54,009 nucleotides of DNA from Oscillospiraceae bacterium. Lineage in GTDB: Bacteria > Bacillota > Clostridia > Oscillospirales > Oscillospiraceae. Positions 1 to 54,009 of the stretch are shown one piece after another (position 1 is the first letter of the stretch; each line of letters starts with the position of its first letter). A model generated the notes under the pieces. That model saw only the letters and a program-made list of their open reading frames with translations. It had not been told where the DNA came from and made no database searches. Both the position numbers and the translations under genes were made by a program. Location: NCBI GenBank assembly GCA_017473225.1, contig JAFUMG010000003.1, forward strand, positions 1 through 54,009, in the 5' to 3' direction.

Positions 1-24
1 ACAAAGGCTTTCGGCGTTGTTAGC

Positions 25-101
25 TGGCGTCGCAAAAGGGACTTGAACCCCCGACCCCACGCTTAGGAGGCGTGTGCTCTATCCAACTGAGCTATTGCGA
101 C
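25..101 (-). tRNA. tRNA-Arg (anticodon CCU)
   Basis: The minus strand folds as a complete cloverleaf. The acceptor stem GTCGCAA pairs with TTGCGAC, the D arm is GCTCAGTTGGATAGAGC, the anticodon stem CACGC/GCGTG holds loop CTCCTAA with anticodon CCT, and the T arm carries GGTTCAAGTCC. A discriminator G is followed by an encoded CCA at 25-27. It should decode AGG codons for arginine. A second, broken tRNA-Arg-like sequence lies 28 bases upstream on the same strand. Confidence 0.95.
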
Positions 102-129
102 ATGGCTAATTTATATGATTAAGCCCGAA

Positions 130-226
130 GAAACTCGAACTTGAATCCTGTATGAAGTTTTTGAGAGGTGAGCGTTGTAACGCCACCTTAGGAGGCGGTC
201 GCTCTATCCTGCTGAGCTACTGGTGC
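130..226 (-). pseudogene. Degenerate tRNA-Arg(CCU)-like sequence
   Basis: The minus strand begins like a tRNA: acceptor GCACCAG, then TAGCTCAGCAGGATAGAGC (D arm) and an anticodon region containing CCTCCTAAGG. After that the fold fails. The anticodon stem only closes with a six-base loop, no CTGGTGC sequence completes the acceptor, no CCA is present, and a hairpin (GGTG-GCGTT with AACGC-CACC allowing a bulge) sits where the variable loop belongs. A T-arm-like AAGTTCGAGTT follows. I read it as a tRNA-Arg(CCU) gene whose 3' half was lost or replaced, possibly by an element that used it as an attachment site. A real tRNA with an unusual insert is less likely. Confidence 0.5.
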
Positions 227-323
227 GTGTTTGCTTTGTACATTCTACTCAATTTTACCCCGTCTGTCAAGGCGCGCTGGCAAGAATTTGGAGGGGCAGG
301 GTGGGAAAAGTGTAATTTCCCCC

Positions 324-352
324 TTTACAGAGTTCTCTCTTTCGGATATAAT
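324..352 (+). promoter_or_regulatory. Sigma-A type promoter for prfB
   Basis: TTTACA at 324-329 and TATAAT at 347-352 are separated by exactly 17 bases, about 40 bases before the prfB start. This is one of the best promoter matches in the window. Confidence 0.75.
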
Positions 353-393
353 AAGATGAACTATGTAAATTTGACGAAATGAGAGATTTGTCT

Positions 394-1518
394 ATGAATA
401 TTGAATTTGATACCTATAAGCAGAAGCTGAATGAGTGCAAGCCCGCCCTGGACGGCCTGGCGGAATCCCTGAATCTGGAAGGCCTGAAAAATGAGCTGGA
501 GCGTCTGCAGGCCATGCAGGAGGCCCCCGGCTTTTGGGATGACCCCGAGAAGAGCCAGAAGATCGTGGTGAAGGCCAAGATGACTGAAGCCAAGATCGAG
601 AAGTACGAGAATATGTGCGCCAGCTGGGATGACCTGGTGACCATCTGCGAGATGGCAGCGGAGGAGGACGACGACTCCATGCTGGACGAGCTGAAGGAAG
701 GCTATGCGGAGCTGACCGCCAAGATGGAAGCCTGCCGTCTGGAGACCCTGCTCACCGGCAAATACGACCGCAACAACGCCCTGATGAGCTTCCAGGCCGG
801 CGCCGGCGGCACCGAGGCCCAGGACTGGTGCCAGATGCTCTACCGGATGTACACCCGCTGGGCGGAGCGCAGCGGCTTCACCTACAAGATCATGGACTAC
901 CAGGAGGGCGACGAGGCCGGCCTGAAGTCCGCTTCCATTATGATCGAGGGCGAGAATGCCTACGGCTTCCTGAAGGGCGAGAACGGCGTCCACCGTCTGG
1001 TCCGTGTTTCCCCCTTTGATGCCAATGCCCGCCGCCAGACCTCCTTCTCCGCCATCGAAGTCATCCCCGAGATCGAGGACGAGTCCGAGGACTTCGAGAT
1101 CAAGCCCGAGGATTACGAAATGCAGGTCTACCGTTCCTCCGGCGCCGGCGGCCAGAAGGTCAACAAGACCTCTTCCGCTGTTCGTCTGATCCACAAGTCC
1201 GGCATCGTGGTCTCCTGCCAGACCGAGCGCTCCCAGTTCCAGAACAAGGAGACCTGTCTGCGGATGCTGCGGTCCAAGCTGGTGGAGATCCGGGAGCGGG
1301 AGCACCTGGCCAACATCGCCGACATCAAGGGCGTCCAGCAGAAGATCGAGTGGGGCAGCCAGATCCGCAACTATGTCTTCATGCCCTACACTCTGGTCAA
1401 GGACACCCGCACCGGCTGCGAGACCAGCAACGTCAACGCGGTGATGGACGGCGCGCTGGATCCCTTCATTGAGTCCTATCTGAACTGCCTGGCTACCGGC
1501 AACTGGGTCCAGAAGTAA
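394..1518 (+). CDS. prfB: Peptide chain release factor 2
   Basis: Class I release factor that reads UGA and UAA stop codons in the ribosomal A site and triggers peptidyl-tRNA hydrolysis. The 374-residue product has the N-terminal coiled region, the codon-reading SPF tripeptide (about residues 206-208 in VRVSPFDANARRQ) and the catalytic GGQ loop (about residues 252-254 in GAGGQKVNKTSSAV). SPF rather than PxT makes it RF2, not RF1. I chose ATG 394 because GAGAG lies eight bases upstream; an in-frame ATG at 379 would add MRDLS. The frame is continuous: there is no in-frame UGA near codon 25 and so no programmed +1 frameshift of the kind that autoregulates many prfB genes. It has its own promoter at 324-352. 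Confidence 0.96.
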   Translation: MNIEFDTYKQKLNECKPALDGLAESLNLEGLKNELERLQAMQEAPGFWDDPEKSQKIVVKAKMTEAKIEKYENMCASWDDLVTICEMAAEEDDDSMLDELKEGYAELTAKMEACRLETLLTGKYDRNNALMSFQAGAGGTEAQDWCQMLYRMYTRWAERSGFTYKIMDYQEGDEAGLKSASIMIEGENAYGFLKGENGVHRLVRVSPFDANARRQTSFSAIEVIPEIEDESEDFEIKPEDYEMQVYRSSGAGGQKVNKTSSAVRLIHKSGIVVSCQTERSQFQNKETCLRMLRSKLVEIREREHLANIADIKGVQQKIEWGSQIRNYVFMPYTLVKDTRTGCETSNVNAVMDGALDPFIESYLNCLATGNWVQK

Positions 1519-1569
1519 AATAACGGCATTTTCGCTGTCGGCGTTACCGGCAGATAAGGTTTAAAAGGT

Positions 1570-2685
1570 ATGAGTTATCTGAGAAACAGAGAAGGAAAAT
1601 TCAGCGCCAGCCGCAGAAAGCCGAAGAAAATGTCCCTGCCGCTGCTGATCCTGACGGACGCGCTGCTGGTGGGACTGATTTTGGTGGTATTTGCCTTTTT
1701 CCACCATGTGCTCCCGGCGATCACCAATGAGCTGGCCCACCGGGAGCAGCTCCAGACCGTGACGGAGGCACCCGAGACCCAGCCGCCTGAGACCGCCGCG
1801 CCGGAGACGGAGCCGGTCCCCGCGGTGACGGAAGAGACGGAGCCACCTACGGAGGAGACCGAGCCCCCGGTGGATGACCGCACCGAATGGCAGATCAAAT
1901 TCGCCGAGCACTTCACCGACGAGGTGGTGGTGACGGAGAATTCCTACAGCAGCCCCAATGTTTCCATCACCATCGAAACCGTCACCGAGGGTGAGGGAGA
2001 CGACCGGGTGGTCTATCATGTGGCGGATATTTATATCGGAAGCCCGGAGTGCTTCACCACCTATACCGCTGACAACGAAATGCGTTATTTCGGCACTCAG
2101 GACGTCATGGAGATGGACGAAGCGGCCAACGCCATCCTGTCCATCAGCGGCGATTTCCTGACCTACCAGAAGAGTGGCTTTCTGATGCGCAACCGGGAGG
2201 TCTATGTGTCCGATTCCAATGCCAACAGCCTGTGCGTGCTGTTTGAGGACGGCTCCATGGAGACCTACGACGGCAAGGAATACACCATCGAGGACATCAC
2301 TGCCCGGGGTGCGGTGCAGGTGTGGAGCTTCGGCCCCAACCTGCTGGATGAAAACGGCATGGTCCGGGACAGCTACAAGGTTTCCACGGCAGTCAGCTAT
2401 ACCAATCCCAGAAGCGCTGTCGGCTACTATGAGCCGGGACATTACTGCTTTGTGGTGGTGGACGGCCGGCAGAAGGGCTATTCCAACGGCATGACCATCC
2501 CGGAGCTGGCAGCGGTATTCCAGGAGCTGGGCTGCGCCAGCGCCTACAATCTGGACGGCGGCGGCAGTGCGGTGATGGTGTTCAATCATGAGCGCTACAG
2601 CCAGCAGAGCAACGGCGGTGACCGGAGCCTGGGTGATATCCTGGTGATCCGGGAGCCCGCGGCGGAACAGGAGGATGGAGCATGA
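1570..2685 (+). CDS. Membrane-anchored phosphodiester glycosidase family protein (NAGPA domain)
   Basis: A 371-residue protein with a basic N-terminus, one membrane segment at about residues 24-45, a Glu/Pro/Thr-rich linker (about 60-105) and an extracellular domain of the NAGPA/DUF2233 type. Family landmarks are ISGDFL (about 192), YNLDGGGSAVMV (about 334) and the C-terminal RSLGDILVI. In this family the domain is linked to hydrolysis of sugar phosphodiesters, including wall or exopolysaccharide substrates; the actual substrate here is unknown. The stop codon overlaps the start of the next small membrane gene by four bases, indicating translational coupling. The linker composition suggests a wall-spanning stalk. 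Confidence 0.8.
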   Translation: MSYLRNREGKFSASRRKPKKMSLPLLILTDALLVGLILVVFAFFHHVLPAITNELAHREQLQTVTEAPETQPPETAAPETEPVPAVTEETEPPTEETEPPVDDRTEWQIKFAEHFTDEVVVTENSYSSPNVSITIETVTEGEGDDRVVYHVADIYIGSPECFTTYTADNEMRYFGTQDVMEMDEAANAILSISGDFLTYQKSGFLMRNREVYVSDSNANSLCVLFEDGSMETYDGKEYTIEDITARGAVQVWSFGPNLLDENGMVRDSYKVSTAVSYTNPRSAVGYYEPGHYCFVVVDGRQKGYSNGMTIPELAAVFQELGCASAYNLDGGGSAVMVFNHERYSQQSNGGDRSLGDILVIREPAAEQEDGA

Positions 2686-2921
2686 GATTTTGGAGAGCGG
2701 CATTGCCCAATCTGTCCATTGCCCTGAATATCGCGCTGTTGATCGTGATCTATCTGGACCGGAGAAACCCCATGATGGGCTTTCTGGTGGGCGCGCCCTT
2801 TACGGTCCTGGCGGCCTGCGCCTGTATTTGCTCCATCGCCACGGCGGCGGTGCTTTACGGCGGCTGGCGGAACCGGGGAAAAAGCAGGAAGAATACGGAA
2901 ATTCCCGATCTTAAAAAATAA
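2682..2921 (+). CDS. Small two-helix membrane protein
   Basis: This 79-residue protein starts inside the stop codon of the preceding glycosidase gene (ATGA overlap). It has two hydrophobic helices, roughly residues 9-25 and 32-62, the second rich in Ala and Cys (AACACICSIATAAVLYGG), and a basic, polar C-terminal tail ending in DLKK. I do not recognise a family. Coupling to the NAGPA-domain gene suggests it works at the same membrane site, perhaps as a partner or chaperone; that is inference. An alternative frame starting at 2675 is rejected because it lacks the membrane pattern and its overlap is less orderly. Confidence 0.6.
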   Translation: MRFWRAALPNLSIALNIALLIVIYLDRRNPMMGFLVGAPFTVLAACACICSIATAAVLYGGWRNRGKSRKNTEIPDLKK

Positions 2922-2939
2922 AAAAAGATCGAAAGCCTA

Positions 2940-2968
2940 TTGCAATTTCTGAGCGGATATGCTATACT
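2940..2968 (+). promoter_or_regulatory. Promoter for secG
   Basis: TTGCAA at 2940-2945 and TATACT at 2963-2968 are 17 bases apart. The predicted transcript has an approximately 75-base leader before secG. Confidence 0.65.
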
Positions 2969-3051
2969 AGGAAGGCTGTTTGAGAGTACAAACATAATTC
3001 TGAGCGATTTATCCGGTTTTTACCGCGAGAAAGCGGAGGGAGGTAAACACA

Positions 3052-3279
3052 ATGGAAACCGTTCTGACGATTCTGGAAGCCATTGCCAGCATTGCTCTGA
3101 TCGTTGTCGTTCTGCTGCAGTCCGGCAAGGAGGCAGGCCTGTCCGGCGCCATCGCCGGTGGCTCTGAGACCTATCTGAGCAAGAGCAAGAAGAAGGGCAT
3201 GGACCAGGTCCTGGCATCCTCCACCAAGTGGATCGCCCTGGTTTGGATCCTGCTGACTCTGTCTCTGAGCCTGGTGTGA
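3052..3279 (+). CDS. secG: Preprotein translocase subunit SecG
   Basis: SecG is the small third subunit of the SecYEG channel and helps SecA-driven protein export. The 75-residue length, two membrane helices (about residues 5-24 and 57-74) and the family signature VVVLLQSGKEAGLSGAIAGGSE between them are diagnostic. A strong SD, GGAGG in GGAGGGAGG, lies upstream. The gene is flanked by its own promoter (2940-2968) and a terminator hairpin (3302-3330), so it appears monocistronic. Confidence 0.92.
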   Translation: METVLTILEAIASIALIVVVLLQSGKEAGLSGAIAGGSETYLSKSKKKGMDQVLASSTKWIALVWILLTLSLSLV

Positions 3280-3301
3280 TCCATAGACAATTGAAACATA
3301 T

Positions 3302-3330
3302 GACCACAGGATTTTCCTGTGGTCTTTGTT
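3302..3330 (+). terminator. Intrinsic terminator after secG
   Basis: GACCACAGG at 3302-3310 pairs with CCTGTGGTC at 3316-3324 across a five-base loop and is followed by a T-rich run. Confidence 0.8.
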
Positions 3331-3415
3331 TATTTTATGATGGGGTAACGGGATGGACTTTTTTTCCAGTCTGTGGTAATATATCCATGTAATCATATGA
3401 CAAGGAGTGTTTCAA

Positions 3416-4858
3416 ATGGATGCTGTGAAACTGGCAGGCCTGGAACCTGCTTCCGTATTTGGATTTTTTGAAGAGATCTGCGCGATCCCCCATGGCTCCC
3501 GGAATACGAAAGCCATCAGTGACTATCTGGTCGCCTTCGCGAAGGCGCGGGATCTGCGATATATTCAGGATGACGCCAACAATGTGATCATCTTTCAGGA
3601 CGGCACCTGCGGTTATGAGGACCATGAGCCGGTGATCCTCCAGGGCCATATGGACATGGTCTGCGAAAAGGACGCGGACTGCCCGCTGGATATGGCGGTG
3701 GACGGTCTGGATGTGACCCACGACGGCACCAGTGTTTTCGCGAAGGGCACCACCCTGGGCGGCGATGACGGCATCGCCATTGCCTACGCGCTGGCGCTGA
3801 TGGACGATACTACCATTCCCCATCCGCCTCTGGAGGTCATCATCACCGTGGATGAGGAGATCGGTATGCTGGGCGCGGATGTCATCGATCTGAGCCAGCT
3901 GAAGAGCCGGACCCTGATCAACCTGGACTCCGAGGAGGAGGGCATCTTCACCGTGTCCTGCGCCGGCGGCGCCACCGCAACCATCAACCTGCCGGAGGAG
4001 CGCCGGGCGGTTTACGGCCCCTGCATCCGGCTGGTGGTGGACGGCCTGCAGGGCGGCCATTCCGGCGCGGAGATCCACAAGAACCGTGCCAACGCCAACA
4101 AGATCATGGGCGAGTTCATGAGCCGGATCCAGGCCCTGATGCCCCTGTGCCTGACCTCCTTCAGCGGCGGCGCCAAGGACAACGCCATTCCCCGCTCCTG
4201 CCAGGCCAATATGGTGGCCATGGGCATCAATTTGGAGCGGATTAATGACATTGCCGAAAAGCTCCAGGCAGAGGTCCGGGAGCGGTACGACGAGCCGGAA
4301 GCCACGGTCCAGGCCTTCGATGTGGACGCGCTGGGCGGCAACGGCCTGACCACCGAGGTGACCGCCAAGGTCATCGCCCTGCTGTGCGCCTGCCCCAACG
4401 GCGTCCAGGCCATGAGCCAGGATATGCCCGGCCTGGTCCAGACCAGCCTGAATCTGGGCAACGCCAAGCTGGGCAGCGGCATGAGCCTGACCTTCTCCGT
4501 CAGAAGCTCCGTCAATGCCGAGAAGGAGGCGCTGCTGAAGAAGCTTCAGGAGCTGGCGGAATTCTACGGCGCGTCCTACACTCAGATGGGCGAGTACCCG
4601 GCCTGGGAGTACAGGGCCGATTCCAAGCTGCGGGACGTGATGGTTAAGACCTACACCGAAATGTTCGGCAAGGAGCCCCAGGTGCTGGCCATCCATGCCG
4701 GCCTGGAGTGCGGCCTGCTGGGCGAGAAGCTGCCCGGTCTCGACTGCGTCTCCATCGGACCCCAGATGCATGACATCCACACCAGCCGTGAAAAGCTGGA
4801 GATCGCTTCCACCGAGCGGACCTGGAAGTTCCTGCTGGAGGTCCTGAAGGCCCTCTGA
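3416..4858 (+). CDS. pepD: Aminoacyl-histidine dipeptidase / cytosolic M20 dipeptidase
   Basis: A 480-residue zinc dipeptidase of the M20C (PepD) family that splits a broad range of dipeptides, including Xaa-His, in the cytosol. Metal and catalytic landmarks are present: LQGHMDMVCEKD (His and catalytic Asp), GDDGIAIAYALALMDD (bridging Asp), VDEEIGMLGA (catalytic Glu then metal Glu), NLDSEEEGIF, GGHSGAEIH, and the C-terminal DIHTSREKLEI. ATG 3416 is preferred because AAGGAG ends eight bases before it; a GTG nine bases upstream lies within that SD. The gene stands alone between the secG terminator and an XRE regulator. Confidence 0.92.
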   Translation: MDAVKLAGLEPASVFGFFEEICAIPHGSRNTKAISDYLVAFAKARDLRYIQDDANNVIIFQDGTCGYEDHEPVILQGHMDMVCEKDADCPLDMAVDGLDVTHDGTSVFAKGTTLGGDDGIAIAYALALMDDTTIPHPPLEVIITVDEEIGMLGADVIDLSQLKSRTLINLDSEEEGIFTVSCAGGATATINLPEERRAVYGPCIRLVVDGLQGGHSGAEIHKNRANANKIMGEFMSRIQALMPLCLTSFSGGAKDNAIPRSCQANMVAMGINLERINDIAEKLQAEVRERYDEPEATVQAFDVDALGGNGLTTEVTAKVIALLCACPNGVQAMSQDMPGLVQTSLNLGNAKLGSGMSLTFSVRSSVNAEKEALLKKLQELAEFYGASYTQMGEYPAWEYRADSKLRDVMVKTYTEMFGKEPQVLAIHAGLECGLLGEKLPGLDCVSIGPQMHDIHTSREKLEIASTERTWKFLLEVLKAL

Positions 4859-4953
4859 GCTCCGCGCAACCGCCGGTTGACAGGAATGTAAAGTCTGTGC
4901 GGTTCCCTTTTGGGGCCTGAACTGATACAATAGGGCCGAAAGGGGAGCTGCGA

Positions 4954-5454
4954 ATGAAATTTCACGAGAAACTATACACCCTCCGCAAAGCTGCGGGCAT
5001 GACCCAGACGGATCTGGCGGAGCAGCTGAATGTCTCCCGTCAGGCGGTCTCCCGCTGGGAGCAGGGGACGGCGATGCCAGATGTGGAGAATCTGATCGCC
5101 ATGAGCGACCTGTTCGGCGTGACGCTGGACGACCTGCTGAAAAACAGGGAGGACGCCCCGGAGGAGGAAGTCCCCGGAGAAAGGATCGTCTATTGGGACT
5201 TTCTGCCAAGGAAATGGTGGCTTCTTCCGGCTGCCGCGGTGGGATTGAAGCTGCTGGCATTTCTGGCGGAGCTCTGCGTCCTTCTGCTTCCCGGAGCTTC
5301 CTCCGGGACGGCGGTAGATGCCGGCGGTGTGTCTCTGTTTTTTATGATGCTGCTCAGCATTCCGGGAATGAACCTGATCTCCGCAATTTTGCTGGCACTG
5401 ACGGCCTGCTGTTTCTTGTGGGCGCTGGTCAAATGGATAAAAGCGAAAGTATGA
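4954..5454 (+). CDS. XRE-family regulator with C-terminal membrane domain
   Basis: Residues 1-65 form a Cro/cI-type helix-turn-helix (LRKAAGMTQTDLAEQLNVSRQAVSRWEQG) with the usual DVENLIAMSDLFGVTLDDLL continuation. After an acidic linker come two hydrophobic stretches at about residues 91-112 and 125-160. The 166-residue protein is therefore a membrane-tethered DNA-binding protein, a common Clostridial arrangement; its targets and signal are unknown. GGGGAG precedes the ATG. It is followed immediately by a strong terminator and probably forms a single-gene unit. Confidence 0.82.
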   Translation: MKFHEKLYTLRKAAGMTQTDLAEQLNVSRQAVSRWEQGTAMPDVENLIAMSDLFGVTLDDLLKNREDAPEEEVPGERIVYWDFLPRKWWLLPAAAVGLKLLAFLAELCVLLLPGASSGTAVDAGGVSLFFMMLLSIPGMNLISAILLALTACCFLWALVKWIKAKV

Positions 5455-5460
5455 TGAAAA

Positions 5461-5487
5461 GACCTCACCTTGTGGTGAGGTCTTTTT
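5461..5487 (+). terminator. Intrinsic terminator
   Basis: GACCTCACC (5461-5469) and GGTGAGGTC (5474-5482) form a perfect nine-base stem with loop TTGT, followed by TTTTT. It closes the XRE gene. Confidence 0.9.
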
Positions 5488-5503
5488 GAGTGTGTGAAAT
5501 AAC

Positions 5504-5701
5504 CACGTCATTCCGAGCCAGTGCGCACACTGGCGTTGGAATCCCGTCGATTTTCAAACATTTTCAGCCGTAGACTACAGCATTTCCCCTCTATTTACGG
5601 GATTGCCACACTAGTGGTGCTCCGCGCAGCGAATCAGGATTATGATGGCTGCCGGTGGCAGCCATACCACAATTCAATGCGGGCTGGTTCGCAATGACGT
5701 G
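5504..5701. repeat. Palindromic intergenic element with 18-base terminal arms
   Basis: The element begins CACGTCATTCCGAGCCAG and ends CTGGTTCGCAATGACGTG; the arms are inverted copies with two mismatches. Inside, CCAGTGCGCACACTGG and a second arm pair (GGAATCCCG versus CGGGATTGCC) add nested dyads. No open frame of note. From memory, ends of the type GTCATTGCGA are common in short non-coding repeats of related gut Clostridia. It looks like a MITE or a large palindromic repeat; only one copy is in this window. Confidence 0.65.
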
Positions 5702-5731
5702 CTAATTTGGGGGCATTTTATTCGATCGAAT

Positions 5732-5830
5732 TGTAGGGACCGGCCTCCCGGACGGTCCGGGTGCTGTTGCAAAAAATTGCCCATCGAGGTCGAATTTTTT
5801 GACGGACCGTCGATGACGCCGGTCCCTACA
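5732..5830. repeat. GTAGGGACCGG palindromic repeat, copy A
   Basis: The arms TGTAGGGACCGGC and GCCGGTCCCTACA are perfect inverses, with inner arms GGACGGTCC and GACGGACCGTC. The roughly 50-base centre differs from copies at 20588-20699 and 47913-48024. It sits between two convergent genes. Together with 5504-5701 it fills the stretch from 5488 to 5866, which has no gene I can support. Confidence 0.85.
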
Positions 5831-5866
5831 ATGGCGTTCGAGAACGGAACCCTGAATTACAAATCG

Positions 5867-7351
5867 TCAGCCATTGCGGAGCAGTCCCATTACCCAGAGG
5901 ATATCCGCCCGGGTCAGGATCTTCATCAGAAACAGCTGGCACCCCAGGATCAGCAGATATGCCCCGGCGCGCTGGGCGGGGACGGCCAGGAACGATGCCG
6001 CAAAGATGGCGAATAGCATGGCCGAAGCCGACAGCGCCGGGATATGGAATGGGATGGCCTGACCGGTGATCTTCAGAAGGCGGCGCAGACTCAGGCAGAA
6101 ATTCAGCAGATGGGTCGCCAGAAAGCTGACAAAATACCCTTCCATCCCATACCGGGGGAGAAGGATGTACAAAAACGCCACATCCAGCGCGGAGGTGAGG
6201 ATATTATAGCGAACGCAGACCTTCTGCTGGCCCAGCCCCTTGGTCATGGCGTCGGTGACGGAATCGCAGTAGAGCATCGGCACCAGCAGCGCGTACCAGC
6301 GCATGAATTTTGCCGCGTCCAGACTGCCGTAGAGGGACTGGCACAGGGCATCCGCCAGCAGAAACAGCAATCCGCCGCAGGCCAGCCCATAGACGAGGGC
6401 CACCCGAAGGCTTTTGCGGACCAGATGGTGGATCCGTTTTCCGCTCCCTGCGGCGGAGCAGCGGGCCAGCTCTGGGATCAGCAGCTCGTTAAGCCCGAAA
6501 AGGATGGCGGCGGGGAACATGATCACCGGGAATACCATGCCGCTGACCAGACCGAAGGCCGCCAGCGGATCGGCGGTGGCGGTGTTCAGAGCCAGCCGCT
6601 TGGGGACCATCAGATTTTCGGCGGTGTTGATTCCGGTGCGCAGGTCGTCGGCGATGGCGAGAGGGAACGCGGTCTGGAACAGTCGGCTGCGGATGGGGAT
6701 CCGGGCATCTGTGGACGCCCGCTCCCGCAGCCGCAGGACCACCAGGCAGACCAGGGTCAGACAGGCCCCAAGGCTGCTCCCCAGCACCACGCAAAGGCAG
6801 GCCTTCCCCGGGTCCTGCCCCGCCCAGAAGGCCAGAGCCCCCATGGTGATGACCATGGAGCACAGCTGCTCGGCCACCTCCACCGCCGCCAGAGTCCCGA
6901 TGCGGTTCGCGGCGGTGAAATACCCGGTCATGACGCCGCACAGGCAGACCGTCGGCAGAAAGGCGGCGAAGAGCCGCAGGGAATCCACAATTCGGATGTC
7001 TCCGATCCAGTTGTCCGCCAGCCAGGGGGCGAAATGGTACAGCGCCCCGGCGATGGCGCCGCTGAAGGCGATGCTGTAGAGCAGGCAGGCGGACAGCACC
7101 GGGGCCACATGCCTGGCTTTGCCCTTCCCCAGCTCCTCGGCGGTCAGGTACATGGTGGCGGTTCGGATGCCGCCCATCCCGGCCACCATGGCAAGACTCC
7201 CTACGCTCATGGTCAGCTGCAGCAGGCCGATACCCGCGGCGCCGATGCGGCCGGACAGGTACACCTGAAAAGAAGTCCCCACCAGCCGCAGCAGCAGGTT
7301 GACCCCGGTCAGCAGCAGGGCGGAATAGAAGATCGGAAGTTTTCTGGACAA
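5867..7351 (-). CDS. SpoVB-like polysaccharide/lipid flippase (MOP superfamily)
   Basis: A 494-residue, very hydrophobic protein with about 14 membrane helices, in the MATE/MVF superfamily. The N-terminal pattern (ALLLTGVNLLLRLVGTSF, then LSGRIGAAGIGLLQL) and the length match stage V sporulation protein B and its relatives, which flip lipid-linked wall or cortex precursors. Which lipid it carries is not visible. Translation appears to start at a TTG (7349-7351) preceded by a G-rich SD that is buried in a 12-bp hairpin (7358-7392). It follows nth on the same strand with a 54-base gap. Confidence 0.8.
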   Translation of the reverse strand: MSRKLPIFYSALLLTGVNLLLRLVGTSFQVYLSGRIGAAGIGLLQLTMSVGSLAMVAGMGGIRTATMYLTAEELGKGKARHVAPVLSACLLYSIAFSGAIAGALYHFAPWLADNWIGDIRIVDSLRLFAAFLPTVCLCGVMTGYFTAANRIGTLAAVEVAEQLCSMVITMGALAFWAGQDPGKACLCVVLGSSLGACLTLVCLVVLRLRERASTDARIPIRSRLFQTAFPLAIADDLRTGINTAENLMVPKRLALNTATADPLAAFGLVSGMVFPVIMFPAAILFGLNELLIPELARCSAAGSGKRIHHLVRKSLRVALVYGLACGGLLFLLADALCQSLYGSLDAAKFMRWYALLVPMLYCDSVTDAMTKGLGQQKVCVRYNILTSALDVAFLYILLPRYGMEGYFVSFLATHLLNFCLSLRRLLKITGQAIPFHIPALSASAMLFAIFAASFLAVPAQRAGAYLLILGCQLFLMKILTRADILWVMGLLRNG

Positions 7352-7357
7352 AATGAT

Positions 7358-7392
7358 CCCCCCTTGTCCACAGTCTATGAGGACAAGGGGGG
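7358..7392 (-). promoter_or_regulatory. Hairpin covering the SD of the SpoVB-like gene
   Basis: CCCCCCTTGTCC and GGACAAGGGGGG form a perfect 12-bp stem with an 11-base loop between nth and the flippase gene. On the minus strand the 3' arm contains AAGGGGGG, the only SD candidate, six bases before the TTG start. No U-run follows, so translational control fits better than termination. Confidence 0.6.
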
Positions 7393-7405
7393 AGTAGAAC
7401 TCCGA

Positions 7406-8032
7406 TCAGGGATTGAACTCCTTGCAGTGCATCGCCAGGGGGCATTCTCCGCACTTGGGATTCCTGGCCGTGCAGCAGTCCCGGCCAAAGAGGACGATCC
7501 GGTGGCAGAAGTCGGAGCTTTCCTCCGGGGGGAGGATCTTGCGCAGCTGCTGCTCCACCTTCTCCGGCTCCTTGCCGGTGCTCAGGCCCAGACGGCCGCA
7601 GATGCGGATGCAGTGGGTATCGCAGACCACGCTGCCGGGGACGCCGTAGAGGTCGCCCAGCAGGAGATTCGCCGTCTTCCGCCCCACGCCGGGGAGCTTT
7701 AGCAGCTCCTCCATGGTGCCGGGGACTTTGCCGTCGTAGTCGGTCAGCAGCATCTGGCAGGCCAGGACGATGTCCCGGGCTTTATGCTTGTAAAAGCCGC
7801 AGGAGTGGACATAGTTTTCCACATCCGCGATATCCGCTGCGGCCATGGCCTCCAGCGTGGGATAGGCGGCGAAGAGGGCGGGTGTGATCATATTCACCCG
7901 GGCGTCGGTGCACTGGGCGGAGAGCCGGACCGCGATCATCAGCTCATAGTCCTTCGAATAATGCAGGGCGCACAGGGCGTCCGGGTAGCGGGCATTCAAA
8001 ATGTCAATGATGGAGCGTACTTTTTCCTGCAT
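7406..8032 (-). CDS. nth: Endonuclease III
   Basis: A base-excision repair DNA glycosylase/AP lyase that removes oxidised pyrimidines. The 208-residue protein has the helix-hairpin-helix LPGVGRKTANLLL with catalytic Lys119, catalytic Asp138 in VVCDTHCIRI, and the iron-sulfur loop C187-x6-C194-x2-C197-x5-C203 at the C-terminus. Length and motif order are standard. AAAAGGAG lies upstream of the ATG. A likely promoter is TTTTCA-N17-TAGAAT on the minus strand at about 8070-8098, in the gap shared with feoA, which is transcribed the other way. Confidence 0.96.
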   Translation of the reverse strand: MQEKVRSIIDILNARYPDALCALHYSKDYELMIAVRLSAQCTDARVNMITPALFAAYPTLEAMAAADIADVENYVHSCGFYKHKARDIVLACQMLLTDYDGKVPGTMEELLKLPGVGRKTANLLLGDLYGVPGSVVCDTHCIRICGRLGLSTGKEPEKVEQQLRKILPPEESSDFCHRIVLFGRDCCTARNPKCGECPLAMHCKEFNP

Positions 8033-8165
8033 GGCGCAACTCCTTTTTCTTTTTAGCGGTTGCCTTTATTCTATCACACGGCTGGCAAAATGAAAAGCGG
8101 TTTTTCCGCACCAAATGCTGGGACCCGGCGTAAAATGCCGTAGCATCCGTTTGGGAGGGAGAAAA

Positions 8166-8393
8166 ATGCTCATGAATTTGGACAGCGTACGCCTTGGCTG
8201 CCGGTGCGCCGTGGCGGCTGTGGATACGGATGAGGGGCTGAAGCGGAGATTGGAGGATTTTGGACTGGTGCCGGGGACGGTCCTTTGCCCGGAATACCGC
8301 AGCCCCGGGGGCCACGGCACGGTGCTCGGCTTTCGGGGGACGCTGCTGGCCCTGCGGACCCGGGATCTGAAACGCATCCGGGTACGGGTATGA
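8166..8393 (+). CDS. feoA: Ferrous iron transport protein A
   Basis: A 75-residue FeoA with an SH3-like fold that assists FeoB-mediated Fe2+ uptake. Typical features are the early SVRLGCRCAVAAVD strand, RRLEDFGLVPGTVL (the conserved L-x-x-x-G-x-x-x-G segment) and the C-terminal FRGTLLALRTRDLKRIRV. GGGAGG seven bases before ATG 8166 supports this start; a second in-frame ATG lies two codons later. Its stop overlaps the feoB start by four bases, so the pair is translationally coupled. Confidence 0.88.
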   Translation: MLMNLDSVRLGCRCAVAAVDTDEGLKRRLEDFGLVPGTVLCPEYRSPGGHGTVLGFRGTLLALRTRDLKRIRVRV

Positions 8394-10153
8394 GGGCGGG
8401 GGAGGCACCAAAGAAGGTCCTGCTGGCGGGCAATCCCAATGTGGGGAAGAGCACCCTGTTCAATTCCCTGACGGGGCTCCACCAGCACACCGGAAACTGG
8501 CCGGGAAAAACCGTCGGTCTGGCCCGGGGCGTCGTCCGCTGCCGGGACCGGACCATCGAGGTGACGGATCTTCCGGGTACTTATTCCCTCTGCGGGCGGA
8601 GTGAGGAGGAGCGGGTGGCCGCGGTGGCGCTGGACCGGGAGGAAGCGGACCTGGTGGTGGCGGTTTGCGATGGGAGCGCGCTGGAGCGGTCGCTGATCCT
8701 GGCGCTTCAGATCCTCCAGCGGCGGGAACATGTGATCCTCTGCGTGAATCTGATGGACGAAGCCAGGGCCCGGGGGATCCGGGTGGACGGGAAGCGGCTG
8801 GAGGAGCTGTTGGGGGTGCCGGTGGTACTGACCGCCGCCGGGGACCGGGAGAGCCGGGAGCGGCTGCTGAATGCGATGCTCCATCCGCCGGAGCTGCCTG
8901 ACCCGGCGTATTTCTATGAGGACCCGGTGGCTGCCGCGGAGGAGCTGACCCGGCAGTGCGTCACGGTGCGGGAGGATGCTGCCCAGAACTGGCGCAGAAC
9001 TCTGGACCGGGTGCTCCTGAGCCGCAGGCATGGGATCCCGATCCTGCTGATGCTGCTGTTTTTGATCGTATGGCTGACGGTTTGGGGGGCCAATTATCCC
9101 TCCCCGCTGCTGGAAGGGCTGTTCGACCGGATCTATGTGGTTTTCAAGGGGTGGACGGCGGGCTTGCCATGGTGGCTGAGCGGCATTCTGGTGGATGGCT
9201 TCTATGGGACCGCGGCCCGGGTCATCGCGGTGATGCTGCCGCCCATGGCGATTTTCTTTCCGCTGTTCACGATTTTGGAGGATGTAGGATATCTTCCCCG
9301 GATGGCGCTGCTGTTGGACCGGCCCATGTGCCGCTGCGGCGGCTGCGGCAAGCAGGCCCTGACGCTGTGCATGGGGCTGGGCTGCAATGCTGTGGGGGTC
9401 ATGGGTTGCCGCATCATCGATTCCCCCCGGGAGCGGCTGGCGGCGATACTGACCAATGCCATGGTGCCCTGCAACGGGCGGTTTCCGACCCTGATCCTGC
9501 TGGGGAGCCTGTTCTTTCCGGGGGCGGGGGCGGCTCTCGTCGTGGCGGCCTGCGTGGTGCTGGGGATCCTGGGAGCCATGGGGGCGTCGGGGCTCTTAAG
9601 CAAGACCGCGCTGCGCCACCGGCAGAGCACCTTCGTGATGGAGCTGCCGCCCTTCCGGCGGCCCCGGCTCGGGCAGATCCTGGTCCGTTCTCTACTGGAC
9701 CGGACGCTGCACATCGCCCTCCGGGCGATCAAAGTGGCGGCGCCCGCGGGGGCGCTGCTGTGGATTCTGGCGAATACCTCCTGGTTGGGGAGCATCACCG
9801 CTTTTCTGGACCCGGCGGGGCGGCTGCTGGGGATGAATGGGATCATTCTGACCGCGTTTCTTTGCGCGCTGCCGGCTAATGAGCTGGTGATCCCGGTGAT
9901 GATCATGGCCATCACCGGCGGCGGGAGCCTGCAAAGCGCGGCGGGGGACAGCGGCGCGCTTCTGGTCCAATGGGGCATAACCTGGCAGATGGCGGTGTGC
10001 ACCATGGTATTCACCCTGTTCCACTGGCCCTGCGCCACGACGCTGATGACCGTATACCGGGAGACCGGCAGCAAAGCGAAAACAGCGGCGGCATTTGCAC
10101 TGCCGACCGCTGTTGGGGTCATATTATGTCTGATCCTCCGTCTCGTCCTGTAA
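8390..10153 (+). CDS. feoB: Ferrous iron transporter B
   Basis: Inner-membrane Fe2+ permease with an N-terminal GTPase. Seen in the 587-residue product: G1 GNPNVGKST (about residues 14-22), the GNWPGKTV switch, G3 DLPGTYSL, G4 NLMDEA, then a helical core with two gate-like repeats. The first contains the conserved stretch around CMGLGCNAVG and PCNGRFPTLI, the second ALPANELVIPVM. Several Cys lie in CRCGGCGKQ just before the first gate. It is shorter than E. coli FeoB (773), as usual for Clostridial forms. The 3' end overlaps the convergent SSB-like gene by 30 bases. I see no clear iron-repressor box upstream of feoA. Confidence 0.95.
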   Translation: MRAGEAPKKVLLAGNPNVGKSTLFNSLTGLHQHTGNWPGKTVGLARGVVRCRDRTIEVTDLPGTYSLCGRSEEERVAAVALDREEADLVVAVCDGSALERSLILALQILQRREHVILCVNLMDEARARGIRVDGKRLEELLGVPVVLTAAGDRESRERLLNAMLHPPELPDPAYFYEDPVAAAEELTRQCVTVREDAAQNWRRTLDRVLLSRRHGIPILLMLLFLIVWLTVWGANYPSPLLEGLFDRIYVVFKGWTAGLPWWLSGILVDGFYGTAARVIAVMLPPMAIFFPLFTILEDVGYLPRMALLLDRPMCRCGGCGKQALTLCMGLGCNAVGVMGCRIIDSPRERLAAILTNAMVPCNGRFPTLILLGSLFFPGAGAALVVAACVVLGILGAMGASGLLSKTALRHRQSTFVMELPPFRRPRLGQILVRSLLDRTLHIALRAIKVAAPAGALLWILANTSWLGSITAFLDPAGRLLGMNGIILTAFLCALPANELVIPVMIMAITGGGSLQSAAGDSGALLVQWGITWQMAVCTMVFTLFHWPCATTLMTVYRETGSKAKTAAAFALPTAVGVILCLILRLVL

Positions 10154-10747
10154 GATCTCCGCGGTGAGGGCGGAGATCTCGTAGGCGGTCCGCTCCTCGG
10201 GACCGTCCTCGGTGATCTTGGTGTAGACGCGGCTCTGGAGCCTGCCGATGATGCGGATCTGATCCCGGGTATGGCAGCGGGAAGCCTGCTGTGCTGTGGA
10301 GCCCCAGAGGATGCAGGGGAGGTAATCCGCCCGGCGGAAGGCCCGGGGCACCGCCAGCATCACGTCGCAGATCTCCCGGCCCAGAGGGGTCCGGCGGTAG
10401 ACCGGCTCCCGGCACAGGGGCCCTTCCAGGATCACGTCGTTGACAGGGTCCCCGTCCTCGGCTGTGATGCTGGCGGCGAAGACGAAGATCAGCAGATGCC
10501 GCACCCCATCGGTGCGGACGTTATGGGAGCGGATCTGGCCTGTGACGGTCAGCATTTCACCCCCGGAGAGGTCCAGCCGGTTCAGGACGGCTTCCTCTGC
10601 CACGATTGGCAGAATGTCCACAGCCCCGGACAGCCGGGGCACTTCCAGAAGGAAGCGGTAGAATTTTTTGTCATGGTTTTCGTGAGAAAAATAGGGGAGT
10701 GCCTGCAGGCTCCCCCGGAGCCGAATCTGGTTTTCCGTATGTTCCAT
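10124..10747 (-). CDS. SSB-like single-stranded DNA-binding protein with two OB-type halves
   Basis: The 207 residues appear to contain two OB-fold-like halves. The second (about residues 105-200) reads like an SSB core: LEGPLCREPVYRRTPLGREICDVMLAV, then LPCILWG, then IRIIGRLQSRVY. The first half (IRLRGSLQALPYFSHE to MLTVTGQIRSHN) has a similar beta pattern. This fits accessory single-stranded DNA-binding proteins of Clostridia rather than the canonical ssb; there is no acidic DDDIPF-type tail, although it ends in EDQT. It overlaps the feoB 3' end convergently, so mutual antisense effects are possible. No operon partner is obvious. Confidence 0.7.
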   Translation of the reverse strand: MEHTENQIRLRGSLQALPYFSHENHDKKFYRFLLEVPRLSGAVDILPIVAEEAVLNRLDLSGGEMLTVTGQIRSHNVRTDGVRHLLIFVFAASITAEDGDPVNDVILEGPLCREPVYRRTPLGREICDVMLAVPRAFRRADYLPCILWGSTAQQASRCHTRDQIRIIGRLQSRVYTKITEDGPEERTAYEISALTAEILQDETEDQT

Positions 10748-10809
10748 AGTACCACCTCAAGTTCAGATGTATGGAACATCCTATGCGGTGGCCGCGGAAA
10801 CAGAACAAA

Positions 10810-10838
10810 GGAAAACGGCTCCCCTTCTGGGGAGCCGT
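10810..10838 (-). terminator. Intrinsic terminator after the GNAT gene
   Basis: On the minus strand ACGGCTCCCC pairs with GGGGAGCCGT (10815-10824 with 10829-10838), loop AGAA, followed by TTTTCC. It ends the XRE-pyrophosphatase-GNAT transcript. Confidence 0.8.
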
Positions 10839-10850
10839 CGGCGTTCTGTT

Positions 10851-11354
10851 TTACAGATACAGATTCATATAGTCGATATCAAAGTATTCGCCGTTGATTT
10901 TGAAGAATTTTGGATAGGTGCCATATTTTTCAAAACCGAACTTGCGGTAAAGGGCGATGGCCCGGTCATTGTCGGAGCGGACCTCCAGACCGATGACTTC
11001 GGCCCCCGCTTTTTTCGCGAAGGCGATCTGCCGCTCCATCAGGCCGGAGCCGATCTGCCTGCCCCAGTGGCTTTTGCGGACCGTGATGGCGAAGCTGTAA
11101 CGGTGGCGGAAACGGGGATTGTCGCTGCCGTCGAGCGTGGCATTGCCGACGATCTGATCGCCGTCCAGGGCGAGGAGAATTCTGGAATGGGGGCTGTTCT
11201 GCCGGCTTTCCAGAAACGCTTCCTCCTGCTCTGCGGAGAAGGGGAGGCCTTCGGAGCCGAAGGTCAGATTATCGCTTTCACCGCCGACGGCTTTCAGAAA
11301 TTCCAGCAGGGCCTGGGCATCCCCGGGCCGGGCTTCGCGGTAGGTGATTTCCAT
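10851..11354 (-). CDS. GNAT family N-acetyltransferase
   Basis: A 167-residue single-domain acetyltransferase. The acetyl-CoA binding segment is visible as VRKSHWGRQIGSGLMERQIAFAK (the Q/RxxGxG/A loop, here RQIGSG), followed by GLEVRSDNDRAIALYRKFGF, characteristic of the Gcn5-related fold and closest in feel to RimI or spermidine-type enzymes. The acceptor is not predictable. ATG 11354 is chosen because AAGGAG ends eight bases before it; a GTG three codons upstream overlaps that SD. It is 12 bases downstream of the pyrophosphatase gene and just ahead of a terminator. Confidence 0.85.
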   Translation of the reverse strand: MEITYREARPGDAQALLEFLKAVGGESDNLTFGSEGLPFSAEQEEAFLESRQNSPHSRILLALDGDQIVGNATLDGSDNPRFRHRYSFAITVRKSHWGRQIGSGLMERQIAFAKKAGAEVIGLEVRSDNDRAIALYRKFGFEKYGTYPKFFKINGEYFDIDYMNLYL

Positions 11355-11366
11355 GTCGCGCACTCC

Positions 11367-11690
11367 TTATATTCGGATTTCAGAATCGAAATACCGCTCC
11401 TGAAAATGGACGGCTGCTTCGATTTCTTCTTTTGTAAAGGTCATGTCCTCGGGGGCCACGACCCATTTGTCCTCCACATCGTCCTGGCGGTGGATGATGG
11501 CGATGACCTTTCCGGTAAATGTTTCAATGGGGAAATCCACCCCCAGAATGTAGACATCCTGCTCCTCGCCGTCGGGGGCAAGGATGCCTTCCACGAAGCC
11601 ATAGTTGATGGGATAATAGATATCGGGATGCCTGGGGTGATAACTGCCCAAGGGGCGGTCCACGGTGACAGTTACAGTCTTTCCAATCAT
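11367..11690 (-). CDS. Short inorganic pyrophosphatase-like protein
   Basis: This 107-residue protein begins MIGKTVTVTVDRPLGSYHP, followed by DIYYPINYGFVEGILAPDG and EEQDVYILG. The NYGFV and D-G-x-x-x-D pattern is that of soluble family I inorganic pyrophosphatases, which hydrolyse PPi with Mg2+. It is much shorter than typical enzymes (about 170-180 residues) and seems to lack the second acidic cluster, so it may be a minimal family member or have another phosphohydrolase role. Its ATG overlaps the stop of the upstream XRE gene by four bases. Start chosen from this overlap. Confidence 0.65.
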   Translation of the reverse strand: MIGKTVTVTVDRPLGSYHPRHPDIYYPINYGFVEGILAPDGEEQDVYILGVDFPIETFTGKVIAIIHRQDDVEDKWVVAPEDMTFTKEEIEAAVHFQERYFDSEIRI

Positions 11691-12061
11691 TGCTGTACTT
11701 CCTTTAATAATTCTTCTGGGTCGATACCGTAGAGCTTCGCAAGGGCCAGCAGGTTGGAGGTGGAAGGATCGGAGGAACCGTTCTCCCATTTACTCACTGC
11801 CTGACGGCTGACGCCCAGCCGCTCGGCGACGAATTCCTGAGTCATTTTGCACCGTACCCGGTGCTCCTTCAGGGCTTCACCCAGGGTTCTGCGGATAATG
11901 GCCTTTTCCTTGCGCACCTCGCCGGACTTCAGGTATTTCCGCAGGGCTTTCACCAGCAGAACAAACAGGTAGATGATGCCTGCCAATAGGAGCAGGTTGA
12001 TAAGAACAACAAGAATGGCGGCCGGGACCAGGCGTACGAACTGTGCGGTTATAGATTCCAT
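11687..12061 (-). CDS. Membrane-anchored XRE-family regulator
   Basis: A 124-residue protein with an N-terminal membrane helix (about residues 11-37) and a C-terminal Cro/cI helix-turn-helix (HRVRCKMTQEFVAERLGVSRQAVSKWENG, then LLALAKLYGIDPEELL). The order is reversed relative to the regulator at 4954. It is first in a three-gene operon with the pyrophosphatase-like and GNAT genes. AAGGAG lies upstream of the ATG. Two inverted repeats at 12076-12109 and 12132-12162 overlie the likely promoter and could be autoregulatory sites. Confidence 0.82.
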   Translation of the reverse strand: MESITAQFVRLVPAAILVVLINLLLLAGIIYLFVLLVKALRKYLKSGEVRKEKAIIRRTLGEALKEHRVRCKMTQEFVAERLGVSRQAVSKWENGSSDPSTSNLLALAKLYGIDPEELLKEVQQ

Positions 12062-12075
12062 AGGGTTACTCCTTT

Positions 12076-12162
12076 CTGATTTTTACGCCATAAACATAGC
12101 AAAAATCAGCGGTTGCGTCCACCAACTATCGCGCAATTATCGGTTGCGCCACGATAATTGCG
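12076..12162 (-). promoter_or_regulatory. Promoter region with two inverted repeats
   Basis: CTGATTTTT (12076-12084) and AAAAATCAG (12101-12109) flank a TTGCTATGTT extended -10-like sequence on the minus strand. Upstream, CGCAATTATCG (12132-12142) and CGATAATTGCG (12152-12162) form an 11-base inverted repeat that directly abuts the ygiQ stop codon and could also act as its weak terminator. Operator function for the adjacent XRE protein is inference. Confidence 0.45.
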
Positions 12163-14082
12163 TTATCGTTTCTTTCTGACAGGCGCTTTACCGGCAGGCT
12201 TCTTCGCCGCGCCCTTGGCGGCGGGCTTCTTTGCTGCGGGTCTGCCCTTGGCAGGCGCCTTGGGAGGGGGCGCGGTGTAGCCGCCGGCGCGGGGCGGGAC
12301 GGCACGGATCAGGCACTTGGGGCCGGAGCCGATGAGGTCCTCCCGGTGGGCCTTGATGAGGGCTTCCTTCACCAAATAGTAGTTCTTGGGATTGCGGTAC
12401 TGGATCAGGGCCCGCTGCATGGCTTTCTCATGGGGATCGGTAGGAACATAGACCTTATCCATGGTCCGGGGATCAAGACCCGTGTAGTACATGACTGTGG
12501 ACAGGGTGGAGGGGGTGGGATAGAAGTCCTGGACCTGCTCGGGGTTGTAGCCCATCTCCCGGATGTATTCCGCCAGCTCGATGGCTTCCTTCAGCGTGGA
12601 GCCGGGGTGGCTGGACATCAGGTAGGGGACCAGATACTGGTTCATGCCATACTGCTTGTTCAGGGCGAAGTACTTATCCACAAACTGATTGTACACCGCG
12701 TTCCGGGGCTTGCCCATCCGGGACAGGACAGCGTCGGAAACGTGCTCCGGGGCGACCTTCAGCTGGCCGGAGATATGGTACTGGACCAGCTCTTTAAAGA
12801 AAGTATCCTTTTTGTCCGCCAGCAGATAGTCAAAGCGGATGCCGCTGCGGACGAAGACCTTCTTGACACCGGGGATCTTCCGCAGCTTGCGAAGGAGGGC
12901 AATGTAGTCCGAGTGGTCGGCCTTCATGTTCTTGCAGGGGGTGGGGTACAGGCACTGCCGGCCGCCGCAGGTGCCATTGGTCAGCTGCTTGTCGCAGGCG
13001 GGGTGGCGGAAATTGGCGGTGGGGCCGCCTACGTCGTGGATGTAGCCCTTGAAGTCCTTGTCCTTGACCATGAGCTCCGCCTCCCGGAGGATGGACTCGT
13101 GGCTGCGGACCTGGATGATGCGGCCCTGATGGAAGGTCAGGGCGCAGAAGGAACAGGCGCCAAAGCAGCCCCGGTTGGAGACCAGGCTGAATTTGACCTC
13201 CTCGATGGCGGGGACGCCGCCTTCCTTTTCGTAGCTGGGGTGGTAGGTGCGGCAGTAGGGGAGCTCATACACCGCGTCCATTTCCTCGGTGGTCAGGGGC
13301 TTCTGAGGGGGATTCTGGACGACGTAGAAATTGCTATAGGGCTCCGCCAGCCGTTTGGCGGTGAAGGGGTCGCAGTTGCCGTACTGGATCTTGAAGGATT
13401 CGGCGTACTTGCGCTTATTGGCTTTCACTTCCTCGAAGGAGGGGAGCACAATGGTGGGCAGGCTCTCGTCCAGCTCGGCGGTCTTGAAGACGGTGCCGTC
13501 AATGTAGGTGATGTCCTTCACGTCAAGGCCCGAGTTCAGGGCGTCGGCGATCTCCACGATGCTCTTTTCGCCCATGCCGTACATCAGCAGGTCCGCCTGG
13601 CTGTCAAGCAATATGGAGCGCTTCATGCTCTCGGACCAGTAATCGTAATGGCCCAGGCGGCGAAGGCTGGCTTCGATGCCGCCGATGAGGATGGGGACAT
13701 CCTTGTAGGTCTGGCGGATCAGATTGCAGTAGACAATGGTAGCGTAATCGGGCCGCTTGCCCATGACCCCGCCGGGGGTGAAGGCATCGGTCTTGCGCTT
13801 ATGCTTGGTGACGGAATAGTGGTTGACCATAGAGTCCATATTACCGCCGGAGACCAGGAAGCCCAGCCGGGGGCGGCCATAGATATCGATGGATCTGGGA
13901 TTCTTCCAGTCTGGCTGGGAGATGATGCCCACGGTATAGCCGTGGCTTTCCAGAACGCGGCTGATGATGGCGTGGCCGAAGGAGTGATGGTCCACATAGG
14001 CGTCGCCGATGACATACACAAAATCGCACTGCTCCCAGCCGCGATCGATCATATCCTGTTTGCAAATGGGCAGAAATTCCAT
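12163..14082 (-). CDS. YgiQ family radical SAM protein (UPF0313)
   Basis: A 639-residue radical SAM enzyme of unassigned reaction. The 4Fe-4S/SAM motif [10 protein letters not shown] (CxxxCxxC) follows LVSNRG at about residue 310. The N-terminal region has a B12-binding-like pattern ([22 protein letters not shown]), and a Cys-rich piece ([21 protein letters not shown]) matches the family. The last 50 residues form a Lys/Ala/Pro-rich tail, probably disordered and nucleic-acid-sticky. ATG 14082 has GGAGG seven bases upstream. A TATAAT-like -10 lies at 14113-14118. It is transcribed alone. Confidence 0.9.
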
Positions 14083-14144
14083 AATCCTACCTCCGATAGA
14101 ATGGTTTTTGTCATTATACCAGAAAAGAACGGGAAAGAAAAGAG

Positions 14145-14178
14145 TAAAAAAAGGACGTGCCTTAAAAGGCACGTCCTT
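14145..14178 (-). terminator. Intrinsic terminator reading minus
   Basis: AAGGACGTGCCTT (14151-14163) and AAGGCACGTCCTT (14166-14178) form a 13-base stem. On the minus strand it is followed by seven T residues (A-run at 14146-14152). It would end transcripts coming from the holin gene, after passing the repeat element at 14194-14354. Confidence 0.85.
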
Positions 14179-14193
14179 GTGATTGGAGTGTGG

Positions 14194-14354
14194 AATTGTA
14201 GATTATCGCGTCATTACACGAAATGCAAAATGCTGAATGCAAAATGCAAAATTGTGGTATTTCCTGCGGAAATCATTTAAATTGTGCGCTTGGCGCACAC
14301 CACTATTCTGCATTTTGCATTGCGATGCCGCAGGCAGAGTGCTAAACTACAATT
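14194..14354. repeat. MITE-like element, copy 1 (AATTGTAGTTTA family)
   Basis: The ends AATTGTAGATTATCGC and GCTAAACTACAATT are imperfect terminal inverted repeats. Inside lie short ATGCAAAATGC-type iterations, a palindrome TTTCCTGCGGAAAT, and a GTGCGCTTGGCGCAC hairpin. A reverse-oriented copy is at 16622-16787. The right end abuts the holin stop codon, sharing its first base. It occupies most of the gene-free gap 14083-14353. Confidence 0.8.
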
Positions 14355-14758
14355 TACTTCTTCTGCAGCTGTTCCAGCGCTTTGGTGACGGCCTGGGGCA
14401 TGGGGATGCCTGCCAGGCCCAGATTCTCCACGATGGACAGCACTTCGTTGGCGCAGAAGCCGATGCACACCGCGTCCCGCACATAGGCGCTGCCGATTAG
14501 CCGGTCCATCTGGACGGCCACCAACACGAACAGCAGCATCAGTCCCTTTTTGCACAGGCCTTTCAGCCCATAGGCGGAATTGTAGGCGCCGGTCTCGGTC
14601 TTGGTGCTTTTGTGGAACACCAGCGCCACGATGCTGCCGGAAATGTAATCCACACCCATGCAGATGGTCAGGGCGGCCAGGGCCGTGTCCCAGCCGCCGA
14701 AGGCCCAGGCGGCCGCGCCGCCGATGACGCCGACGGCGGTACAGATCCACTGCTTCAT
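14354..14758 (-). CDS. Phage-type holin (holin_4 / TcdE-like family)
   Basis: A 134-residue membrane protein with hydrophobic segments at about residues 5-35, 36-48, 72-90 and 92-112. The segment CMGVDYISGSIVALVFHKSTKTETGAYNSAYGLKGLCKK is the hallmark of the toxin-secretion/phage-lysis holin family (D-x-x-x-G-x-x-x-A followed by S-x-x-x-x-x-G-x-x-K). Holins form membrane lesions that release an endolysin. The start overlaps the end of the amidase gene by four bases, so the pair is a two-gene lysis cassette. No capsid, tail or integrase genes lie nearby. Confidence 0.85.
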   Translation of the reverse strand: MKQWICTAVGVIGGAAAWAFGGWDTALAALTICMGVDYISGSIVALVFHKSTKTETGAYNSAYGLKGLCKKGLMLLFVLVAVQMDRLIGSAYVRDAVCIGFCANEVLSIVENLGLAGIPMPQAVTKALEQLQKK

Positions 14759-15441
14759 CCCTTTTTCACCTCCTTCTCGATCAGCTTCTTCAGGCGGACT
14801 GCCAGAACAGCCGCCTCCTTCCGGGTCATGGCCACATTCCAGCCTCGTCCGTCGCTGAGGTCCAGCAGGCCCCAGTTCAGGCACAGCTCGGCGCTCTCCC
14901 CGGCGGTGACGGGGACGAATTCCTTCCCGTCCGCTTCGATGATGCAGCGGGCGATGGCTTCGGCGATATCGGCGCGGCGCTTGGTCAGGAAGGCCACACC
15001 CACGGAGGAATCGTGAAAATCCACCTCCAAAAGACAAGCGGGGGCTGTGGTTTTTCGCAGCTCGTAGAGGGCTTTGTTCTGGGTCAGGTTGGACGCCCGG
15101 TTGTTTTGCTGGCCCAGAGCTAGGAGGGAGGTCACCAGCTTCTGAGCGAATTCCTTCCCGGTGTCGGAGTAATACAGCGCCACCGGGCCCCAGGCTTTTC
15201 CTTTTCCGCCGGCATTAGAGTGGAGGGCCAGATGGAAGCAGGCGCCCATTTCGTTGGACTCCGCTGCCCGTTTCTGGATGGTGATATCCGGGTCGCCCCG
15301 GTGGAAGGATACCCCCGCCCGGTCCAGATGGGGCGTGATGGCGTCCACCAGAAGGTTCATCTGCGCCTTCTCGGTGCCGTAGCCGTCGATGCCCACATTG
15401 GCGGACTGGTTGGAGGGACTTAAGTACCAGATATTGCTCAT
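14755..15441 (-). CDS. N-acetylmuramoyl-L-alanine amidase (amidase_3 type)
   Basis: A 228-residue cell-wall hydrolase without a signal peptide, consistent with holin-dependent export. The N-terminus IWYLSPSNQSAN replaces the usual DPGHGG; Glu in AAESNEMGACFHLALHSNAGG and the His of that stretch are likely zinc ligands, and LLEVDFHD supplies the C-terminal acidic residue. The last 45 residues (LNWGLLDLSDGRGWNVAMTRKEAAVLAVRLK) resemble an SLH-like or short binding module. AAGGAG lies ten bases before ATG 15441. Downstream it overlaps the holin gene. It may be prophage-derived or domesticated. Confidence 0.85.
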   Translation of the reverse strand: MSNIWYLSPSNQSANVGIDGYGTEKAQMNLLVDAITPHLDRAGVSFHRGDPDITIQKRAAESNEMGACFHLALHSNAGGKGKAWGPVALYYSDTGKEFAQKLVTSLLALGQQNNRASNLTQNKALYELRKTTAPACLLEVDFHDSSVGVAFLTKRRADIAEAIARCIIEADGKEFVPVTAGESAELCLNWGLLDLSDGRGWNVAMTRKEAAVLAVRLKKLIEKEVKKG

Positions 15442-15479
15442 TTTGCAACAGCTCCTTTCATCCCCGGGGCATAAAGAAG

Positions 15480-15509
15480 CCCGGGTTGCGGCGAAAGGTG
15501 CAACCCGGG
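15480..15509 (-). terminator. Hairpin terminator after DUF896 gene
   Basis: CCCGGGTTGC and GCAACCCGGG (15480-15489 with 15500-15509) form a perfect ten-base stem, followed on the minus strand by CTTCTTTATG. The U-run is interrupted, so termination may be partial and allow read-through into the amidase. Confidence 0.6.
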
Positions 15510-15517
15510 AAATGACG

Positions 15518-15724
15518 TTATTTGTGCTCCAGTTTTTTCTTCTTGCCATCGGGGCCGATGACGTAGGTGTTCTCCAGCTGGCCCACCAGATTGGCCTTGA
15601 CGGAATCAATGTAGATCCTTCTCAGCTTATCCCGCTCCGCCAGTTCCTCGGCGGACAGGCCTTCGGGAGATTTTGCTTTCTTTGCCAGCTCATTGATCCT
15701 GGCGATGACTTCGTTCATGTTCAT
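15518..15724 (-). CDS. DUF896 domain protein (UPF0291, YnzC-like)
   Basis: A 68-residue basic, helical protein with the family pattern: two helices (NEVIARINELAKKAKSPEGLSAEELAERDKLRRIYIDSVKANL) and a Lys-rich end after VIGPDGKKKK. DUF896 proteins such as YnzC are found across Firmicutes, some under SOS control; the function is unsettled. GAGG lies eight bases before ATG 15724; an internal ATG two codons later is possible. It sits ten bases after ylmH on the same strand. Confidence 0.9.
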   Translation of the reverse strand: MNMNEVIARINELAKKAKSPEGLSAEELAERDKLRRIYIDSVKANLVGQLENTYVIGPDGKKKKLEHK

Positions 15725-15734
15725 AAATAATACC

Positions 15735-16520
15735 TCAAATATATCGATGGATGGTCACGGAAACGCGGCCTTTTTTCGTCTGGCCGTTGACGCTTTGCAG
15801 CTTGATCTTGCCCAGCCCACGGACGGAGATCTTCGCCCCTTCGGTGACCGGCTTGTCCGGCTTTTCGCAGGGCAGACCGTCAACAGCCGCTTTGCCCGCG
15901 GTCACATACTGGGCCGCCAGGCTTCGGCCGATGCGGAAGCCGGAAGAGATCACGCTGTCCAGCCGCAGTGACGCCAGGGTATCTTTGATCTCCTTGACCT
16001 CCGGCTCCGGGATCTGGGCCTGGCAAAGGGGAATCCGGGAGAGACGGAGTTTGGTGCGGCCGGCGGAGATGAAATTCTGCAGGACGTATGGGGCGATTTC
16101 CGCCGTCACGAAGAAATCGCAGGAGCCCTTGCCCACGCAGATATCGCCGACGGTTTCCCGCCCGATGCCCGCACCCATCAGCGCCCCGAGAAAATCCCGG
16201 TGGCTCAGGTCATCCCCTTCAAAATAGGATGCCCGCAGGCAGACCAGCGGACCGTCCTCCTCATAAAGGCTGTCCGCTTCCAGATAGTCCGGCAGGTAGC
16301 AGAGCATCTTCCGCTCTGCGTCGCCGTAGCCGCCGAAGGCGGTGAGCCCCGGCTCGTCGCCAAAGAGGTAGCGGGCCATCTCCAGCTCCCGGGGGGAGAG
16401 GAAGCAGGTATTGGCGGGGATATTCCGCCGGATGCCGGCGTTTATTTTGTCCCACAGCTTGGCCAAAAGGACCCGGTCCTCCGGGCTGTGGGCGATTTTT
16501 TCAATATTACTTCGGTCCAT
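15735..16520 (-). CDS. YlmH-like S4-domain RNA-binding protein
   Basis: A 261-residue protein with the YlmH architecture: an N-terminal domain with AFGGYGDAERKMLCYLPDY, a middle part with LSHRDFLGALMGAGIGRETVGDICVGKG, and a C-terminal S4 RNA-binding domain (LDSVISSGFRIGRSLAAQYVTAGKAAVDG). YlmH was named as a cell-division-cluster gene in Bacillus and has been linked to ribosome rescue or quality control; here it is not near ftsZ/divIVA. ATG 16520 is used because GGTG lies upstream; ATG 16523 is immediately adjacent. The upstream region is a MITE-like element. Confidence 0.87.
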   Translation of the reverse strand: MDRSNIEKIAHSPEDRVLLAKLWDKINAGIRRNIPANTCFLSPRELEMARYLFGDEPGLTAFGGYGDAERKMLCYLPDYLEADSLYEEDGPLVCLRASYFEGDDLSHRDFLGALMGAGIGRETVGDICVGKGSCDFFVTAEIAPYVLQNFISAGRTKLRLSRIPLCQAQIPEPEVKEIKDTLASLRLDSVISSGFRIGRSLAAQYVTAGKAAVDGLPCEKPDKPVTEGAKISVRGLGKIKLQSVNGQTKKGRVSVTIHRYI

Positions 16521-16621
16521 CATATCACCAGTTAGCATTATAGCACATCTTTGGATAGATGCAAATAAGTTTTTCTTGTGTGCCCGGGGATTCTGGAGTA
16601 TAATGTATAAAAAGATTTGGG

Positions 16622-16787
16622 AATTGGAGTTTATCGCTCTGCCTGCAGCATCGCGATGCAAAATTCAAAATGCAAAATGCAGAATGATGGTGTGCGCAAA
16701 GCGCACGGTTGAAATTATTTCCGCAGGAAATACCATAATTTTGCATTCAGCATTTCGCATTTTGCGCTACGGGCGCTAAACCGCAAT
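16622..16787. repeat. MITE-like element, copy 2 (inverted relative to copy 1)
   Basis: Begins AATTGGAGTTTATCGC and ends GCGCTAAACCGCAAT. Its reverse complement aligns along its length with 14194-14354, including ATTTCCTGCGGAAAT, GTGCGC-TTGCGCAC and the CTGCAGGCAGAG flank. It fills the gene-free gap between ylmH and the flavoprotein genes (16524-16802) and separates divergent transcription units. Confidence 0.8.
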
Positions 16788-16802
16788 CTGAAAGGAAATA
16801 AT

Positions 16803-18014
16803 ATGGTTATTGGCATCATTGGCGCCGGGGCATCCGGCATGGCGGCGGCATTGGCCGCGGCGGAGGAGCCCGCGAATCGGGTGATCATAATGGAGCGGCA
16901 GGCCCGGGTGGGTAAAAAGCTCAGCGCCACCGGAAATGGCCGGTGTAATTTAACAAACATCCATTCGGACAAAATGGGTTATCACGGCCAGGACCCGGAG
17001 TTCGTCCGTCCCGCCATGAAGGCCTTTGATGTACAAGCCACTATGGACTGGTTCCTTTCTCTGGGCCTTTACACGGTGGTGGAGGACTGGGGCAGGGTGT
17101 ACCCGTACTCCGACCAGGCAAATTCTGTGGTGGATGTGCTGCGGTATGCCCTGGAAAAGCCCAATATCCAGCTTCTGACCGGATTTGAAGTTCAAAAGGT
17201 GAAGAAAACCGAGCAGGGCTTCCGGGTCGAGGGCATGGAAGATACGGTTTTTTGCGACAAGCTCATCGTAGCCTGCGGCGGGCTTGCGGGCACCAAGCTG
17301 GGGGGCAGCATGTCCGGCTATAAGCTGCTGCGGTCCTTCGGCCATAAATGCACCAAGCTGCGGCCCAGCCTGGTGCAGCTGAAATCCTCCTGGCCCCTCT
17401 GCGCTTCCCTGAAGGGCGTTCGGGCCCAATGCAAGGCGGAGATTTTTCGGGATGGCGTTTTGCACAGCTGGAGCGACGGAGAATTGCAGTTTACGGAATA
17501 CGGCCTCTCCGGCCCGGTGATTTTTGAAGTGTCCCGGGATGCCTGCCAGGGTGGAGGAGACTGGGTCTGCCGCCTGGATTTCCTGCCGGGAAAAGAGGAA
17601 AGCTGGCTGCGCGCGCAGCTTTTGCGCCGCAGGGAGACCCACTGGAAAGCGGAAGATCTGCTCACAGGCATCCTCCACAACCGGCTGGGCCGGGTGATCG
17701 TGCAGTCCGTGGGCATCTCCGGCTATGTTCCCATCGCCCAGCTGGAAGACGAGGAGATCGCCGCTGTCTGCGCCGCGGTGAAGGGCTTTGAGGTGAACCT
17801 GACGGAGCCTATGGGCATGGACAGCGCCCAGGTCACCGCCGGCGGCATCGTCACGGAGGAATTCGACCCGGCGACCATGGAAAGCCGGATCGTGCCGGGG
17901 CTCTATGCCTGCGGCGAGGTGCTGGATATCGACGGCGACTGCGGCGGCTATAATTTGCAATGGGCGTGGAGCTCCGGCAGAGCCGCGGGACTTCACGCGG
18001 GAGGGAAACTATGA
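16803..18014 (+). CDS. HI0933/YhiN family flavoprotein
   Basis: A 403-residue FAD-dependent protein of the HI0933 family (BaiN/YhiN type). The dinucleotide-binding GIIGAGASGMAAALAA opens the protein, followed by the family signature KKLSATGNGRCNLTN. The C-terminal DSAQVTAGGIV and YACGEVLDIDGDCGGYNLQWAWSSGR complete it. The reaction is unknown; a close relative has been tied to bile acid reduction in gut Clostridia, but assignment from sequence alone is unsafe. SD AAAGGA precedes the ATG. Its stop overlaps the next flavoprotein gene by four bases. Confidence 0.9.
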   Translation: MVIGIIGAGASGMAAALAAAEEPANRVIIMERQARVGKKLSATGNGRCNLTNIHSDKMGYHGQDPEFVRPAMKAFDVQATMDWFLSLGLYTVVEDWGRVYPYSDQANSVVDVLRYALEKPNIQLLTGFEVQKVKKTEQGFRVEGMEDTVFCDKLIVACGGLAGTKLGGSMSGYKLLRSFGHKCTKLRPSLVQLKSSWPLCASLKGVRAQCKAEIFRDGVLHSWSDGELQFTEYGLSGPVIFEVSRDACQGGGDWVCRLDFLPGKEESWLRAQLLRRRETHWKAEDLLTGILHNRLGRVIVQSVGISGYVPIAQLEDEEIAAVCAAVKGFEVNLTEPMGMDSAQVTAGGIVTEEFDPATMESRIVPGLYACGEVLDIDGDCGGYNLQWAWSSGRAAGLHAGGKL

Positions 18015-19609
18015 TCAGAATTCGAGATATCGCGCTGCCCCCGGAGCACAATGTGAGTCAGCTCCAGTTTGAGGCGGCGCAGCTTTTGAAGGTCCCCAAT
18101 TCCAAGGTCCGGGGCCTGAAGCTGGTGCGGAAATCCGTAGACGCCCGGAAAAAGCCGGAGGTGAAGATCATCTACACCATCGACGTGATGGTGGACGGCA
18201 ACGAGGAAAAGATCATCCGCAAGTCCGGCTGCAAGCGGGCTTCCATCGCCCCTGTTTCTTACTATAAGGTGCCGAAATGCGGCGTAGTCCCCGAAAAGCG
18301 GCCTGTCGTGGTGGGTTTCGGTCCGGCTGGCATGTTTGCAGCCCTGATCCTGGCGAGAGCCGGATTAAAACCGCTGGTGCTGGAACGGGGCGAGGACGCC
18401 CGGAGCCGCCATGAAAAGGTGCGGCAATTTTGGGAGACCGGGGTCCTGGATACCCGGAGCAATGTCCAGTTCGGCGAAGGCGGCGCTGGCACCTTCTCCG
18501 ACGGCAAGCTGAATACCGGCGTCAACAACCCCCGGATCGGCTGGATATTGGAGCAGTTTGTCAAATGCGGCGCCAGGGAGAATATTCTCTATGACGCCAA
18601 GCCCCATGTGGGCACCGATGTGTTGCTGACGGTGGTCCAGAACCTGCGGAAGACCATCATCGACCTGGGCGGCGAGGTCCGCTTCAACGCGCGGGTCACC
18701 GATATCCGCACCGACGGAGATAAGCTCACCGGGCTGGAGCTGGAAAGCGGGGAGTTCATCGATTGCGATCACGCCATCTTTGCCATTGGCCACAGCGCCC
18801 GGGACACCTTTGAGATGCTCCATGAAAAGCGGATCCCCATGGAACCCAAGCCCTTCGCCATGGGCGTTCGGATCGAGCATCACCAGGCCATGGTGGACAG
18901 GTCTCAGTATGGCTGCGTCAATCCCGTTCTGCCCCCGGCGGATTATAAGCTGGTCAAGCATCTGGAGGACGGCACGGTCTATACCTTCTGCATGTGCCCC
19001 GGCGGCTATGTGGTCGCCGCGGCGTCGGAGGAGGGGAGAGTGGTCACCAACGGCATGAGCAACGCGGACCGGGACGGCGAGAACGCCAACGCGGCACTGC
19101 TGGTGACGGTGAACCCGGAGGAATTCCCTTATGAGGGGACTCTGGGCGGCATGAAGTGGCAGCGGGAGATCGAGGAAGCGGCCTACCGGGTCAGCGGTAG
19201 CTACCGGGCCCCGGCCCAGAGAGTGGGGGATTTCCTGGCGGGCAGGCCCAGTGAGAGCCCCGGCAGCGTCCTGCCCACCTACCGTCCCGGCGTCCATTGG
19301 TGCGACCTGAACACGGTCCTGCCCGGGAAGATCAGCCGGTGCCTGAAGGAGGCGCTGCCCCAGCTGGACCGGAATCTGGCAGGATTTGCGGATCCTGACG
19401 CGGTGCTTACCGCGCCGGAGACACGCAGCTCTTCCCCAGTGCGGATCATCCGGGGAGAAGACCGGCAGTCCGCCCTGAAGGGCCTGTATCCCACCGGCGA
19501 GGGCGCTGGCTATGCCGGCGGCATCATGTCCGCCGCCATCGACGGCATCCTGTCCGCCGAAGCGCTGATCGAGACCCTGAAGGGGGGATCACATGGAAAT
19601 GACCTATGA
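18011..19609 (+). CDS. FAD-dependent dehydrogenase (COG2509 type)
   Basis: A 532-residue flavoprotein. After an N-terminal alpha/beta domain of about 90 residues (LLKVPNSKVRGLKLVRKSVDARKK) comes the FAD-binding loop VVVGFGPAGMFAALILARAG, then the family motif FGEGGAGTFSDGKLNTG and a late GEGAGYAGGIMSAAIDG. COG2509 proteins are conserved in Firmicutes but lack a proven reaction. ATG 18011 overlaps the upstream stop, so the two flavoproteins are coupled and may share electrons or substrates. The 3' end overlaps the CPBP protease gene by 17 bases. Confidence 0.88.
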   Translation: MIRIRDIALPPEHNVSQLQFEAAQLLKVPNSKVRGLKLVRKSVDARKKPEVKIIYTIDVMVDGNEEKIIRKSGCKRASIAPVSYYKVPKCGVVPEKRPVVVGFGPAGMFAALILARAGLKPLVLERGEDARSRHEKVRQFWETGVLDTRSNVQFGEGGAGTFSDGKLNTGVNNPRIGWILEQFVKCGARENILYDAKPHVGTDVLLTVVQNLRKTIIDLGGEVRFNARVTDIRTDGDKLTGLELESGEFIDCDHAIFAIGHSARDTFEMLHEKRIPMEPKPFAMGVRIEHHQAMVDRSQYGCVNPVLPPADYKLVKHLEDGTVYTFCMCPGGYVVAAASEEGRVVTNGMSNADRDGENANAALLVTVNPEEFPYEGTLGGMKWQREIEEAAYRVSGSYRAPAQRVGDFLAGRPSESPGSVLPTYRPGVHWCDLNTVLPGKISRCLKEALPQLDRNLAGFADPDAVLTAPETRSSSPVRIIRGEDRQSALKGLYPTGEGAGYAGGIMSAAIDGILSAEALIETLKGGSHGNDL

Positions 19610-20582
19610 GCGGTGGCAGAAAAAGCAGCTGCGCCGGAGCTTCAGCCCCACCGGCTGGACGCTGGTGGTTTACTATCTCATCATGAACGGAGCCGTGTTC
19701 CTGACGGTATTTGTGGAGACCATCCTTCGGGTCATGGGAACGCTGACCACCGGGAATTTTGACTACGACGCCATCGCGTCCGCGGCCATGGAGGCGGCGG
19801 GCAGCGCCTGGGGCTATTTTCTGGCGGCGGCCATCGGTTTGGTCATCCTGCTGTGCTGGAAGAAGCCCCGGTTCTGGAAGGAGGAGATCTGGGCCAAGGG
19901 AAAGCCCATGAAGCCCGGTTCCTTCTTTGGGATCCTCTGCGTATTCCTCAGCTGTCAGGCGGTCTATCAGATCATCGCCACGGCGGTGGAGCTGATCCTC
20001 AACAGCCTCGGCCTTTCGATGCTGGAGGGGATGAACGCCCTGGCGGTGGAAACTGACAATTTCGGCATGTTCCTCTATGTGGGGATCCTGGCGCCCATTG
20101 CGGAGGAGCTCCTCTTCCGGGGCCTGATCCAGAAGTCCCTGGCGCCCTACGGCAAGAAATTCGCCATTTTCTGCTCCGCCTTCACCTTCGGCATTTTCCA
20201 CGGCAATCTGCTGCAGTCGCCCTATGCCTTCCTGGTAGGTCTGGTATTGGGCTATGTGGCAGGGGAATATTCCATTGCCTGGGCCATGGTGCTGCACATG
20301 ATCAACAATCTGGTCATCGCGGACCTGCTGACCCGGCTCACCGGGAGCCTGCCCGCCATGGCGGCGGATCTGATCATCTCTGCCGTCATCTGGGCCTTTG
20401 CCATCGGGGCCGTTGTGGTGCTGATCGTCAGGCGCAAGCGGATCGGCGCGTACCTGCGCCGGGAGCGGCTGAACGGGCTGTATGTGAAGTGCTTCTTTTC
20501 CAGTCCCGGCATGATCGTATTGATGGTGCTGATGGGCCTGAGCATGGTGGTCACGGCTGTGATGATGGTAAATCCGCTATAA
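19593..20582 (+). CDS. CPBP family intramembrane metalloprotease
   Basis: A 329-residue membrane protein with about eight helices. The three catalytic motifs of the CAAX-prenyl-protease/Abi family are present: EELLFRG (Glu-Glu and Arg, about residues 169-175), FGIFHGN (His, about 198-204) and HMINN (His, about 235-239). In bacteria these proteases act in bacteriocin immunity, envelope stress or unknown processing. GGGGGG lies upstream of ATG 19593, which falls inside the 3' end of the preceding gene. The C-terminal tail adds another two helices after the catalytic core. Confidence 0.9.
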   Translation: MEMTYERWQKKQLRRSFSPTGWTLVVYYLIMNGAVFLTVFVETILRVMGTLTTGNFDYDAIASAAMEAAGSAWGYFLAAAIGLVILLCWKKPRFWKEEIWAKGKPMKPGSFFGILCVFLSCQAVYQIIATAVELILNSLGLSMLEGMNALAVETDNFGMFLYVGILAPIAEELLFRGLIQKSLAPYGKKFAIFCSAFTFGIFHGNLLQSPYAFLVGLVLGYVAGEYSIAWAMVLHMINNLVIADLLTRLTGSLPAMAADLIISAVIWAFAIGAVVVLIVRRKRIGAYLRRERLNGLYVKCFFSSPGMIVLMVLMGLSMVVTAVMMVNPL

Positions 20583-20587
20583 AGAAC

Positions 20588-20699
20588 CGTAGGGACCGGC
20601 GTCCTTGACGGTCCGGCAGCAATACGCCGCACTTTCGCATCTTATTCGGCAAACTCGAAGTCTGCACGCTGCGGACCGTCCGGGAGGCCGGTCCCTACA
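20588..20699. repeat. GTAGGGACCGG palindromic repeat, copy B
   Basis: Arms CGTAGGGACCGGC and GCCGGTCCCTACA flank a centre that is homologous, in the opposite orientation, to the centre of the copy at 47913-48024 (shared blocks GCAATRCGCC, TTTCGCAT, TTCGGCAAA, GTCTGYACG). Unlike copy A, therefore, B and C share their whole length. Confidence 0.88.
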
Positions 20700-20715
20700 A
20701 AGGTATAATGAGAAC

Positions 20716-20742
20716 GTCCCCCGGAACGCTGTTCCGGGGGAC
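20716..20742 (-). terminator. Hairpin, probable terminator of the DUF1294 gene
   Basis: GTCCCCCGGAAC and GTTCCGGGGGAC form a perfect 12-base stem with loop GCT. On the minus strand TTCTCATT follows, so the U-run is poor; on the plus strand GCTGCTTTTA follows. It may serve convergent ends. Confidence 0.6.
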
Positions 20743-20749
20743 GCTGCTT

Positions 20750-21031
20750 TTATAGGCTGCCTTTGCTGAACCAGCTGATCAAAAAAACGGCCAGCACGAT
20801 CTGCGCCGCCAGGATCACCGGGACGCCGATGGTGAATTTAGGGTGCTGGGTCTTGTGGCGGAAGACGTACATTCCAGCCAGGACGCCGATGCTGCCGCCG
20901 ATGGTAGCGACGCCCATCAGCCGGGCTTCCGGGATGCGCCATTTGTTTTTCTTCGCCTTCCGCTTGTCCGCAAGCATAACGGCGAAGCCCAGCGCATTGA
21001 TTATCAACAGATACCAAAGCAGGATTTTCAA
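20750..21031 (-). CDS. DUF1294 membrane protein
   Basis: A 93-residue protein with the DUF1294 pattern: a first helix LWYLLIINALGFAVMLADKRKAKK, then WRIPEARLMGVATIGGSIGVLAGMYVFRHKTQHPKF and a last helix VILAAQIVLAVFLISW. Three membrane helices are likely. The function is unknown; in other bacteria the domain is sometimes fused to cold-shock domains, here it stands alone. GAAAGGAA precedes the ATG. It is divergent from the lipoprotein gene at 21061, with only 29 bases between the two starts. Confidence 0.88.
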   Translation of the reverse strand: MKILLWYLLIINALGFAVMLADKRKAKKNKWRIPEARLMGVATIGGSIGVLAGMYVFRHKTQHPKFTIGVPVILAAQIVLAVFLISWFSKGSL

Positions 21032-21060
21032 AGGATCAATTCCTTTCTTGGGGGGATTTT

Positions 21061-21552
21061 ATGAGGAAAATGTTGCCGGTCATGGCGATGGCGCTGCTGC
21101 TCCTTGCCGGCTGCGGCGCGGAGGAAACTCTGGAAACCATCGCGGATGAAGCGGTGCTGTCGGTGGCGGCGCAGCCGAAGGAGATCCATGTGGACCTGCC
21201 GGAGGAGGCGGTGCTCCCGGCCATGGAGAGCGACAGCGGCGTGCTGTACATGTGCAGGGACTACGATGTAGCTATCCAGACGCTGGATGGGGGAGATCTG
21301 CGGAAGACCATTCTGGAGATCTCCGGCTACAGCCCTGACGAGCTGACGGTGATGCAGACCGAGGACGGCGCCTTTACCCGCAGTGATTTCGTCTGGACCA
21401 CCGCCGGGGAATTCGGCGACCAGGTGGGCCGGGCGGCCATCCTGGACGACGGCAGCTACCATTATGTGCTCACCGCCATGATCGATGCGGACAGCGCCTC
21501 TCAGTACAGGGAGATCTGGAACGGGATGTTCGAGACCTTTGCGGTCTCCTAG
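21061..21552 (+). CDS. Small lipoprotein of unknown function
   Basis: A 163-residue precursor with a short signal peptide and lipobox LLAGC (Cys at about residue 18), so it should be lipid-anchored outside the membrane. The mature part is acidic with alternating strands (ILEISGYSPDELTVMQTEDG, then YHYVLTAMIDADSASQYREIWNGMFETF). I do not recognise the family. TTGGGGGGATTTT upstream provides a G-rich SD. Its last four bases overlap the stop of the convergent WYL regulator. Confidence 0.78.
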   Translation: MRKMLPVMAMALLLLAGCGAEETLETIADEAVLSVAAQPKEIHVDLPEEAVLPAMESDSGVLYMCRDYDVAIQTLDGGDLRKTILEISGYSPDELTVMQTEDGAFTRSDFVWTTAGEFGDQVGRAAILDDGSYHYVLTAMIDADSASQYREIWNGMFETFAVS

Positions 21553-22526
21553 CACTGCTCCAGGGCGTCCAGGCACATCTGCCGGCACTGGTCGATGACG
21601 GACTGGGGATAGAGGATCTTCGCCTTCTTTCCAAATCCAATGACCCAGCTCAGGAACATGGGGGAGACGGCGACCTTCACGGTGAAGACGAAATGCTCGT
21701 CCCCGTCGGGGATCAGCATGGTGTCCGTGCCGAAGCGGTCGATGACCACATTCACCAGGCTCCGGTGGAACCGCAGCTTCACATCCACCGCTTTGCCGGC
21801 ATACATCTGAAACAGCCGGCCCGCGTGCTCCACGAGCTTCTTGCCGGTGAGCTCAGGGCAGGGGACTCTGGGGTCGTCCAGCAGGGCGATATCCGCCATC
21901 CGGTCCACCCGGTAGGAGGTGATGCCGTGGCGCTCGGAATAGGCCAGCAGGTAGCAGTTTTCGTTGTCCTGGCACAGGCCGTAGGGGCTGGCGCTGTAGT
22001 CCTTCTCCCGGTAGCGGCGCTGGCCGTCCAGGCCCCAGTCGAAGTAGCGGAAGGCGATCTGCCTTCCCTCGGCAATGGCCTCCTGGATCCGGTCCACATT
22101 ATAATAGATGGACTCGTTCATGCTCTTGACCCGGCCGGAGACCAGCACGTCCCGGCGCATCAGCTTCGCGTCGTGGACGCTGCACTGGTTGCAGAGTTTC
22201 TCAATCAGCTCCCGGGACTTTTTCTCGGTCAGGAAGCGGCTGGACTGGACCGCATCGATGAGCAGCTTCAGCTCCGGCAGCTCGAAATTCCGGGAGGCGA
22301 TGTAGTAGCCCCCGGATTTGCCGGGGATGGAGACGATATCCACACCGTATTCCTGCAGGGCGGCGATGTCGGAGTAGATGGTCTTCCGCTCGCAGAGCAG
22401 GTTATGCTGCTTGTCCAGCATATCGATCAGTTCCGCCGCTCTTACGGGGTGATCCTCGTGGGAGTTTCTTTGCAGATAGTCCAGAATATAGAAGATCTTC
22501 AGCTTTTGATTGTCGGATTTTGGCAT
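21549..22526 (-). CDS. HTH/WYL-domain transcriptional regulator
   Basis: A 325-residue regulator with an N-terminal winged helix (LKIFYILDYLQRN, then IDMLDKQHNLLCERKTIYSDIAALQEYG) and a WYL domain whose ligand-binding strands appear as IAFRYFDWG, YSASPYGLCQDNENCYLLAYSERHG and ITSYRVDRMADI. A WCX-type C-terminal extension follows. WYL proteins sense small ligands or nucleic acid ends; the target is unknown. GGGAGG is seven bases before ATG 22526. Divergent from nfo, with the two promoters between 22550 and 22620, so it could control the endonuclease IV gene. Confidence 0.88.
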   Translation of the reverse strand: MPKSDNQKLKIFYILDYLQRNSHEDHPVRAAELIDMLDKQHNLLCERKTIYSDIAALQEYGVDIVSIPGKSGGYYIASRNFELPELKLLIDAVQSSRFLTEKKSRELIEKLCNQCSVHDAKLMRRDVLVSGRVKSMNESIYYNVDRIQEAIAEGRQIAFRYFDWGLDGQRRYREKDYSASPYGLCQDNENCYLLAYSERHGITSYRVDRMADIALLDDPRVPCPELTGKKLVEHAGRLFQMYAGKAVDVKLRFHRSLVNVVIDRFGTDTMLIPDGDEHFVFTVKVAVSPMFLSWVIGFGKKAKILYPQSVIDQCRQMCLDALEQC

Positions 22527-22590
22527 AAGGGCACCTCCCGGTACAGATGGATCCATTATAGCACAGTTCCGGGCCCCGGGGAACGGAAAT

Positions 22591-22619
22591 TTGCATTTTT
22601 TCGTGTTATGTGGTATATT
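22591..22619 (+). promoter_or_regulatory. Promoter for endonuclease IV gene
   Basis: TTGCAT (22591-22596) and TATATT (22614-22619) are 17 bases apart, 24 bases before the start codon. A minus-strand TATAAT at 22555-22560 may serve the divergent WYL gene. Confidence 0.65.
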
Positions 22620-22642
22620 GTAACCTTCAGGAGGTGTTTCCT

Positions 22643-23470
22643 ATGAAATATATCGGTTGTCATCTGTCCGCGTCGGCGGGGAATCTTGCCATGGTGCGGA
22701 CGGCGGAATCCATCGGTGCCAATACCTTCGCCTTCTTTACCCGCAATCCCCGGGGCTCCAAAGCCAAAAAGGAAGACCCCGCGGACGCTGCCGCCGCCAT
22801 GGCGGCGCTGGGGGAGAAGGGCTTCGGCGCGCTGGTGGCCCACGGCGCCTATACCATGAATCTGTGCACCGCCGACCCGGATGCCCGGGCCTTCGCCCGG
22901 GAAGTCCTCTGCGACGATCTTCGGCGGATGGCCGCGCTGCCGGGGCAGTACTATAATTTCCATCCCGGCTCCCATGTGGGTCAGGGCGTGGAAGCGGGCA
23001 TCGGCTATATCGCCGACGCTTTGAAGAAGGCGTTGGAACCGGGTTATCCCGTGACGGTGCTGCTGGAGACTATGGCCGGAAAGGGAAGTGAGATCGGCGG
23101 ACGGTTTGAGGAGCTGAAGGCCATCATCGACGCGGTGGGAAGCGACCATGTGGGCGTGTGTCTCGACACCTGCCATGTCTATGACGGCGGCTATGATATC
23201 GTGAAGGATTTGGACGGTGTTCTGGCGGAATTTGACCGGGTCATCGGCCTGGACAGGCTGGAGGCGCTGCATCTGAACGATTCCAAAAATCCCTTCGCCT
23301 CCCATAAGGACCGGCACGCGTGCATCGGTCAGGGAAGCCTGGGTCTCGATACCTTCCGGGCCATCATTAACCACCCGCTGATCGGGGACAGGCCCATGAT
23401 CCTGGAGACCCCCAACGAACTGCCCGGCTACCGGGCGGAGATCGAATTGCTGCGGAGCATGGAATCTTAA
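22643..23470 (+). CDS. nfo: Deoxyribonuclease IV (AP endonuclease)
   Basis: A 275-residue TIM-barrel AP endonuclease that cuts DNA 5' to abasic sites in base-excision repair. It starts with GCHLSASAGN and has FFTRNPRG, YNFHPGSHVGQGVEAG (zinc-binding His), LLETMAGKGSEIG (Glu), GVCLDTCHVYDGGYD (Asp and His), LHLNDSKNPFASHKDRHACIGQG and ILETPNE. All metal ligands of the family are visible. AGGAGG lies eight bases before ATG 22643. The window therefore holds both nth and nfo, though not together. Confidence 0.95.
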   Translation: MKYIGCHLSASAGNLAMVRTAESIGANTFAFFTRNPRGSKAKKEDPADAAAAMAALGEKGFGALVAHGAYTMNLCTADPDARAFAREVLCDDLRRMAALPGQYYNFHPGSHVGQGVEAGIGYIADALKKALEPGYPVTVLLETMAGKGSEIGGRFEELKAIIDAVGSDHVGVCLDTCHVYDGGYDIVKDLDGVLAEFDRVIGLDRLEALHLNDSKNPFASHKDRHACIGQGSLGLDTFRAIINHPLIGDRPMILETPNELPGYRAEIELLRSMES

Positions 23471-23540
23471 AGATTTATTCATTTGACAGAATGGAAATCT
23501 TATGTCATTTTATAAGGTATAAAGAAAGGACGGTGATGAT

Positions 23541-25283
23541 ATGGAACAGCTGAATCAGGCCCTGGCCTTTTTCGCGGAGGCGAAGGATACCTATGTGAAC
23601 GTCTATTTCGGCATTCTGCGGTATCTGGTCCCGGCGCTGTCGCTGATCCTGCTTTGGCGGTGCTTCAAGCCCCTGCTGTGGTTCAAGCGGGAGCCGGAGA
23701 TCTGGGCCTGGCTGTACCTGAACGACGGCACCAAATATGCCATCACTCATTGGGAGAATGTCATCGGCCGCCATAAATCCAGTGATGTGTGCATCGATTT
23801 TCCCACGGTTTCCCGAAACCACGCGGTCCTGACCCGGTATGACGACGGCAGCTGGACCATTTCCGACGCAAATTCCAAGAGCGGCGTTCTGGTCAACGGC
23901 AAGCCCGTCCAGATCTGCGCCCTGGAGCCGGAGGATGTGATCACCGTGGGCGGCATTGAGATGACGCTGGTGCCCATTACGGCCCGGCAGGAGCAGCTGA
24001 TGAGCCAGCTGCGGACCAAGGCCGGCAACGGCTTCGACAGCGTGGCCAATCTGCTGTTCCTGACGCTGCTGCAGTGTCTGTTCAGCCTGGCCTTCATGAT
24101 GGGCGGCAAGGCGGAAAACTTCAGCCATATCCTGATGGGCTTCGGCGGCATCGCGGCCTGCCAGTGGCTGCTGCTGATCTTCTATGCCCTGATCCGAAGG
24201 AGCTCCTTCGAGCTGGAGACGGTGGCGTTTTTCCTGTGCACGCTGGGCATGGCGGTCATTGCCACGGTGGACCCCACTGAGACGGTCAAGCAGCTGATCG
24301 CCATGGTCATCGGTCTGGTGACCTTCATCGCGGTGGGCTGGTCCCTGCGGGATCTGGAGCGGGCCAAGAAGGTCCGGTATCTGGCCACCGCCATGGGTAT
24401 CGGCTTTCTGGTCATCACGCTGCTCTTCGGTCAGGAGTACCACGGCGCCAAAAACTGGCTGCTGATCGGCGGTTTTACCATCCAGCCCTCGGAGCTGAGC
24501 AAGCTCTGCTTCGTCTATGCCGGCGCGTCCACCATGGAGCGGATCATGAACAAGCGGAACCTGATCCTGTTCATCGGCTATTCCGTGGTGATCTGCGGCT
24601 TCCTGGCCCTGATGAATGACTTCGGCACGGCCCTGATCTTCTTCGTGGCCTTCCTGGTCATCGCCTATCTCCGCTCCGGCAGTGTGGGCACCATCGCTCT
24701 GGCCTGCACCTCCCTGGGCTTTGCCGGGGTCATCGCCATCAAGATCGCGCCCCACGCCCTGCGGCGCTTCTCCATCTGGCGGCACATCTGGGAAGACCCC
24801 TTCAATCTGGGCTATCAGCAGACCCGGGCCATCATGTGCATCGCCTCCGGCGGCCTCTTCGGACTGGGCGCCGGCCGGGGCAAGCTGAAAAATGTCTTCG
24901 CGGCGGATTCCGACCTGGCCTTCGCGTCCCTTTCCGAGGAATGGGGCCTGATCCTGGGTATTCTGGCGGTGCTTTGCGTCGTGGCCATTGCCATCTTCGC
25001 CATCCGCACCGCCGCGCTGGCCCGCAGCAGCTTTTACATCATCGGCGCCTGCACCGCCGCGGCCATCCTGCTGACCCAGGCGATTCTGAACTGCCTGGGC
25101 ACGGTGGACGTGCTGCCACTGACGGGCGTCACCTTCCCGTTCCTCAGCAACGGCGGCTCCAGCATGATCTGCGCCTGGGGACTGCTGGCCTTTATCAAGG
25201 CGGCGGACACCCGGCAGAATGCCAGCTTCGCGGTGCGATTGCTGAAGAGAAGAAAGGAGGAGCCGGATGAACAGAGTATCTAA
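23541..25283 (+). CDS. FHA domain-FtsW/RodA/SpoVE family glycosyltransferase fusion
   Basis: A 580-residue protein. One membrane helix (about residues 22-40) precedes a cytoplasmic FHA domain (about 57-150: VIGRHKSSDVCI, SRNHAVL, NSKSGVLVNG), which in other proteins reads phosphothreonine. From about 165 to 560 follows a SEDS core with about ten helices and the landmarks FTIQPSELSKL, NDFGTALIFF, QQTRAIMCIASGGLFG, LSEEWGLILG and GVTFPFLSNGGSSM. SEDS proteins polymerise peptidoglycan together with a class B PBP, and such a gene follows with a 17-base overlap. The FHA fusion suggests Ser/Thr-kinase input; no kinase gene is in the window. Confidence 0.92.
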   Translation: MEQLNQALAFFAEAKDTYVNVYFGILRYLVPALSLILLWRCFKPLLWFKREPEIWAWLYLNDGTKYAITHWENVIGRHKSSDVCIDFPTVSRNHAVLTRYDDGSWTISDANSKSGVLVNGKPVQICALEPEDVITVGGIEMTLVPITARQEQLMSQLRTKAGNGFDSVANLLFLTLLQCLFSLAFMMGGKAENFSHILMGFGGIAACQWLLLIFYALIRRSSFELETVAFFLCTLGMAVIATVDPTETVKQLIAMVIGLVTFIAVGWSLRDLERAKKVRYLATAMGIGFLVITLLFGQEYHGAKNWLLIGGFTIQPSELSKLCFVYAGASTMERIMNKRNLILFIGYSVVICGFLALMNDFGTALIFFVAFLVIAYLRSGSVGTIALACTSLGFAGVIAIKIAPHALRRFSIWRHIWEDPFNLGYQQTRAIMCIASGGLFGLGAGRGKLKNVFAADSDLAFASLSEEWGLILGILAVLCVVAIAIFAIRTAALARSSFYIIGACTAAAILLTQAILNCLGTVDVLPLTGVTFPFLSNGGSSMICAWGLLAFIKAADTRQNASFAVRLLKRRKEEPDEQSI

Positions 25284-26637
25284 CCGCGCTTCCGCGGTCT
25301 TTCTGCTGATCGTCGTCCTGCTGGGCGGCCTGGGATTCTTCCTCTATGAATACTGCACCACGGCGGACCAGTGGGTGGTCTCCGCCGGCTCACCCCATGT
25401 CTACAACAGCACCAACATCGGCTGCGGCCAGGTGGTGGACCGAAGCGGCACCATGCTGCTGGATCTGACCGCCTCCCGGGTCTATGCGGGAGATCAGACC
25501 ATCCGAAAGTCCACCCTGCACTGGCTGGGTGACCGGCAGGGCAAGATCAGCGCCCCCGCCGTGTCCCACTACGCCAGGGAAATGACCGGCTACGACCTGA
25601 TCGACGGCCTGTATTCCTACAGCGGCAATGCCGGACAGGCGGTGCTGACCCTGTCTTCTGACATCCAGAAGGTGGCGCTGGAGGCCCTGGGTGACCGGAA
25701 GGGCACCATCGGCGTCTATAATTACCAAACCGGTGAGATCCTCTGCGCCGTCACGTCACCTACCTACGATCCCGACAATGTGCCGGATATCGAGGGGGAT
25801 ACCTCCGGCGCCTATGAGGGCATCTACCTGAACCGCTTCACCCAGTCTTCCTATGTGCCGGGCTCCATCTTCAAGGTGGTCACCACCGCCGCGGCGCTGG
25901 AATCCGTGGCAGATATCCAGGAGCGGACCTTTACCTGCACCGGCTCCTATGCCTACGGAAACGACAAGGTCACCTGCGAGAAAAAGCACGGCACCCAGTC
26001 CATCCGGACGGCCCTGGCCAATTCCTGCAACTGCGCCTACGCCCAGATCGTGGAGCTGGTGGGCAAGGAGAATATGGTCAAATATGTGAAGCAGTTCAGC
26101 GTCACGGAGCCTGTGGAATTTGACGGCATCACCACCGCCAGGGGCAACTATGATGTCAGCGATGCCGCCGCAGTGGAGCTGGCCTGGAGCGGCATCGGCC
26201 AGCATACGGACCTGGTGAACCCTTGCCGCTACATGACCTTCATGGGCGCCATTGCCGGCGGCGGCACCGCCGCGGAGCCCTATCTGGTGGCCCAGGTCAG
26301 CGTGGGGGAGGAGATCACCTACACCGCTGAAACCACCATGACGGAGCGGATCATGTCCGAGGAAACCGCCGGGACCATCCGGGCCTTCATGCGCAACAAT
26401 GTGGAAGCCGTCTACGGCGCGGGCAACTTTAAGGGTCTGACGGTTTGCGCCAAGTCCGGCACCAGCCAGCTGGGCGGCGGACAGACCTCCAACGCCATGT
26501 TCGGGGGCTTCGTGACCGACGCGGAATACCCCCTGGCCTTCATTGTTGTTGTGGAAAATGGCGGATACGGCAGCTCTACCTGCGTCCCCATTCTGAGCAA
26601 GGTGCTGGCAGCGTGCAAGGCGGAATTGGACAAGTAA
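25267..26637 (+). CDS. Class B penicillin-binding protein (transpeptidase)
   Basis: A 456-residue protein with an N-terminal anchor (about residues 9-30) and a transpeptidase domain. Active-site motifs are S200-I-F-K203 (YVPGSIFK), S253-C-N255 (ANSCNCAY) and K396-S-G (CAKSGTSQ). It is short for class B because the N-terminal pedestal is small, resembling PbpA-type partners of FHA-SEDS proteins in Clostridia and Actinobacteria. SD AAAGGAGG precedes the ATG and lies within the upstream gene, which it overlaps by 17 bases, so the two form a peptidoglycan polymerase-crosslinker pair. Confidence 0.92.
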   Translation: MNRVSNRASAVFLLIVVLLGGLGFFLYEYCTTADQWVVSAGSPHVYNSTNIGCGQVVDRSGTMLLDLTASRVYAGDQTIRKSTLHWLGDRQGKISAPAVSHYAREMTGYDLIDGLYSYSGNAGQAVLTLSSDIQKVALEALGDRKGTIGVYNYQTGEILCAVTSPTYDPDNVPDIEGDTSGAYEGIYLNRFTQSSYVPGSIFKVVTTAAALESVADIQERTFTCTGSYAYGNDKVTCEKKHGTQSIRTALANSCNCAYAQIVELVGKENMVKYVKQFSVTEPVEFDGITTARGNYDVSDAAAVELAWSGIGQHTDLVNPCRYMTFMGAIAGGGTAAEPYLVAQVSVGEEITYTAETTMTERIMSEETAGTIRAFMRNNVEAVYGAGNFKGLTVCAKSGTSQLGGGQTSNAMFGGFVTDAEYPLAFIVVVENGGYGSSTCVPILSKVLAACKAELDK

Positions 26638-26704
26638 TGAATCCTTGTATACAATGCACAAAAATACAATCAAAACCTCTGTCAAACTTTTGTAATCTCA
26701 ATGA

Positions 26705-26733
26705 TTGACAAATGTCCGTCCACGAGATACAAT
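26705..26733 (+). promoter_or_regulatory. Consensus promoter for the liv leader and operon
   Basis: TTGACA (26705-26710) and TACAAT (26728-26733) are 17 bases apart. Transcription should start near 26740, just ahead of a strong SD for the leader ORF. Confidence 0.85.
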
Positions 26734-26763
26734 AGCTACAAATTCAGGAGGAGGTACATAGAA

Positions 26764-26922
26764 ATGGCTGATCGGTTTGTTTCCGCATCCCGGTATACCC
26801 ACTGCTGCGCCGCTTCTGCAGCAGCATGTACCTCTGCGCGAATTCGCCCGGTAATGGACACTATCATTGCGGTAGTGTCCATTTTCGTCATTATCCTGCG
26901 AGTATGCGGAGGAATGAAGTAA
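26764..26922 (+). CDS. Putative leader peptide of the liv operon (Ile/Val-rich)
   Basis: A 52-codon frame preceded by GGAGGAGG nine bases before its ATG and located between a consensus promoter and the livK terminator hairpin. The first half contains two adjacent Cys codons (RYTHCCAASAAACT). The second half, DTIIAVVSIFVIILRV, contains ten Ile/Val/Leu codons in 16. The stop codon TAA forms part of the 5' arm of a predicted antiterminator. This is the layout of an attenuation leader peptide controlled by branched-chain aminoacyl-tRNA supply. An alternative is a real small membrane peptide, since the same stretch could be a helix. Confidence 0.6.
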   Translation: MADRFVSASRYTHCCAASAAACTSARIRPVMDTIIAVVSIFVIILRVCGGMK

Positions 26923-26975
26923 CCGGGATTCAGGATGTATGAAGAAGCGGTTACGAAATGCGTAGCCGCTTTTTT
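26853..26975 (+). promoter_or_regulatory. Transcription attenuator upstream of livK
   Basis: Three hairpins are visible. Hairpin 1: AATGGACACTA (26853-26863) with TAGTGTCCATT (26873-26883), a perfect 11-bp stem inside the leader ORF. Antiterminator: GTAACCG (26919-26925, containing the leader stop codon) with CGGTTAC (26948-26954), perfect 7 bp. Terminator: AAGCGGTTACG (26945-26955) with CGTAGCCGCTT (26961-26971), 11 bp with one G-U, loop AAATG, then six T residues. Antiterminator and terminator share 26948-26954 and exclude each other. The livK SD and start lie 20-30 bases beyond. Confidence 0.7.
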
Positions 26976-27002
26976 ATAGAAAAGGGAAAAGGAGACTTAC
27001 TT

Positions 27003-28151
27003 ATGAAAAAGGTATTTGCAATCGTTTTGGCAGCCGCGATGATCGCTGCCATGTTCGCGGGCTGCGGTTCCGGCAGCTCTGCCGACGCCGGTACTATCAA
27101 GGTCGGCATGACCGGCCCTCTGACCGGCGGCGCTGCCGTTTACGGCACTGCTGTTGAGGCTGGCATGAAGATCGCTGTGGAAGAGATCAACGCCGCCGCT
27201 GGCGACAGCGGTCTGAAGATTGAGTTCAAGTCCGCCGACGATGAGCACGACGGCGAGAAGGCCCTGAACGCCTACAACACCCTGAAGGACTGGGGTATGC
27301 AGTTCTTCGCGGGCTGCGTGACCACCGCCCCCTGCCTGTCTGTCGCTCCTCAGGCCGTTGAGGACCAGGTCTTCATGATGACCCCCTCCGGCTCTTCCGA
27401 GAAGATCGCCAACACCGGCTCCAACATCTTCCAGATGTGCTTCACCGACCCCAACCAGGGCGCCAACGCCGCTCTGCTGGTTGCTGAGAAGGAAATGGCC
27501 ACCAACATCGGCATCATCTACGACTCCTCCGACGACTACTCCAAGGGTCTGGTCGACGGCTTCAAGACCAAGGGCGCTGAGCTGGGTCTGAACATCGTCT
27601 GCGAGACTTCCTTCACCTCCGACAACAAGAGCGACCTGTCCACTCAGGTCACCCAGTGCAAGGACGCCGGCTGTGACTTCGTGTTCCTGCCTTTCTATGC
27701 CACCGAGGCCGCTCAGGTCCTGACCTACGCCAACAAGATCGGCTATGAGCCCACCTTCTTCGGCTGCGACGGCATGGACGGCGTTCTGACCATCGACGGC
27801 TTCGACACCGCTCTGGCTGAGGGCCTGGTCCTGATGACCCCCTTCAACCCCGACGCTGAAGAGACCCAGGACTTCGTCAGCAAGTACAAGGACATGATGG
27901 ACGGCGTGGTTCCCAACCAGTTCGCCGCTGACGGCTACGATGTCATCTACTCCATCTACAACGCCTGCGTCGCCACCGGCATCGACGGCACCACTTCCGC
28001 CGCTGACGCCTGCGCCAAGCTGGAAGAGTACTTCGCTACCTACACCTTCGACGGTCTGACCGGTTCCGGCATGACCTGGGACGCAGCCGGCATGATCTCC
28101 AAGGTCCCCGCCGCTGTGATCATCGAGAACGGCAAGTACGTCGCATTCTAA
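27003..28151 (+). CDS. livK: Branched-chain amino acid ABC transporter substrate-binding lipoprotein
   Basis: A 382-residue periplasmic-binding-protein-type lipoprotein. The signal MKKVFAIVLAAAMIAAMFAGC ends in lipobox FAGC. The mature part starts IKVGMTGPLTGGAAVYGTAVEAGMKIAVEEIN, typical of the Leu/Ile/Val-binding family (peripla_BP_6), and continues with KALNAYNTLKDWGMQFFAGC and MTPSGSSEKIA. It should capture branched-chain amino acids for the LivHMGF complex encoded next. SD AAAAGGAG lies upstream. Codon use is strongly biased, as expected for an abundant binding protein. It is controlled by the upstream attenuator, and a stable hairpin follows the gene. Confidence 0.94.
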   Translation: MKKVFAIVLAAAMIAAMFAGCGSGSSADAGTIKVGMTGPLTGGAAVYGTAVEAGMKIAVEEINAAAGDSGLKIEFKSADDEHDGEKALNAYNTLKDWGMQFFAGCVTTAPCLSVAPQAVEDQVFMMTPSGSSEKIANTGSNIFQMCFTDPNQGANAALLVAEKEMATNIGIIYDSSDDYSKGLVDGFKTKGAELGLNIVCETSFTSDNKSDLSTQVTQCKDAGCDFVFLPFYATEAAQVLTYANKIGYEPTFFGCDGMDGVLTIDGFDTALAEGLVLMTPFNPDAEETQDFVSKYKDMMDGVVPNQFAADGYDVIYSIYNACVATGIDGTTSAADACAKLEEYFATYTFDGLTGSGMTWDAAGMISKVPAAVIIENGKYVAF

Positions 28152-28164
28152 CAAAGTTCCATAC

Positions 28165-28270
28165 TGGGATGGGGAGGGAAACCTTCCCATCCCAAACGTA
28201 TTTCGACAGTCCATGAGAGCGGCCGAGCAAGGCCCGGAGGATATGAGCCGCCGTCATAGGCTGTCGAGAA
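28165..28270 (+). promoter_or_regulatory. Structured livK-livH intergenic RNA
   Basis: GGGATGGG-GAGG pairs with CCTT-CCCATCCC (28165-28192) just after livK with no U-run. A second, longer fold follows: TCGACAG (near 28202) with CTGTCGA (near 28262), enclosing CCATGAGAGCGGC and GCCGCCGTCATAGG. Such structures between a binding-protein gene and its permease commonly stabilise the upstream mRNA or partially terminate it; a riboswitch is not recognised. Confidence 0.5.
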
Positions 28271-28283
28271 AGAGAGGTAGCAT

Positions 28284-29165
28284 ATGCAAATCATACAGTA
28301 TCTGATCAACGGCATCAGCATCGGCTCCGTGTACGCGATCATCGCCCTGGGCTATACCATGGTCTACGGCATTGCCAAGATGCTGAACTTTGCCCACGGT
28401 GACGTTATCATGGTGGGCGCCTATATTTCCTTCTGTGTCACCAATTACCTGGGGCTGCCCGCCATTGTGTCCATCATCGCGGCTATGGCGGTGTGCACGG
28501 TCCTGGGCATCATCATTGAGAAGCTGGCCTATAAGCCCCTGCGGGGCACCTCCAGCCTGGCGGTCCTGATCACCGCCATCGGCGTCAGCTATTTCCTGCA
28601 GAACGCGGCCCAGCTGATCTGGGGCACCGCACCCAAGAATTTCACCAGCATCGTGACCTTCAAGCCCTTCTCCTTCGCGGACGGCGCGCTGGTCATCACC
28701 GGCGAGGTGATCATCACCATTGCCGCTTCCGTCCTGATCATGGTGGGCCTGACCTTGTTCACCGGCAAGACCCGGATGGGCAAGGCCATGCGTGCCGTGT
28801 CGGAGGACCGGGACGCCGCTCAGCTGATGGGCATCAATGTCAATCAGACCATTTCCATGACCTTCGCCATCGGCTCCGCCCTGGCTGCCATCGCCGGCGT
28901 GCTGCTGTGCTCCACGGTCCCGACTCTGCAGCCCACCACCGGCTCCATGCCCGGCATCCGGGCCTTTACCGCCGCGGTCATCGGCGGCATTGGCTCCATC
29001 CCCGGCGCCATGCTGGGCGGCATCCTGCTGGGCATCATTGAGACCTTCAGCAAGAAGTATATTTCCACCGAGTTCAGCGACGCCATCGTCTTCGCTGTGT
29101 TGATTCTGATCCTGCTTGTGAAGCCCACGGGACTTCTGGGCAAGCAGGTCCAGGAGAAAGTGTGA
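28284..29165 (+). CDS. livH: Branched-chain amino acid ABC transporter permease LivH
   Basis: A 293-residue membrane protein with about eight helices. It begins IQYLINGISIGSVYAIIALGYTMVYGIAKMLNFAHGD, the signature of the LivH family, and contains RMGKAMRAVSEDRDAAQLMGIN, the cytoplasmic coupling loop that contacts the ATPases. LivH and LivM form the transmembrane channel. AGAGAGG precedes the ATG. It is followed ten bases later by livM. Confidence 0.95.
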   Translation: MQIIQYLINGISIGSVYAIIALGYTMVYGIAKMLNFAHGDVIMVGAYISFCVTNYLGLPAIVSIIAAMAVCTVLGIIIEKLAYKPLRGTSSLAVLITAIGVSYFLQNAAQLIWGTAPKNFTSIVTFKPFSFADGALVITGEVIITIAASVLIMVGLTLFTGKTRMGKAMRAVSEDRDAAQLMGINVNQTISMTFAIGSALAAIAGVLLCSTVPTLQPTTGSMPGIRAFTAAVIGGIGSIPGAMLGGILLGIIETFSKKYISTEFSDAIVFAVLILILLVKPTGLLGKQVQEKV

Positions 29166-29175
29166 GGTGCGGGCT

Positions 29176-30252
29176 ATGAAGAAACTCTGGAACAACAAAA
29201 CCACCCGGACCAACCTGACGACTTATCTGGTGGTCACTGTTGCCTTCGTCGTCATGCAGCTGATGTCCTCCTTTGGCCAGCTGGGCAGCGCCATGAAGGG
29301 TTATCTGATCCCTGTCTGCGCCTATATCGTCATGGCGGTCAGCCTGAACCTGCTGGTCGGCGTCTGCGGTGAGCTGAGCCTGGGCCACGCGGGCTTCATG
29401 GGCATCGGCGCCTTTACCGGCATCGTCATCGCCGCGCTGCTGCAGGACGCGATCCCCAATGATACGCTCCTGCTGGTGGTCGCCATGTTTGCCGGCGGCA
29501 TCATGGCCGGTATCTTCGGCTTCCTGATCGGCATTCCCGCGCTGCGCCTGCGGGGCGACTACCTGGCCATTGTTACTCTGGCATTCGGCGAGATCCTGAA
29601 GAACATCTTCAGCAACCTCTATGTGGGTCTGGATTCCGAGGGCCTGCATATGGCCGTCAGCACCGGCAAGGTTCAGCTGCTCGAAGGCGGCAGAATGATC
29701 CTGGACGGCCCCGTGGGTGCCACCGGCATCACCAAGCTGTCCACCTTCCCCATGGGCTTCGTGCTGATCCTGTTCACCTTGTTTGTGGTGCTGAACCTGA
29801 TCAATTCCAAGGAGGGCCGGGCCATCAAGGCGGTGCGTGACAACCGGATCGCTACCGAATCCGTTGGCATCAACGTCACCGCCTTCCGTATGAAGGCCTT
29901 TGTGGTCTCCGCCTTCCTGGCCGGCATGGCGGGCACTCTGTTCGGCCTGAATTTCTCCTCCCTGCAGGCGTCCAAGTTCAATTTCAACGCGTCCATCAAC
30001 GTGCTGGTCTTCGTGGTCCTGGGCGGCATGGGCAATATCCTGGGCTCCGTCATTTCCACGGCGGTGCTGTATATCCTGCCTGAGGCCATGCGTGGTCTGG
30101 ATGACCTGCGTATGATCCTCTACGCGGTGGTCCTGATCATCGTGATGCTGTTCACCTGGTCTCCCAGCGTGAAGAACGCCGTTCAGAGCGTCACCGCGTC
30201 GGTTCAGGAGAAGCTGAGAAAAAACAAGAAGGAGGCCGTGAACAATGAATGA
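29176..30252 (+). CDS. livM: Branched-chain amino acid ABC transporter permease LivM
   Basis: A 358-residue membrane protein, the second permease. Family landmarks: YIVMAVSLNLLVGVCGELSLGHAGFMGIGAF, PALRLRGDYLAIVTLAFGEI, and the coupling loop GRAIKAVRDNRIATESVGIN. ATG 29176 has GAGG eight bases upstream; a GTG three codons earlier is less likely. The Lys-rich C-terminus overlaps the livG start by eight bases. Confidence 0.94.
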   Translation: MKKLWNNKTTRTNLTTYLVVTVAFVVMQLMSSFGQLGSAMKGYLIPVCAYIVMAVSLNLLVGVCGELSLGHAGFMGIGAFTGIVIAALLQDAIPNDTLLLVVAMFAGGIMAGIFGFLIGIPALRLRGDYLAIVTLAFGEILKNIFSNLYVGLDSEGLHMAVSTGKVQLLEGGRMILDGPVGATGITKLSTFPMGFVLILFTLFVVLNLINSKEGRAIKAVRDNRIATESVGINVTAFRMKAFVVSAFLAGMAGTLFGLNFSSLQASKFNFNASINVLVFVVLGGMGNILGSVISTAVLYILPEAMRGLDDLRMILYAVVLIIVMLFTWSPSVKNAVQSVTASVQEKLRKNKKEAVNNE

Positions 30253-31093
30253 GTATTCCAGAAAAATGATCAAGGTCTCCAGCGTCAACCTGTTCCGTGA
30301 GCAGGACGCGGGCAAGCCCCCGGTTCTGGATGTCCGGAATCTGGGCATCGACTTTGGCGGCCTGACGGCTGTGGACGGCTTCAATATGACCATCGGTCCC
30401 ACGGAGATCTCCGGCTTGATCGGCCCCAACGGCGCCGGCAAGACCACCATTTTCAATCTGCTGACCAGCGTTTACCAGCCCACCCGCGGCTCCATCCTGC
30501 TGAAGGGCATCGATACAAAGGGCATGAACACTGCCAAGGTCAACAAGCTGGGCATCGCCCGTACCTTCCAGAATATCCGCCTGTTCAACGACATGACCGC
30601 GCTGGATAATGTCAAGGTGGGTATGCACAATGAGATCAAGTGCTCCTTCCTGGCATCCTTGCTGCATCTGCCTTCCTACTATAAGTCCGAGAAGAAGGCC
30701 AATGAGAAGGCCATGGAGCTGCTGGACTTTATGGGTCTGGCGGATATCGCCGATCAGAAGGCGGGCAGCCTGCCCTATGGTGTCCAGCGCCGTCTGGAGA
30801 TCTGCCGGGCCCTGGCATCCAATCCCGCCATCATCCTGCTGGATGAGCCCGCCGCGGGCATGAACCCCAGCGAGACCGCCGAGCTGATGCATCAGATCCG
30901 CCGGATCCGGGATACCTTCCAGATCGCCATTTTCCTGATCGAGCACGACATGAACCTGGTCATGAACGTCTGCGAGGGCATCGTGGTGGTCAACTACGGC
31001 AAGATCATCGCCAAGGGCACCCCCGAGGAGATCAAGAACAATCCCGCGGTGATCGAGGCATACCTTGGTAAGAAGAAGGAGGCTGACGCATGA
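30245..31093 (+). CDS. livG: Branched-chain amino acid ABC transporter ATPase LivG
   Basis: A 282-residue ATPase. Walker A is GPNGAGKTT, the Q-loop lies in ARTFQNIRLF, Walker B is AIILLDEPAAGMN, and the switch His is in LIEHDMNLVM. The signature motif reads LPYGVQRRLEI instead of the canonical LSGGQ, which is typical for LivG. About 25 N-terminal residues precede the usual start of the domain. It overlaps livM (8 bases) and livF (4 bases). Confidence 0.94.
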   Translation: MNEYSRKMIKVSSVNLFREQDAGKPPVLDVRNLGIDFGGLTAVDGFNMTIGPTEISGLIGPNGAGKTTIFNLLTSVYQPTRGSILLKGIDTKGMNTAKVNKLGIARTFQNIRLFNDMTALDNVKVGMHNEIKCSFLASLLHLPSYYKSEKKANEKAMELLDFMGLADIADQKAGSLPYGVQRRLEICRALASNPAIILLDEPAAGMNPSETAELMHQIRRIRDTFQIAIFLIEHDMNLVMNVCEGIVVVNYGKIIAKGTPEEIKNNPAVIEAYLGKKKEADA

Positions 31094-31797
31094 GTACGAT
31101 GCTGAAAATTGATGATATTCATGTGTACTACGGCGCCATCCACGCCATCAAGGGTGTTTCCTTTGAAGTCGGCGAGGGTGAGATCGTGGCCCTGATCGGC
31201 GCCAACGGCGCCGGTAAGAGTACCATCCTGAAGACGGTCTCCGGCCTGATGCATCCCCGCACGGGTAAGATCGAGTTTATGGATCAGGACATTACCCACA
31301 TGGATGCTTATAAGCTGCTGCGCCATGGTCTGGCCCATGTTCCCGAAGGGCGGCGGATATTCCTGCAGATGACCGTCCAGGAGAATCTGGAAATGGGCGC
31401 CTATATCCGCAAGGACGTTTCCAAGGCGGATCTGGATATGGTGTTCAATTATTTCCCCCGGCTGAAGGAGCGGCGCAAGCAGATCGCCGGCACCCTGTCC
31501 GGCGGCGAGCAGCAGATGCTGGCCATGTCCCGGGCCCTGATGAGCCACCCCAAGCTGATGATGCTGGATGAGCCCTCCATGGGCCTGGCCCCCATCCTGG
31601 TGGACCAGATCTTCGACATCATCAAGCAGCTCCACAAGGACGGCACCACCATTCTTCTGGTGGAGCAGAACGCCAGCAAGGCGCTGGAGATCGCGGACCG
31701 GGCTTACGTTCTGGAGACCGGCAATATCACCCTCTCCGGCACCGGCCGGGAGCTTGCCCAGTCCGACGAGGTCAAAAAGGCCTATTTGGGCGGCTGA
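31090..31797 (+). CDS. livF: Branched-chain amino acid ABC transporter ATPase LivF
   Basis: A 235-residue ATPase, partner of LivG. Walker A GANGAGKST, the characteristic HVPEGRRIFLQMTVQENLEMG segment, signature LSGGEQQML, Walker B LMMLDEPSMGLAP and switch His region replaced by LLVEQNASKALE, all standard for LivF. It ends the operon and is followed 14 bases later by a strong terminator. Confidence 0.95.
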   Translation: MSTMLKIDDIHVYYGAIHAIKGVSFEVGEGEIVALIGANGAGKSTILKTVSGLMHPRTGKIEFMDQDITHMDAYKLLRHGLAHVPEGRRIFLQMTVQENLEMGAYIRKDVSKADLDMVFNYFPRLKERRKQIAGTLSGGEQQMLAMSRALMSHPKLMMLDEPSMGLAPILVDQIFDIIKQLHKDGTTILLVEQNASKALEIADRAYVLETGNITLSGTGRELAQSDEVKKAYLGG

Positions 31798-31811
31798 TAC
31801 CAGCATAATCG

Positions 31812-31847
31812 AACACCTCCCGCATATTCTGTGCGGGAGGTGTTTTT
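31812..31847 (+). terminator. Terminator of the liv operon, also carrying the SD of the next ORF
   Basis: AACACCTCCCGCA pairs with TGCGGGAGGTGTT around a short loop and runs into TTTTT. The 3' arm contains GGGAGG, placed about six to seven bases before ATG 31848, so the same bases act as terminator stem and ribosome-binding site. Confidence 0.85.
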
Positions 31848-31997
31848 ATGTGCCGCAGAAATCAGCTGAGGGGGTGTCTTCTGCTGGGCTTCGGACTGGG
31901 CCTGCTGATCGGCCAGTGCCTGGAATCGGGCTTTTTGTGCACCTGGGGCGGGATCATCCTGATCATTCTGGGAATTTGTACACTGCAAAAAAAATAA
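31848..31997 (+). CDS. Small Cys-containing membrane protein (49 aa)
   Basis: The 49-residue product starts MCRRNQLRGC, then has a Gly/Leu-rich hydrophobic stretch (LLLGFGLGLLIGQCLES) and a second (WGGIILIILGICTL) before LQKK. Four or five Cys residues are spread through it. Short Cys/Gly proteins with this look occur in other Clostridia near sporulation genes as far as I recall, and the next gene is SipL-like; function unknown. Its SD is part of the liv terminator hairpin, so read-through from liv would be needed, or a promoter inside livF. Confidence 0.6.
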   Translation: MCRRNQLRGCLLLGFGLGLLIGQCLESGFLCTWGGIILIILGICTLQKK

Positions 31998-32061
31998 GGG
32001 GCATAAACCTGTCCACCGGCGAATATGCTTTGGTATAAACGCTGGAGAAGGAGTGGTTCTT

Positions 32062-33561
32062 TTGGAATTGCGGTTTCGTAAATCGACCTGCCGCTGTCTG
32101 AACCGGGCAGCCCGGGAGGTCAAAAATGAGGAAGTGACCCAGGAGCTGAAGCTGCCGGATGGGATGCCGGATATCGGGCGGGTCATCGCCGCCTGGGGAC
32201 AGGTGGTGCTGCGGAGTAAGGAATGGCGGGGGGATACGGCATCGGTGGCCGGCGGCGTTATGGTCTGGGTGCTGTACGCCCCGGAGGACGGCTCCGACGC
32301 CCGCTGCGTGGATACTTGGCTTCCTTTCACGGTGAAGTGGGACGTGTCTGAGGCGGACCGGGAGGGGACCATCCGGGTGACGCCGCTGCTGCGCTTCGCG
32401 GACAGCCGGGCCCTTTCCGCCCGAAAAATGATGGTCCGGGCGGGCGTGGCCCTCCTGGGTGAGATGCTGTATCCGGCGGAGATCGAGGTCTCCACGGCAG
32501 AGGATGTGCCGGAGGATGTGGAGCTGCTGACCAATACTTACCCGGTGCGTCTGCCCCGGCAGGCGGGGGAGAAGACCTTCCTCCTGGATGAAGAACTGCG
32601 GATCCCCGGCTCCGTGCCTGTGATGGAGCGGATCCTGAGCTTCACCATGCAGCCGGAGATCACGGATCAGAAGGTGATGGCCGGGAAGGTGGTCTTCCGG
32701 GGCAGCGGAAACCTGCATCTGGTCTACCGCTGTGTGGAGGGTCGGATCCGGACCTGGGATTTTGAACTGCCCTTTTCCCAGTTCCAGGAGCTGGAAGCGG
32801 AGCCCGGGGAGGATGCCCGGGCGGCTGGGTCGCTGGCAGTGACCAGCCTGGAACTGGATCCCGGCGAGGAGGGGCGCCTGCGGCTGAAATGCGGACTGGT
32901 CTTCCAGTATGTGGTCAGCGACCGCGGCCTGCTGGAGCTGACCCAGGACGCCTACAGCACCGGAAGGCAGACGGGCATCACCATGGACTATCTGCGGCTT
33001 CCCACGGTCCTGGAGGAGCGGCAGGAGGTCCTCAGCGCGGAGCATCAGCTGCCGGGCCAGAATGGCCAGCCGGTGGACGCGGTCTTTCTGCCGGATTTTC
33101 CCCGGCAGAGAAGGACGGCCGAGGGCACGGTTTTTGAGATCCCCGGCCTGTTTCAGACGGTGTATTACGGGGAGGACGGCTCTCTGCAAAGCGCCACTGC
33201 CCGGTGGGAGGGGCAGTATGACCTTGGGGCGGATGAGGACAGCCGGATCGATGTGTCGGTGGCGCCTGTGGGCCGGCCCGGGGCTGCCATGGGCGGCGAC
33301 GGTATGGACCTGCGGGGGCAGCTTCGGATCGGGGTCAGCACCACCACGGACCGGGGCATCCCCATGGTAACGGCCCTGGAGCTTGGGGAACTGCAGGAGC
33401 CGGACCCCGGCCGCCCGTCTTTGATCCTCTGCCGACCGGAGGGGGAGAAGCTGTGGGAGCTTGCCAAGCGGTGCGGCTCCACCGTCGGCGCCATCCGGCA
33501 GGCCAACGGGCTGGAGGAAGAGCCCTCGGAGGACCGGATCCTGCTGGTGCCTGTCAGTTAG
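32062..33561 (+). CDS. SipL-like spore morphogenesis protein (DUF3794 repeats and LysM)
   Basis: A 499-residue protein with several DUF3794/SPOCS repeats (first about residues 15-140 with EVTQELKLPDGMPDIGRVIAAWGQV, later ones around 190-270 and 330-430) and a C-terminal LysM (about 450-499: EGEKLWELAKRCGSTVGAIRQANGL). In Clostridioides difficile SipL anchors SpoIVA at the forespore and its LysM is needed for that contact; the same role is inferred here. A TTG start at 32062 is chosen since AAGGAG ends eight bases before it; the GTG at 32053 lies inside the SD. There is no signal peptide, fitting a mother-cell protein. Confidence 0.85.
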   Translation: MELRFRKSTCRCLNRAAREVKNEEVTQELKLPDGMPDIGRVIAAWGQVVLRSKEWRGDTASVAGGVMVWVLYAPEDGSDARCVDTWLPFTVKWDVSEADREGTIRVTPLLRFADSRALSARKMMVRAGVALLGEMLYPAEIEVSTAEDVPEDVELLTNTYPVRLPRQAGEKTFLLDEELRIPGSVPVMERILSFTMQPEITDQKVMAGKVVFRGSGNLHLVYRCVEGRIRTWDFELPFSQFQELEAEPGEDARAAGSLAVTSLELDPGEEGRLRLKCGLVFQYVVSDRGLLELTQDAYSTGRQTGITMDYLRLPTVLEERQEVLSAEHQLPGQNGQPVDAVFLPDFPRQRRTAEGTVFEIPGLFQTVYYGEDGSLQSATARWEGQYDLGADEDSRIDVSVAPVGRPGAAMGGDGMDLRGQLRIGVSTTTDRGIPMVTALELGELQEPDPGRPSLILCRPEGEKLWELAKRCGSTVGAIRQANGLEEEPSEDRILLVPVS

Positions 33562-33570
33562 GTATAAAAT

Positions 33571-33605
33571 GACCGCCGTTCCGGGGGAGAGCCGGAACGG
33601 CGGTC
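33571..33605 (+). terminator. Stable hairpin after the SipL-like gene
   Basis: GACCGCCGTTCCGG and CCGGAACGGCGGTC pair perfectly over 14 bp around a seven-base loop. No U-run follows, so it may stabilise the 3' end or work with Rho. Between here and 33883 I see only the terminator at 33730-33775 and the plsY promoter area. Confidence 0.6.
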
Positions 33606-33729
33606 AGCAGACTGTCGCTGCCGGGGTGGATCGTCTGCCTGATTCAGCATATCCCAATCCCCGGGGCGGTTGCAAGGGGAATGTGTCGAATCTTCAAAGA
33701 TTTTTGGCCGTGGGTTAAAGAACAGGAAA

Positions 33730-33775
33730 GGAAAACAGCGTCCGACTCTTACCGGGAGAGCGGGCGCTGTTTTCC
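33730..33775. terminator. Bidirectional-looking terminator hairpin
   Basis: GGAAAACAGCGTCCG and CGGGCGCTGTTTTCC form a 15-base stem with one G-U. The stem ends are A/T rich, giving U-runs on either strand. It separates the SipL-like unit from plsY, whose TATAAT -10 is at 33841-33846 without a clear -35. Confidence 0.7.
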
Positions 33776-33883
33776 ATTTGCGGGCGAGAAAATTAACAGT
33801 TTATTAACAATTTTCGAAGATTGGTCTAACAAAAATGTTTTATAATAGACCCGGAAGTATATATAAAGAGATAGGAGCTGGAT

Positions 33884-34492
33884 ATGATGTACATCATCGT
33901 CGTGATCATCGGTTATCTGCTTGGCATGCTGAGTCCGGCCGCGTTGCTTTCCAGGCTGAAAAAGAAAGATCTGCGGAAAAACGGAAGCGGCAATCTGGGC
34001 GCGACCAATACCATGCTGGTCCTTGGAAAGGGCTATGGTGTCCTTGTCATGCTGCTGGATGTGGGAAAAGCATTCCTTGCGGTCAGGCTTTCCATGTATC
34101 TGTTCCCGGAGCTTCGGTATGCCGGGATCGTGGCCGGATTTTCCGCTGTGGTTGGACATATTTATCCCTTCTACATGAAATTCCGGGGTGGGAAGGGCCT
34201 TGCGGCCTACGGCGGAATGGTCCTGGCGCTGAAGCCTTGGATGTTCCCGGTGATGCTGGCGCTGTGCGTGGCGATCATGGTCATCACGAACCAGGGCGTC
34301 GCCATGGCTGTGTCGGCTTGCGTTCTGTACCCGATCCTTTATGTGGTCTGTACCGGCGACCTGGGCGCGCTCCTGCTGCTGGCGGCGCTGAGCGTTCTGA
34401 TCATCATCAATCACAGAAGCAATCTGGAAGAAGCTGCCCAGAAGAAGCAGATCAAGGTCCGGGAATATGTGAAGGAGCATCTGTTGCGGTAA
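33884..34492 (+). CDS. plsY: Glycerol-3-phosphate acyltransferase PlsY
   Basis: A 202-residue integral membrane enzyme that moves an acyl group from acyl-phosphate to glycerol-3-phosphate, the first step of phospholipid synthesis. The three conserved loops are present: NGSGNLGATNTM (motif 1), GHIYPFYMKFRGGKGLA (motif 2) and TNQGVA in the place of motif 3. About five to six helices. AGGAG lies six bases before ATG 33884, which is followed directly by a second ATG. It ends before a terminator at 34583-34617. Confidence 0.93.
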   Translation: MMYIIVVIIGYLLGMLSPAALLSRLKKKDLRKNGSGNLGATNTMLVLGKGYGVLVMLLDVGKAFLAVRLSMYLFPELRYAGIVAGFSAVVGHIYPFYMKFRGGKGLAAYGGMVLALKPWMFPVMLALCVAIMVITNQGVAMAVSACVLYPILYVVCTGDLGALLLLAALSVLIIINHRSNLEEAAQKKQIKVREYVKEHLLR

Positions 34493-34582
34493 TATCCGCC
34501 CTGCGGTGCGGGACCCAGATCAAAACATGCGGGAGCGGATAATCTATCAGGCGGAAAGCAGGAAGAAGGATCTTTCCAAGGA

Positions 34583-34617
34583 ACCGGGCAAGCAGATCCG
34601 CTTGTCCGGTCATTTTT
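34583..34617 (+). terminator. Terminator after plsY
   Basis: ACCGGGCAAGC and GCTTGTCCGGT pair (one G-U) around AGATCC-type loop, followed after CA by a run of six T residues. Confidence 0.75.
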
Positions 34618-34693
34618 TGCGGGGATGGTAGATTTTTTCACATTCTTCTGATATATTGGATCCAGTGAACATAAAAAAGAAAGAAGCTGGAAT

Positions 34694-35563
34694 ATGAAAA
34701 AGGGACTTATCCTGGAAGGCGGCGCTATGCGCGGCATGTTTACCTGCGGCGTCATGGATGTGATGATGAAAAATGGCATTGTCTTCGACGGCGCCGTGGG
34801 CGTCTCCGCCGGCGCGGCCTTTGGCGTCAATTATAAATCGAAGCAGATCGGCCGGGCGATCCGCTATAATATGAAATTCTGCGCGGACAAGCGCTACGGT
34901 GGTATCCACAGCCTGCTGACCAGCGGAAATATCTATAATACGGAATTTTGCTATGGCGAAGTGCCGCTGAAGCATGACGTGTTTGACTTTGAGACCTATC
35001 AGGCCAACCCTATGGAATTCTATGTGGTCTGTACGGATGTGGATTCCGGCAAAGCAGTCTACCACAAGTATGAGGGGCAGGAGGATCATTGTTTTGATTG
35101 GATCCGGGCCTCCGCGTCCATGCCGGTGGTTTCTCAGATGGTCGAGATCGACGGCAGAAAGTATCTGGACGGTGCCCTGGCAGATTCGATTCCCGTGAAG
35201 TTCTTTGAAAGGGAAGGGTATGACCGGAATGTGGTCATCCTGACCCGGCCCAAGAGTTATACGATGAAAACCAATCAGATGATGCCGATCATCCGGGCAA
35301 AGTACAGGAAATACCCCAAACTGGTGGCAGCTATTGAAAACCGCCACCGGGTCTATAATGAAACACTGGCCTATATCTCCCAGATGGAGCGGGCGGGGAA
35401 GCTGCTGGTTATTCGCCCGGATAACGCGCTGCCGGTCAGCAGAGTGGAAAAGGACCCGGAGAAGCTGAAAAAGGCTTATGAGATCGGCCGGGCGGCGGCA
35501 ATGGACCGAATGGAAGAGATACAGAAGTATCTTTTTCCTGAGAACGTGCCCGGAAAAGGATAA
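34694..35563 (+). CDS. Patatin-like phospholipase
   Basis: A 289-residue protein with the patatin catalytic dyad and oxyanion hole: GGAMRG near residue 8, nucleophile serine in GVSAGA (about residue 36) and the Asp of KYLDGALADSIP (about residue 160). It belongs to the bacterial YjjU/RssA-like group that usually hydrolyses lipid acyl esters inside the cell. GAAAGAAG precedes the ATG. It follows plsY but has its own weak -10 (TATATT at 34652-34657), so shared phospholipid turnover is suggested but not shown. Confidence 0.9.
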   Translation: MKKGLILEGGAMRGMFTCGVMDVMMKNGIVFDGAVGVSAGAAFGVNYKSKQIGRAIRYNMKFCADKRYGGIHSLLTSGNIYNTEFCYGEVPLKHDVFDFETYQANPMEFYVVCTDVDSGKAVYHKYEGQEDHCFDWIRASASMPVVSQMVEIDGRKYLDGALADSIPVKFFEREGYDRNVVILTRPKSYTMKTNQMMPIIRAKYRKYPKLVAAIENRHRVYNETLAYISQMERAGKLLVIRPDNALPVSRVEKDPEKLKKAYEIGRAAAMDRMEEIQKYLFPENVPGKG

Positions 35564-35595
35564 ACAGCACGGATAGGGATGTCAGGATGCTGGAA

Positions 35596-35632
35596 AACAG
35601 GCCGTTGGAGCTTTGCGCTTCAACGGCCTGTT
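35596..35632. terminator. Bidirectional terminator between convergent genes
   Basis: AACAGGCCGTTG (35596-35607) and CAACGGCCTGTT (35621-35632) form a 12-bp stem. T-rich sequence follows on the plus strand; it lies between the stop codons of the patatin and DUF4405 genes. Confidence 0.8.
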
Positions 35633-35634
35633 TC

Positions 35635-35961
35635 TTATTTTGCTTTCAGCTTCTTATGATATACAAAAATATGGATCGCCATAAAGAATACGACGGCGAT
35701 GGAGATGACTCTGTGAAGGACCAGAATAACAGGGTACTGATCCAGAATCATACCGAATAGGCCGGTGGCGAAGGACACGATGACCAAAGTCAGCAGAAGA
35801 TACTTTTTTGCGCCCAGTTTTTTGCGGTAAGTGACGGTATGGACGATGCTGAGCAGCAGGAATACGACGGATGCCAGCTTGTGGATATGGATGCCGGTCA
35901 GGGGTACCAGGATGGTCAGAAGGAAGCTGACGAGCAATGCGATGTTCAGGATCTTCTTCAT
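35635..35961 (-). CDS. DUF4405-type four-helix membrane protein
   Basis: A 108-residue protein with four membrane helices. His residues sit at helix ends (GIHIHKLASV, SIVHTVTYRKK, LVLHRVISI, AIHIFVYHKK), giving a cytochrome-b561-like spacing that could hold heme; heme binding is inference. The ATG overlaps the stop of the DUF454 gene by four bases. It is the last gene of the five-gene operon that starts at 40199. Confidence 0.75.
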   Translation of the reverse strand: MKKILNIALLVSFLLTILVPLTGIHIHKLASVVFLLLSIVHTVTYRKKLGAKKYLLLTLVIVSFATGLFGMILDQYPVILVLHRVISIAVVFFMAIHIFVYHKKLKAK

Positions 35962-36359
35962 GCGGTTACAGGCTCCTTGCTGACGGGAATGGTTTTCACG
36001 CCCCAGATGAAGTAGATGATATGGAATGCCCAGACGCAGGTCAGCACGATGCAGCCTAAGGTCACGCTTTTTAGCGCCATCATGGTAAAGCCGATGGACA
36101 TCAGCAGGGTCACCGTGACCATAATGCGGATCTTGGTTTTCTTGGTCATTCCCCGGCCGGCGATATAGTCTTCCAGATTATCCTTATAGAGCTTGGTGCC
36201 TTTAAACCACTTATCCAGCTTTTCGGAGGATCTGGCGAAGCAGAAGGCGGCCAGCATCAGGAAGGGGAACGCGGGAAGCATGGGCACCACGGCGCCCACA
36301 GCGCCCAAGCCGACGCCGATGCAGCCAACGATGATGTAAAGGATCTTTCTCAGGTTCAT
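35958..36359 (-). CDS. DUF454 (YbaN-like) membrane protein
   Basis: A 133-residue membrane protein opening with YIIVGCIGVGLGAVGAVVPMLPAFPFLMLAAFCFARSSEKL, the DUF454 signature (GxxGxxxPxLPxxPFLLLAAxxFxRSS). Two helices are at the N-terminus and two near residues 80-120. Function unknown; DUF454 genes often lie beside respiratory or metal-stress genes. It overlaps YgbA-like and DUF4405 genes by four bases on either side. Confidence 0.88.
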   Translation of the reverse strand: MNLRKILYIIVGCIGVGLGAVGAVVPMLPAFPFLMLAAFCFARSSEKLDKWFKGTKLYKDNLEDYIAGRGMTKKTKIRIMVTVTLLMSIGFTMMALKSVTLGCIVLTCVWAFHIIYFIWGVKTIPVSKEPVTA

Positions 36360-36691
36360 ATGTTGTTCTCCAGTCGTTTCTTTTCATTTTTCGTTTCGAT
36401 GACATGGCGGATTGCCATGACAGGATGGTGAAAGATCATCCGTGGGCCGGAAAAGCGCATGACGGCCCGGATCTTTTCCCGCATATCAGGTTTGTAGCAA
36501 TGGACCTTGCAATTGGAGCAGAAGGTTTTTGTCTCCATGAAGGGGCATTTGTCGCTGCGGAGCCTGGCGTAGGCATCCAGGGCGGCGCAGTCGGGGCAAA
36601 GGGTATTTCCGCCATGCTTTTTGCGGCAGTAGATGGCGATCATCAGGGAGACCGTTTCCTTTTCCCGCTCCCGCTTAGATGTAACATCCAT
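36356..36691 (-). CDS. Nitrous oxide-stimulated promoter family protein (YgbA-like)
   Basis: A 111-residue Cys-rich protein. The pattern MIAIYCRKKHGGNTLCPDCAALDAYARLRSDKCPF and SNCKVHCYKPDMREKIRAVMRFSGPRMIFHHPVMAIRH is that of the YgbA family. Eight Cys could bind metal or an iron-sulfur cluster. In enterobacteria ygbA is derepressed by nitric oxide through NsrR and helps growth under nitrosative stress; the link here is by family only. The start overlaps the stop of the upstream ABC gene. Confidence 0.85.
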   Translation of the reverse strand: MDVTSKREREKETVSLMIAIYCRKKHGGNTLCPDCAALDAYARLRSDKCPFMETKTFCSNCKVHCYKPDMREKIRAVMRFSGPRMIFHHPVMAIRHVIETKNEKKRLENNI

Positions 36692-38331
36692 CAGCTCATC
36701 CTCCCGTGTTTCACAGAGTAAACGGTATCCGCAATGCCCATGGTGGACTTTCGGTGGGACACCAGCACCACGGTTTTGCCGTTTCTTTCCTCGTGAAGGG
36801 ATTTCAGGATGACCGCTTCGTTCAGGCTGTCCAGATTGGAGGTGGGTTCATCCAGAAGCATAAAGGGGGCATCATGGAGGAATGCTCTTGCCAAACCCAG
36901 CCGCTGCCGCTCGCCGCCGGAGAGGGTGTCGCCCAGCTCGCCCACTTCGGTGTCGTACCCCTTGGGCAGCGACATAATAAAATCGTGGACGGATGCCTTC
37001 TTGCAGGCGGCGATGATTTCTTCATCGGTAGCGTCCAGCTTGGCGATCCGCAGATTATTTCGGATAGAATCGTGGAACAAATGAGTCTCCTGGGTCACAA
37101 AGCTCTCCATATCCCGCAGATTAGTGGTATTGATATCATCCACATTCCGCCCGGAGAGTTTGACTTCGCCCTGTTGTACCTGCCAGAAGCGCATGAAGAG
37201 TTTCAGCAGGGTAGACTTGCCGGAGCCGGAGCGGCCGTTGATACCGATGATTTTGTTTTCAGGAATGACCACAGAGAAATCGTCCAGGATGGTCTCATCG
37301 CCATAGGAGAAGGTAACATTTTCAGCGGCAGCGCCGTGGAATTCGATTTTCGTCTTTCCAGCGACTTCTTTCACAACGGGGCTTTCGTCCAGAATGTCCA
37401 GCACCCGGTTACCGGCCGCAAAGGTGTTCTGCAAGGTTACGCCCAGAGCGGCCAGGGCCACAACAGGGCCAAAGGAACTCATCAGTGCCAGGGTGGTAAT
37501 CAGACAGCCCTCGAAGCCGCACAACGTCGCGGAGAGAAACAGCATGGCCAGATCAAAGATCAGAATCACGGTGTTGGTCACGGCGGTGTTCCGGCCAGCG
37601 GTGCGCTTCATGGATTCTTCCACCTTGGAAAGCTCGTCCGTCCGGGCATTCATGGTATCCATGCGCTTCTCGCCCTGACCGTACTGGATGGTTTCGCTCA
37701 AGCCCCGGAGAGAATCCAGAACAAAGGCACTCAGCTCGCCGGATTTGCCGCGGAACTTCATGCCGGTGTCGCCGCTGAGCTTGGAGGTAATCAGGGGGAT
37801 GACCACACCAACCGTCACATAGGCGATCAGGGCAAGAATGCCCAGCATGGCGTTGTAAGAGCCAATAAACGCCACCATGACGATGCAGAAAAGAATGGCG
37901 ATGGCAATGGGGGAGATGGTATGGGCATAAAAGACTTCCAGCAATTCAATGTCGGAAGTGATAATGGAAATCAGGTTGCCTTTGTCCTTGCCCTCCAGTT
38001 TGGCGGGGCAGAGTTTCCGCAGAGCGCCGAAAACCTTGTCCCGGATCAGCGCCAGCAGCTTAAAGGCGATGAAATGGTTGCAGGACTGCTCTGCATAGCG
38101 CAGAAATCCACGAACCAGCGCAAAGACCAGCACTGCTGTGAAGATCACCCCCAGGCTCATGGACCACTCGGGATGGAGAATATGAAGCACGGCGTAGCCG
38201 CCAAAGACGGTGATGAATGTAGCGCAGAGATGGCCGATGAGGCCCATGAGGATGGCCAGGATCATGAAGCCTGCCAGAGGCTTCACCAGCCCGATCAGAC
38301 GGGTCATTACTTTGAATCCGCTTCGTTTCAT
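36691..38331 (-). CDS. ABC transporter half-molecule, permease-ATPase (CydC/YbtQ-like)
   Basis: A 546-residue type IV ABC exporter-fold protein: about six helices (residues 1-290) followed by an ATPase with Walker A GRSGSGKST, Q-loop FVTQETHLFHD, signature LSGGERQRL, Walker B FMLLDEPTSNLD and switch HRKST. It should form a heterodimer with the product of the gene just upstream, which it overlaps by four bases. Candidates are a CydDC-type thiol/heme exporter or a YbtPQ/IrtAB-type siderophore importer; sequence alone does not decide. SD GGAGG lies within the 3' tail of the upstream gene. Confidence 0.88.
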   Translation of the reverse strand: MKRSGFKVMTRLIGLVKPLAGFMILAILMGLIGHLCATFITVFGGYAVLHILHPEWSMSLGVIFTAVLVFALVRGFLRYAEQSCNHFIAFKLLALIRDKVFGALRKLCPAKLEGKDKGNLISIITSDIELLEVFYAHTISPIAIAILFCIVMVAFIGSYNAMLGILALIAYVTVGVVIPLITSKLSGDTGMKFRGKSGELSAFVLDSLRGLSETIQYGQGEKRMDTMNARTDELSKVEESMKRTAGRNTAVTNTVILIFDLAMLFLSATLCGFEGCLITTLALMSSFGPVVALAALGVTLQNTFAAGNRVLDILDESPVVKEVAGKTKIEFHGAAAENVTFSYGDETILDDFSVVIPENKIIGINGRSGSGKSTLLKLFMRFWQVQQGEVKLSGRNVDDINTTNLRDMESFVTQETHLFHDSIRNNLRIAKLDATDEEIIAACKKASVHDFIMSLPKGYDTEVGELGDTLSGGERQRLGLARAFLHDAPFMLLDEPTSNLDSLNEAVILKSLHEERNGKTVVLVSHRKSTMGIADTVYSVKHGRMS

Positions 38332-40199
38332 GCCTGCGCACCTCCATTCAGTTCCTCCGAAGCTGTCATCCTGAGCGAGCGAAGCGAGTCGAAGGATCTT
38401 CGCACCTTATTTGCGTATGCAGTAGAATCAATGCCAAGATCCCTCGACTTCGCACTTCGTGCTTCGCTCGGGATGACATCGTTGCTTGTGTAGTGTTCCA
38501 GCTCCTGCTGGGCGTTCCATAGCTTGGCATAGGTGCCATTGCGGGCCAGCAGTTCGCTGTGGGTTCCATTCTCGACGACAGTACTATGATCGAGAACATA
38601 GATATTATCTGCCCCCACCACATTGGCAAGACGGTGGGAGATCAGGATCACGGTTTTGGACTTAGCCAGGGCATGGATCTGCGCCATAATGTCGTTTTCA
38701 CTCTCCACATCGATATTGGAGGTGGCTTCGTCGAAGATGTACACCGGGCTGTCGTGGAGCAGTGCTCTGGCCAGAGCCAGCCGTTGGCACTGGCCGCCGG
38801 ACAGGTTGGAACCCTTTTCGTTCAGAATAGTGTCCAATCCCTTTTCACTTCTCAGGAAATCCGCCAGATTGACCTGTTCCAGCACCTGCCACAGGGTATC
38901 TTCCCCGGCATTGGGCCGGGCCATCAGCAGATTCTCCCGGACGTTGCCTTTAAAGAGATAGCTCTGGTGGCTGATATAAGTGAAGTTCTCCATCAGACTT
39001 GCTTCGGAGATTTCGGACAGGGGCGTGCCGCCGACGGTCAGTTCGCCGGAGTAGTCCTTGTTGCGGCCCATGAGAATGGAAGCCATGGTGGATTTGCCGC
39101 AGCCGGACTCGCCAACAATGGCGGTAAAGCTGCCCTTGGGGAAGGCCATATCCACATCGTGGAGGATCTCACGGTCAGCTTCGTAAGAGAAACGCAGATT
39201 ATTGCATTCGATGGAGCAATCTTCGGGAACAACAGCGGTTTTCTGTTCTGGCTCCGGTAGATCCAGCAGACGGAAGATCTTATCGGAAGCTGCCATACCG
39301 TTCATGGCAATATGGAAGAAGGAGCCCAACATCCGCATGGGCAGGAAGAAATCTGCCGCCAGCAGAATGATCATCAGGCAGCCCGCCAGGTCCACATGGC
39401 CTGCCTTGAACTGGGTAGTGGCCAGAATGACACCCAGGGCCGCGCCGCCGTAGGCGATCAGATCCATGATGGTGATGGAGTTCAGCTGCATGGTCAGCAC
39501 CTTCATGGTGATGCGGCGGAAATGTTCGGACTGCTCGTTCATCTCCTGATGCTTGAATTCATCGGCCTGATAGATTTTCGTGGTGGTCAGACCCTGCAGG
39601 TTTTCCAGGAAGGTGTCACCCAGGGCGGTGTACTGGCCCCAGTATTTGGCCAGCAGCTTCTTGGCCCACCGCTGGACCGCGACGATGGTTACGGGGATCA
39701 GCGGCACGCAGACCAGCAGGACAATGGCGGAGGGGAAATTTACAAAGCTCAGCACCACAAACAGGGTCAGGGGCGCCAGCATGGCGTAGAAAAACTGGGG
39801 GAGGTAAGCGCCAAAATAGGTTTCCAGCTGGTCCACACCCTCGACAGCCACCTGGACCACTTCCGAAGTATTGGCCTGTTCCTTATAGGAAGCGCCCAGC
39901 CGCAGGAGCTTCCGATAGATTATCTCCCGCAGCGTTTTCTTGACAGCTTTAGAGGAGAGATAGCCCATTCTGCTGGAAGCGGTGGCGCAGACAAAACGGA
40001 TCACCAGGGCAATGGCTGCGATGACTGCGGTAATACCAAAGCCATCCTGGTTCCCTACGTAAAGATTTTGCAGCAGATGGGCGATGGCTCCCATCATGGC
40101 GATATTCGCCGCCAGGGATACCCATTGGCAGATCACATTCCCGGCAATGTATTTTTTGCTTTCCTTGACTGCACCGATCAGTCGTTTGTTGATCATCAT
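38328..40199 (-). CDS. ABC transporter half-molecule, permease-ATPase (CydD/YbtP-like), tail from a repeat
   Basis: A 623-residue partner of the preceding entry. Six helices in residues 1-310, Walker A GESGCGKST, Q-loop YISHQSYLFKG, signature LSGGQCQRLALAR, Walker B VYIFDEATSNID, switch HRLANV. The natural domain seems to end near WNAQQELEHY (about residue 570). The next 40-odd residues (VIPSEARSAKSRDLG and onward) are the translation of a palindromic intergenic-type repeat at 38365-38477, after which EELNGGAQA carries the SD of the next gene. First gene of the operon under the palindromic operators at 40260-40326. Two ATGs (40199 and 40196) are equally placed. Confidence 0.9.
   Translation of the reverse strand: MMINKRLIGAVKESKKYIAGNVICQWVSLAANIAMMGAIAHLLQNLYVGNQDGFGITAVIAAIALVIRFVCATASSRMGYLSSKAVKKTLREIIYRKLLRLGASYKEQANTSEVVQVAVEGVDQLETYFGAYLPQFFYAMLAPLTLFVVLSFVNFPSAIVLLVCVPLIPVTIVAVQRWAKKLLAKYWGQYTALGDTFLENLQGLTTTKIYQADEFKHQEMNEQSEHFRRITMKVLTMQLNSITIMDLIAYGGAALGVILATTQFKAGHVDLAGCLMIILLAADFFLPMRMLGSFFHIAMNGMAASDKIFRLLDLPEPEQKTAVVPEDCSIECNNLRFSYEADREILHDVDMAFPKGSFTAIVGESGCGKSTMASILMGRNKDYSGELTVGGTPLSEISEASLMENFTYISHQSYLFKGNVRENLLMARPNAGEDTLWQVLEQVNLADFLRSEKGLDTILNEKGSNLSGGQCQRLALARALLHDSPVYIFDEATSNIDVESENDIMAQIHALAKSKTVILISHRLANVVGADNIYVLDHSTVVENGTHSELLARNGTYAKLWNAQQELEHYTSNDVIPSEARSAKSRDLGIDSTAYANKVRRSFDSLRSLRMTASEELNGGAQA
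38365..38477. repeat. Palindromic repeat inside the ABC gene 3' end
   Basis: GTCATCCTGAGCGAGCGAAG at the left and CTTCGCTCGGGATGAC at the right are inverted arms, with further GAGTCGAAGGATCTTCG / GATCCCTCGACTTCG dyads inside. Sequences of the type CATCCTGAGCGAGCGAAGCG are recurrent palindromic repeats in many bacterial genomes. Here the frame stays open through the element on the gene strand. Confidence 0.88.
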
Positions 40200-40259
40200 A
40201 ATATCGTTTCTTGCCTTTCTTGCGCAGACAGTAAACGCCGGCGCAGGATATGATGGTGA

Positions 40260-40275
40260 ATTAGCGATTGCTAAC
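40260..40275. promoter_or_regulatory. Operator-like palindrome, site 1 of the ABC operon
   Basis: ATTAGC-GATT-GCTAAC, one mismatch from the GTTAGC-N4-GCTAAC form found at three other places nearby. It lies about 60 bases before the ABC start. Confidence 0.65.
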
Positions 40276-40290
40276 TGACAGAAATAAAAC

Positions 40291-40326
40291 AGCCGCTAAC
40301 ACAATATTGCGTTAGCGGCTGCTAAC
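40291..40326. promoter_or_regulatory. Operator-like palindrome, site 2 of the ABC operon, with extended hairpin
   Basis: GTTAGC-GGCT-GCTAAC (40311-40326) is a perfect palindrome in its arms. Its left half also pairs with AGCCGCTAAC at 40291-40300, giving a ten-bp hairpin. It sits immediately downstream of the predicted -10 at 40336-40341 on the minus strand, covering the start site. Confidence 0.72.
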
Positions 40327-40335
40327 CTCTGAGAT

Positions 40336-40365
40336 AGAATATCACAGGAGTTTGGCGCTTGTCAA
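40336..40365 (-). promoter_or_regulatory. Promoter of the ABC-YgbA-DUF454-DUF4405 operon
   Basis: On the minus strand TTGACA (40360-40365) and TATTCT (40336-40341) are 18 bases apart. The start would fall beside the palindrome at 40311-40326. Confidence 0.72.
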
Positions 40366-40396
40366 TATTTATTTTTAGGAGGTATTACGTTCGTGT

Positions 40397-40825
40397 TTAG
40401 ACCAGCGCCGCGCCCAGGCTGCGGCATTCAGCTTCCGCGGCATCGTCGGGGGCTTCCATGCAGATCACGCTGTCGCAGACCAGATTTGCGCCGGCGTTGC
40501 GGCAGGTATCCTCCCAGTTCCGCATCCACTCCCCGTCACCCCAGCCGTAGGAGCCGAACAGGGCGATGCGCTTGCCGGACAGCTTACTCTCGCAATCGGT
40601 GAACATGGGCTCGAATTCATCTTCCTCCAGGACCTCCGCGCCCATAGCGGGGCAGCCGAAGGCAATGGCATCAAATTCATCCACCATGGATGCGGCGAAT
40701 TCAGAAGCGGTGTACATGGAAACAGCGGCACCTGCGTTCTTTGCACTATCGGCAACGGCGTTTGCCATGGCCTCGGTATTGCCGGTGCCGCTCCAATAAA
40801 CAACTGCAATCTTGCTCATAATCAT
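40397..40825 (-). CDS. Flavodoxin
   Basis: A 142-residue FMN electron carrier. The phosphate-binding loop VVYWSGTGNTEAMANAVAD, the FGCPAMGAE loop (60s) and LFGSYGWGDGEWM (90s loop) identify a classical short-chain flavodoxin. It can replace ferredoxin when iron is scarce. ATG 40825 has GAAAGG seven bases upstream; the ATG two codons on is the alternative. It is the last gene after the 33-aa protein and DUF3793 genes and is followed by the promoter of the ABC operon. Confidence 0.93.
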   Translation of the reverse strand: MIMSKIAVVYWSGTGNTEAMANAVADSAKNAGAAVSMYTASEFAASMVDEFDAIAFGCPAMGAEVLEEDEFEPMFTDCESKLSGKRIALFGSYGWGDGEWMRNWEDTCRNAGANLVCDSVICMEAPDDAAEAECRSLGAALV

Positions 40826-40878
40826 TTTCCAACCTTTCAAAATAAATAATTTGGTATATCAACCGGCTGCGGGCAGTT

Positions 40879-41433
40879 TTAGCGGCTGCCTACACAAAGC
40901 CGTTCAATATCTCTGCCTTTCGCCAGCTGGTCGCAGTAGACCCTGGTGCATTTCTTGTACTGGGCAAATTTCTTCTGCGCCGCTTCTTCGTCACCATAGA
41001 CCTTCCAGCAGCCCGTACACTTGCAGCAATCCGGCCCCTGTTCTATAAAGCCGCAGACATCCTCCGGGGGATAGCCCAGAAACAGGCCGATCTCATGGGG
41101 GAAGTTCGGATCATTGCGAAGCTTCTGAACCAGCTTGACAACGCATTTTTCACAGCTGCCCGTCGTATAACCACAGTTTTGCAGGATCTTTACGGCGGTG
41201 GCGTCGGACAGGTCCGCGGAGAGCTTCTTGGGGCGGTAGATATAAATCAACGCTCTTTTCCCGGAGTAACGGAGGGGGAGTACCCGAAGTCCTTTGCTGT
41301 GCAGGCGCTTGTTCATTCGCCGTACAGATTCCAGAAGCTGCTCCTGTGTCTCATAGGGATAGGTAAACAGACTTGCGGTTTTGATGCCGGCCAGGGTGGG
41401 GGCGCAGTGGCGCACCAGGCATTCTTCGGACAT
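40879..41433 (-). CDS. DUF3793 family protein
   Basis: A 184-residue soluble protein. It begins with CLVRHCAPTLAGIKTASLFTY, has RVLPLRYSGKRALIYIYRPKKL in the middle and FPHEIGLFLGYPPEDVCGFIEQGPDCCKCTGCWKVYGD near the end. The Cys cluster (CCKCTGC) could bind metal. As I recall, DUF3793 genes in Clostridia often neighbour flavodoxin and iron-uptake genes, and it does so here; no biochemical role is known to me. GGAGG lies upstream of ATG 41433. The gap to flavodoxin is 53 bases. Confidence 0.88.
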   Translation of the reverse strand: MSEECLVRHCAPTLAGIKTASLFTYPYETQEQLLESVRRMNKRLHSKGLRVLPLRYSGKRALIYIYRPKKLSADLSDATAVKILQNCGYTTGSCEKCVVKLVQKLRNDPNFPHEIGLFLGYPPEDVCGFIEQGPDCCKCTGCWKVYGDEEAAQKKFAQYKKCTRVYCDQLAKGRDIERLCVGSR

Positions 41434-41464
41434 AGGTGGGACCTCCTTGTGTGGTTTACTTGGA

Positions 41465-41566
41465 TCATTTCCTTTTCAGGTATTTTTTAAGCTGCCGGGA
41501 AAGGATCAGGATCAAAATAATACCTTCGATCACACCGGCAAACTGTACTGCTTCGGGAATGCTCAT
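41465..41566 (-). CDS. 33-residue single-helix membrane protein
   Basis: A short frame at the head of the DUF3793-flavodoxin operon. It reads MSIPEAVQFAG then VIEGIILILIL and the basic tail SRQLKKYLKRK. AAGGAG lies nine bases before ATG 41566; an in-frame ATG at 41575 touches the SD and is less likely. The gene is 31 bases before DUF3793 and just after the palindromic operators, so it is the first translated product of the operon. One membrane helix with a positive cytoplasmic end is likely. I do not recognise a family; the arrangement resembles small partners of metal transporters. Confidence 0.6.
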   Translation of the reverse strand: MSIPEAVQFAGVIEGIILILILSRQLKKYLKRK

Positions 41567-41590
41567 TGTGCTCATCTCCTTGGAATGGGA

Positions 41591-41606
41591 GTTAGCGGAT
41601 GCTAAC
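41591..41606. promoter_or_regulatory. Operator-like palindrome, site 1 of the flavodoxin operon
   Basis: GTTAGC-GGAT-GCTAAC, perfect arms, between the promoter start site and the SD of the 33-aa gene. Confidence 0.72.
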
Positions 41607-41624
41607 CAAAGAGGCGAAAGATAA

Positions 41625-41640
41625 GTTAGCGAACGCTAAC
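41625..41640. promoter_or_regulatory. Operator-like palindrome, site 2 of the flavodoxin operon
   Basis: GTTAGCG-AA-CGCTAAC, a perfect palindrome with seven-base arms, covering the predicted transcription start (-10 at 41648-41653). Confidence 0.75.
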
Positions 41641-41647
41641 TGCAATT

Positions 41648-41676
41648 ATAATATGCGATTCTTCCGGTTTTGTCAA
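41648..41676 (-). promoter_or_regulatory. Promoter of the 33-aa protein-DUF3793-flavodoxin operon
   Basis: On the minus strand TTGACA (41671-41676) and TATTAT (41648-41653) are 17 bases apart. Confidence 0.78.
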
Positions 41677-41679
41677 TAC

Positions 41680-41694
41680 CCAATTTGCAATTGG
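41680..41694. promoter_or_regulatory. Palindrome between divergent promoters
   Basis: CCAATT-TGC-AATTGG lies between the -35 boxes of the leftward flavodoxin promoter and the rightward promoter at 41730. It could bind the adjacent XRE-type protein; that is inference. Confidence 0.4.
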
Positions 41695-41729
41695 CGGTCT
41701 CTAAAAACTGCATTGGGGAGCGTTCTCTA

Positions 41730-41758
41730 TTGACATTGATTTAGATACCAAATATAAT
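41730..41758 (+). promoter_or_regulatory. Consensus promoter of the XRE/DUF2500/AIM24 cassette
   Basis: TTGACA (41730-41735), 17-base spacer, TATAAT (41753-41758): a full consensus promoter. The leader to the first gene is about 140 bases. Confidence 0.85.
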
Positions 41759-41902
41759 TATCTGATAGTTTTCGACGATGCAGAACTGTGATTGGAAATA
41801 TCCGGCATATGGTGAAATCTACCGTACCATCCATATGTTAAAGCAGCTTCCGAATGATTGATTGCTCTGAGAAGAGAGATAGAGATAAAGAGGATTACTA
41901 CC

Positions 41903-42421
41903 ATGGCAAGAAAATCGACCAAAGAGAATAAGAATATCTATCAGCGCACCAGAGAAAGCCTTGACTTGACCCGCGAGGAGGCTAGTGATCTGCTGGTCAC
42001 CATGTCTCCCGAGCGGATCGAGAAGATCGAGAGCGAGCGTTCTATGCCCCATCCCGATGAAGTGCTGCTGATGTCTGACCAATATAAGCACCCGTCCCTT
42101 TGTAACTACTATTGTGCAAACCAGTGTCCCATTGGGCAGCAGTATGTGCCGGAGGTCAAGATCAAAGACTTGTCTCAGATCGTTCTGGAAACTCTGGCGT
42201 CCCTGAATGCCATGCAGAAAAAGAAGGACCGGCTCATTGAGATCACCGTTGATGGTCACATCTCTGACGATGAGCTGGCAGACTTTGTGTACATCCAGGA
42301 AGAACTTGAGAAGATCTCCATTGCGGTAGAGACTTTGCAGCTCTGGTGCGAGCGGATGCTGGATATCGGTGTCATCGACCGGGCACAGTATGAAGCCTAT
42401 CGGGAAGCAGGACGGTCCTAA
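41903..42421 (+). CDS. XRE-like helix-turn-helix protein with Cys-rich middle and helical tail
   Basis: A 172-residue protein. Residues 1-65 resemble a divergent Cro/cI domain (YQRTRESLDLTREEASDLLVTMSPERIEKIESE, then PHPDEVLLMSDQY). A short Cys motif follows (CNYYCANQC) and then a helical region (LSQIVLETLASLNAMQKKKDRL to LQLWCERML). Similar proteins occur in Clostridia without a known role. The ATG at 41903 follows AAGAGGA; upstream frames lack an SD. Expressed from the consensus promoter at 41730. Confidence 0.8.
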   Translation: MARKSTKENKNIYQRTRESLDLTREEASDLLVTMSPERIEKIESERSMPHPDEVLLMSDQYKHPSLCNYYCANQCPIGQQYVPEVKIKDLSQIVLETLASLNAMQKKKDRLIEITVDGHISDDELADFVYIQEELEKISIAVETLQLWCERMLDIGVIDRAQYEAYREAGRS

Positions 42422-42547
42422 TTTTCTGATTTAGAAGAAAAAACATACTCTAATTTGCGGATACGATCATTTATTTCTGACACTCCAATCGGTACAATAT
42501 ACCCATAGCAGGACGAAACATAAACGTCAGTCGAAGGAGTGATGCGG

Positions 42548-42697
42548 TTGAGCGCGAGAGAAAGAATTCTGATGATCCGGCTTATGGAAAAAATCGAAAA
42601 GCACCCTACATATGCCAAAACACTGGGCATCGAGGCCGCCAGTGCAGTGAATAATCAGAATAGGAATAAAGACCCGAAGGGCCTCACGAGTGCGTGA
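42548..42697 (+). CDS. Small conserved-looking helical protein (49 aa)
   Basis: Reads MSARERILMIRLMEKIEKHP then TYAKTLGIEAASAVNNQNRN. A TTG start at 42548 has AAGGAG eight bases upstream; ATG 42542 in the same frame lies too close to the SD. The IRLMEKIEKHPTYAKTLGIE pattern resembles short hypothetical proteins I associate with other Clostridia. It probably folds as one or two helices. The stop codon lies inside a terminator hairpin (42681-42700). Confidence 0.65.
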   Translation: MSARERILMIRLMEKIEKHPTYAKTLGIEAASAVNNQNRNKDPKGLTSA

Positions 42698-42713
42698 GGC
42701 TCTTTGTGCTTTT
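42681..42713 (+). terminator. Hairpin after the 49-aa gene
   Basis: GCCTCACG and CGTGAGGC (42681-42688 with 42693-42700) form an eight-bp stem, followed by TCTTTGTGCTTTT. The imperfect U-run suggests partial termination before the DUF2500 gene. Confidence 0.6.
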
Positions 42714-42730
42714 AGAAGGGAGATAAGAAG

Positions 42731-43045
42731 ATGCAGATATTCGTTGTTATCTGGTTTATCCTGTTCTTCTGTATCATTGCAAAGAATATCGGCCAGTTTA
42801 TTGAGAATGAGAATTCTCCTGTACTGACAGTGCCTGCTACTGTTGCAGATAAGAGAAAAAGAACGCATCACCATCACCATGATCATGGACATCACCACAG
42901 CCGTTCTTACTATGTCACCTTTGAAATGGAAAATGGTGAGCGTATGGAACTGCGGATGCTCCAATATGATTATCGGGAGCTGAATATCGGTGATAGAGGT
43001 ATGCTGACCTATCAAGGTACCCGATACAAGGGCTTTGAGCGTTAA
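42731..43045 (+). CDS. DUF2500-type membrane protein with His-rich loop
   Basis: A 104-residue protein: one N-terminal membrane helix (about residues 3-22), then VLTVPATVADKRKRTHHHHHDHGHHHSRSYYVTFEMENGERMELRM, and GDRGMLTYQGTRYKGF at the end. The VxAxVxxKR...YYVTFE...GDxGxLTYQGTRYxxF pattern is DUF2500. In this family the loop between strands varies; here it carries nine His in a short stretch, which could bind Zn or Ni. GAAGGGAG precedes the ATG. First of five or six closely spaced genes. Confidence 0.82.
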   Translation: MQIFVVIWFILFFCIIAKNIGQFIENENSPVLTVPATVADKRKRTHHHHHDHGHHHSRSYYVTFEMENGERMELRMLQYDYRELNIGDRGMLTYQGTRYKGFER

Positions 43046-43061
43046 TAGAAAGGAAAAAGAA

Positions 43062-43286
43062 ATGTTTGAGTTATTGACTATCGTTGTTTTTGTATGGCTG
43101 CTGGTGAAAGCCATCGGCCTGGCATTCAAGCTGACCTGGGGCGCGGCAAAGGTGATCGCCAGTATCCTGATTGGGCTGGCAATGCCTGCGTTGATCATTT
43201 GTCTTGTGTTTGTGGGCGGTATCGCCCTGATCGTCCCCCTCGCAGTAATCGGCATTGCCTTTGGGATTCTGAAGGCCTGCCTGTAA
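43062..43286 (+). CDS. Small hydrophobic membrane protein (74 aa)
   Basis: A 74-residue, almost wholly hydrophobic protein with two or three helices (LLTIVVFVWLLVKAIGLAF, then VIASILIGLAMPALIICLVFVGGIALIVPLAVIGIAFGI). ATG 43062 has AAAGGA about eight bases upstream and the gene is 16 bases after DUF2500. No family recognised. In context it may be the membrane anchor for the AIM24 or coiled-coil protein. Confidence 0.65.
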   Translation: MFELLTIVVFVWLLVKAIGLAFKLTWGAAKVIASILIGLAMPALIICLVFVGGIALIVPLAVIGIAFGILKACL

Positions 43287-43313
43287 ATCTAAAAGAGTTA
43301 AGGAGGCAGAATT

Positions 43314-43997
43314 ATGAAATACGAAATCAAGGGTGGGAGCTTTCCCGTCGTTATCTGCACGCTGGAAAACGGTGAGAAGATGATCACCGAAAAAGGTTCC
43401 ATGGCCTGGATGAGTCCCAATATGCAGATGGAAACCCACGGCGGCGGTCTGGGCCGGATGTTCTCCAAGGCATTCTCCGGCGAGAGTATGTTCCAGAACC
43501 ACTATACTGCCCGGGGCGGTGCAGGCATGATTGCCTTTACTTCCAGCTTCCCCGGTGAGATCAAGGTGCTGGATATTGCACCCGGTCAGGAGATGATCGT
43601 CCAGAAGAGCGCGTTCCTGGCATCCGAAGCGGGCGTGAATCTGTCCATCCACTTCCAGAAGCGTCCGGGCGCCGGTTTCTTCGGCGGTGAGGGCTTCATC
43701 ATGCAGCGGCTTTCCGGCCGCGGTACTGCCTTCGTGGAAATCGACGGCGACCTGATGGAGTACATCCTGAAGCCCGGTCAACAGATCGTGGTAGACACCG
43801 GTAATGTGGCTGGCTTTGAACCCTCTGTGCAGATGGATATTCAGACCGTCCCTGGTGCTAAGAATATGCTCTTCGGCGGTGAAGGTATCTTCAATACCGT
43901 TCTGACCGGTCCCGGCCGCGTGTGGCTGCAGACCATGCCCATCTACAATGTGGCCAATGCGATCCGTCCCTACATCCCCACCGGCAATAATAACTGA
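43314..43997 (+). CDS. AIM24/TIGR00266 family protein
   Basis: A 227-residue beta-rich protein of the AIM24 family (trimeric triple beta-prism). Landmarks: GEKMITEKGSMAWMSPNMQMET, RGGAGMIAFTSSFPGEIKVLDIAPGQEMIVQKSAFLAS, FGGEGFIMQRLSGRGTAFVEIDGD and LKPGQQIVVDTGNVAGFE, FGGEGIFNTVLTGPGRVWLQTMP. The internal repetition is family-typical. Mitochondrial AIM24 shapes membranes; the bacterial role is unknown. AAGGAGG precedes the ATG. Confidence 0.92.
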   Translation: MKYEIKGGSFPVVICTLENGEKMITEKGSMAWMSPNMQMETHGGGLGRMFSKAFSGESMFQNHYTARGGAGMIAFTSSFPGEIKVLDIAPGQEMIVQKSAFLASEAGVNLSIHFQKRPGAGFFGGEGFIMQRLSGRGTAFVEIDGDLMEYILKPGQQIVVDTGNVAGFEPSVQMDIQTVPGAKNMLFGGEGIFNTVLTGPGRVWLQTMPIYNVANAIRPYIPTGNNN

Positions 43998-44001
43998 TGC
44001 C

Positions 44002-44166
44002 ATGGAAGAAGATGAAAAGAAAGTCCACTCCATTTGGGTGGACTGGGAGAATCGGGTGATCTCATTCCGGAAAGCAGAGGGTTTTGAGGAATTGCAATAT
44101 CCGACTCATGAGGAAATGTTCGCGTTCGCCATCGAAAAAGGATTCGGTGGATTCGGGATCCAGTAA
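44002..44166 (+). CDS. Small acidic protein (54 aa)
   Basis: Starts four bases after the AIM24 stop. It reads MEEDEKKVHSIWVDWENRVISF, then EGFEELQYPTHEEMFAFAIEKGFGGFGIQ. There is no evident SD, so translation probably depends on coupling to the AIM24 gene. It ends in a Gly/Phe-rich tail. No family recognised, although the arrangement W-V-x-W-x-x-x-V-I-S-F then H-E-E-M-F looks like a compact beta-beta-alpha fold. Confidence 0.6.
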   Translation: MEEDEKKVHSIWVDWENRVISFRKAEGFEELQYPTHEEMFAFAIEKGFGGFGIQ

Positions 44167-44177
44167 AGAGGTAGAAT

Positions 44178-44225
44178 ATGAAATACGCCGGTTATGATAC
44201 TAGCAATGAAAGCGAGGTGCGGTAA
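44178..44225 (+). CDS. Very short frame (15 codons), possible coupling ORF
   Basis: ATG 44178 has AGAGG six bases upstream and encodes MKYAGYDTSNESEVR, ending with TAA one base before the next ATG. It may be a translational coupling device for the coiled-coil gene rather than a functional peptide. Confidence 0.3.
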   Translation: MKYAGYDTSNESEVR

Positions 44226-44226
44226 T

Positions 44227-45165
44227 ATGCGCGATATCTTGACGCAGCTACGGCAGAAGATTGCCATGAAAAAGCCTCTGGAAGCGAAGCTGAACGAATT
44301 GCAGAGCCAGAGAAGGCAATACGACCAAGAAGTCATCTCTCTGCGGGTTGCTTTCCGCCAGGAGCAGGAGGATGTGGAAAAACTGGAGGGCAGAAGCCTA
44401 ACCAACTACTTTTTCCAGGTAATAGGCAAGCTGGATGAGAAACTGGATCAGGAACGTCAGGAAGCATACGCAGCAAAAGTAAAGCTGGATGCGGCAGAGC
44501 GGGAGCTTGCCGGCATCGAGGCTGATGTTGCTGATATTCAGAGCCAGCTCTCCGATATCCGCATTGCGGAAGCGCAGTACAAGGAAGAACTGGAAAAGAA
44601 GCGTGCTGCGCTGAAGGCCTCCGGCACCGATATTGCAGATCAGATCATTGAGATCGAGGAGCGCATTGCCGCTCTGGAAGCCCAGAAGAGGGAAATCAAA
44701 GAAGCAATTTCCGCTGGCTACAGTGCCCGAGGCACTGCCGATCGAATTTTGTCCGAACTGGAAGACGCCGATGGCTGGAATACATGGGATATGTTTGGCG
44801 GAGGCGGCATCATCACCCACATGGCCAAGCACAGCCACCTGGATGAAGCGCAGGATCTGGTCAGTGAGCTTCAAAGCAAGCTCAGACGGTTTAAAACCGA
44901 GCTGGCAGACATCCAGATCAATGCCAATATGCAGGTCAATGTAGACGGCTTCCTGCGGTTTGCGGACTACTTCTTTGATGGTCTGTTCGCTGACTGGGCC
45001 GTAGGAGACAAGATCAGCCAGTCCATGAACTCCGTTTCCGGCACCAAGAGCCAGATCAGCCGTACTCTTGATAAGCTCAGCAGCATGGAAAAAGCTGCTG
45101 ACAGCGAGATTGCCAGACTGAAACAGCAACTGGATGATTTGACAGAGAAGGCGAGATCATCATGA
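44227..45165 (+). CDS. Coiled-coil protein of unknown function
   Basis: A 312-residue soluble protein dominated by heptads: about residues 8-50, 65-170 (AYAAKVKLDAAERELAGIEADVADIQSQLSDI and IEERIAALEAQKREI) and 210-235, 270-310. Between lies a distinctive segment GWNTWDMFGGGGIITHMAKHSHLDEAQ with a Gly patch and His pair. The C-terminal half (VDGFLRFADYFFDGLFADWAVGDKISQS) might pack against the coil. It recalls PspA/ESCRT-III in shape only. GAGG nine bases before ATG 44227. Last gene of the cassette. Confidence 0.75.
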   Translation: MRDILTQLRQKIAMKKPLEAKLNELQSQRRQYDQEVISLRVAFRQEQEDVEKLEGRSLTNYFFQVIGKLDEKLDQERQEAYAAKVKLDAAERELAGIEADVADIQSQLSDIRIAEAQYKEELEKKRAALKASGTDIADQIIEIEERIAALEAQKREIKEAISAGYSARGTADRILSELEDADGWNTWDMFGGGGIITHMAKHSHLDEAQDLVSELQSKLRRFKTELADIQINANMQVNVDGFLRFADYFFDGLFADWAVGDKISQSMNSVSGTKSQISRTLDKLSSMEKAADSEIARLKQQLDDLTEKARSS

Positions 45166-45581
45166 AAACTTTGGTGCTATAAAAAAGTTCAATTTGGGAA
45201 TGGAAGTCTTTTATCAAGCGCCAGTATCATTTTGACTTTGCTTCCTTCTTAGGAGACAATCCCTTCCTTTTAACATGCGCACAGGCTGTTTGGCAGTCTG
45301 TGCGCAATATTATCCCTACAGTATATAAACCATGTTTCCATAGATTTATGTGGATTTTTGAGCCTTTTTATGCTATCATTACTATGTATGCAAAGGCTCT
45401 TCCTGGCTAACAAAAGGAAGTGGTTGCATTTGAGCTTGCTTTGTGCTATTCTTTGCCTGGGTTTCCGCGTCAAATGTGAATCTTTGGTGTGGCTTTATGG
45501 ATCGCGGCGCAGGCGATTGAACACAATGTAAAATACACATGCTATGTGCATTAAAATATATTTTGGAAGGTGCAGAATAAT
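45166..45581. other. AT-rich gene-free stretch
   Basis: No supported gene. A hairpin TGCGCACAG (45276-45284) with CTGTGCGCA (45298-45306) has no U-run. A wide dyad GAGCCTTT with AAAGGCTC spans about 45350-45400. The last 40 bases before the CobW gene are very AT-rich and probably hold its promoter, but I cannot define boxes. Confidence 0.5.
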
Positions 45582-46883
45582 ATGACGAAAATTGATATCT
45601 ACTCCGGCTTCCTGGGCGCCGGCAAGACGACTCTGATCAAGAAGATGATCAGTGAGGCCTATAAGGGCCAGAAGCTGGTCCTGATCGAGAACGAATTCGG
45701 CGAGATCGGCATTGACGGCGGTTTCCTGCAGGATGCCGGCATCAACATCACCGAGATGAACTCCGGCTGTATCTGCTGCAGCCTGGTGGGCGATTTCGGC
45801 AAGGCGCTGACCCAGGTGATTTCTGAGTACAATCCCGACCGTATCATCATCGAGCCCTCCGGCGTCGGCAAGCTGTCCGATGTCATCGGCGCGGTCAATA
45901 AGGTCACCAGCGACGAAGTGACCCTGGGCTACACGGTGGCCGTCTGTGACGCCGGCAAAGTCAAGGTCTATATGAAGAACTTCGGCGAGTTCTACAATAA
46001 CCAGATCGAGACCGCTTCCACCATCATCCTGTCCCGTACCGATTCCATCCCCCAGGCTAAGCTGGATACCTCTGTCGCCCTGATCCGGGAGCACAACGCC
46101 GTTGCGACCCTGGTCACCACTCCCTGGAGCGAGCTGACCGGCGAGCAGCTGATCGCCGCGATGGAGGGCAAGGCTACGCTGGCGGCTGAGCTGGCAAAGA
46201 TGGAGATGGAGCGTCTGGCCGCCGAGGAGCACGAGCACCATCACCACCATCATCACGACCATGATGAGGACTGCTGCTGCCATGACCACGAGGAGCATGA
46301 GCACCATCATCACGATCATGACGAGGACTGCTGCTGCCATGACCACGAGGAGCATGAGCACCATCATCATGACCACGATGAGCACTGCTGCCACCATCAC
46401 CACGGCGACGAGGGCTGCCATGAGCATCACCATGGCCATGAGGACGAGCACCATTGCTGCCATGACCACGAAGAGCACGAGCACCATCACCATCATCATG
46501 ATGAGGACTGCTGCTGCCACGGCCATGAGGAGCATGAACATCATCACCACCATGAGCATGACGAGAACTGCGCCTGCGGTTGCCATGACCATCACCATCA
46601 TCACCATGCCGACGAGGTCTTCACCTCCTGGGGCCGTGAGACCCATCTGAAGTTCGAGCGCGCCGCCATCGAGAATGCCCTGAAGGAGCTGGATTCCGGC
46701 AAGTACGGCATGGTCCTGCGGGCCAAGGGCATCCTGCCCTGTGTGGACGGCACCTGGATCCACTTCGACATGGTCCCCGAGGAGATCGATATCCGCACCG
46801 GCTCCGCCGATATCAACGGCAAGCTCTGCGTCATCGGCTCCAAGCTGGACGAGGACGGCGTTGCCGCACTGTTTGGAGTGTAA
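45582..46883 (+). CDS. G3E/CobW-family GTPase with giant His/Cys-rich insert
   Basis: A 433-residue metal chaperone-type GTPase. P-loop GFLGAGKTTL at residue 9, ENEFGEIGID switch, the CxCC-type metal motif GCICCS (about residue 64), EPSGVGKLSDV, and SRTD in place of the NKxD base motif. Residues about 215-343 are tandem His/Cys/Asp/Glu repeats (unit DHDEDCCCHDHEEHEHHHH, about 19 residues) and the CobW C-terminal domain follows (WGRETHLKFERAAIENALKELDSGKYGMVLRAKG). It likely binds many Zn, Ni or Co ions. ATG 45582 chosen over GTG 45570. Followed three bases later by a second G3E gene. Confidence 0.92.
   Translation: MTKIDIYSGFLGAGKTTLIKKMISEAYKGQKLVLIENEFGEIGIDGGFLQDAGINITEMNSGCICCSLVGDFGKALTQVISEYNPDRIIIEPSGVGKLSDVIGAVNKVTSDEVTLGYTVAVCDAGKVKVYMKNFGEFYNNQIETASTIILSRTDSIPQAKLDTSVALIREHNAVATLVTTPWSELTGEQLIAAMEGKATLAAELAKMEMERLAAEEHEHHHHHHHDHDEDCCCHDHEEHEHHHHDHDEDCCCHDHEEHEHHHHDHDEHCCHHHHGDEGCHEHHHGHEDEHHCCHDHEEHEHHHHHHDEDCCCHGHEEHEHHHHHEHDENCACGCHDHHHHHHADEVFTSWGRETHLKFERAAIENALKELDSGKYGMVLRAKGILPCVDGTWIHFDMVPEEIDIRTGSADINGKLCVIGSKLDEDGVAALFGV
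46227..46610 (+). repeat. Coding tandem repeat (His/Cys-rich)
   Basis: Units of about 57 bases, each spelling DEDCCCHDHEEHEHHHH or a variant; two units are nearly identical and three more are degenerate. The DNA repeat is prone to slippage, so unit number may vary between strains. Confidence 0.85.
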
Positions 46884-46886
46884 GCC

Positions 46887-47831
46887 ATGCAGCAGATCCC
46901 TGTTTATGTATTCACCGGATTCCTGGATTCCGGCAAGACCAAATTCATCCAGGAGACCCTGGAGGACCCCCGGTTCAACGATGGCGAGCGGACGTTGCTG
47001 CTGGTCTTTGAGGAGGGTGAGGAGGAGTATGATTTCTCCACCTATCCCAAGCAGTGCGTCTACATGGAGGCCCTGGACCAGACCACGGTGACCACCCGCC
47101 AGATGGCGGACCTGGCGAAGAAGTACAAGGCCCAGCGTGTCGTGGCGGAGCTGAACGGTATGCAGCAGGTGGGCGATCTCTATATGCGCTTCCCCGAGGA
47201 GTGGGTGGTTGCCCAGGAGGTCATGTTCGCCGACGCCACCACCTTTATAGCCTATAACGCCAACATGCGCAATCTGGTCATGGACAAGCTGGTGGGCGCC
47301 CAGATGGTGGTCTTCAACCGGCTGGAGAAGGGGAGCGATACCATGCCCTTCCACAAGCTGGCCCGGGCCGCCAACCGGAAGATCGACATCCTTTACGACT
47401 ACACCGACGGCTCCACCGCCTATGACGATGTGATCGACCCGCTGCCCTTCGATATCAACGCCCCCGTCATTGAGCTCAAGGACGAGGACTTCGCCCTGTG
47501 GTACCGGGATGTTACCGAGGAGCCTGAGAAATACGACGGCAAGACCGTGAAGTTCAAGGCCCAGGTGGCCATGCTCCGCCGGGACAAGGACAAGATGTTC
47601 GCCCCCGGCCGGTTCGTCATGACCTGCTGCGTGGAGGATATCCAGTTCTGCGGCGTGCCCTGCCGTTATGAGAACGCGAAGAGCCTGGAGTCCCGCTCCT
47701 GGGTCATGGTCACGGCGAAGATCGCCGCGGAGAAGCACAAGCTCTACAAGGGCGATATCGGCCCTGTCCTGACCGCCATTGAAGTGATCAAGGGCGCCGA
47801 GCCTGCCGATCCCGATGTGGCGACGTTTTAA
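46887..47831 (+). CDS. G3E-type GTPase fused to a DUF1980/TIGR03943-like domain
   Basis: A 314-residue protein. The N-terminal 200 residues are CobW-like: P-loop GFLDSGKTKF, LLVFEEGEEEYDF, AQRVVAELNGMQQ, and FNRLEKGSD at the guanine-recognition site, which departs from NKxD. The CxCC metal motif is absent. The C-terminal third (VKFKAQVAMLRRDKDKMFAPGRFVMTCCVEDIQFCGVPC) resembles the DUF1980 domain of YcgQ/TIGR03943 proteins, which act with YcgR in metal-related membrane complexes. The fusion is read from motifs. AGTGTAAGCC between the two genes gives no strong SD, so coupling to the upstream gene is likely. Confidence 0.8.
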   Translation: MQQIPVYVFTGFLDSGKTKFIQETLEDPRFNDGERTLLLVFEEGEEEYDFSTYPKQCVYMEALDQTTVTTRQMADLAKKYKAQRVVAELNGMQQVGDLYMRFPEEWVVAQEVMFADATTFIAYNANMRNLVMDKLVGAQMVVFNRLEKGSDTMPFHKLARAANRKIDILYDYTDGSTAYDDVIDPLPFDINAPVIELKDEDFALWYRDVTEEPEKYDGKTVKFKAQVAMLRRDKDKMFAPGRFVMTCCVEDIQFCGVPCRYENAKSLESRSWVMVTAKIAAEKHKLYKGDIGPVLTAIEVIKGAEPADPDVATF

Positions 47832-47840
47832 TAATCCAAA

Positions 47841-47868
47841 GATGCTGCCGAAAAGCAGCATCTTTTTT
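47841..47868 (+). terminator. Terminator of the GTPase operon
   Basis: GATGCTGC (47841-47848) and GCAGCATC (47855-47862) form an eight-bp stem followed by TTTTTT. Confidence 0.9.
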
Positions 47869-47912
47869 GTATGCGGGGAAATTGTGTTTTGCCGTTCCGT
47901 CACGCAACACAT

Positions 47913-48024
47913 TGTAGGGACCGGCCTCCTGGACGGTCCGCAACGTACAGACTACGAATTTGCCGAAAATGATGCGAAAACGTGGCGCATTGCTGCCGGA
48001 CCGTCGAGGACGCCGGTCCCTACG
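47913..48024. repeat. GTAGGGACCGG palindromic repeat, copy C
   Basis: Arms TGTAGGGACCGGC and GCCGGTCCCTAC. Its reverse complement aligns with the copy at 20588-20699 over the entire centre. Lies between the GTPase terminator and the PadR promoter. Confidence 0.88.
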
Positions 48025-48068
48025 ATGGTGTGTAAACAGAACGCCAAACATCAATTCGAAATTCCATA

Positions 48069-48126
48069 TTGACATTCTCAATAATCGATAATATACTATA
48101 AGTGTAAATATCGATATTCGATAATA
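48069..48126 (+). promoter_or_regulatory. PadR operon promoter with ATCGAT operators
   Basis: TTGACA (48069-48074) and TATACT (48092-48097) are 17 bases apart. ATCGAT motifs lie in the spacer (48084-48089) and as the perfect palindrome ATATCGATAT (48108-48117), with TTCGATAAT directly after. PadR proteins often repress their own genes through such dyads; assignment here is inference. Confidence 0.7.
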
Positions 48127-48138
48127 GGAGGTGGGCAG

Positions 48139-48462
48139 ATGCCGAGAGCGAAATTTCAGACCCTGACGGAGCAGATGTTTTATATCCTGCTGTGCCTGAA
48201 GGAGGAATGTTACGGTATGGACATCATGGACAAGGTCCCGGCCATGACCGGGGGGCGGGTCAATGTGGGCTCCGGGACGCTGTATAACCTGCTGGAACAG
48301 TTTCTGGACGAGGGTATGATCCGTGAAACAAAGGTAGAGGGCCGCCGGCGCAGCTATATTCTGACCCGCAAGGGAAGGGAAATGCTGGATGAGGAATACC
48401 GCCGCTTGTGCACCAGAGTGGACGACTACCGCCGTATCTTCGGGGAGGAGGAAGAAACATGA
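48139..48462 (+). CDS. PadR family transcriptional regulator
   Basis: A 107-residue winged-helix repressor. LTEQMFYILLCLKEECYGMDIMDKV, then VGSGTLYNLLEQFLDEGMIRETKVEGRRRSYILTRKGREML is the PadR domain; the C-terminal helix (YRRLCTRVDDYRRIF) would dimerise. AGGAGG nine bases before the ATG. It overlaps the DUF2812 gene by four bases; PadR-DUF2812 pairs are frequent in Firmicutes, where the membrane protein is the usual target or partner. Confidence 0.92.
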   Translation: MPRAKFQTLTEQMFYILLCLKEECYGMDIMDKVPAMTGGRVNVGSGTLYNLLEQFLDEGMIRETKVEGRRRSYILTRKGREMLDEEYRRLCTRVDDYRRIFGEEEET

Positions 48463-49844
48463 GAAAGACCAAGCATTGCATCGCGCAATTTACCTTCTAT
48501 GACCGCACCGGCATTCAGGAATTCCTGGAAAAGCAGGCCCGGAAGGGCTGGGTCCTGGAAAGGCTGGGGAATTTCACCTGGAAATTCCGCCGCGGTGAGC
48601 CGAAGGAGCTCCACTATGCCGTGACTTATTTTCCCAAGGCTTCCATCTTCGATCCCGGCCCCTCCGCCGGACAGGAGCAGCTGCGGGAGTTCTGCGCCCA
48701 CGCGGGCTGGGAGCTTGTAGGCACCACAGCACAGATGCAGATCTTCCGCAGCACGGAGGAGGACCCGGTGCCCATCGAAACGGATCCGGAACTGGAATTG
48801 GAAAATATCCACAAATCCGTGAAAAAGGGAGTATTCCCCGGATATTTTCTGCTGCTGGCGGTGTGCGTTCTGAACCTGATTCGCTCTTTCTGGCAGTTAT
48901 GGGAGTCACCGCTGGAGATGCTGTCCAGCAATTTGACGCTGTTCACCGGCTTCAGTCAGATCATCCTGTTTCTGATCTGCGCGCTGGAGATCGGCGGCTA
49001 TTTCCTCTGGCGGCGGGCCGCGCGGAAGGCGCTGGAGACGGGCGGCAGCTTCGTGCGGACCTGGGGCTTCCGAAAGGCGGAGCTGGGCCTTCTGTGGGTG
49101 GAAGTGGCGGCGCTGGCGGTGGTCCTGGCTTCGGTTGGGGGAAAGACTGTGGCGATGTATCTATGCGGCGTGGTGCTCCTGGTGGTGGTGATGGCGGCTG
49201 TCATCGGCATCCGGGAGGGGCTGAAGCGGCTGCAATTCTCCGCCAGGGACAATAAGATCATCACCCTGATCTCCTGCGTGGTGCTGTCTGTGGTGATCTG
49301 CGGCGTGGGAACAGTGGCGGTCTTCAAAGGAATAGACAACCTGTGGCCCGAGGAGAATGTCAGCACCTACGAATATCGGGGTCATACATTTACCAGCTAT
49401 AAAGATACGCTGCCCCTGACGGTGGCGGAGCTGACCGGCATCGAATCGGAGGATTACTCCAATTATATCAGAGAAGACCGCTCGTTCCTGGTAGAAAAAT
49501 ATGTAGCCAGACAGGATGCCCATGTGGGCGACTCGGAGCTTCCCGACCTGCGGTATGTGATCGTGGATGTGAAGCTGCCCTGGCTCTACGATACCTGCCT
49601 GAATGCCCTGCGGGAACAGTACACGGGCTGGGAGTATACGGATGTCTATGGAAATGTCTATCATGATGAATTCGTCGAAGTGGACGCCGCTCCCTGGGAC
49701 GCGGACAGGGTCTATCAGGGTTACAGCGGGGAATACCCGGAAACAGAGTACATCCTGTGCTATGGGGACCGGATCATCAACATCGAATTCGACTGGGAGC
49801 CCACGGCGGAGCAGATGCGGATCGTCCGGGAGAAATTGGTTTAA
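48459..49844 (+). CDS. DUF2812 membrane protein
   Basis: A 461-residue protein. The cytoplasmic N-terminus (FTFYDRTGIQEFLEKQARKGWVLERLGNFTWKFRRGEPKELHYAVTYFP) is the DUF2812 domain. Then come five or six helices (about residues 128-150, 163-185, 207-228, 231-250, 270-292) and a long extracytoplasmic C-terminal domain with regular strands (about 300-461). Start by ATGA overlap with PadR. The function is unknown; the large outer domain is unusual in size compared with the simplest family members. Confidence 0.85.
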   Translation: MRKTKHCIAQFTFYDRTGIQEFLEKQARKGWVLERLGNFTWKFRRGEPKELHYAVTYFPKASIFDPGPSAGQEQLREFCAHAGWELVGTTAQMQIFRSTEEDPVPIETDPELELENIHKSVKKGVFPGYFLLLAVCVLNLIRSFWQLWESPLEMLSSNLTLFTGFSQIILFLICALEIGGYFLWRRAARKALETGGSFVRTWGFRKAELGLLWVEVAALAVVLASVGGKTVAMYLCGVVLLVVVMAAVIGIREGLKRLQFSARDNKIITLISCVVLSVVICGVGTVAVFKGIDNLWPEENVSTYEYRGHTFTSYKDTLPLTVAELTGIESEDYSNYIREDRSFLVEKYVARQDAHVGDSELPDLRYVIVDVKLPWLYDTCLNALREQYTGWEYTDVYGNVYHDEFVEVDAAPWDADRVYQGYSGEYPETEYILCYGDRIINIEFDWEPTAEQMRIVREKLV

Positions 49845-49932
49845 CGAACAAAAAAGCGAAAATATGAAAAATTGTTGATGCAATTTCCAGCGCCATGTGA
49901 TATACTGGGTAAAAACACCAAGGAGGTGGCGT

Positions 49933-51195
49933 ATGTACCAGCCACTGGCCGATCTCCTGCGGCCTACCACATTGGACGAGGTCTACGGACAGGAGCATAT
50001 TTTAGGCAAAGGCGCGGTGCTGCGCCGGCTCATCGACTCGGGGAAGGTCCCCAACATGGTCTTCTACGGCCCCAGCGGCACCGGCAAGACCACCGTCGCC
50101 AATATCATCGCGAAACAGACCAACCGGACGCTGTACAAGCTCAACGCCACTACCGCATCTACCGCGGATATCAAGGAGATCGTCTCCCAGCTGGATACCT
50201 TCATGGCTCCCAATGGGGTACTGCTGTACCTGGATGAGATCCAGTCCTTCAACAAAAAGCAGCAGCAGTCCCTGTTGGAGCACATCGAAAACGGCAAGAT
50301 CACCCTGATCGCTTCCACCACGGAGAATCCTTATTTCTATGTGTTCAACGCCATCCTCAGCCGCTCCACCATTTTCGAGTTCAAGCAGATCGACGCCCCC
50401 GCAGCCCTGCAGGCGGTGCGCCGGGCGGTGCGGTTTATGGAGGAGCGGACGGCACTGACGGCGGTTCCTGAGGAGGGGGCCCTGGAATATATTGCCAGAG
50501 CTTGCGGCGGGGACCTTCGGAAGGCCATGAATGCCGTGGAGGTCCTGTTCTCCGCCGGACAGGTGGAGGGGGACCGGATCCCGTTGACGCTGGCGGATGC
50601 CAAAGCGGTGACCCAGAAGAGCGCGCTGCGGGCCGACCGGGACGGGGATAACTTCTATGATCTGCTCTCCGCCCTGCAAAAGTCCATCCGGGGCTCCGAC
50701 CCGGATGCCGCCTGCCATTATCTTGGGCGTTTGTTGGAAGCGGGGCAGATGCAGTCTGCCTGCCGGCGGCTGATGGTCATCGCGGCGGAGGATGTGGGCC
50801 TTGCGTACCCTCAGATCATCCCCATTGTCAATGCTTGCGTGGATATGGCCCTGAAGCTGGGTATGCCCGAAGCGAGGATCCCCCTGGGCGACGCGGCGGT
50901 GCTGATGGCCACCTCTCCCAAATCCAATTCCGCCCACATCGCCCTGGACGCGGCGATGGCGGATATCCGAAAGGGCCGTGGCGGCGATTTCCCGCGGCAT
51001 CTGCAAAATGTACACGCCGATTCCTATACCATGGAGCGGGAGCAGGGGTATCTCTATCCCCACGATTTCCCCAATCACTGGGTCCGCCAGCAGTACCTGC
51101 CGGATGATCTGGTGGGCAAGAAATATTATGAGTACGGCCCCAACAAGCTGGAGCAGTCGGCGAAGGCCTATTGGGATGCCATCAAGAAGGAGTGA
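49933..51195 (+). CDS. rarA: Replication-associated recombination protein A (AAA+ ATPase)
   Basis: A 420-residue clamp-loader-like ATPase (RarA/MgsA) acting at stalled forks. Walker A GPSGTGKTT, Walker B LLYLDEIQSFNKKQQQSLL, sensor STTENPYFYVFNAILSRS, then the C-terminal tetramerisation part (LQKSIRGSDPDAACHYLGRLLEAG, VVGLAYPQ-type segment AAEDVGLAYPQ, KSNSAHIALDAA, YLYPHDFPNHWVRQQYLP). Standard length. AAGGAGG lies ahead of ATG 49933. It is six bases before the DUF951 gene. Confidence 0.95.
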   Translation: MYQPLADLLRPTTLDEVYGQEHILGKGAVLRRLIDSGKVPNMVFYGPSGTGKTTVANIIAKQTNRTLYKLNATTASTADIKEIVSQLDTFMAPNGVLLYLDEIQSFNKKQQQSLLEHIENGKITLIASTTENPYFYVFNAILSRSTIFEFKQIDAPAALQAVRRAVRFMEERTALTAVPEEGALEYIARACGGDLRKAMNAVEVLFSAGQVEGDRIPLTLADAKAVTQKSALRADRDGDNFYDLLSALQKSIRGSDPDAACHYLGRLLEAGQMQSACRRLMVIAAEDVGLAYPQIIPIVNACVDMALKLGMPEARIPLGDAAVLMATSPKSNSAHIALDAAMADIRKGRGGDFPRHLQNVHADSYTMEREQGYLYPHDFPNHWVRQQYLPDDLVGKKYYEYGPNKLEQSAKAYWDAIKKE

Positions 51196-51201
51196 GCGCC
51201 T

Positions 51202-51387
51202 ATGGATATTCGGTTGAACGACATTCTGGTGATGAAGAAGGCCCATCCCTGCGGTGAGAAGCGGTGGAAGGTGCTGCGCACCGGCGCGGACTTCCGCTTG
51301 AAATGCCTGGGCTGCGGCCACGAGGTGATGACGCCCCGGTTCAAGGCAGAGAAAAATATCCGTGCCGTGGAGCGCACGGAAGAATGA
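51202..51387 (+). CDS. DUF951 family protein
   Basis: A 61-residue protein reading LNDILVMKKAHPCGEKRWKVLRTGADFRLKCLGCGHEVMTPRFKAEKNIR. The DUF951 signature (VxMKKxHPCG...W.V.R.GADxxxxCxxCGxxxMxxR) is complete, with three Cys likely forming a zinc or nucleic-acid-binding site. Conserved in Firmicutes, function unknown. Co-transcribed with rarA. The SD is GGAGTGAG at the rarA stop. A strong terminator follows. Confidence 0.92.
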   Translation: MDIRLNDILVMKKAHPCGEKRWKVLRTGADFRLKCLGCGHEVMTPRFKAEKNIRAVERTEE

Positions 51388-51398
51388 TCCGACAGACG

Positions 51399-51434
51399 AA
51401 TACGGCAGCTGACCTGTTCAGCTGCCGTATTTTT
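51399..51434 (+). terminator. Terminator after DUF951 gene
   Basis: AATACGGCAGCTG and CAGCTGCCGTATT (51399-51411 with 51419-51431) form a 13-bp stem followed by TTT. Confidence 0.85.
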
Positions 51435-51570
51435 GTGTTCCGCCGGATGCGGCGTAGTTTTCGGGAGGAGGGGAGGAGAATTTGCGGCGGCGGCCGGGGG
51501 ACAATGCGACCGACTTTTCCGCCCCGGGCAGGTATACTTGTGGAGCAAGGGATCTGACGGGGGTGAAGCG

Positions 51571-52344
51571 GTGCGGATTTATTTGGATCTGGTGGTGTTT
51601 TTGAACTTTCTTGTGGATTTTCTGCTGATCCTGGGGACAAACCGGCTGGCGGGATATCCGCCGGGAGCGGGAAGGGGGGCGCTGGCGGCTGCGCTGGGCG
51701 GCATCTACGCGGGGCTGTGTTTGGTGCCGGGCTTCGCTTTTTTGGGGAACCGGCTGTGGCGTCTGGTGAGCCTGACGGGGATGGCGGTGCTGGCCTTCGG
51801 GTGGAATCGGAGCGCATTGCAGCGGGGCGCGGTGTTTGTGCTGCTGAGCATGGCGCTGGGAGGCATCGCCCTGGGGATGGGCAATGGGACCTTCTGGATG
51901 CTCCTGGTGTCCGCGGGGGCGGTGTGGCTGCTGTGCCGGGCCAGCTTCCGGGGAAATCTGGGTGGCCGGGAATATGTGCCGGTGGAGCTGACCTGGCAGG
52001 AGCGGACCCTGAGCCTGATCGCCCTGCGGGACACGGGCAATACCCTCCGGGATCCGCTGACCGGGGAGCAGGTGCTTGTGGCCGGGGCGGATGTGGCCCG
52101 GGAGCTGCTGGGACTGTCGGAGCATCAGCTGCTCCATCCGGTGGAGACCCTGGCTTCGGGGGTGCTGCCTGGGATGCGGCTGGTGCCCTACCGGGCTGTG
52201 GGACAGCCGGGTGGGATGCTTCTGGCGGTGCGATTTCCAAGGGTAAAAGTAGGAAATTATACCGGCAATTACCTGGTCGCTTTTGCGCCCCAGGTGCTCG
52301 GAAGGGGAGAAGTGTATCGAATGCTGACAGGGGGAGTGGTTTGA
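51571..52344 (+). CDS. spoIIGA: Sigma-E processing peptidase SpoIIGA
   Basis: A 257-residue membrane aspartic protease that cleaves pro-sigma-E in the mother cell after a signal from SpoIIR. Five hydrophobic helices fill residues 1-130 ([24 protein letters not shown] at the start), and the C-terminal domain has the catalytic [18 protein letters not shown] (D-T-G). It is shorter than B. subtilis SpoIIGA (309). A GTG start at 51571 preceded by GGGGGTG is used. The stop overlaps the sigE start (TGATG). No Spo0A boxes were found in the 180 bases upstream. Confidence 0.9.
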
Positions 52345-53051
52345 TGGAAAAGGTATTGACGTTTCTGACCTGGCTGGGGCTGATCCCGGAGCGGAATATT
52401 TTCTACATCGGCGGCAGTGACATTCTGCCCCCCCCGCTGAAGGGACAGGAGGAGCAGGACGCGCTGCTGGCGCTGGAGCAGGGGGACGAGGGAGCCAAAC
52501 AGAGGCTCATCGAGCACAACCTCCGGCTGGTGGTATTCATCGCCCGGCGGTTCGAGAATACCGGGGTGAACCTGGAGGACCTGATCTCCATCGGCACCAT
52601 CGGCCTGATCAAGGCTATCGGCACCTACCGCCGGGACAAAAACATCAAGCTGGCCACCTATGCCTCCCGGTGCATCGAGAACGAAATTCTGATGCATATC
52701 CGCAAAATTTCCGGCCAAAAGGCGGAAATTTCCCTGGATGAGCCCATTAATATGGATTATGACGGCAATGAGCTGCTGCTCAGCGATATTCTTGGCACTG
52801 ATGAGGACACGGTCAGCGGGCGGCTGGAGGATGATGTGGACCTGCATCTGCTGCGGCAGGCGCTGAAGGAGCTGCCGGACCGGGAGCGGGAGATCGTGCT
52901 GATGCGCTACGGTCTGGAGGGCCGGAAGGAGCTGACTCAGAAGGAGGTGGCCCAGAAGATGGGCATCTCCCAGTCCTATATTTCCCGGCTGGAAAAGCGG
53001 ATCATGCTGCGGCTGCGGAAGGAAATCCTGCGCCAGACCAGCTGCGCCTGA
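52344..53051 (+). CDS. sigE: RNA polymerase sporulation sigma factor SigE (pro-sigma-E)
   Basis: The 235-residue mother-cell sigma factor. The first ~27 residues ([21 protein letters not shown]) are the membrane-associated pro-sequence cleaved by SpoIIGA. Region 2 follows ([56 protein letters not shown]) and region 4 ends the protein ([39 protein letters not shown]). It turns on mother-cell genes such as the SipL-like gene in this window. Coupled by overlap to spoIIGA. Confidence 0.96.
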
Positions 53052-53073
53052 CCGGGGAGGATAAAAAATCCAC

Positions 53074-53102
53074 TTGCATTCGTGGAATCGGTATGATATA
53101 AT
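53074..53102 (+). promoter_or_regulatory. Promoter of rex
   Basis: TTGCAT (53074-53079), 17 bases, TATAAT (53097-53102), just after sigE. Confidence 0.72.
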
Positions 53103-53138
53103 CGATACAAAATTATATCGATATATTTTTGTATCGAT
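53101..53138. promoter_or_regulatory. Long palindrome at the rex promoter
   Basis: ATCGATACAAAA (53101-53112) is mirrored by TTTTTGTATCGAT (53126-53138) around TTATATCGATATA, itself a palindrome. It starts in the -10 box and covers the start site. It does not match the usual Rex box (TTGTGAA-N4-TTCACAA), so another regulator, or a stabilising 5' hairpin, is likely. Confidence 0.6.
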
Positions 53139-53159
53139 TGGCGGCAAAGGAAGTTGAAA

Positions 53160-53801
53160 ATGGAAAAGAAGATCTCGAAATCCGTATTGAAGCGGCTGCC
53201 CGGATACCATGCATATCTGAAAAGCATCCAGGATGCGGAGTCGCCCTATATTTCCGCGACGGCCCTGGCGGCAGCCCTGGGCATGGGCGAGGTCCAGGTC
53301 CGGAAGGATCTGGCCATGGTCTCCGACGGCGGCCGGCCCAAGATCGGCTACCTCCGGGAGAGCCTGATCGACGATATTGAGCAGTTTCTGGGCTATGACA
53401 ACACCACCGACGCGGTGTTGATCGGTGCGGGCAAGCTGGGTCAGGCGCTGTTGGGCTACCGGGGCTTTGACGAGTATGGCCTGAATATTCTGGCAGGCTT
53501 CGATGTACGGCCCGCCATGGACCAGACGGAGAACGGTAAGCCCATCCTGCCCATGGACCAGCTGGAGCCCTTCTGCCGGGAGCACAAGGTGCTGATGGGC
53601 ATCATCACCGTCCCGGAGGAGCACGCTCAGGCGGTCTGCGACCAGATGGTAAAGTGCGGCATCAAGGCCATCTGGACCTTTGCCCCGGCTCATCTGGAGG
53701 TGCCGGACAATGTGATGGTCCACAACGAGAACATGGCCAACTCCCTGGCGGTGCTCAGTATGCACCTGCAGGCTCAGATGCGGGAGAAGAAGGAAAAGTA
53801 A
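53160..53801 (+). CDS. rex: Redox-sensing transcriptional repressor Rex
   Basis: A 213-residue NADH/NAD+ sensor that represses fermentation genes. N-terminal winged helix (VLKRLPGYHAYLKSI, ISATALAAALGMGEVQVRKDLAMVS) and a Rossmann domain with LIGAGKLGQALLGY (G-x-G-x-x-G) and the C-terminal swapped helix (NSLAVLSMHLQAQ). The ATG 53160 follows AAAGGAAG; a TTG two codons upstream is possible. It is a single-gene unit ended by a hairpin at 53806. In this genome it may control fermentative genes outside the window. Confidence 0.95.
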   Translation: MEKKISKSVLKRLPGYHAYLKSIQDAESPYISATALAAALGMGEVQVRKDLAMVSDGGRPKIGYLRESLIDDIEQFLGYDNTTDAVLIGAGKLGQALLGYRGFDEYGLNILAGFDVRPAMDQTENGKPILPMDQLEPFCREHKVLMGIITVPEEHAQAVCDQMVKCGIKAIWTFAPAHLEVPDNVMVHNENMANSLAVLSMHLQAQMREKKEK

Positions 53802-53805
53802 AATT

Positions 53806-53838
53806 AACGCCGTACTGCAAAAGCAGTACGGCGTTTTA
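53806..53838 (+). terminator. Terminator after rex
   Basis: AACGCCGTACTGC (53806-53818) and GCAGTACGGCGTT (53823-53835) make a 13-bp stem with loop AAAA and a short T-run. Confidence 0.85.
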
Positions 53839-53855
53839 TCATGCCGGGTGTGGTA

Positions 53856-54009
53856 AATTGTAGTTTATCGCACTGGCGCGGGAGCGCCCCAAGGCTCCCT
53901 TGTGTAAAGGGAGCTGTCAAAAATCTCCGATTTTTGACTGAGGGATTGCTGCGCTGCAGTACGAATTCGCCGAAATGCTGGTGGTTGTTCCAGACTTCTG
54001 CTGCACAAT
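53856..54009. repeat. Composite repeat at the window end (AATTGTAGTTTA family end plus other repeat blocks)
   Basis: Starts with AATTGTAGTTTATCGC, the same end as the elements at 14194 and 16622. It is followed by GGCTCCC-TTGTGTAAA-GGGAGC, CAAAAATC-TCC-GATTTTTG hairpins and TGACTGAGGGATTG, blocks I associate with another family of gut Clostridial repeats. A part near 53960 (TACGAATTCGCCGAAA) resembles the centre of copy C at 47913. The right end is beyond the window. No gene is supported here. Confidence 0.6.

Follow-up and report, generated by a model that had tools for sequence, protein, structure and literature searches.

The region that separates livK (27003) from a gene whose product has a Pfam Transpeptidase domain (25267-26637) raises the question of how the livKHMGF operon downstream is controlled in the window, i.e. 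the whole 54,009-nucleotide stretch of DNA that was analysed. A sequence-only reading had proposed a ribosome-mediated attenuator, and comparison across relatives supports this proposal; we consider it very probable that a ribosome-mediated transcription attenuator controls the operon. The features on which the discussion rests are as follows.

26705..26733, plus strand: sigma-70-type promoter, TTGACA-17 nt-TACAAT, read directly from the sequence (-35 at 26705-26710, -10 at 26728-26733)
26741..26759, plus strand: 5' strand of helix P1, AATTC (26741-26745) and GAGGTACAT (26751-26759), overlapping the leader Shine-Dalgarno sequence (SD) GGAGG at 26750-26754
26764..26922, plus strand: leader peptide ORF of 52 codons and a TAA stop (ATG at 26764, TAA at 26920-26922), with a homologous SD-led ORF in relatives
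26802..26824, plus strand: hairpin H2 (CTGCTGC/GCAGCAG), enclosed by P1; a predicted fold, seen by eye again in relatives
26826..26844, plus strand: 3' strand of P1, the anti-SD ATGTACCTC (26826-26834) and GAATT (26840-26844), within the leader ORF
26855..26881, plus strand: in-ORF hairpin H3 at codons D-T...V-S, 11 bp, or 13 with flanking A-U pairs; from the fold and the alignment
26919..26954, plus strand: antiterminator GTAACCG (26919-26925, stop codon included) / CGGTTAC (26948-26954), with an inner helix TTCA (26929-26932) / TGAA (26940-26943); from the alignment and the predicted nascent fold
26945..26975, plus strand: intrinsic terminator AAGCGGTTACG / CGTAGCCGCTT and T6 (arms 26945-26955 and 26961-26971, T6 at 26970-26975)
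27003..28151, plus strand: livK, substrate-binding protein (Pfam Peripla_BP_6, E 2.5e-46; ATG at 27003)
28284..31797, plus strand: livH, livM, livG and livF (Pfam BPD_transp_2 twice, ABC_tran twice, BCA_ABC_TP_C in one ATPase)

Most of what the sequence-only reading had described at this locus is found as it was given: the consensus promoter, the SD-led 52-codon ORF (exact to the base), the 11-bp hairpin inside it, the positions of the GTAACCG with the stop codon and of its partner CGGTTAC, the 11-bp terminator with six T residues ahead of livK, and the importer genes livK, livH, livM, livG and livF, whose Pfam domain set supports a LIV-type importer. It had placed ten Ile/Val/Leu codons among 16; the ten codons are there, but they lie in a denser stretch of 14 codons (26863-26904). 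To this description we add an SD/anti-SD helix enclosing a GC-rich hairpin (P1 and H2), the inner helix of the antiterminator, a codon bias and the conservation of H3.

At E 1e-40, 61 of 101 genomes of the genus have a LivK match; the best 30 of the 61 loci were fetched, of which 29 could be assessed since L020 starts at a contig edge. From the matches ranked 31-61, that of G135 was included as well, and G346 came from the family-wide searches. The leader is present at 26 of the 29 assessable loci and absent at three (L014, L033 and L034). These three are natural variants that retain the promoter while the leader ORF is gone; the -35 pattern is found upstream of livK in 29 of the 30 loci, including these, the thirtieth (L020) being cut by the contig end. 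The leader ORFs of the genus are SD-led, 40-55 codons long and carry the Ile/Val/Leu run at their end, and the peptide has a Cys/Ala/Ser-rich first half, a SARI-like motif, D-T/A..V-S at H3 and an ILV-rich tail. TAA, TAG and TGA all occur as stop codons, the stop codon participates in pairing, and the distance from it to the T run is 50-63 nt. The sequence-only reading had expected the Ile/Val run, the stop-codon position and covariation of both hairpins to recur in relatives, and a lack of conservation of the leader codons or alternative pairings to speak against it. The run and the stop position are both kept in the genus, covariation is found in both hairpins and is weaker in the antiterminator than in the terminator, and the adverse outcome did not occur. 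A protein search with the 22-residue leader tail was less useful, giving matches in 8 of 400 family genomes at E of at most 1, of which only the window is convincing (E 4e-9; the other seven lie at E 0.06-0.65).

Pairing was counted over 26 aligned genus leaders (alignment A2), with partners slid by 1-3 columns and 500 column shuffles as controls. The terminator is paired in 93.7% of cells, as against 34-67% when slid, and five of its 11 pairs have changed on both sides, a number reached by one of the 500 shuffles; its cells paired and its covariation score are each reached by none. The antiterminator is paired in 85.9% of cells (28-43% when slid) with three pairs changed on both sides, and the shuffles reach this number in 31 of 500 cases, the cells paired in 31, the covariation score in 14 and the count of both-sides-changed cells in 8. 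Because the antiterminator and the terminator have a strand in common, three strands change together, for example GTAACCG/CGGTTAC versus GTAGCCG/CGGCTGC. The stop codon and the antiterminator duplex overlap in 18 of 28 genus leaders, and in nine the duplex starts 4-9 nt past the stop. Judged leader by leader, no more than 5% of shuffles equal the duplex in 12 of the 28, and L012 has its best duplex at another place. P1, which joins the leader SD to codons about 20 downstream in the leader's own coding sequence, is paired in 78.4% of cells as against 31-50% when slid, a value reached by none of the 500 shuffles, but the number of its pairs changed on both sides (five) is matched by 337 of them. 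Of 55 candidate leaders, 28 from the genus and 27 others, 54 have a terminator downstream of the ORF. When synonymous codons are permuted inside each leader, the fold becomes weaker (mean z -2.6, negative in 27 of 28); leaders are not more stable than versions with synonymous codons drawn from gene usage (mean z -0.33), and the composition-matched permutation was used because the gene-usage draw is confounded by G+C.

H3 is paired in 95.1% of cells among the 26 leaders, one of which (L027) bears the leader without the H3 sequence, and both of its arms are nearly invariant in sequence, as would also be expected of a DNA operator for a dimeric regulator to which an attenuator would be secondary. 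However, the spacing of the arms shifts by 3 nt between relatives, which would turn one half-site by about 100 degrees on DNA while keeping the reading frame, and both arms are changed in other genera, to GGACGCC/GGCGTCC in L061 and GGACACC/GGTGTCC in L047; an operator is therefore very improbable. An H3-pattern scan of genome contigs returned 56 stretches, of which 26 are this leader, 25 of them with a LivK match at most 500 bases away and one (L102) with a livK-like gene start seen by eye; the other 30 stretches look unrelated.

The behaviour of the switch was examined in predicted folds of 28 genus leaders. When the nascent RNA ends at the strand shared by the two hairpins, this strand is predicted to pair with the stop-proximal sequence in all 28, its partner in L029 lying just past the usual arm, and the nascent antiterminator fold has a mean of -14.5 kcal/mol. 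The inner helices vary among leaders (TTCA/TGAA, TTTTCC/GGGAAA, CCATA/TATGG), and in the window the antiterminator and terminator have -12.9 and -17.8 kcal/mol, respectively. With the ribosome stalled, the shared strand is computed to be held upstream with a mean probability of 0.80, whereas with the ribosome at the stop codon this probability is 0.41, 0.25 and 0.15 when 12, 15 and 18 nt are masked, respectively; it is still at least 0.5 in 11 of 28 leaders with 12 nt masked and in five (L012, L017, L018, L021 and L027) with 15 nt masked. For an untranslated leader folded from the predicted transcript start the value is 0.73 on average and at least 0.5 in 25 of 28. Untranslated genus leaders are thus predicted to read through rather than terminate in these 25, and therefore translation to the stop codon should switch the operon off. 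These folds do not predict for the genus leaders a strand-1 protector giving termination without translation, as in the textbook enteric form; in another genus a strand-1 hairpin of 6 bp (L043 and L045) or 4 bp (L046 and L057) is predicted. In computational terms, the leader has an SD-led ORF, a cognate codon run, a terminator before the gene and an antiterminator exclusive with it, which a stalled ribosome is predicted to expose and a ribosome at the stop codon to mask.

From this arrangement we infer how the attenuator would work. RNA polymerase would transcribe the leader with a ribosome translating concurrently. When charged Ile, Val and Leu tRNAs are ample, the ribosome would reach the stop codon and cover the 5' arm of the antiterminator, so that the terminator forms and transcription ends near 26975. 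A shortage of any one of these tRNAs would stall the ribosome within the codon run and leave the antiterminator arm free to capture the would-be 5' arm of the terminator, upon which polymerase would continue into livK. H3 probably pauses the polymerase and lets the ribosome catch up ahead of most of the regulatory codons, and P1 would shut the leader SD once the coding strand has emerged, so that probably only an early ribosome decides. The pairing of P1 with the leader SD region in most relatives, together with the read-through predicted for untranslated leaders in 25 of 28, would equally suit a control exerted by initiation of leader translation, with P1 open or closed, and by the general supply of ribosomes instead of by ILV codons. 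Such a scheme leaves the ILV run, the codon bias and the match between leader residues and importer unexplained, and we consider it unlikely.

The codons themselves argue for the attenuator. Post-H3 codons of the 28 genus leaders were compared with a reference for which every one of the 30 livK loci contributed its longest open frame. GTA makes up 23 of 51 Val codons (39 of 882 in the reference), ATT 45 of 58 Ile codons (164 of 574), CTA six of 82 Leu codons (1 of 781) and CGA 14 of 31 Arg codons (5 of 102), counts that are not independent, the leaders being related to one another. Codon usage is relaxed for Thr/Pro/Gly and Arg as well, so part of the bias is not specific to ILV. PMC1183508 holds the choice of codon to be important for how sensitively an attenuator responds. 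The set sensed by the leader is probably Ile, Val and Leu jointly, with a bias to GTA and ATT. The element CTGCGAGTA is found at 26896-26904, and GTACGAATT / CTGCGAATT and their kin occupy the matching place in relatives; V/L-R-I/V codons with CGA after H3 recur across genera (L019, L028, L035, L037, L043, L045, L046 and L057), and a search for a pairing partner that would explain the CGA-bearing GTACGAATT-type element found none.

A hydrophobic C-terminal half could also belong to a genuine small membrane protein acting together with the importer, in which case the terminator would be an ordinary one. The conserved residues near D-T/A..V-S would fit such a protein, as would the ORFs of 81-87 codons with two hydrophobic stretches that are seen in some genera (L047, L061, L148 and L181). 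In the genus this half is, however, selectively rich in Ile, Leu and Val (44.5%, with Phe+Met+Gly+Trp at 7.9% and charged residues at 13.3%) when compared with the hydrophobic segments of LivH/LivM (39.0%, 22.0% and 5.6%, respectively), i.e. it has less Phe, Met and Gly and more charge. Moreover, the ORF varies in length from 40 to 55 codons, its synonymous positions are constrained by structure, the stop codon lies within or beside the antiterminator arm in 27 of 28 leaders, and the leader residues change with the type of importer. A working small protein is hence distinctly unlikely, and the attenuator remains our preferred reading.

Across the family, 256 of 400 genomes have a LivK match at E 1e-30. 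We took 69 loci and dropped six before counting, namely L150 and L185 (no livK start), L125 and L126 (same genus) and L129 and L189 (short upstream sequence), which left 63 loci from 57 other genera. An ILV leader was defined as an SD-led ORF with at least nine Ile/Val/Leu in 16 residues that ends 60-180 nt before livK. Such leaders precede livK at 14 of the 63 loci (13 of the 57 genera), compared with a mean of 0.1 of 63 (maximum 1) in 20 dinucleotide shuffles and none on the reverse strand; the remaining 49 loci have no ILV leader at the threshold of nine. Antiterminator duplexes outside the genus are mostly no better than those of shuffles, so no family-wide antiterminator is claimed. Leaders of genus g97 (four loci) have the same layout with a sequence different from that of the window's genus, the stop-proximal arm being GGCAAA followed by G or A and the terminator arm containing CTTTGC. 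Model R1 matched 37 of 400 family genomes at E 0.01, and among the 18 of 38 places examined, 13 have a LivK homologue downstream (two of these 13 belong to the genus), one lies among other liv genes (L059) and four are not ahead of LivK (L049, L050, L058 and L060). In the order, R1 matched three of 216 genomes at 1e-4, the two besides the window (L248 and L249) having no liv homologue. Some relatives thus appear, by sequence comparison, to have versions of the switch ahead of matching importers.

The R1 match L049 led to a Phe-rich leader ahead of a PF04392 gene. This protein was sought in 250 genomes of the family, and its best 30 loci, one of them that of the query, were searched for FWY leaders, defined as SD-led ORFs with at least five Phe/Tyr/Trp in 14 residues. 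Phe/Tyr-rich leaders precede the PF04392 genes at eight of 30 loci (L218, L225, L230, L234, L236, L240, L243 and L247), against 0.05 in shuffles and one on the reverse strand. FWY ORFs are found ahead of LivK at one of 63 loci and ILV ORFs ahead of PF04392 genes at none of 30; with ILV before LivK and FWY before PF04392 genes, the leader residues follow the importer type. The Phe/Tyr-rich leaders are probable aromatic amino-acid attenuators. Several of them have an R-[FY]..A-G motif that resembles an in-ORF hairpin. A T-box was given by Rfam in two of six PF04392 loci, one of which is the copy in the window's own genome (L219:2620-2855, contig 34), ahead of the PF04392-type gene; L218, from another genus, has a homologue 82-83% identical to the L219 protein with a Phe-rich leader instead of the T-box. 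We take TrpX to be a member of the PF04392 family. According to PMC9382623, trpX is part of a tryptophan uptake system under T-box control.

The sequence-only reading had named T-boxes and CodY as the usual regulators of such transporters in Clostridia. T-boxes are indeed common in the genus, being present in all 41 same-genus genomes searched (above cut-off in 40) with 11 matches in the window's own genome, whereas CodY (PF06018) is found in none of the 41. Fifteen of these genomes have a completeness of 90% or more and a contamination of 5% or less, and the control genomes of Bacillus subtilis and Lactococcus lactis gave matches. A T-box or metabolite riboswitch in the leader itself, beside which the ORF would be fortuitous, is exceedingly improbable in spite of this abundance and of the T-box ahead of the genome's own PF04392-type importer gene (L219). 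The leader matches no Rfam family at gathering score, the T-box family RF00230 has no match in the window, and the SD-led ORF persists at 26 of 29 loci, its stop codon taking three forms. Five sub-threshold Rfam matches at a relaxed E-value in the leader were taken as chance, and none of them is a T-box. Over the entire window only one element reaches an Rfam gathering score, a tRNA-Arg (cct) at 25-101 on the minus strand.

KARI scores above the Pfam cut-off in 22 of 41 genus genomes and below E 1e-40 in only ten, the remaining matches (20-27 bits) probably being other proteins; none is found in the window's own genome, which is 78.6% complete. The leader is not seen to be tied to loss of KARI, as six of seven strong-KARI genomes with a livK locus examined have it, G411 being the one without. 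A T-box at gathering score lies ahead of ilv-leu genes in two of four KARI-bearing loci examined (leuA, ilvB and ilvN are supported by Pfam in L214), so that tRNA charging may be sensed differently for synthesis than for uptake in genomes that have both.

On balance, we lean towards the view that the family has a class of importer attenuators whose codons match the importer that they precede, which bear hairpins inside the ORF and, in the genus, also an SD-closing helix and on-by-default logic, in which uptake is placed under tRNA-charging control where CodY is not found and branched-chain amino acid (BCAA) synthesis is often lacking, and which exchanges with T-boxes. If so, ribosome-mediated attenuation would reach beyond biosynthesis to the operons of ABC importers in a large group of gut Clostridia, one in which CodY was not found in the 41 searched genomes and many species may rely on imported BCAAs, and leader codons would hint at what an unannotated importer carries. 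That the leaders of the genus are predicted to be on by default, unlike those with a predicted protecting hairpin (L043 and L045), poses a directly testable mechanistic question, and the T-box/leader difference at closely related importer genes would be a clean case of tRNA-charging sensors replacing one another.

The enteric ilvL, leuL, trpL and hisL leaders share regulatory codons and a mutually exclusive antiterminator and terminator with the livK leader, but they have a short ORF and a 1:2 hairpin that leads to termination without translation, and they serve biosynthesis operons. In older work on E. coli, liv control reportedly involves tRNA-Leu and Rho, and a livK RNA motif is said to occur in Pseudomonadales, on which our literature search found nothing. 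The same search, which covered mostly papers outside subscription journals, found no report of a LIV importer controlled by a leader-peptide attenuator, or of any such attenuator in this group of bacteria. In Firmicutes, biosynthesis genes under BCAA leader attenuators are already known (PMC5864092, PMC5794164). The Corynebacterium ilvB-II, the ilvB-OMG and the Leptospira ilvB motifs likewise have a conserved BCAA-rich uORF in a structured leader, but lie upstream of ilvB in other lineages (PMC10272879). The Staphylococcus aureus ilv-leu attenuator peptide has a similar Ile/Leu-rich leader with a terminator 52 nt past the stop codon, but precedes a biosynthesis operon, and its modelled antiterminator pairs with the poly-U tail of the terminator (PMC5794164). 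T-box importers of Firmicutes, BCAA symporters included, resemble the livK leader in that tRNA charging controls uptake, but they do so by direct tRNA binding with no leader peptide (PMC2494555). Rli60 of Listeria monocytogenes is an ilv-leu attenuator from a Gram-positive bacterium with a BCAA-rich leader peptide and hairpin energies (antiterminator -10.3, terminator -17.1 kcal/mol) similar to those of the livK leader, but it controls biosynthesis, together with CodY (PMC5864092). Its start-codon and SD mutants are called super-attenuators (PMC5864092), whereas the livK leader is predicted to read through when it is not translated.
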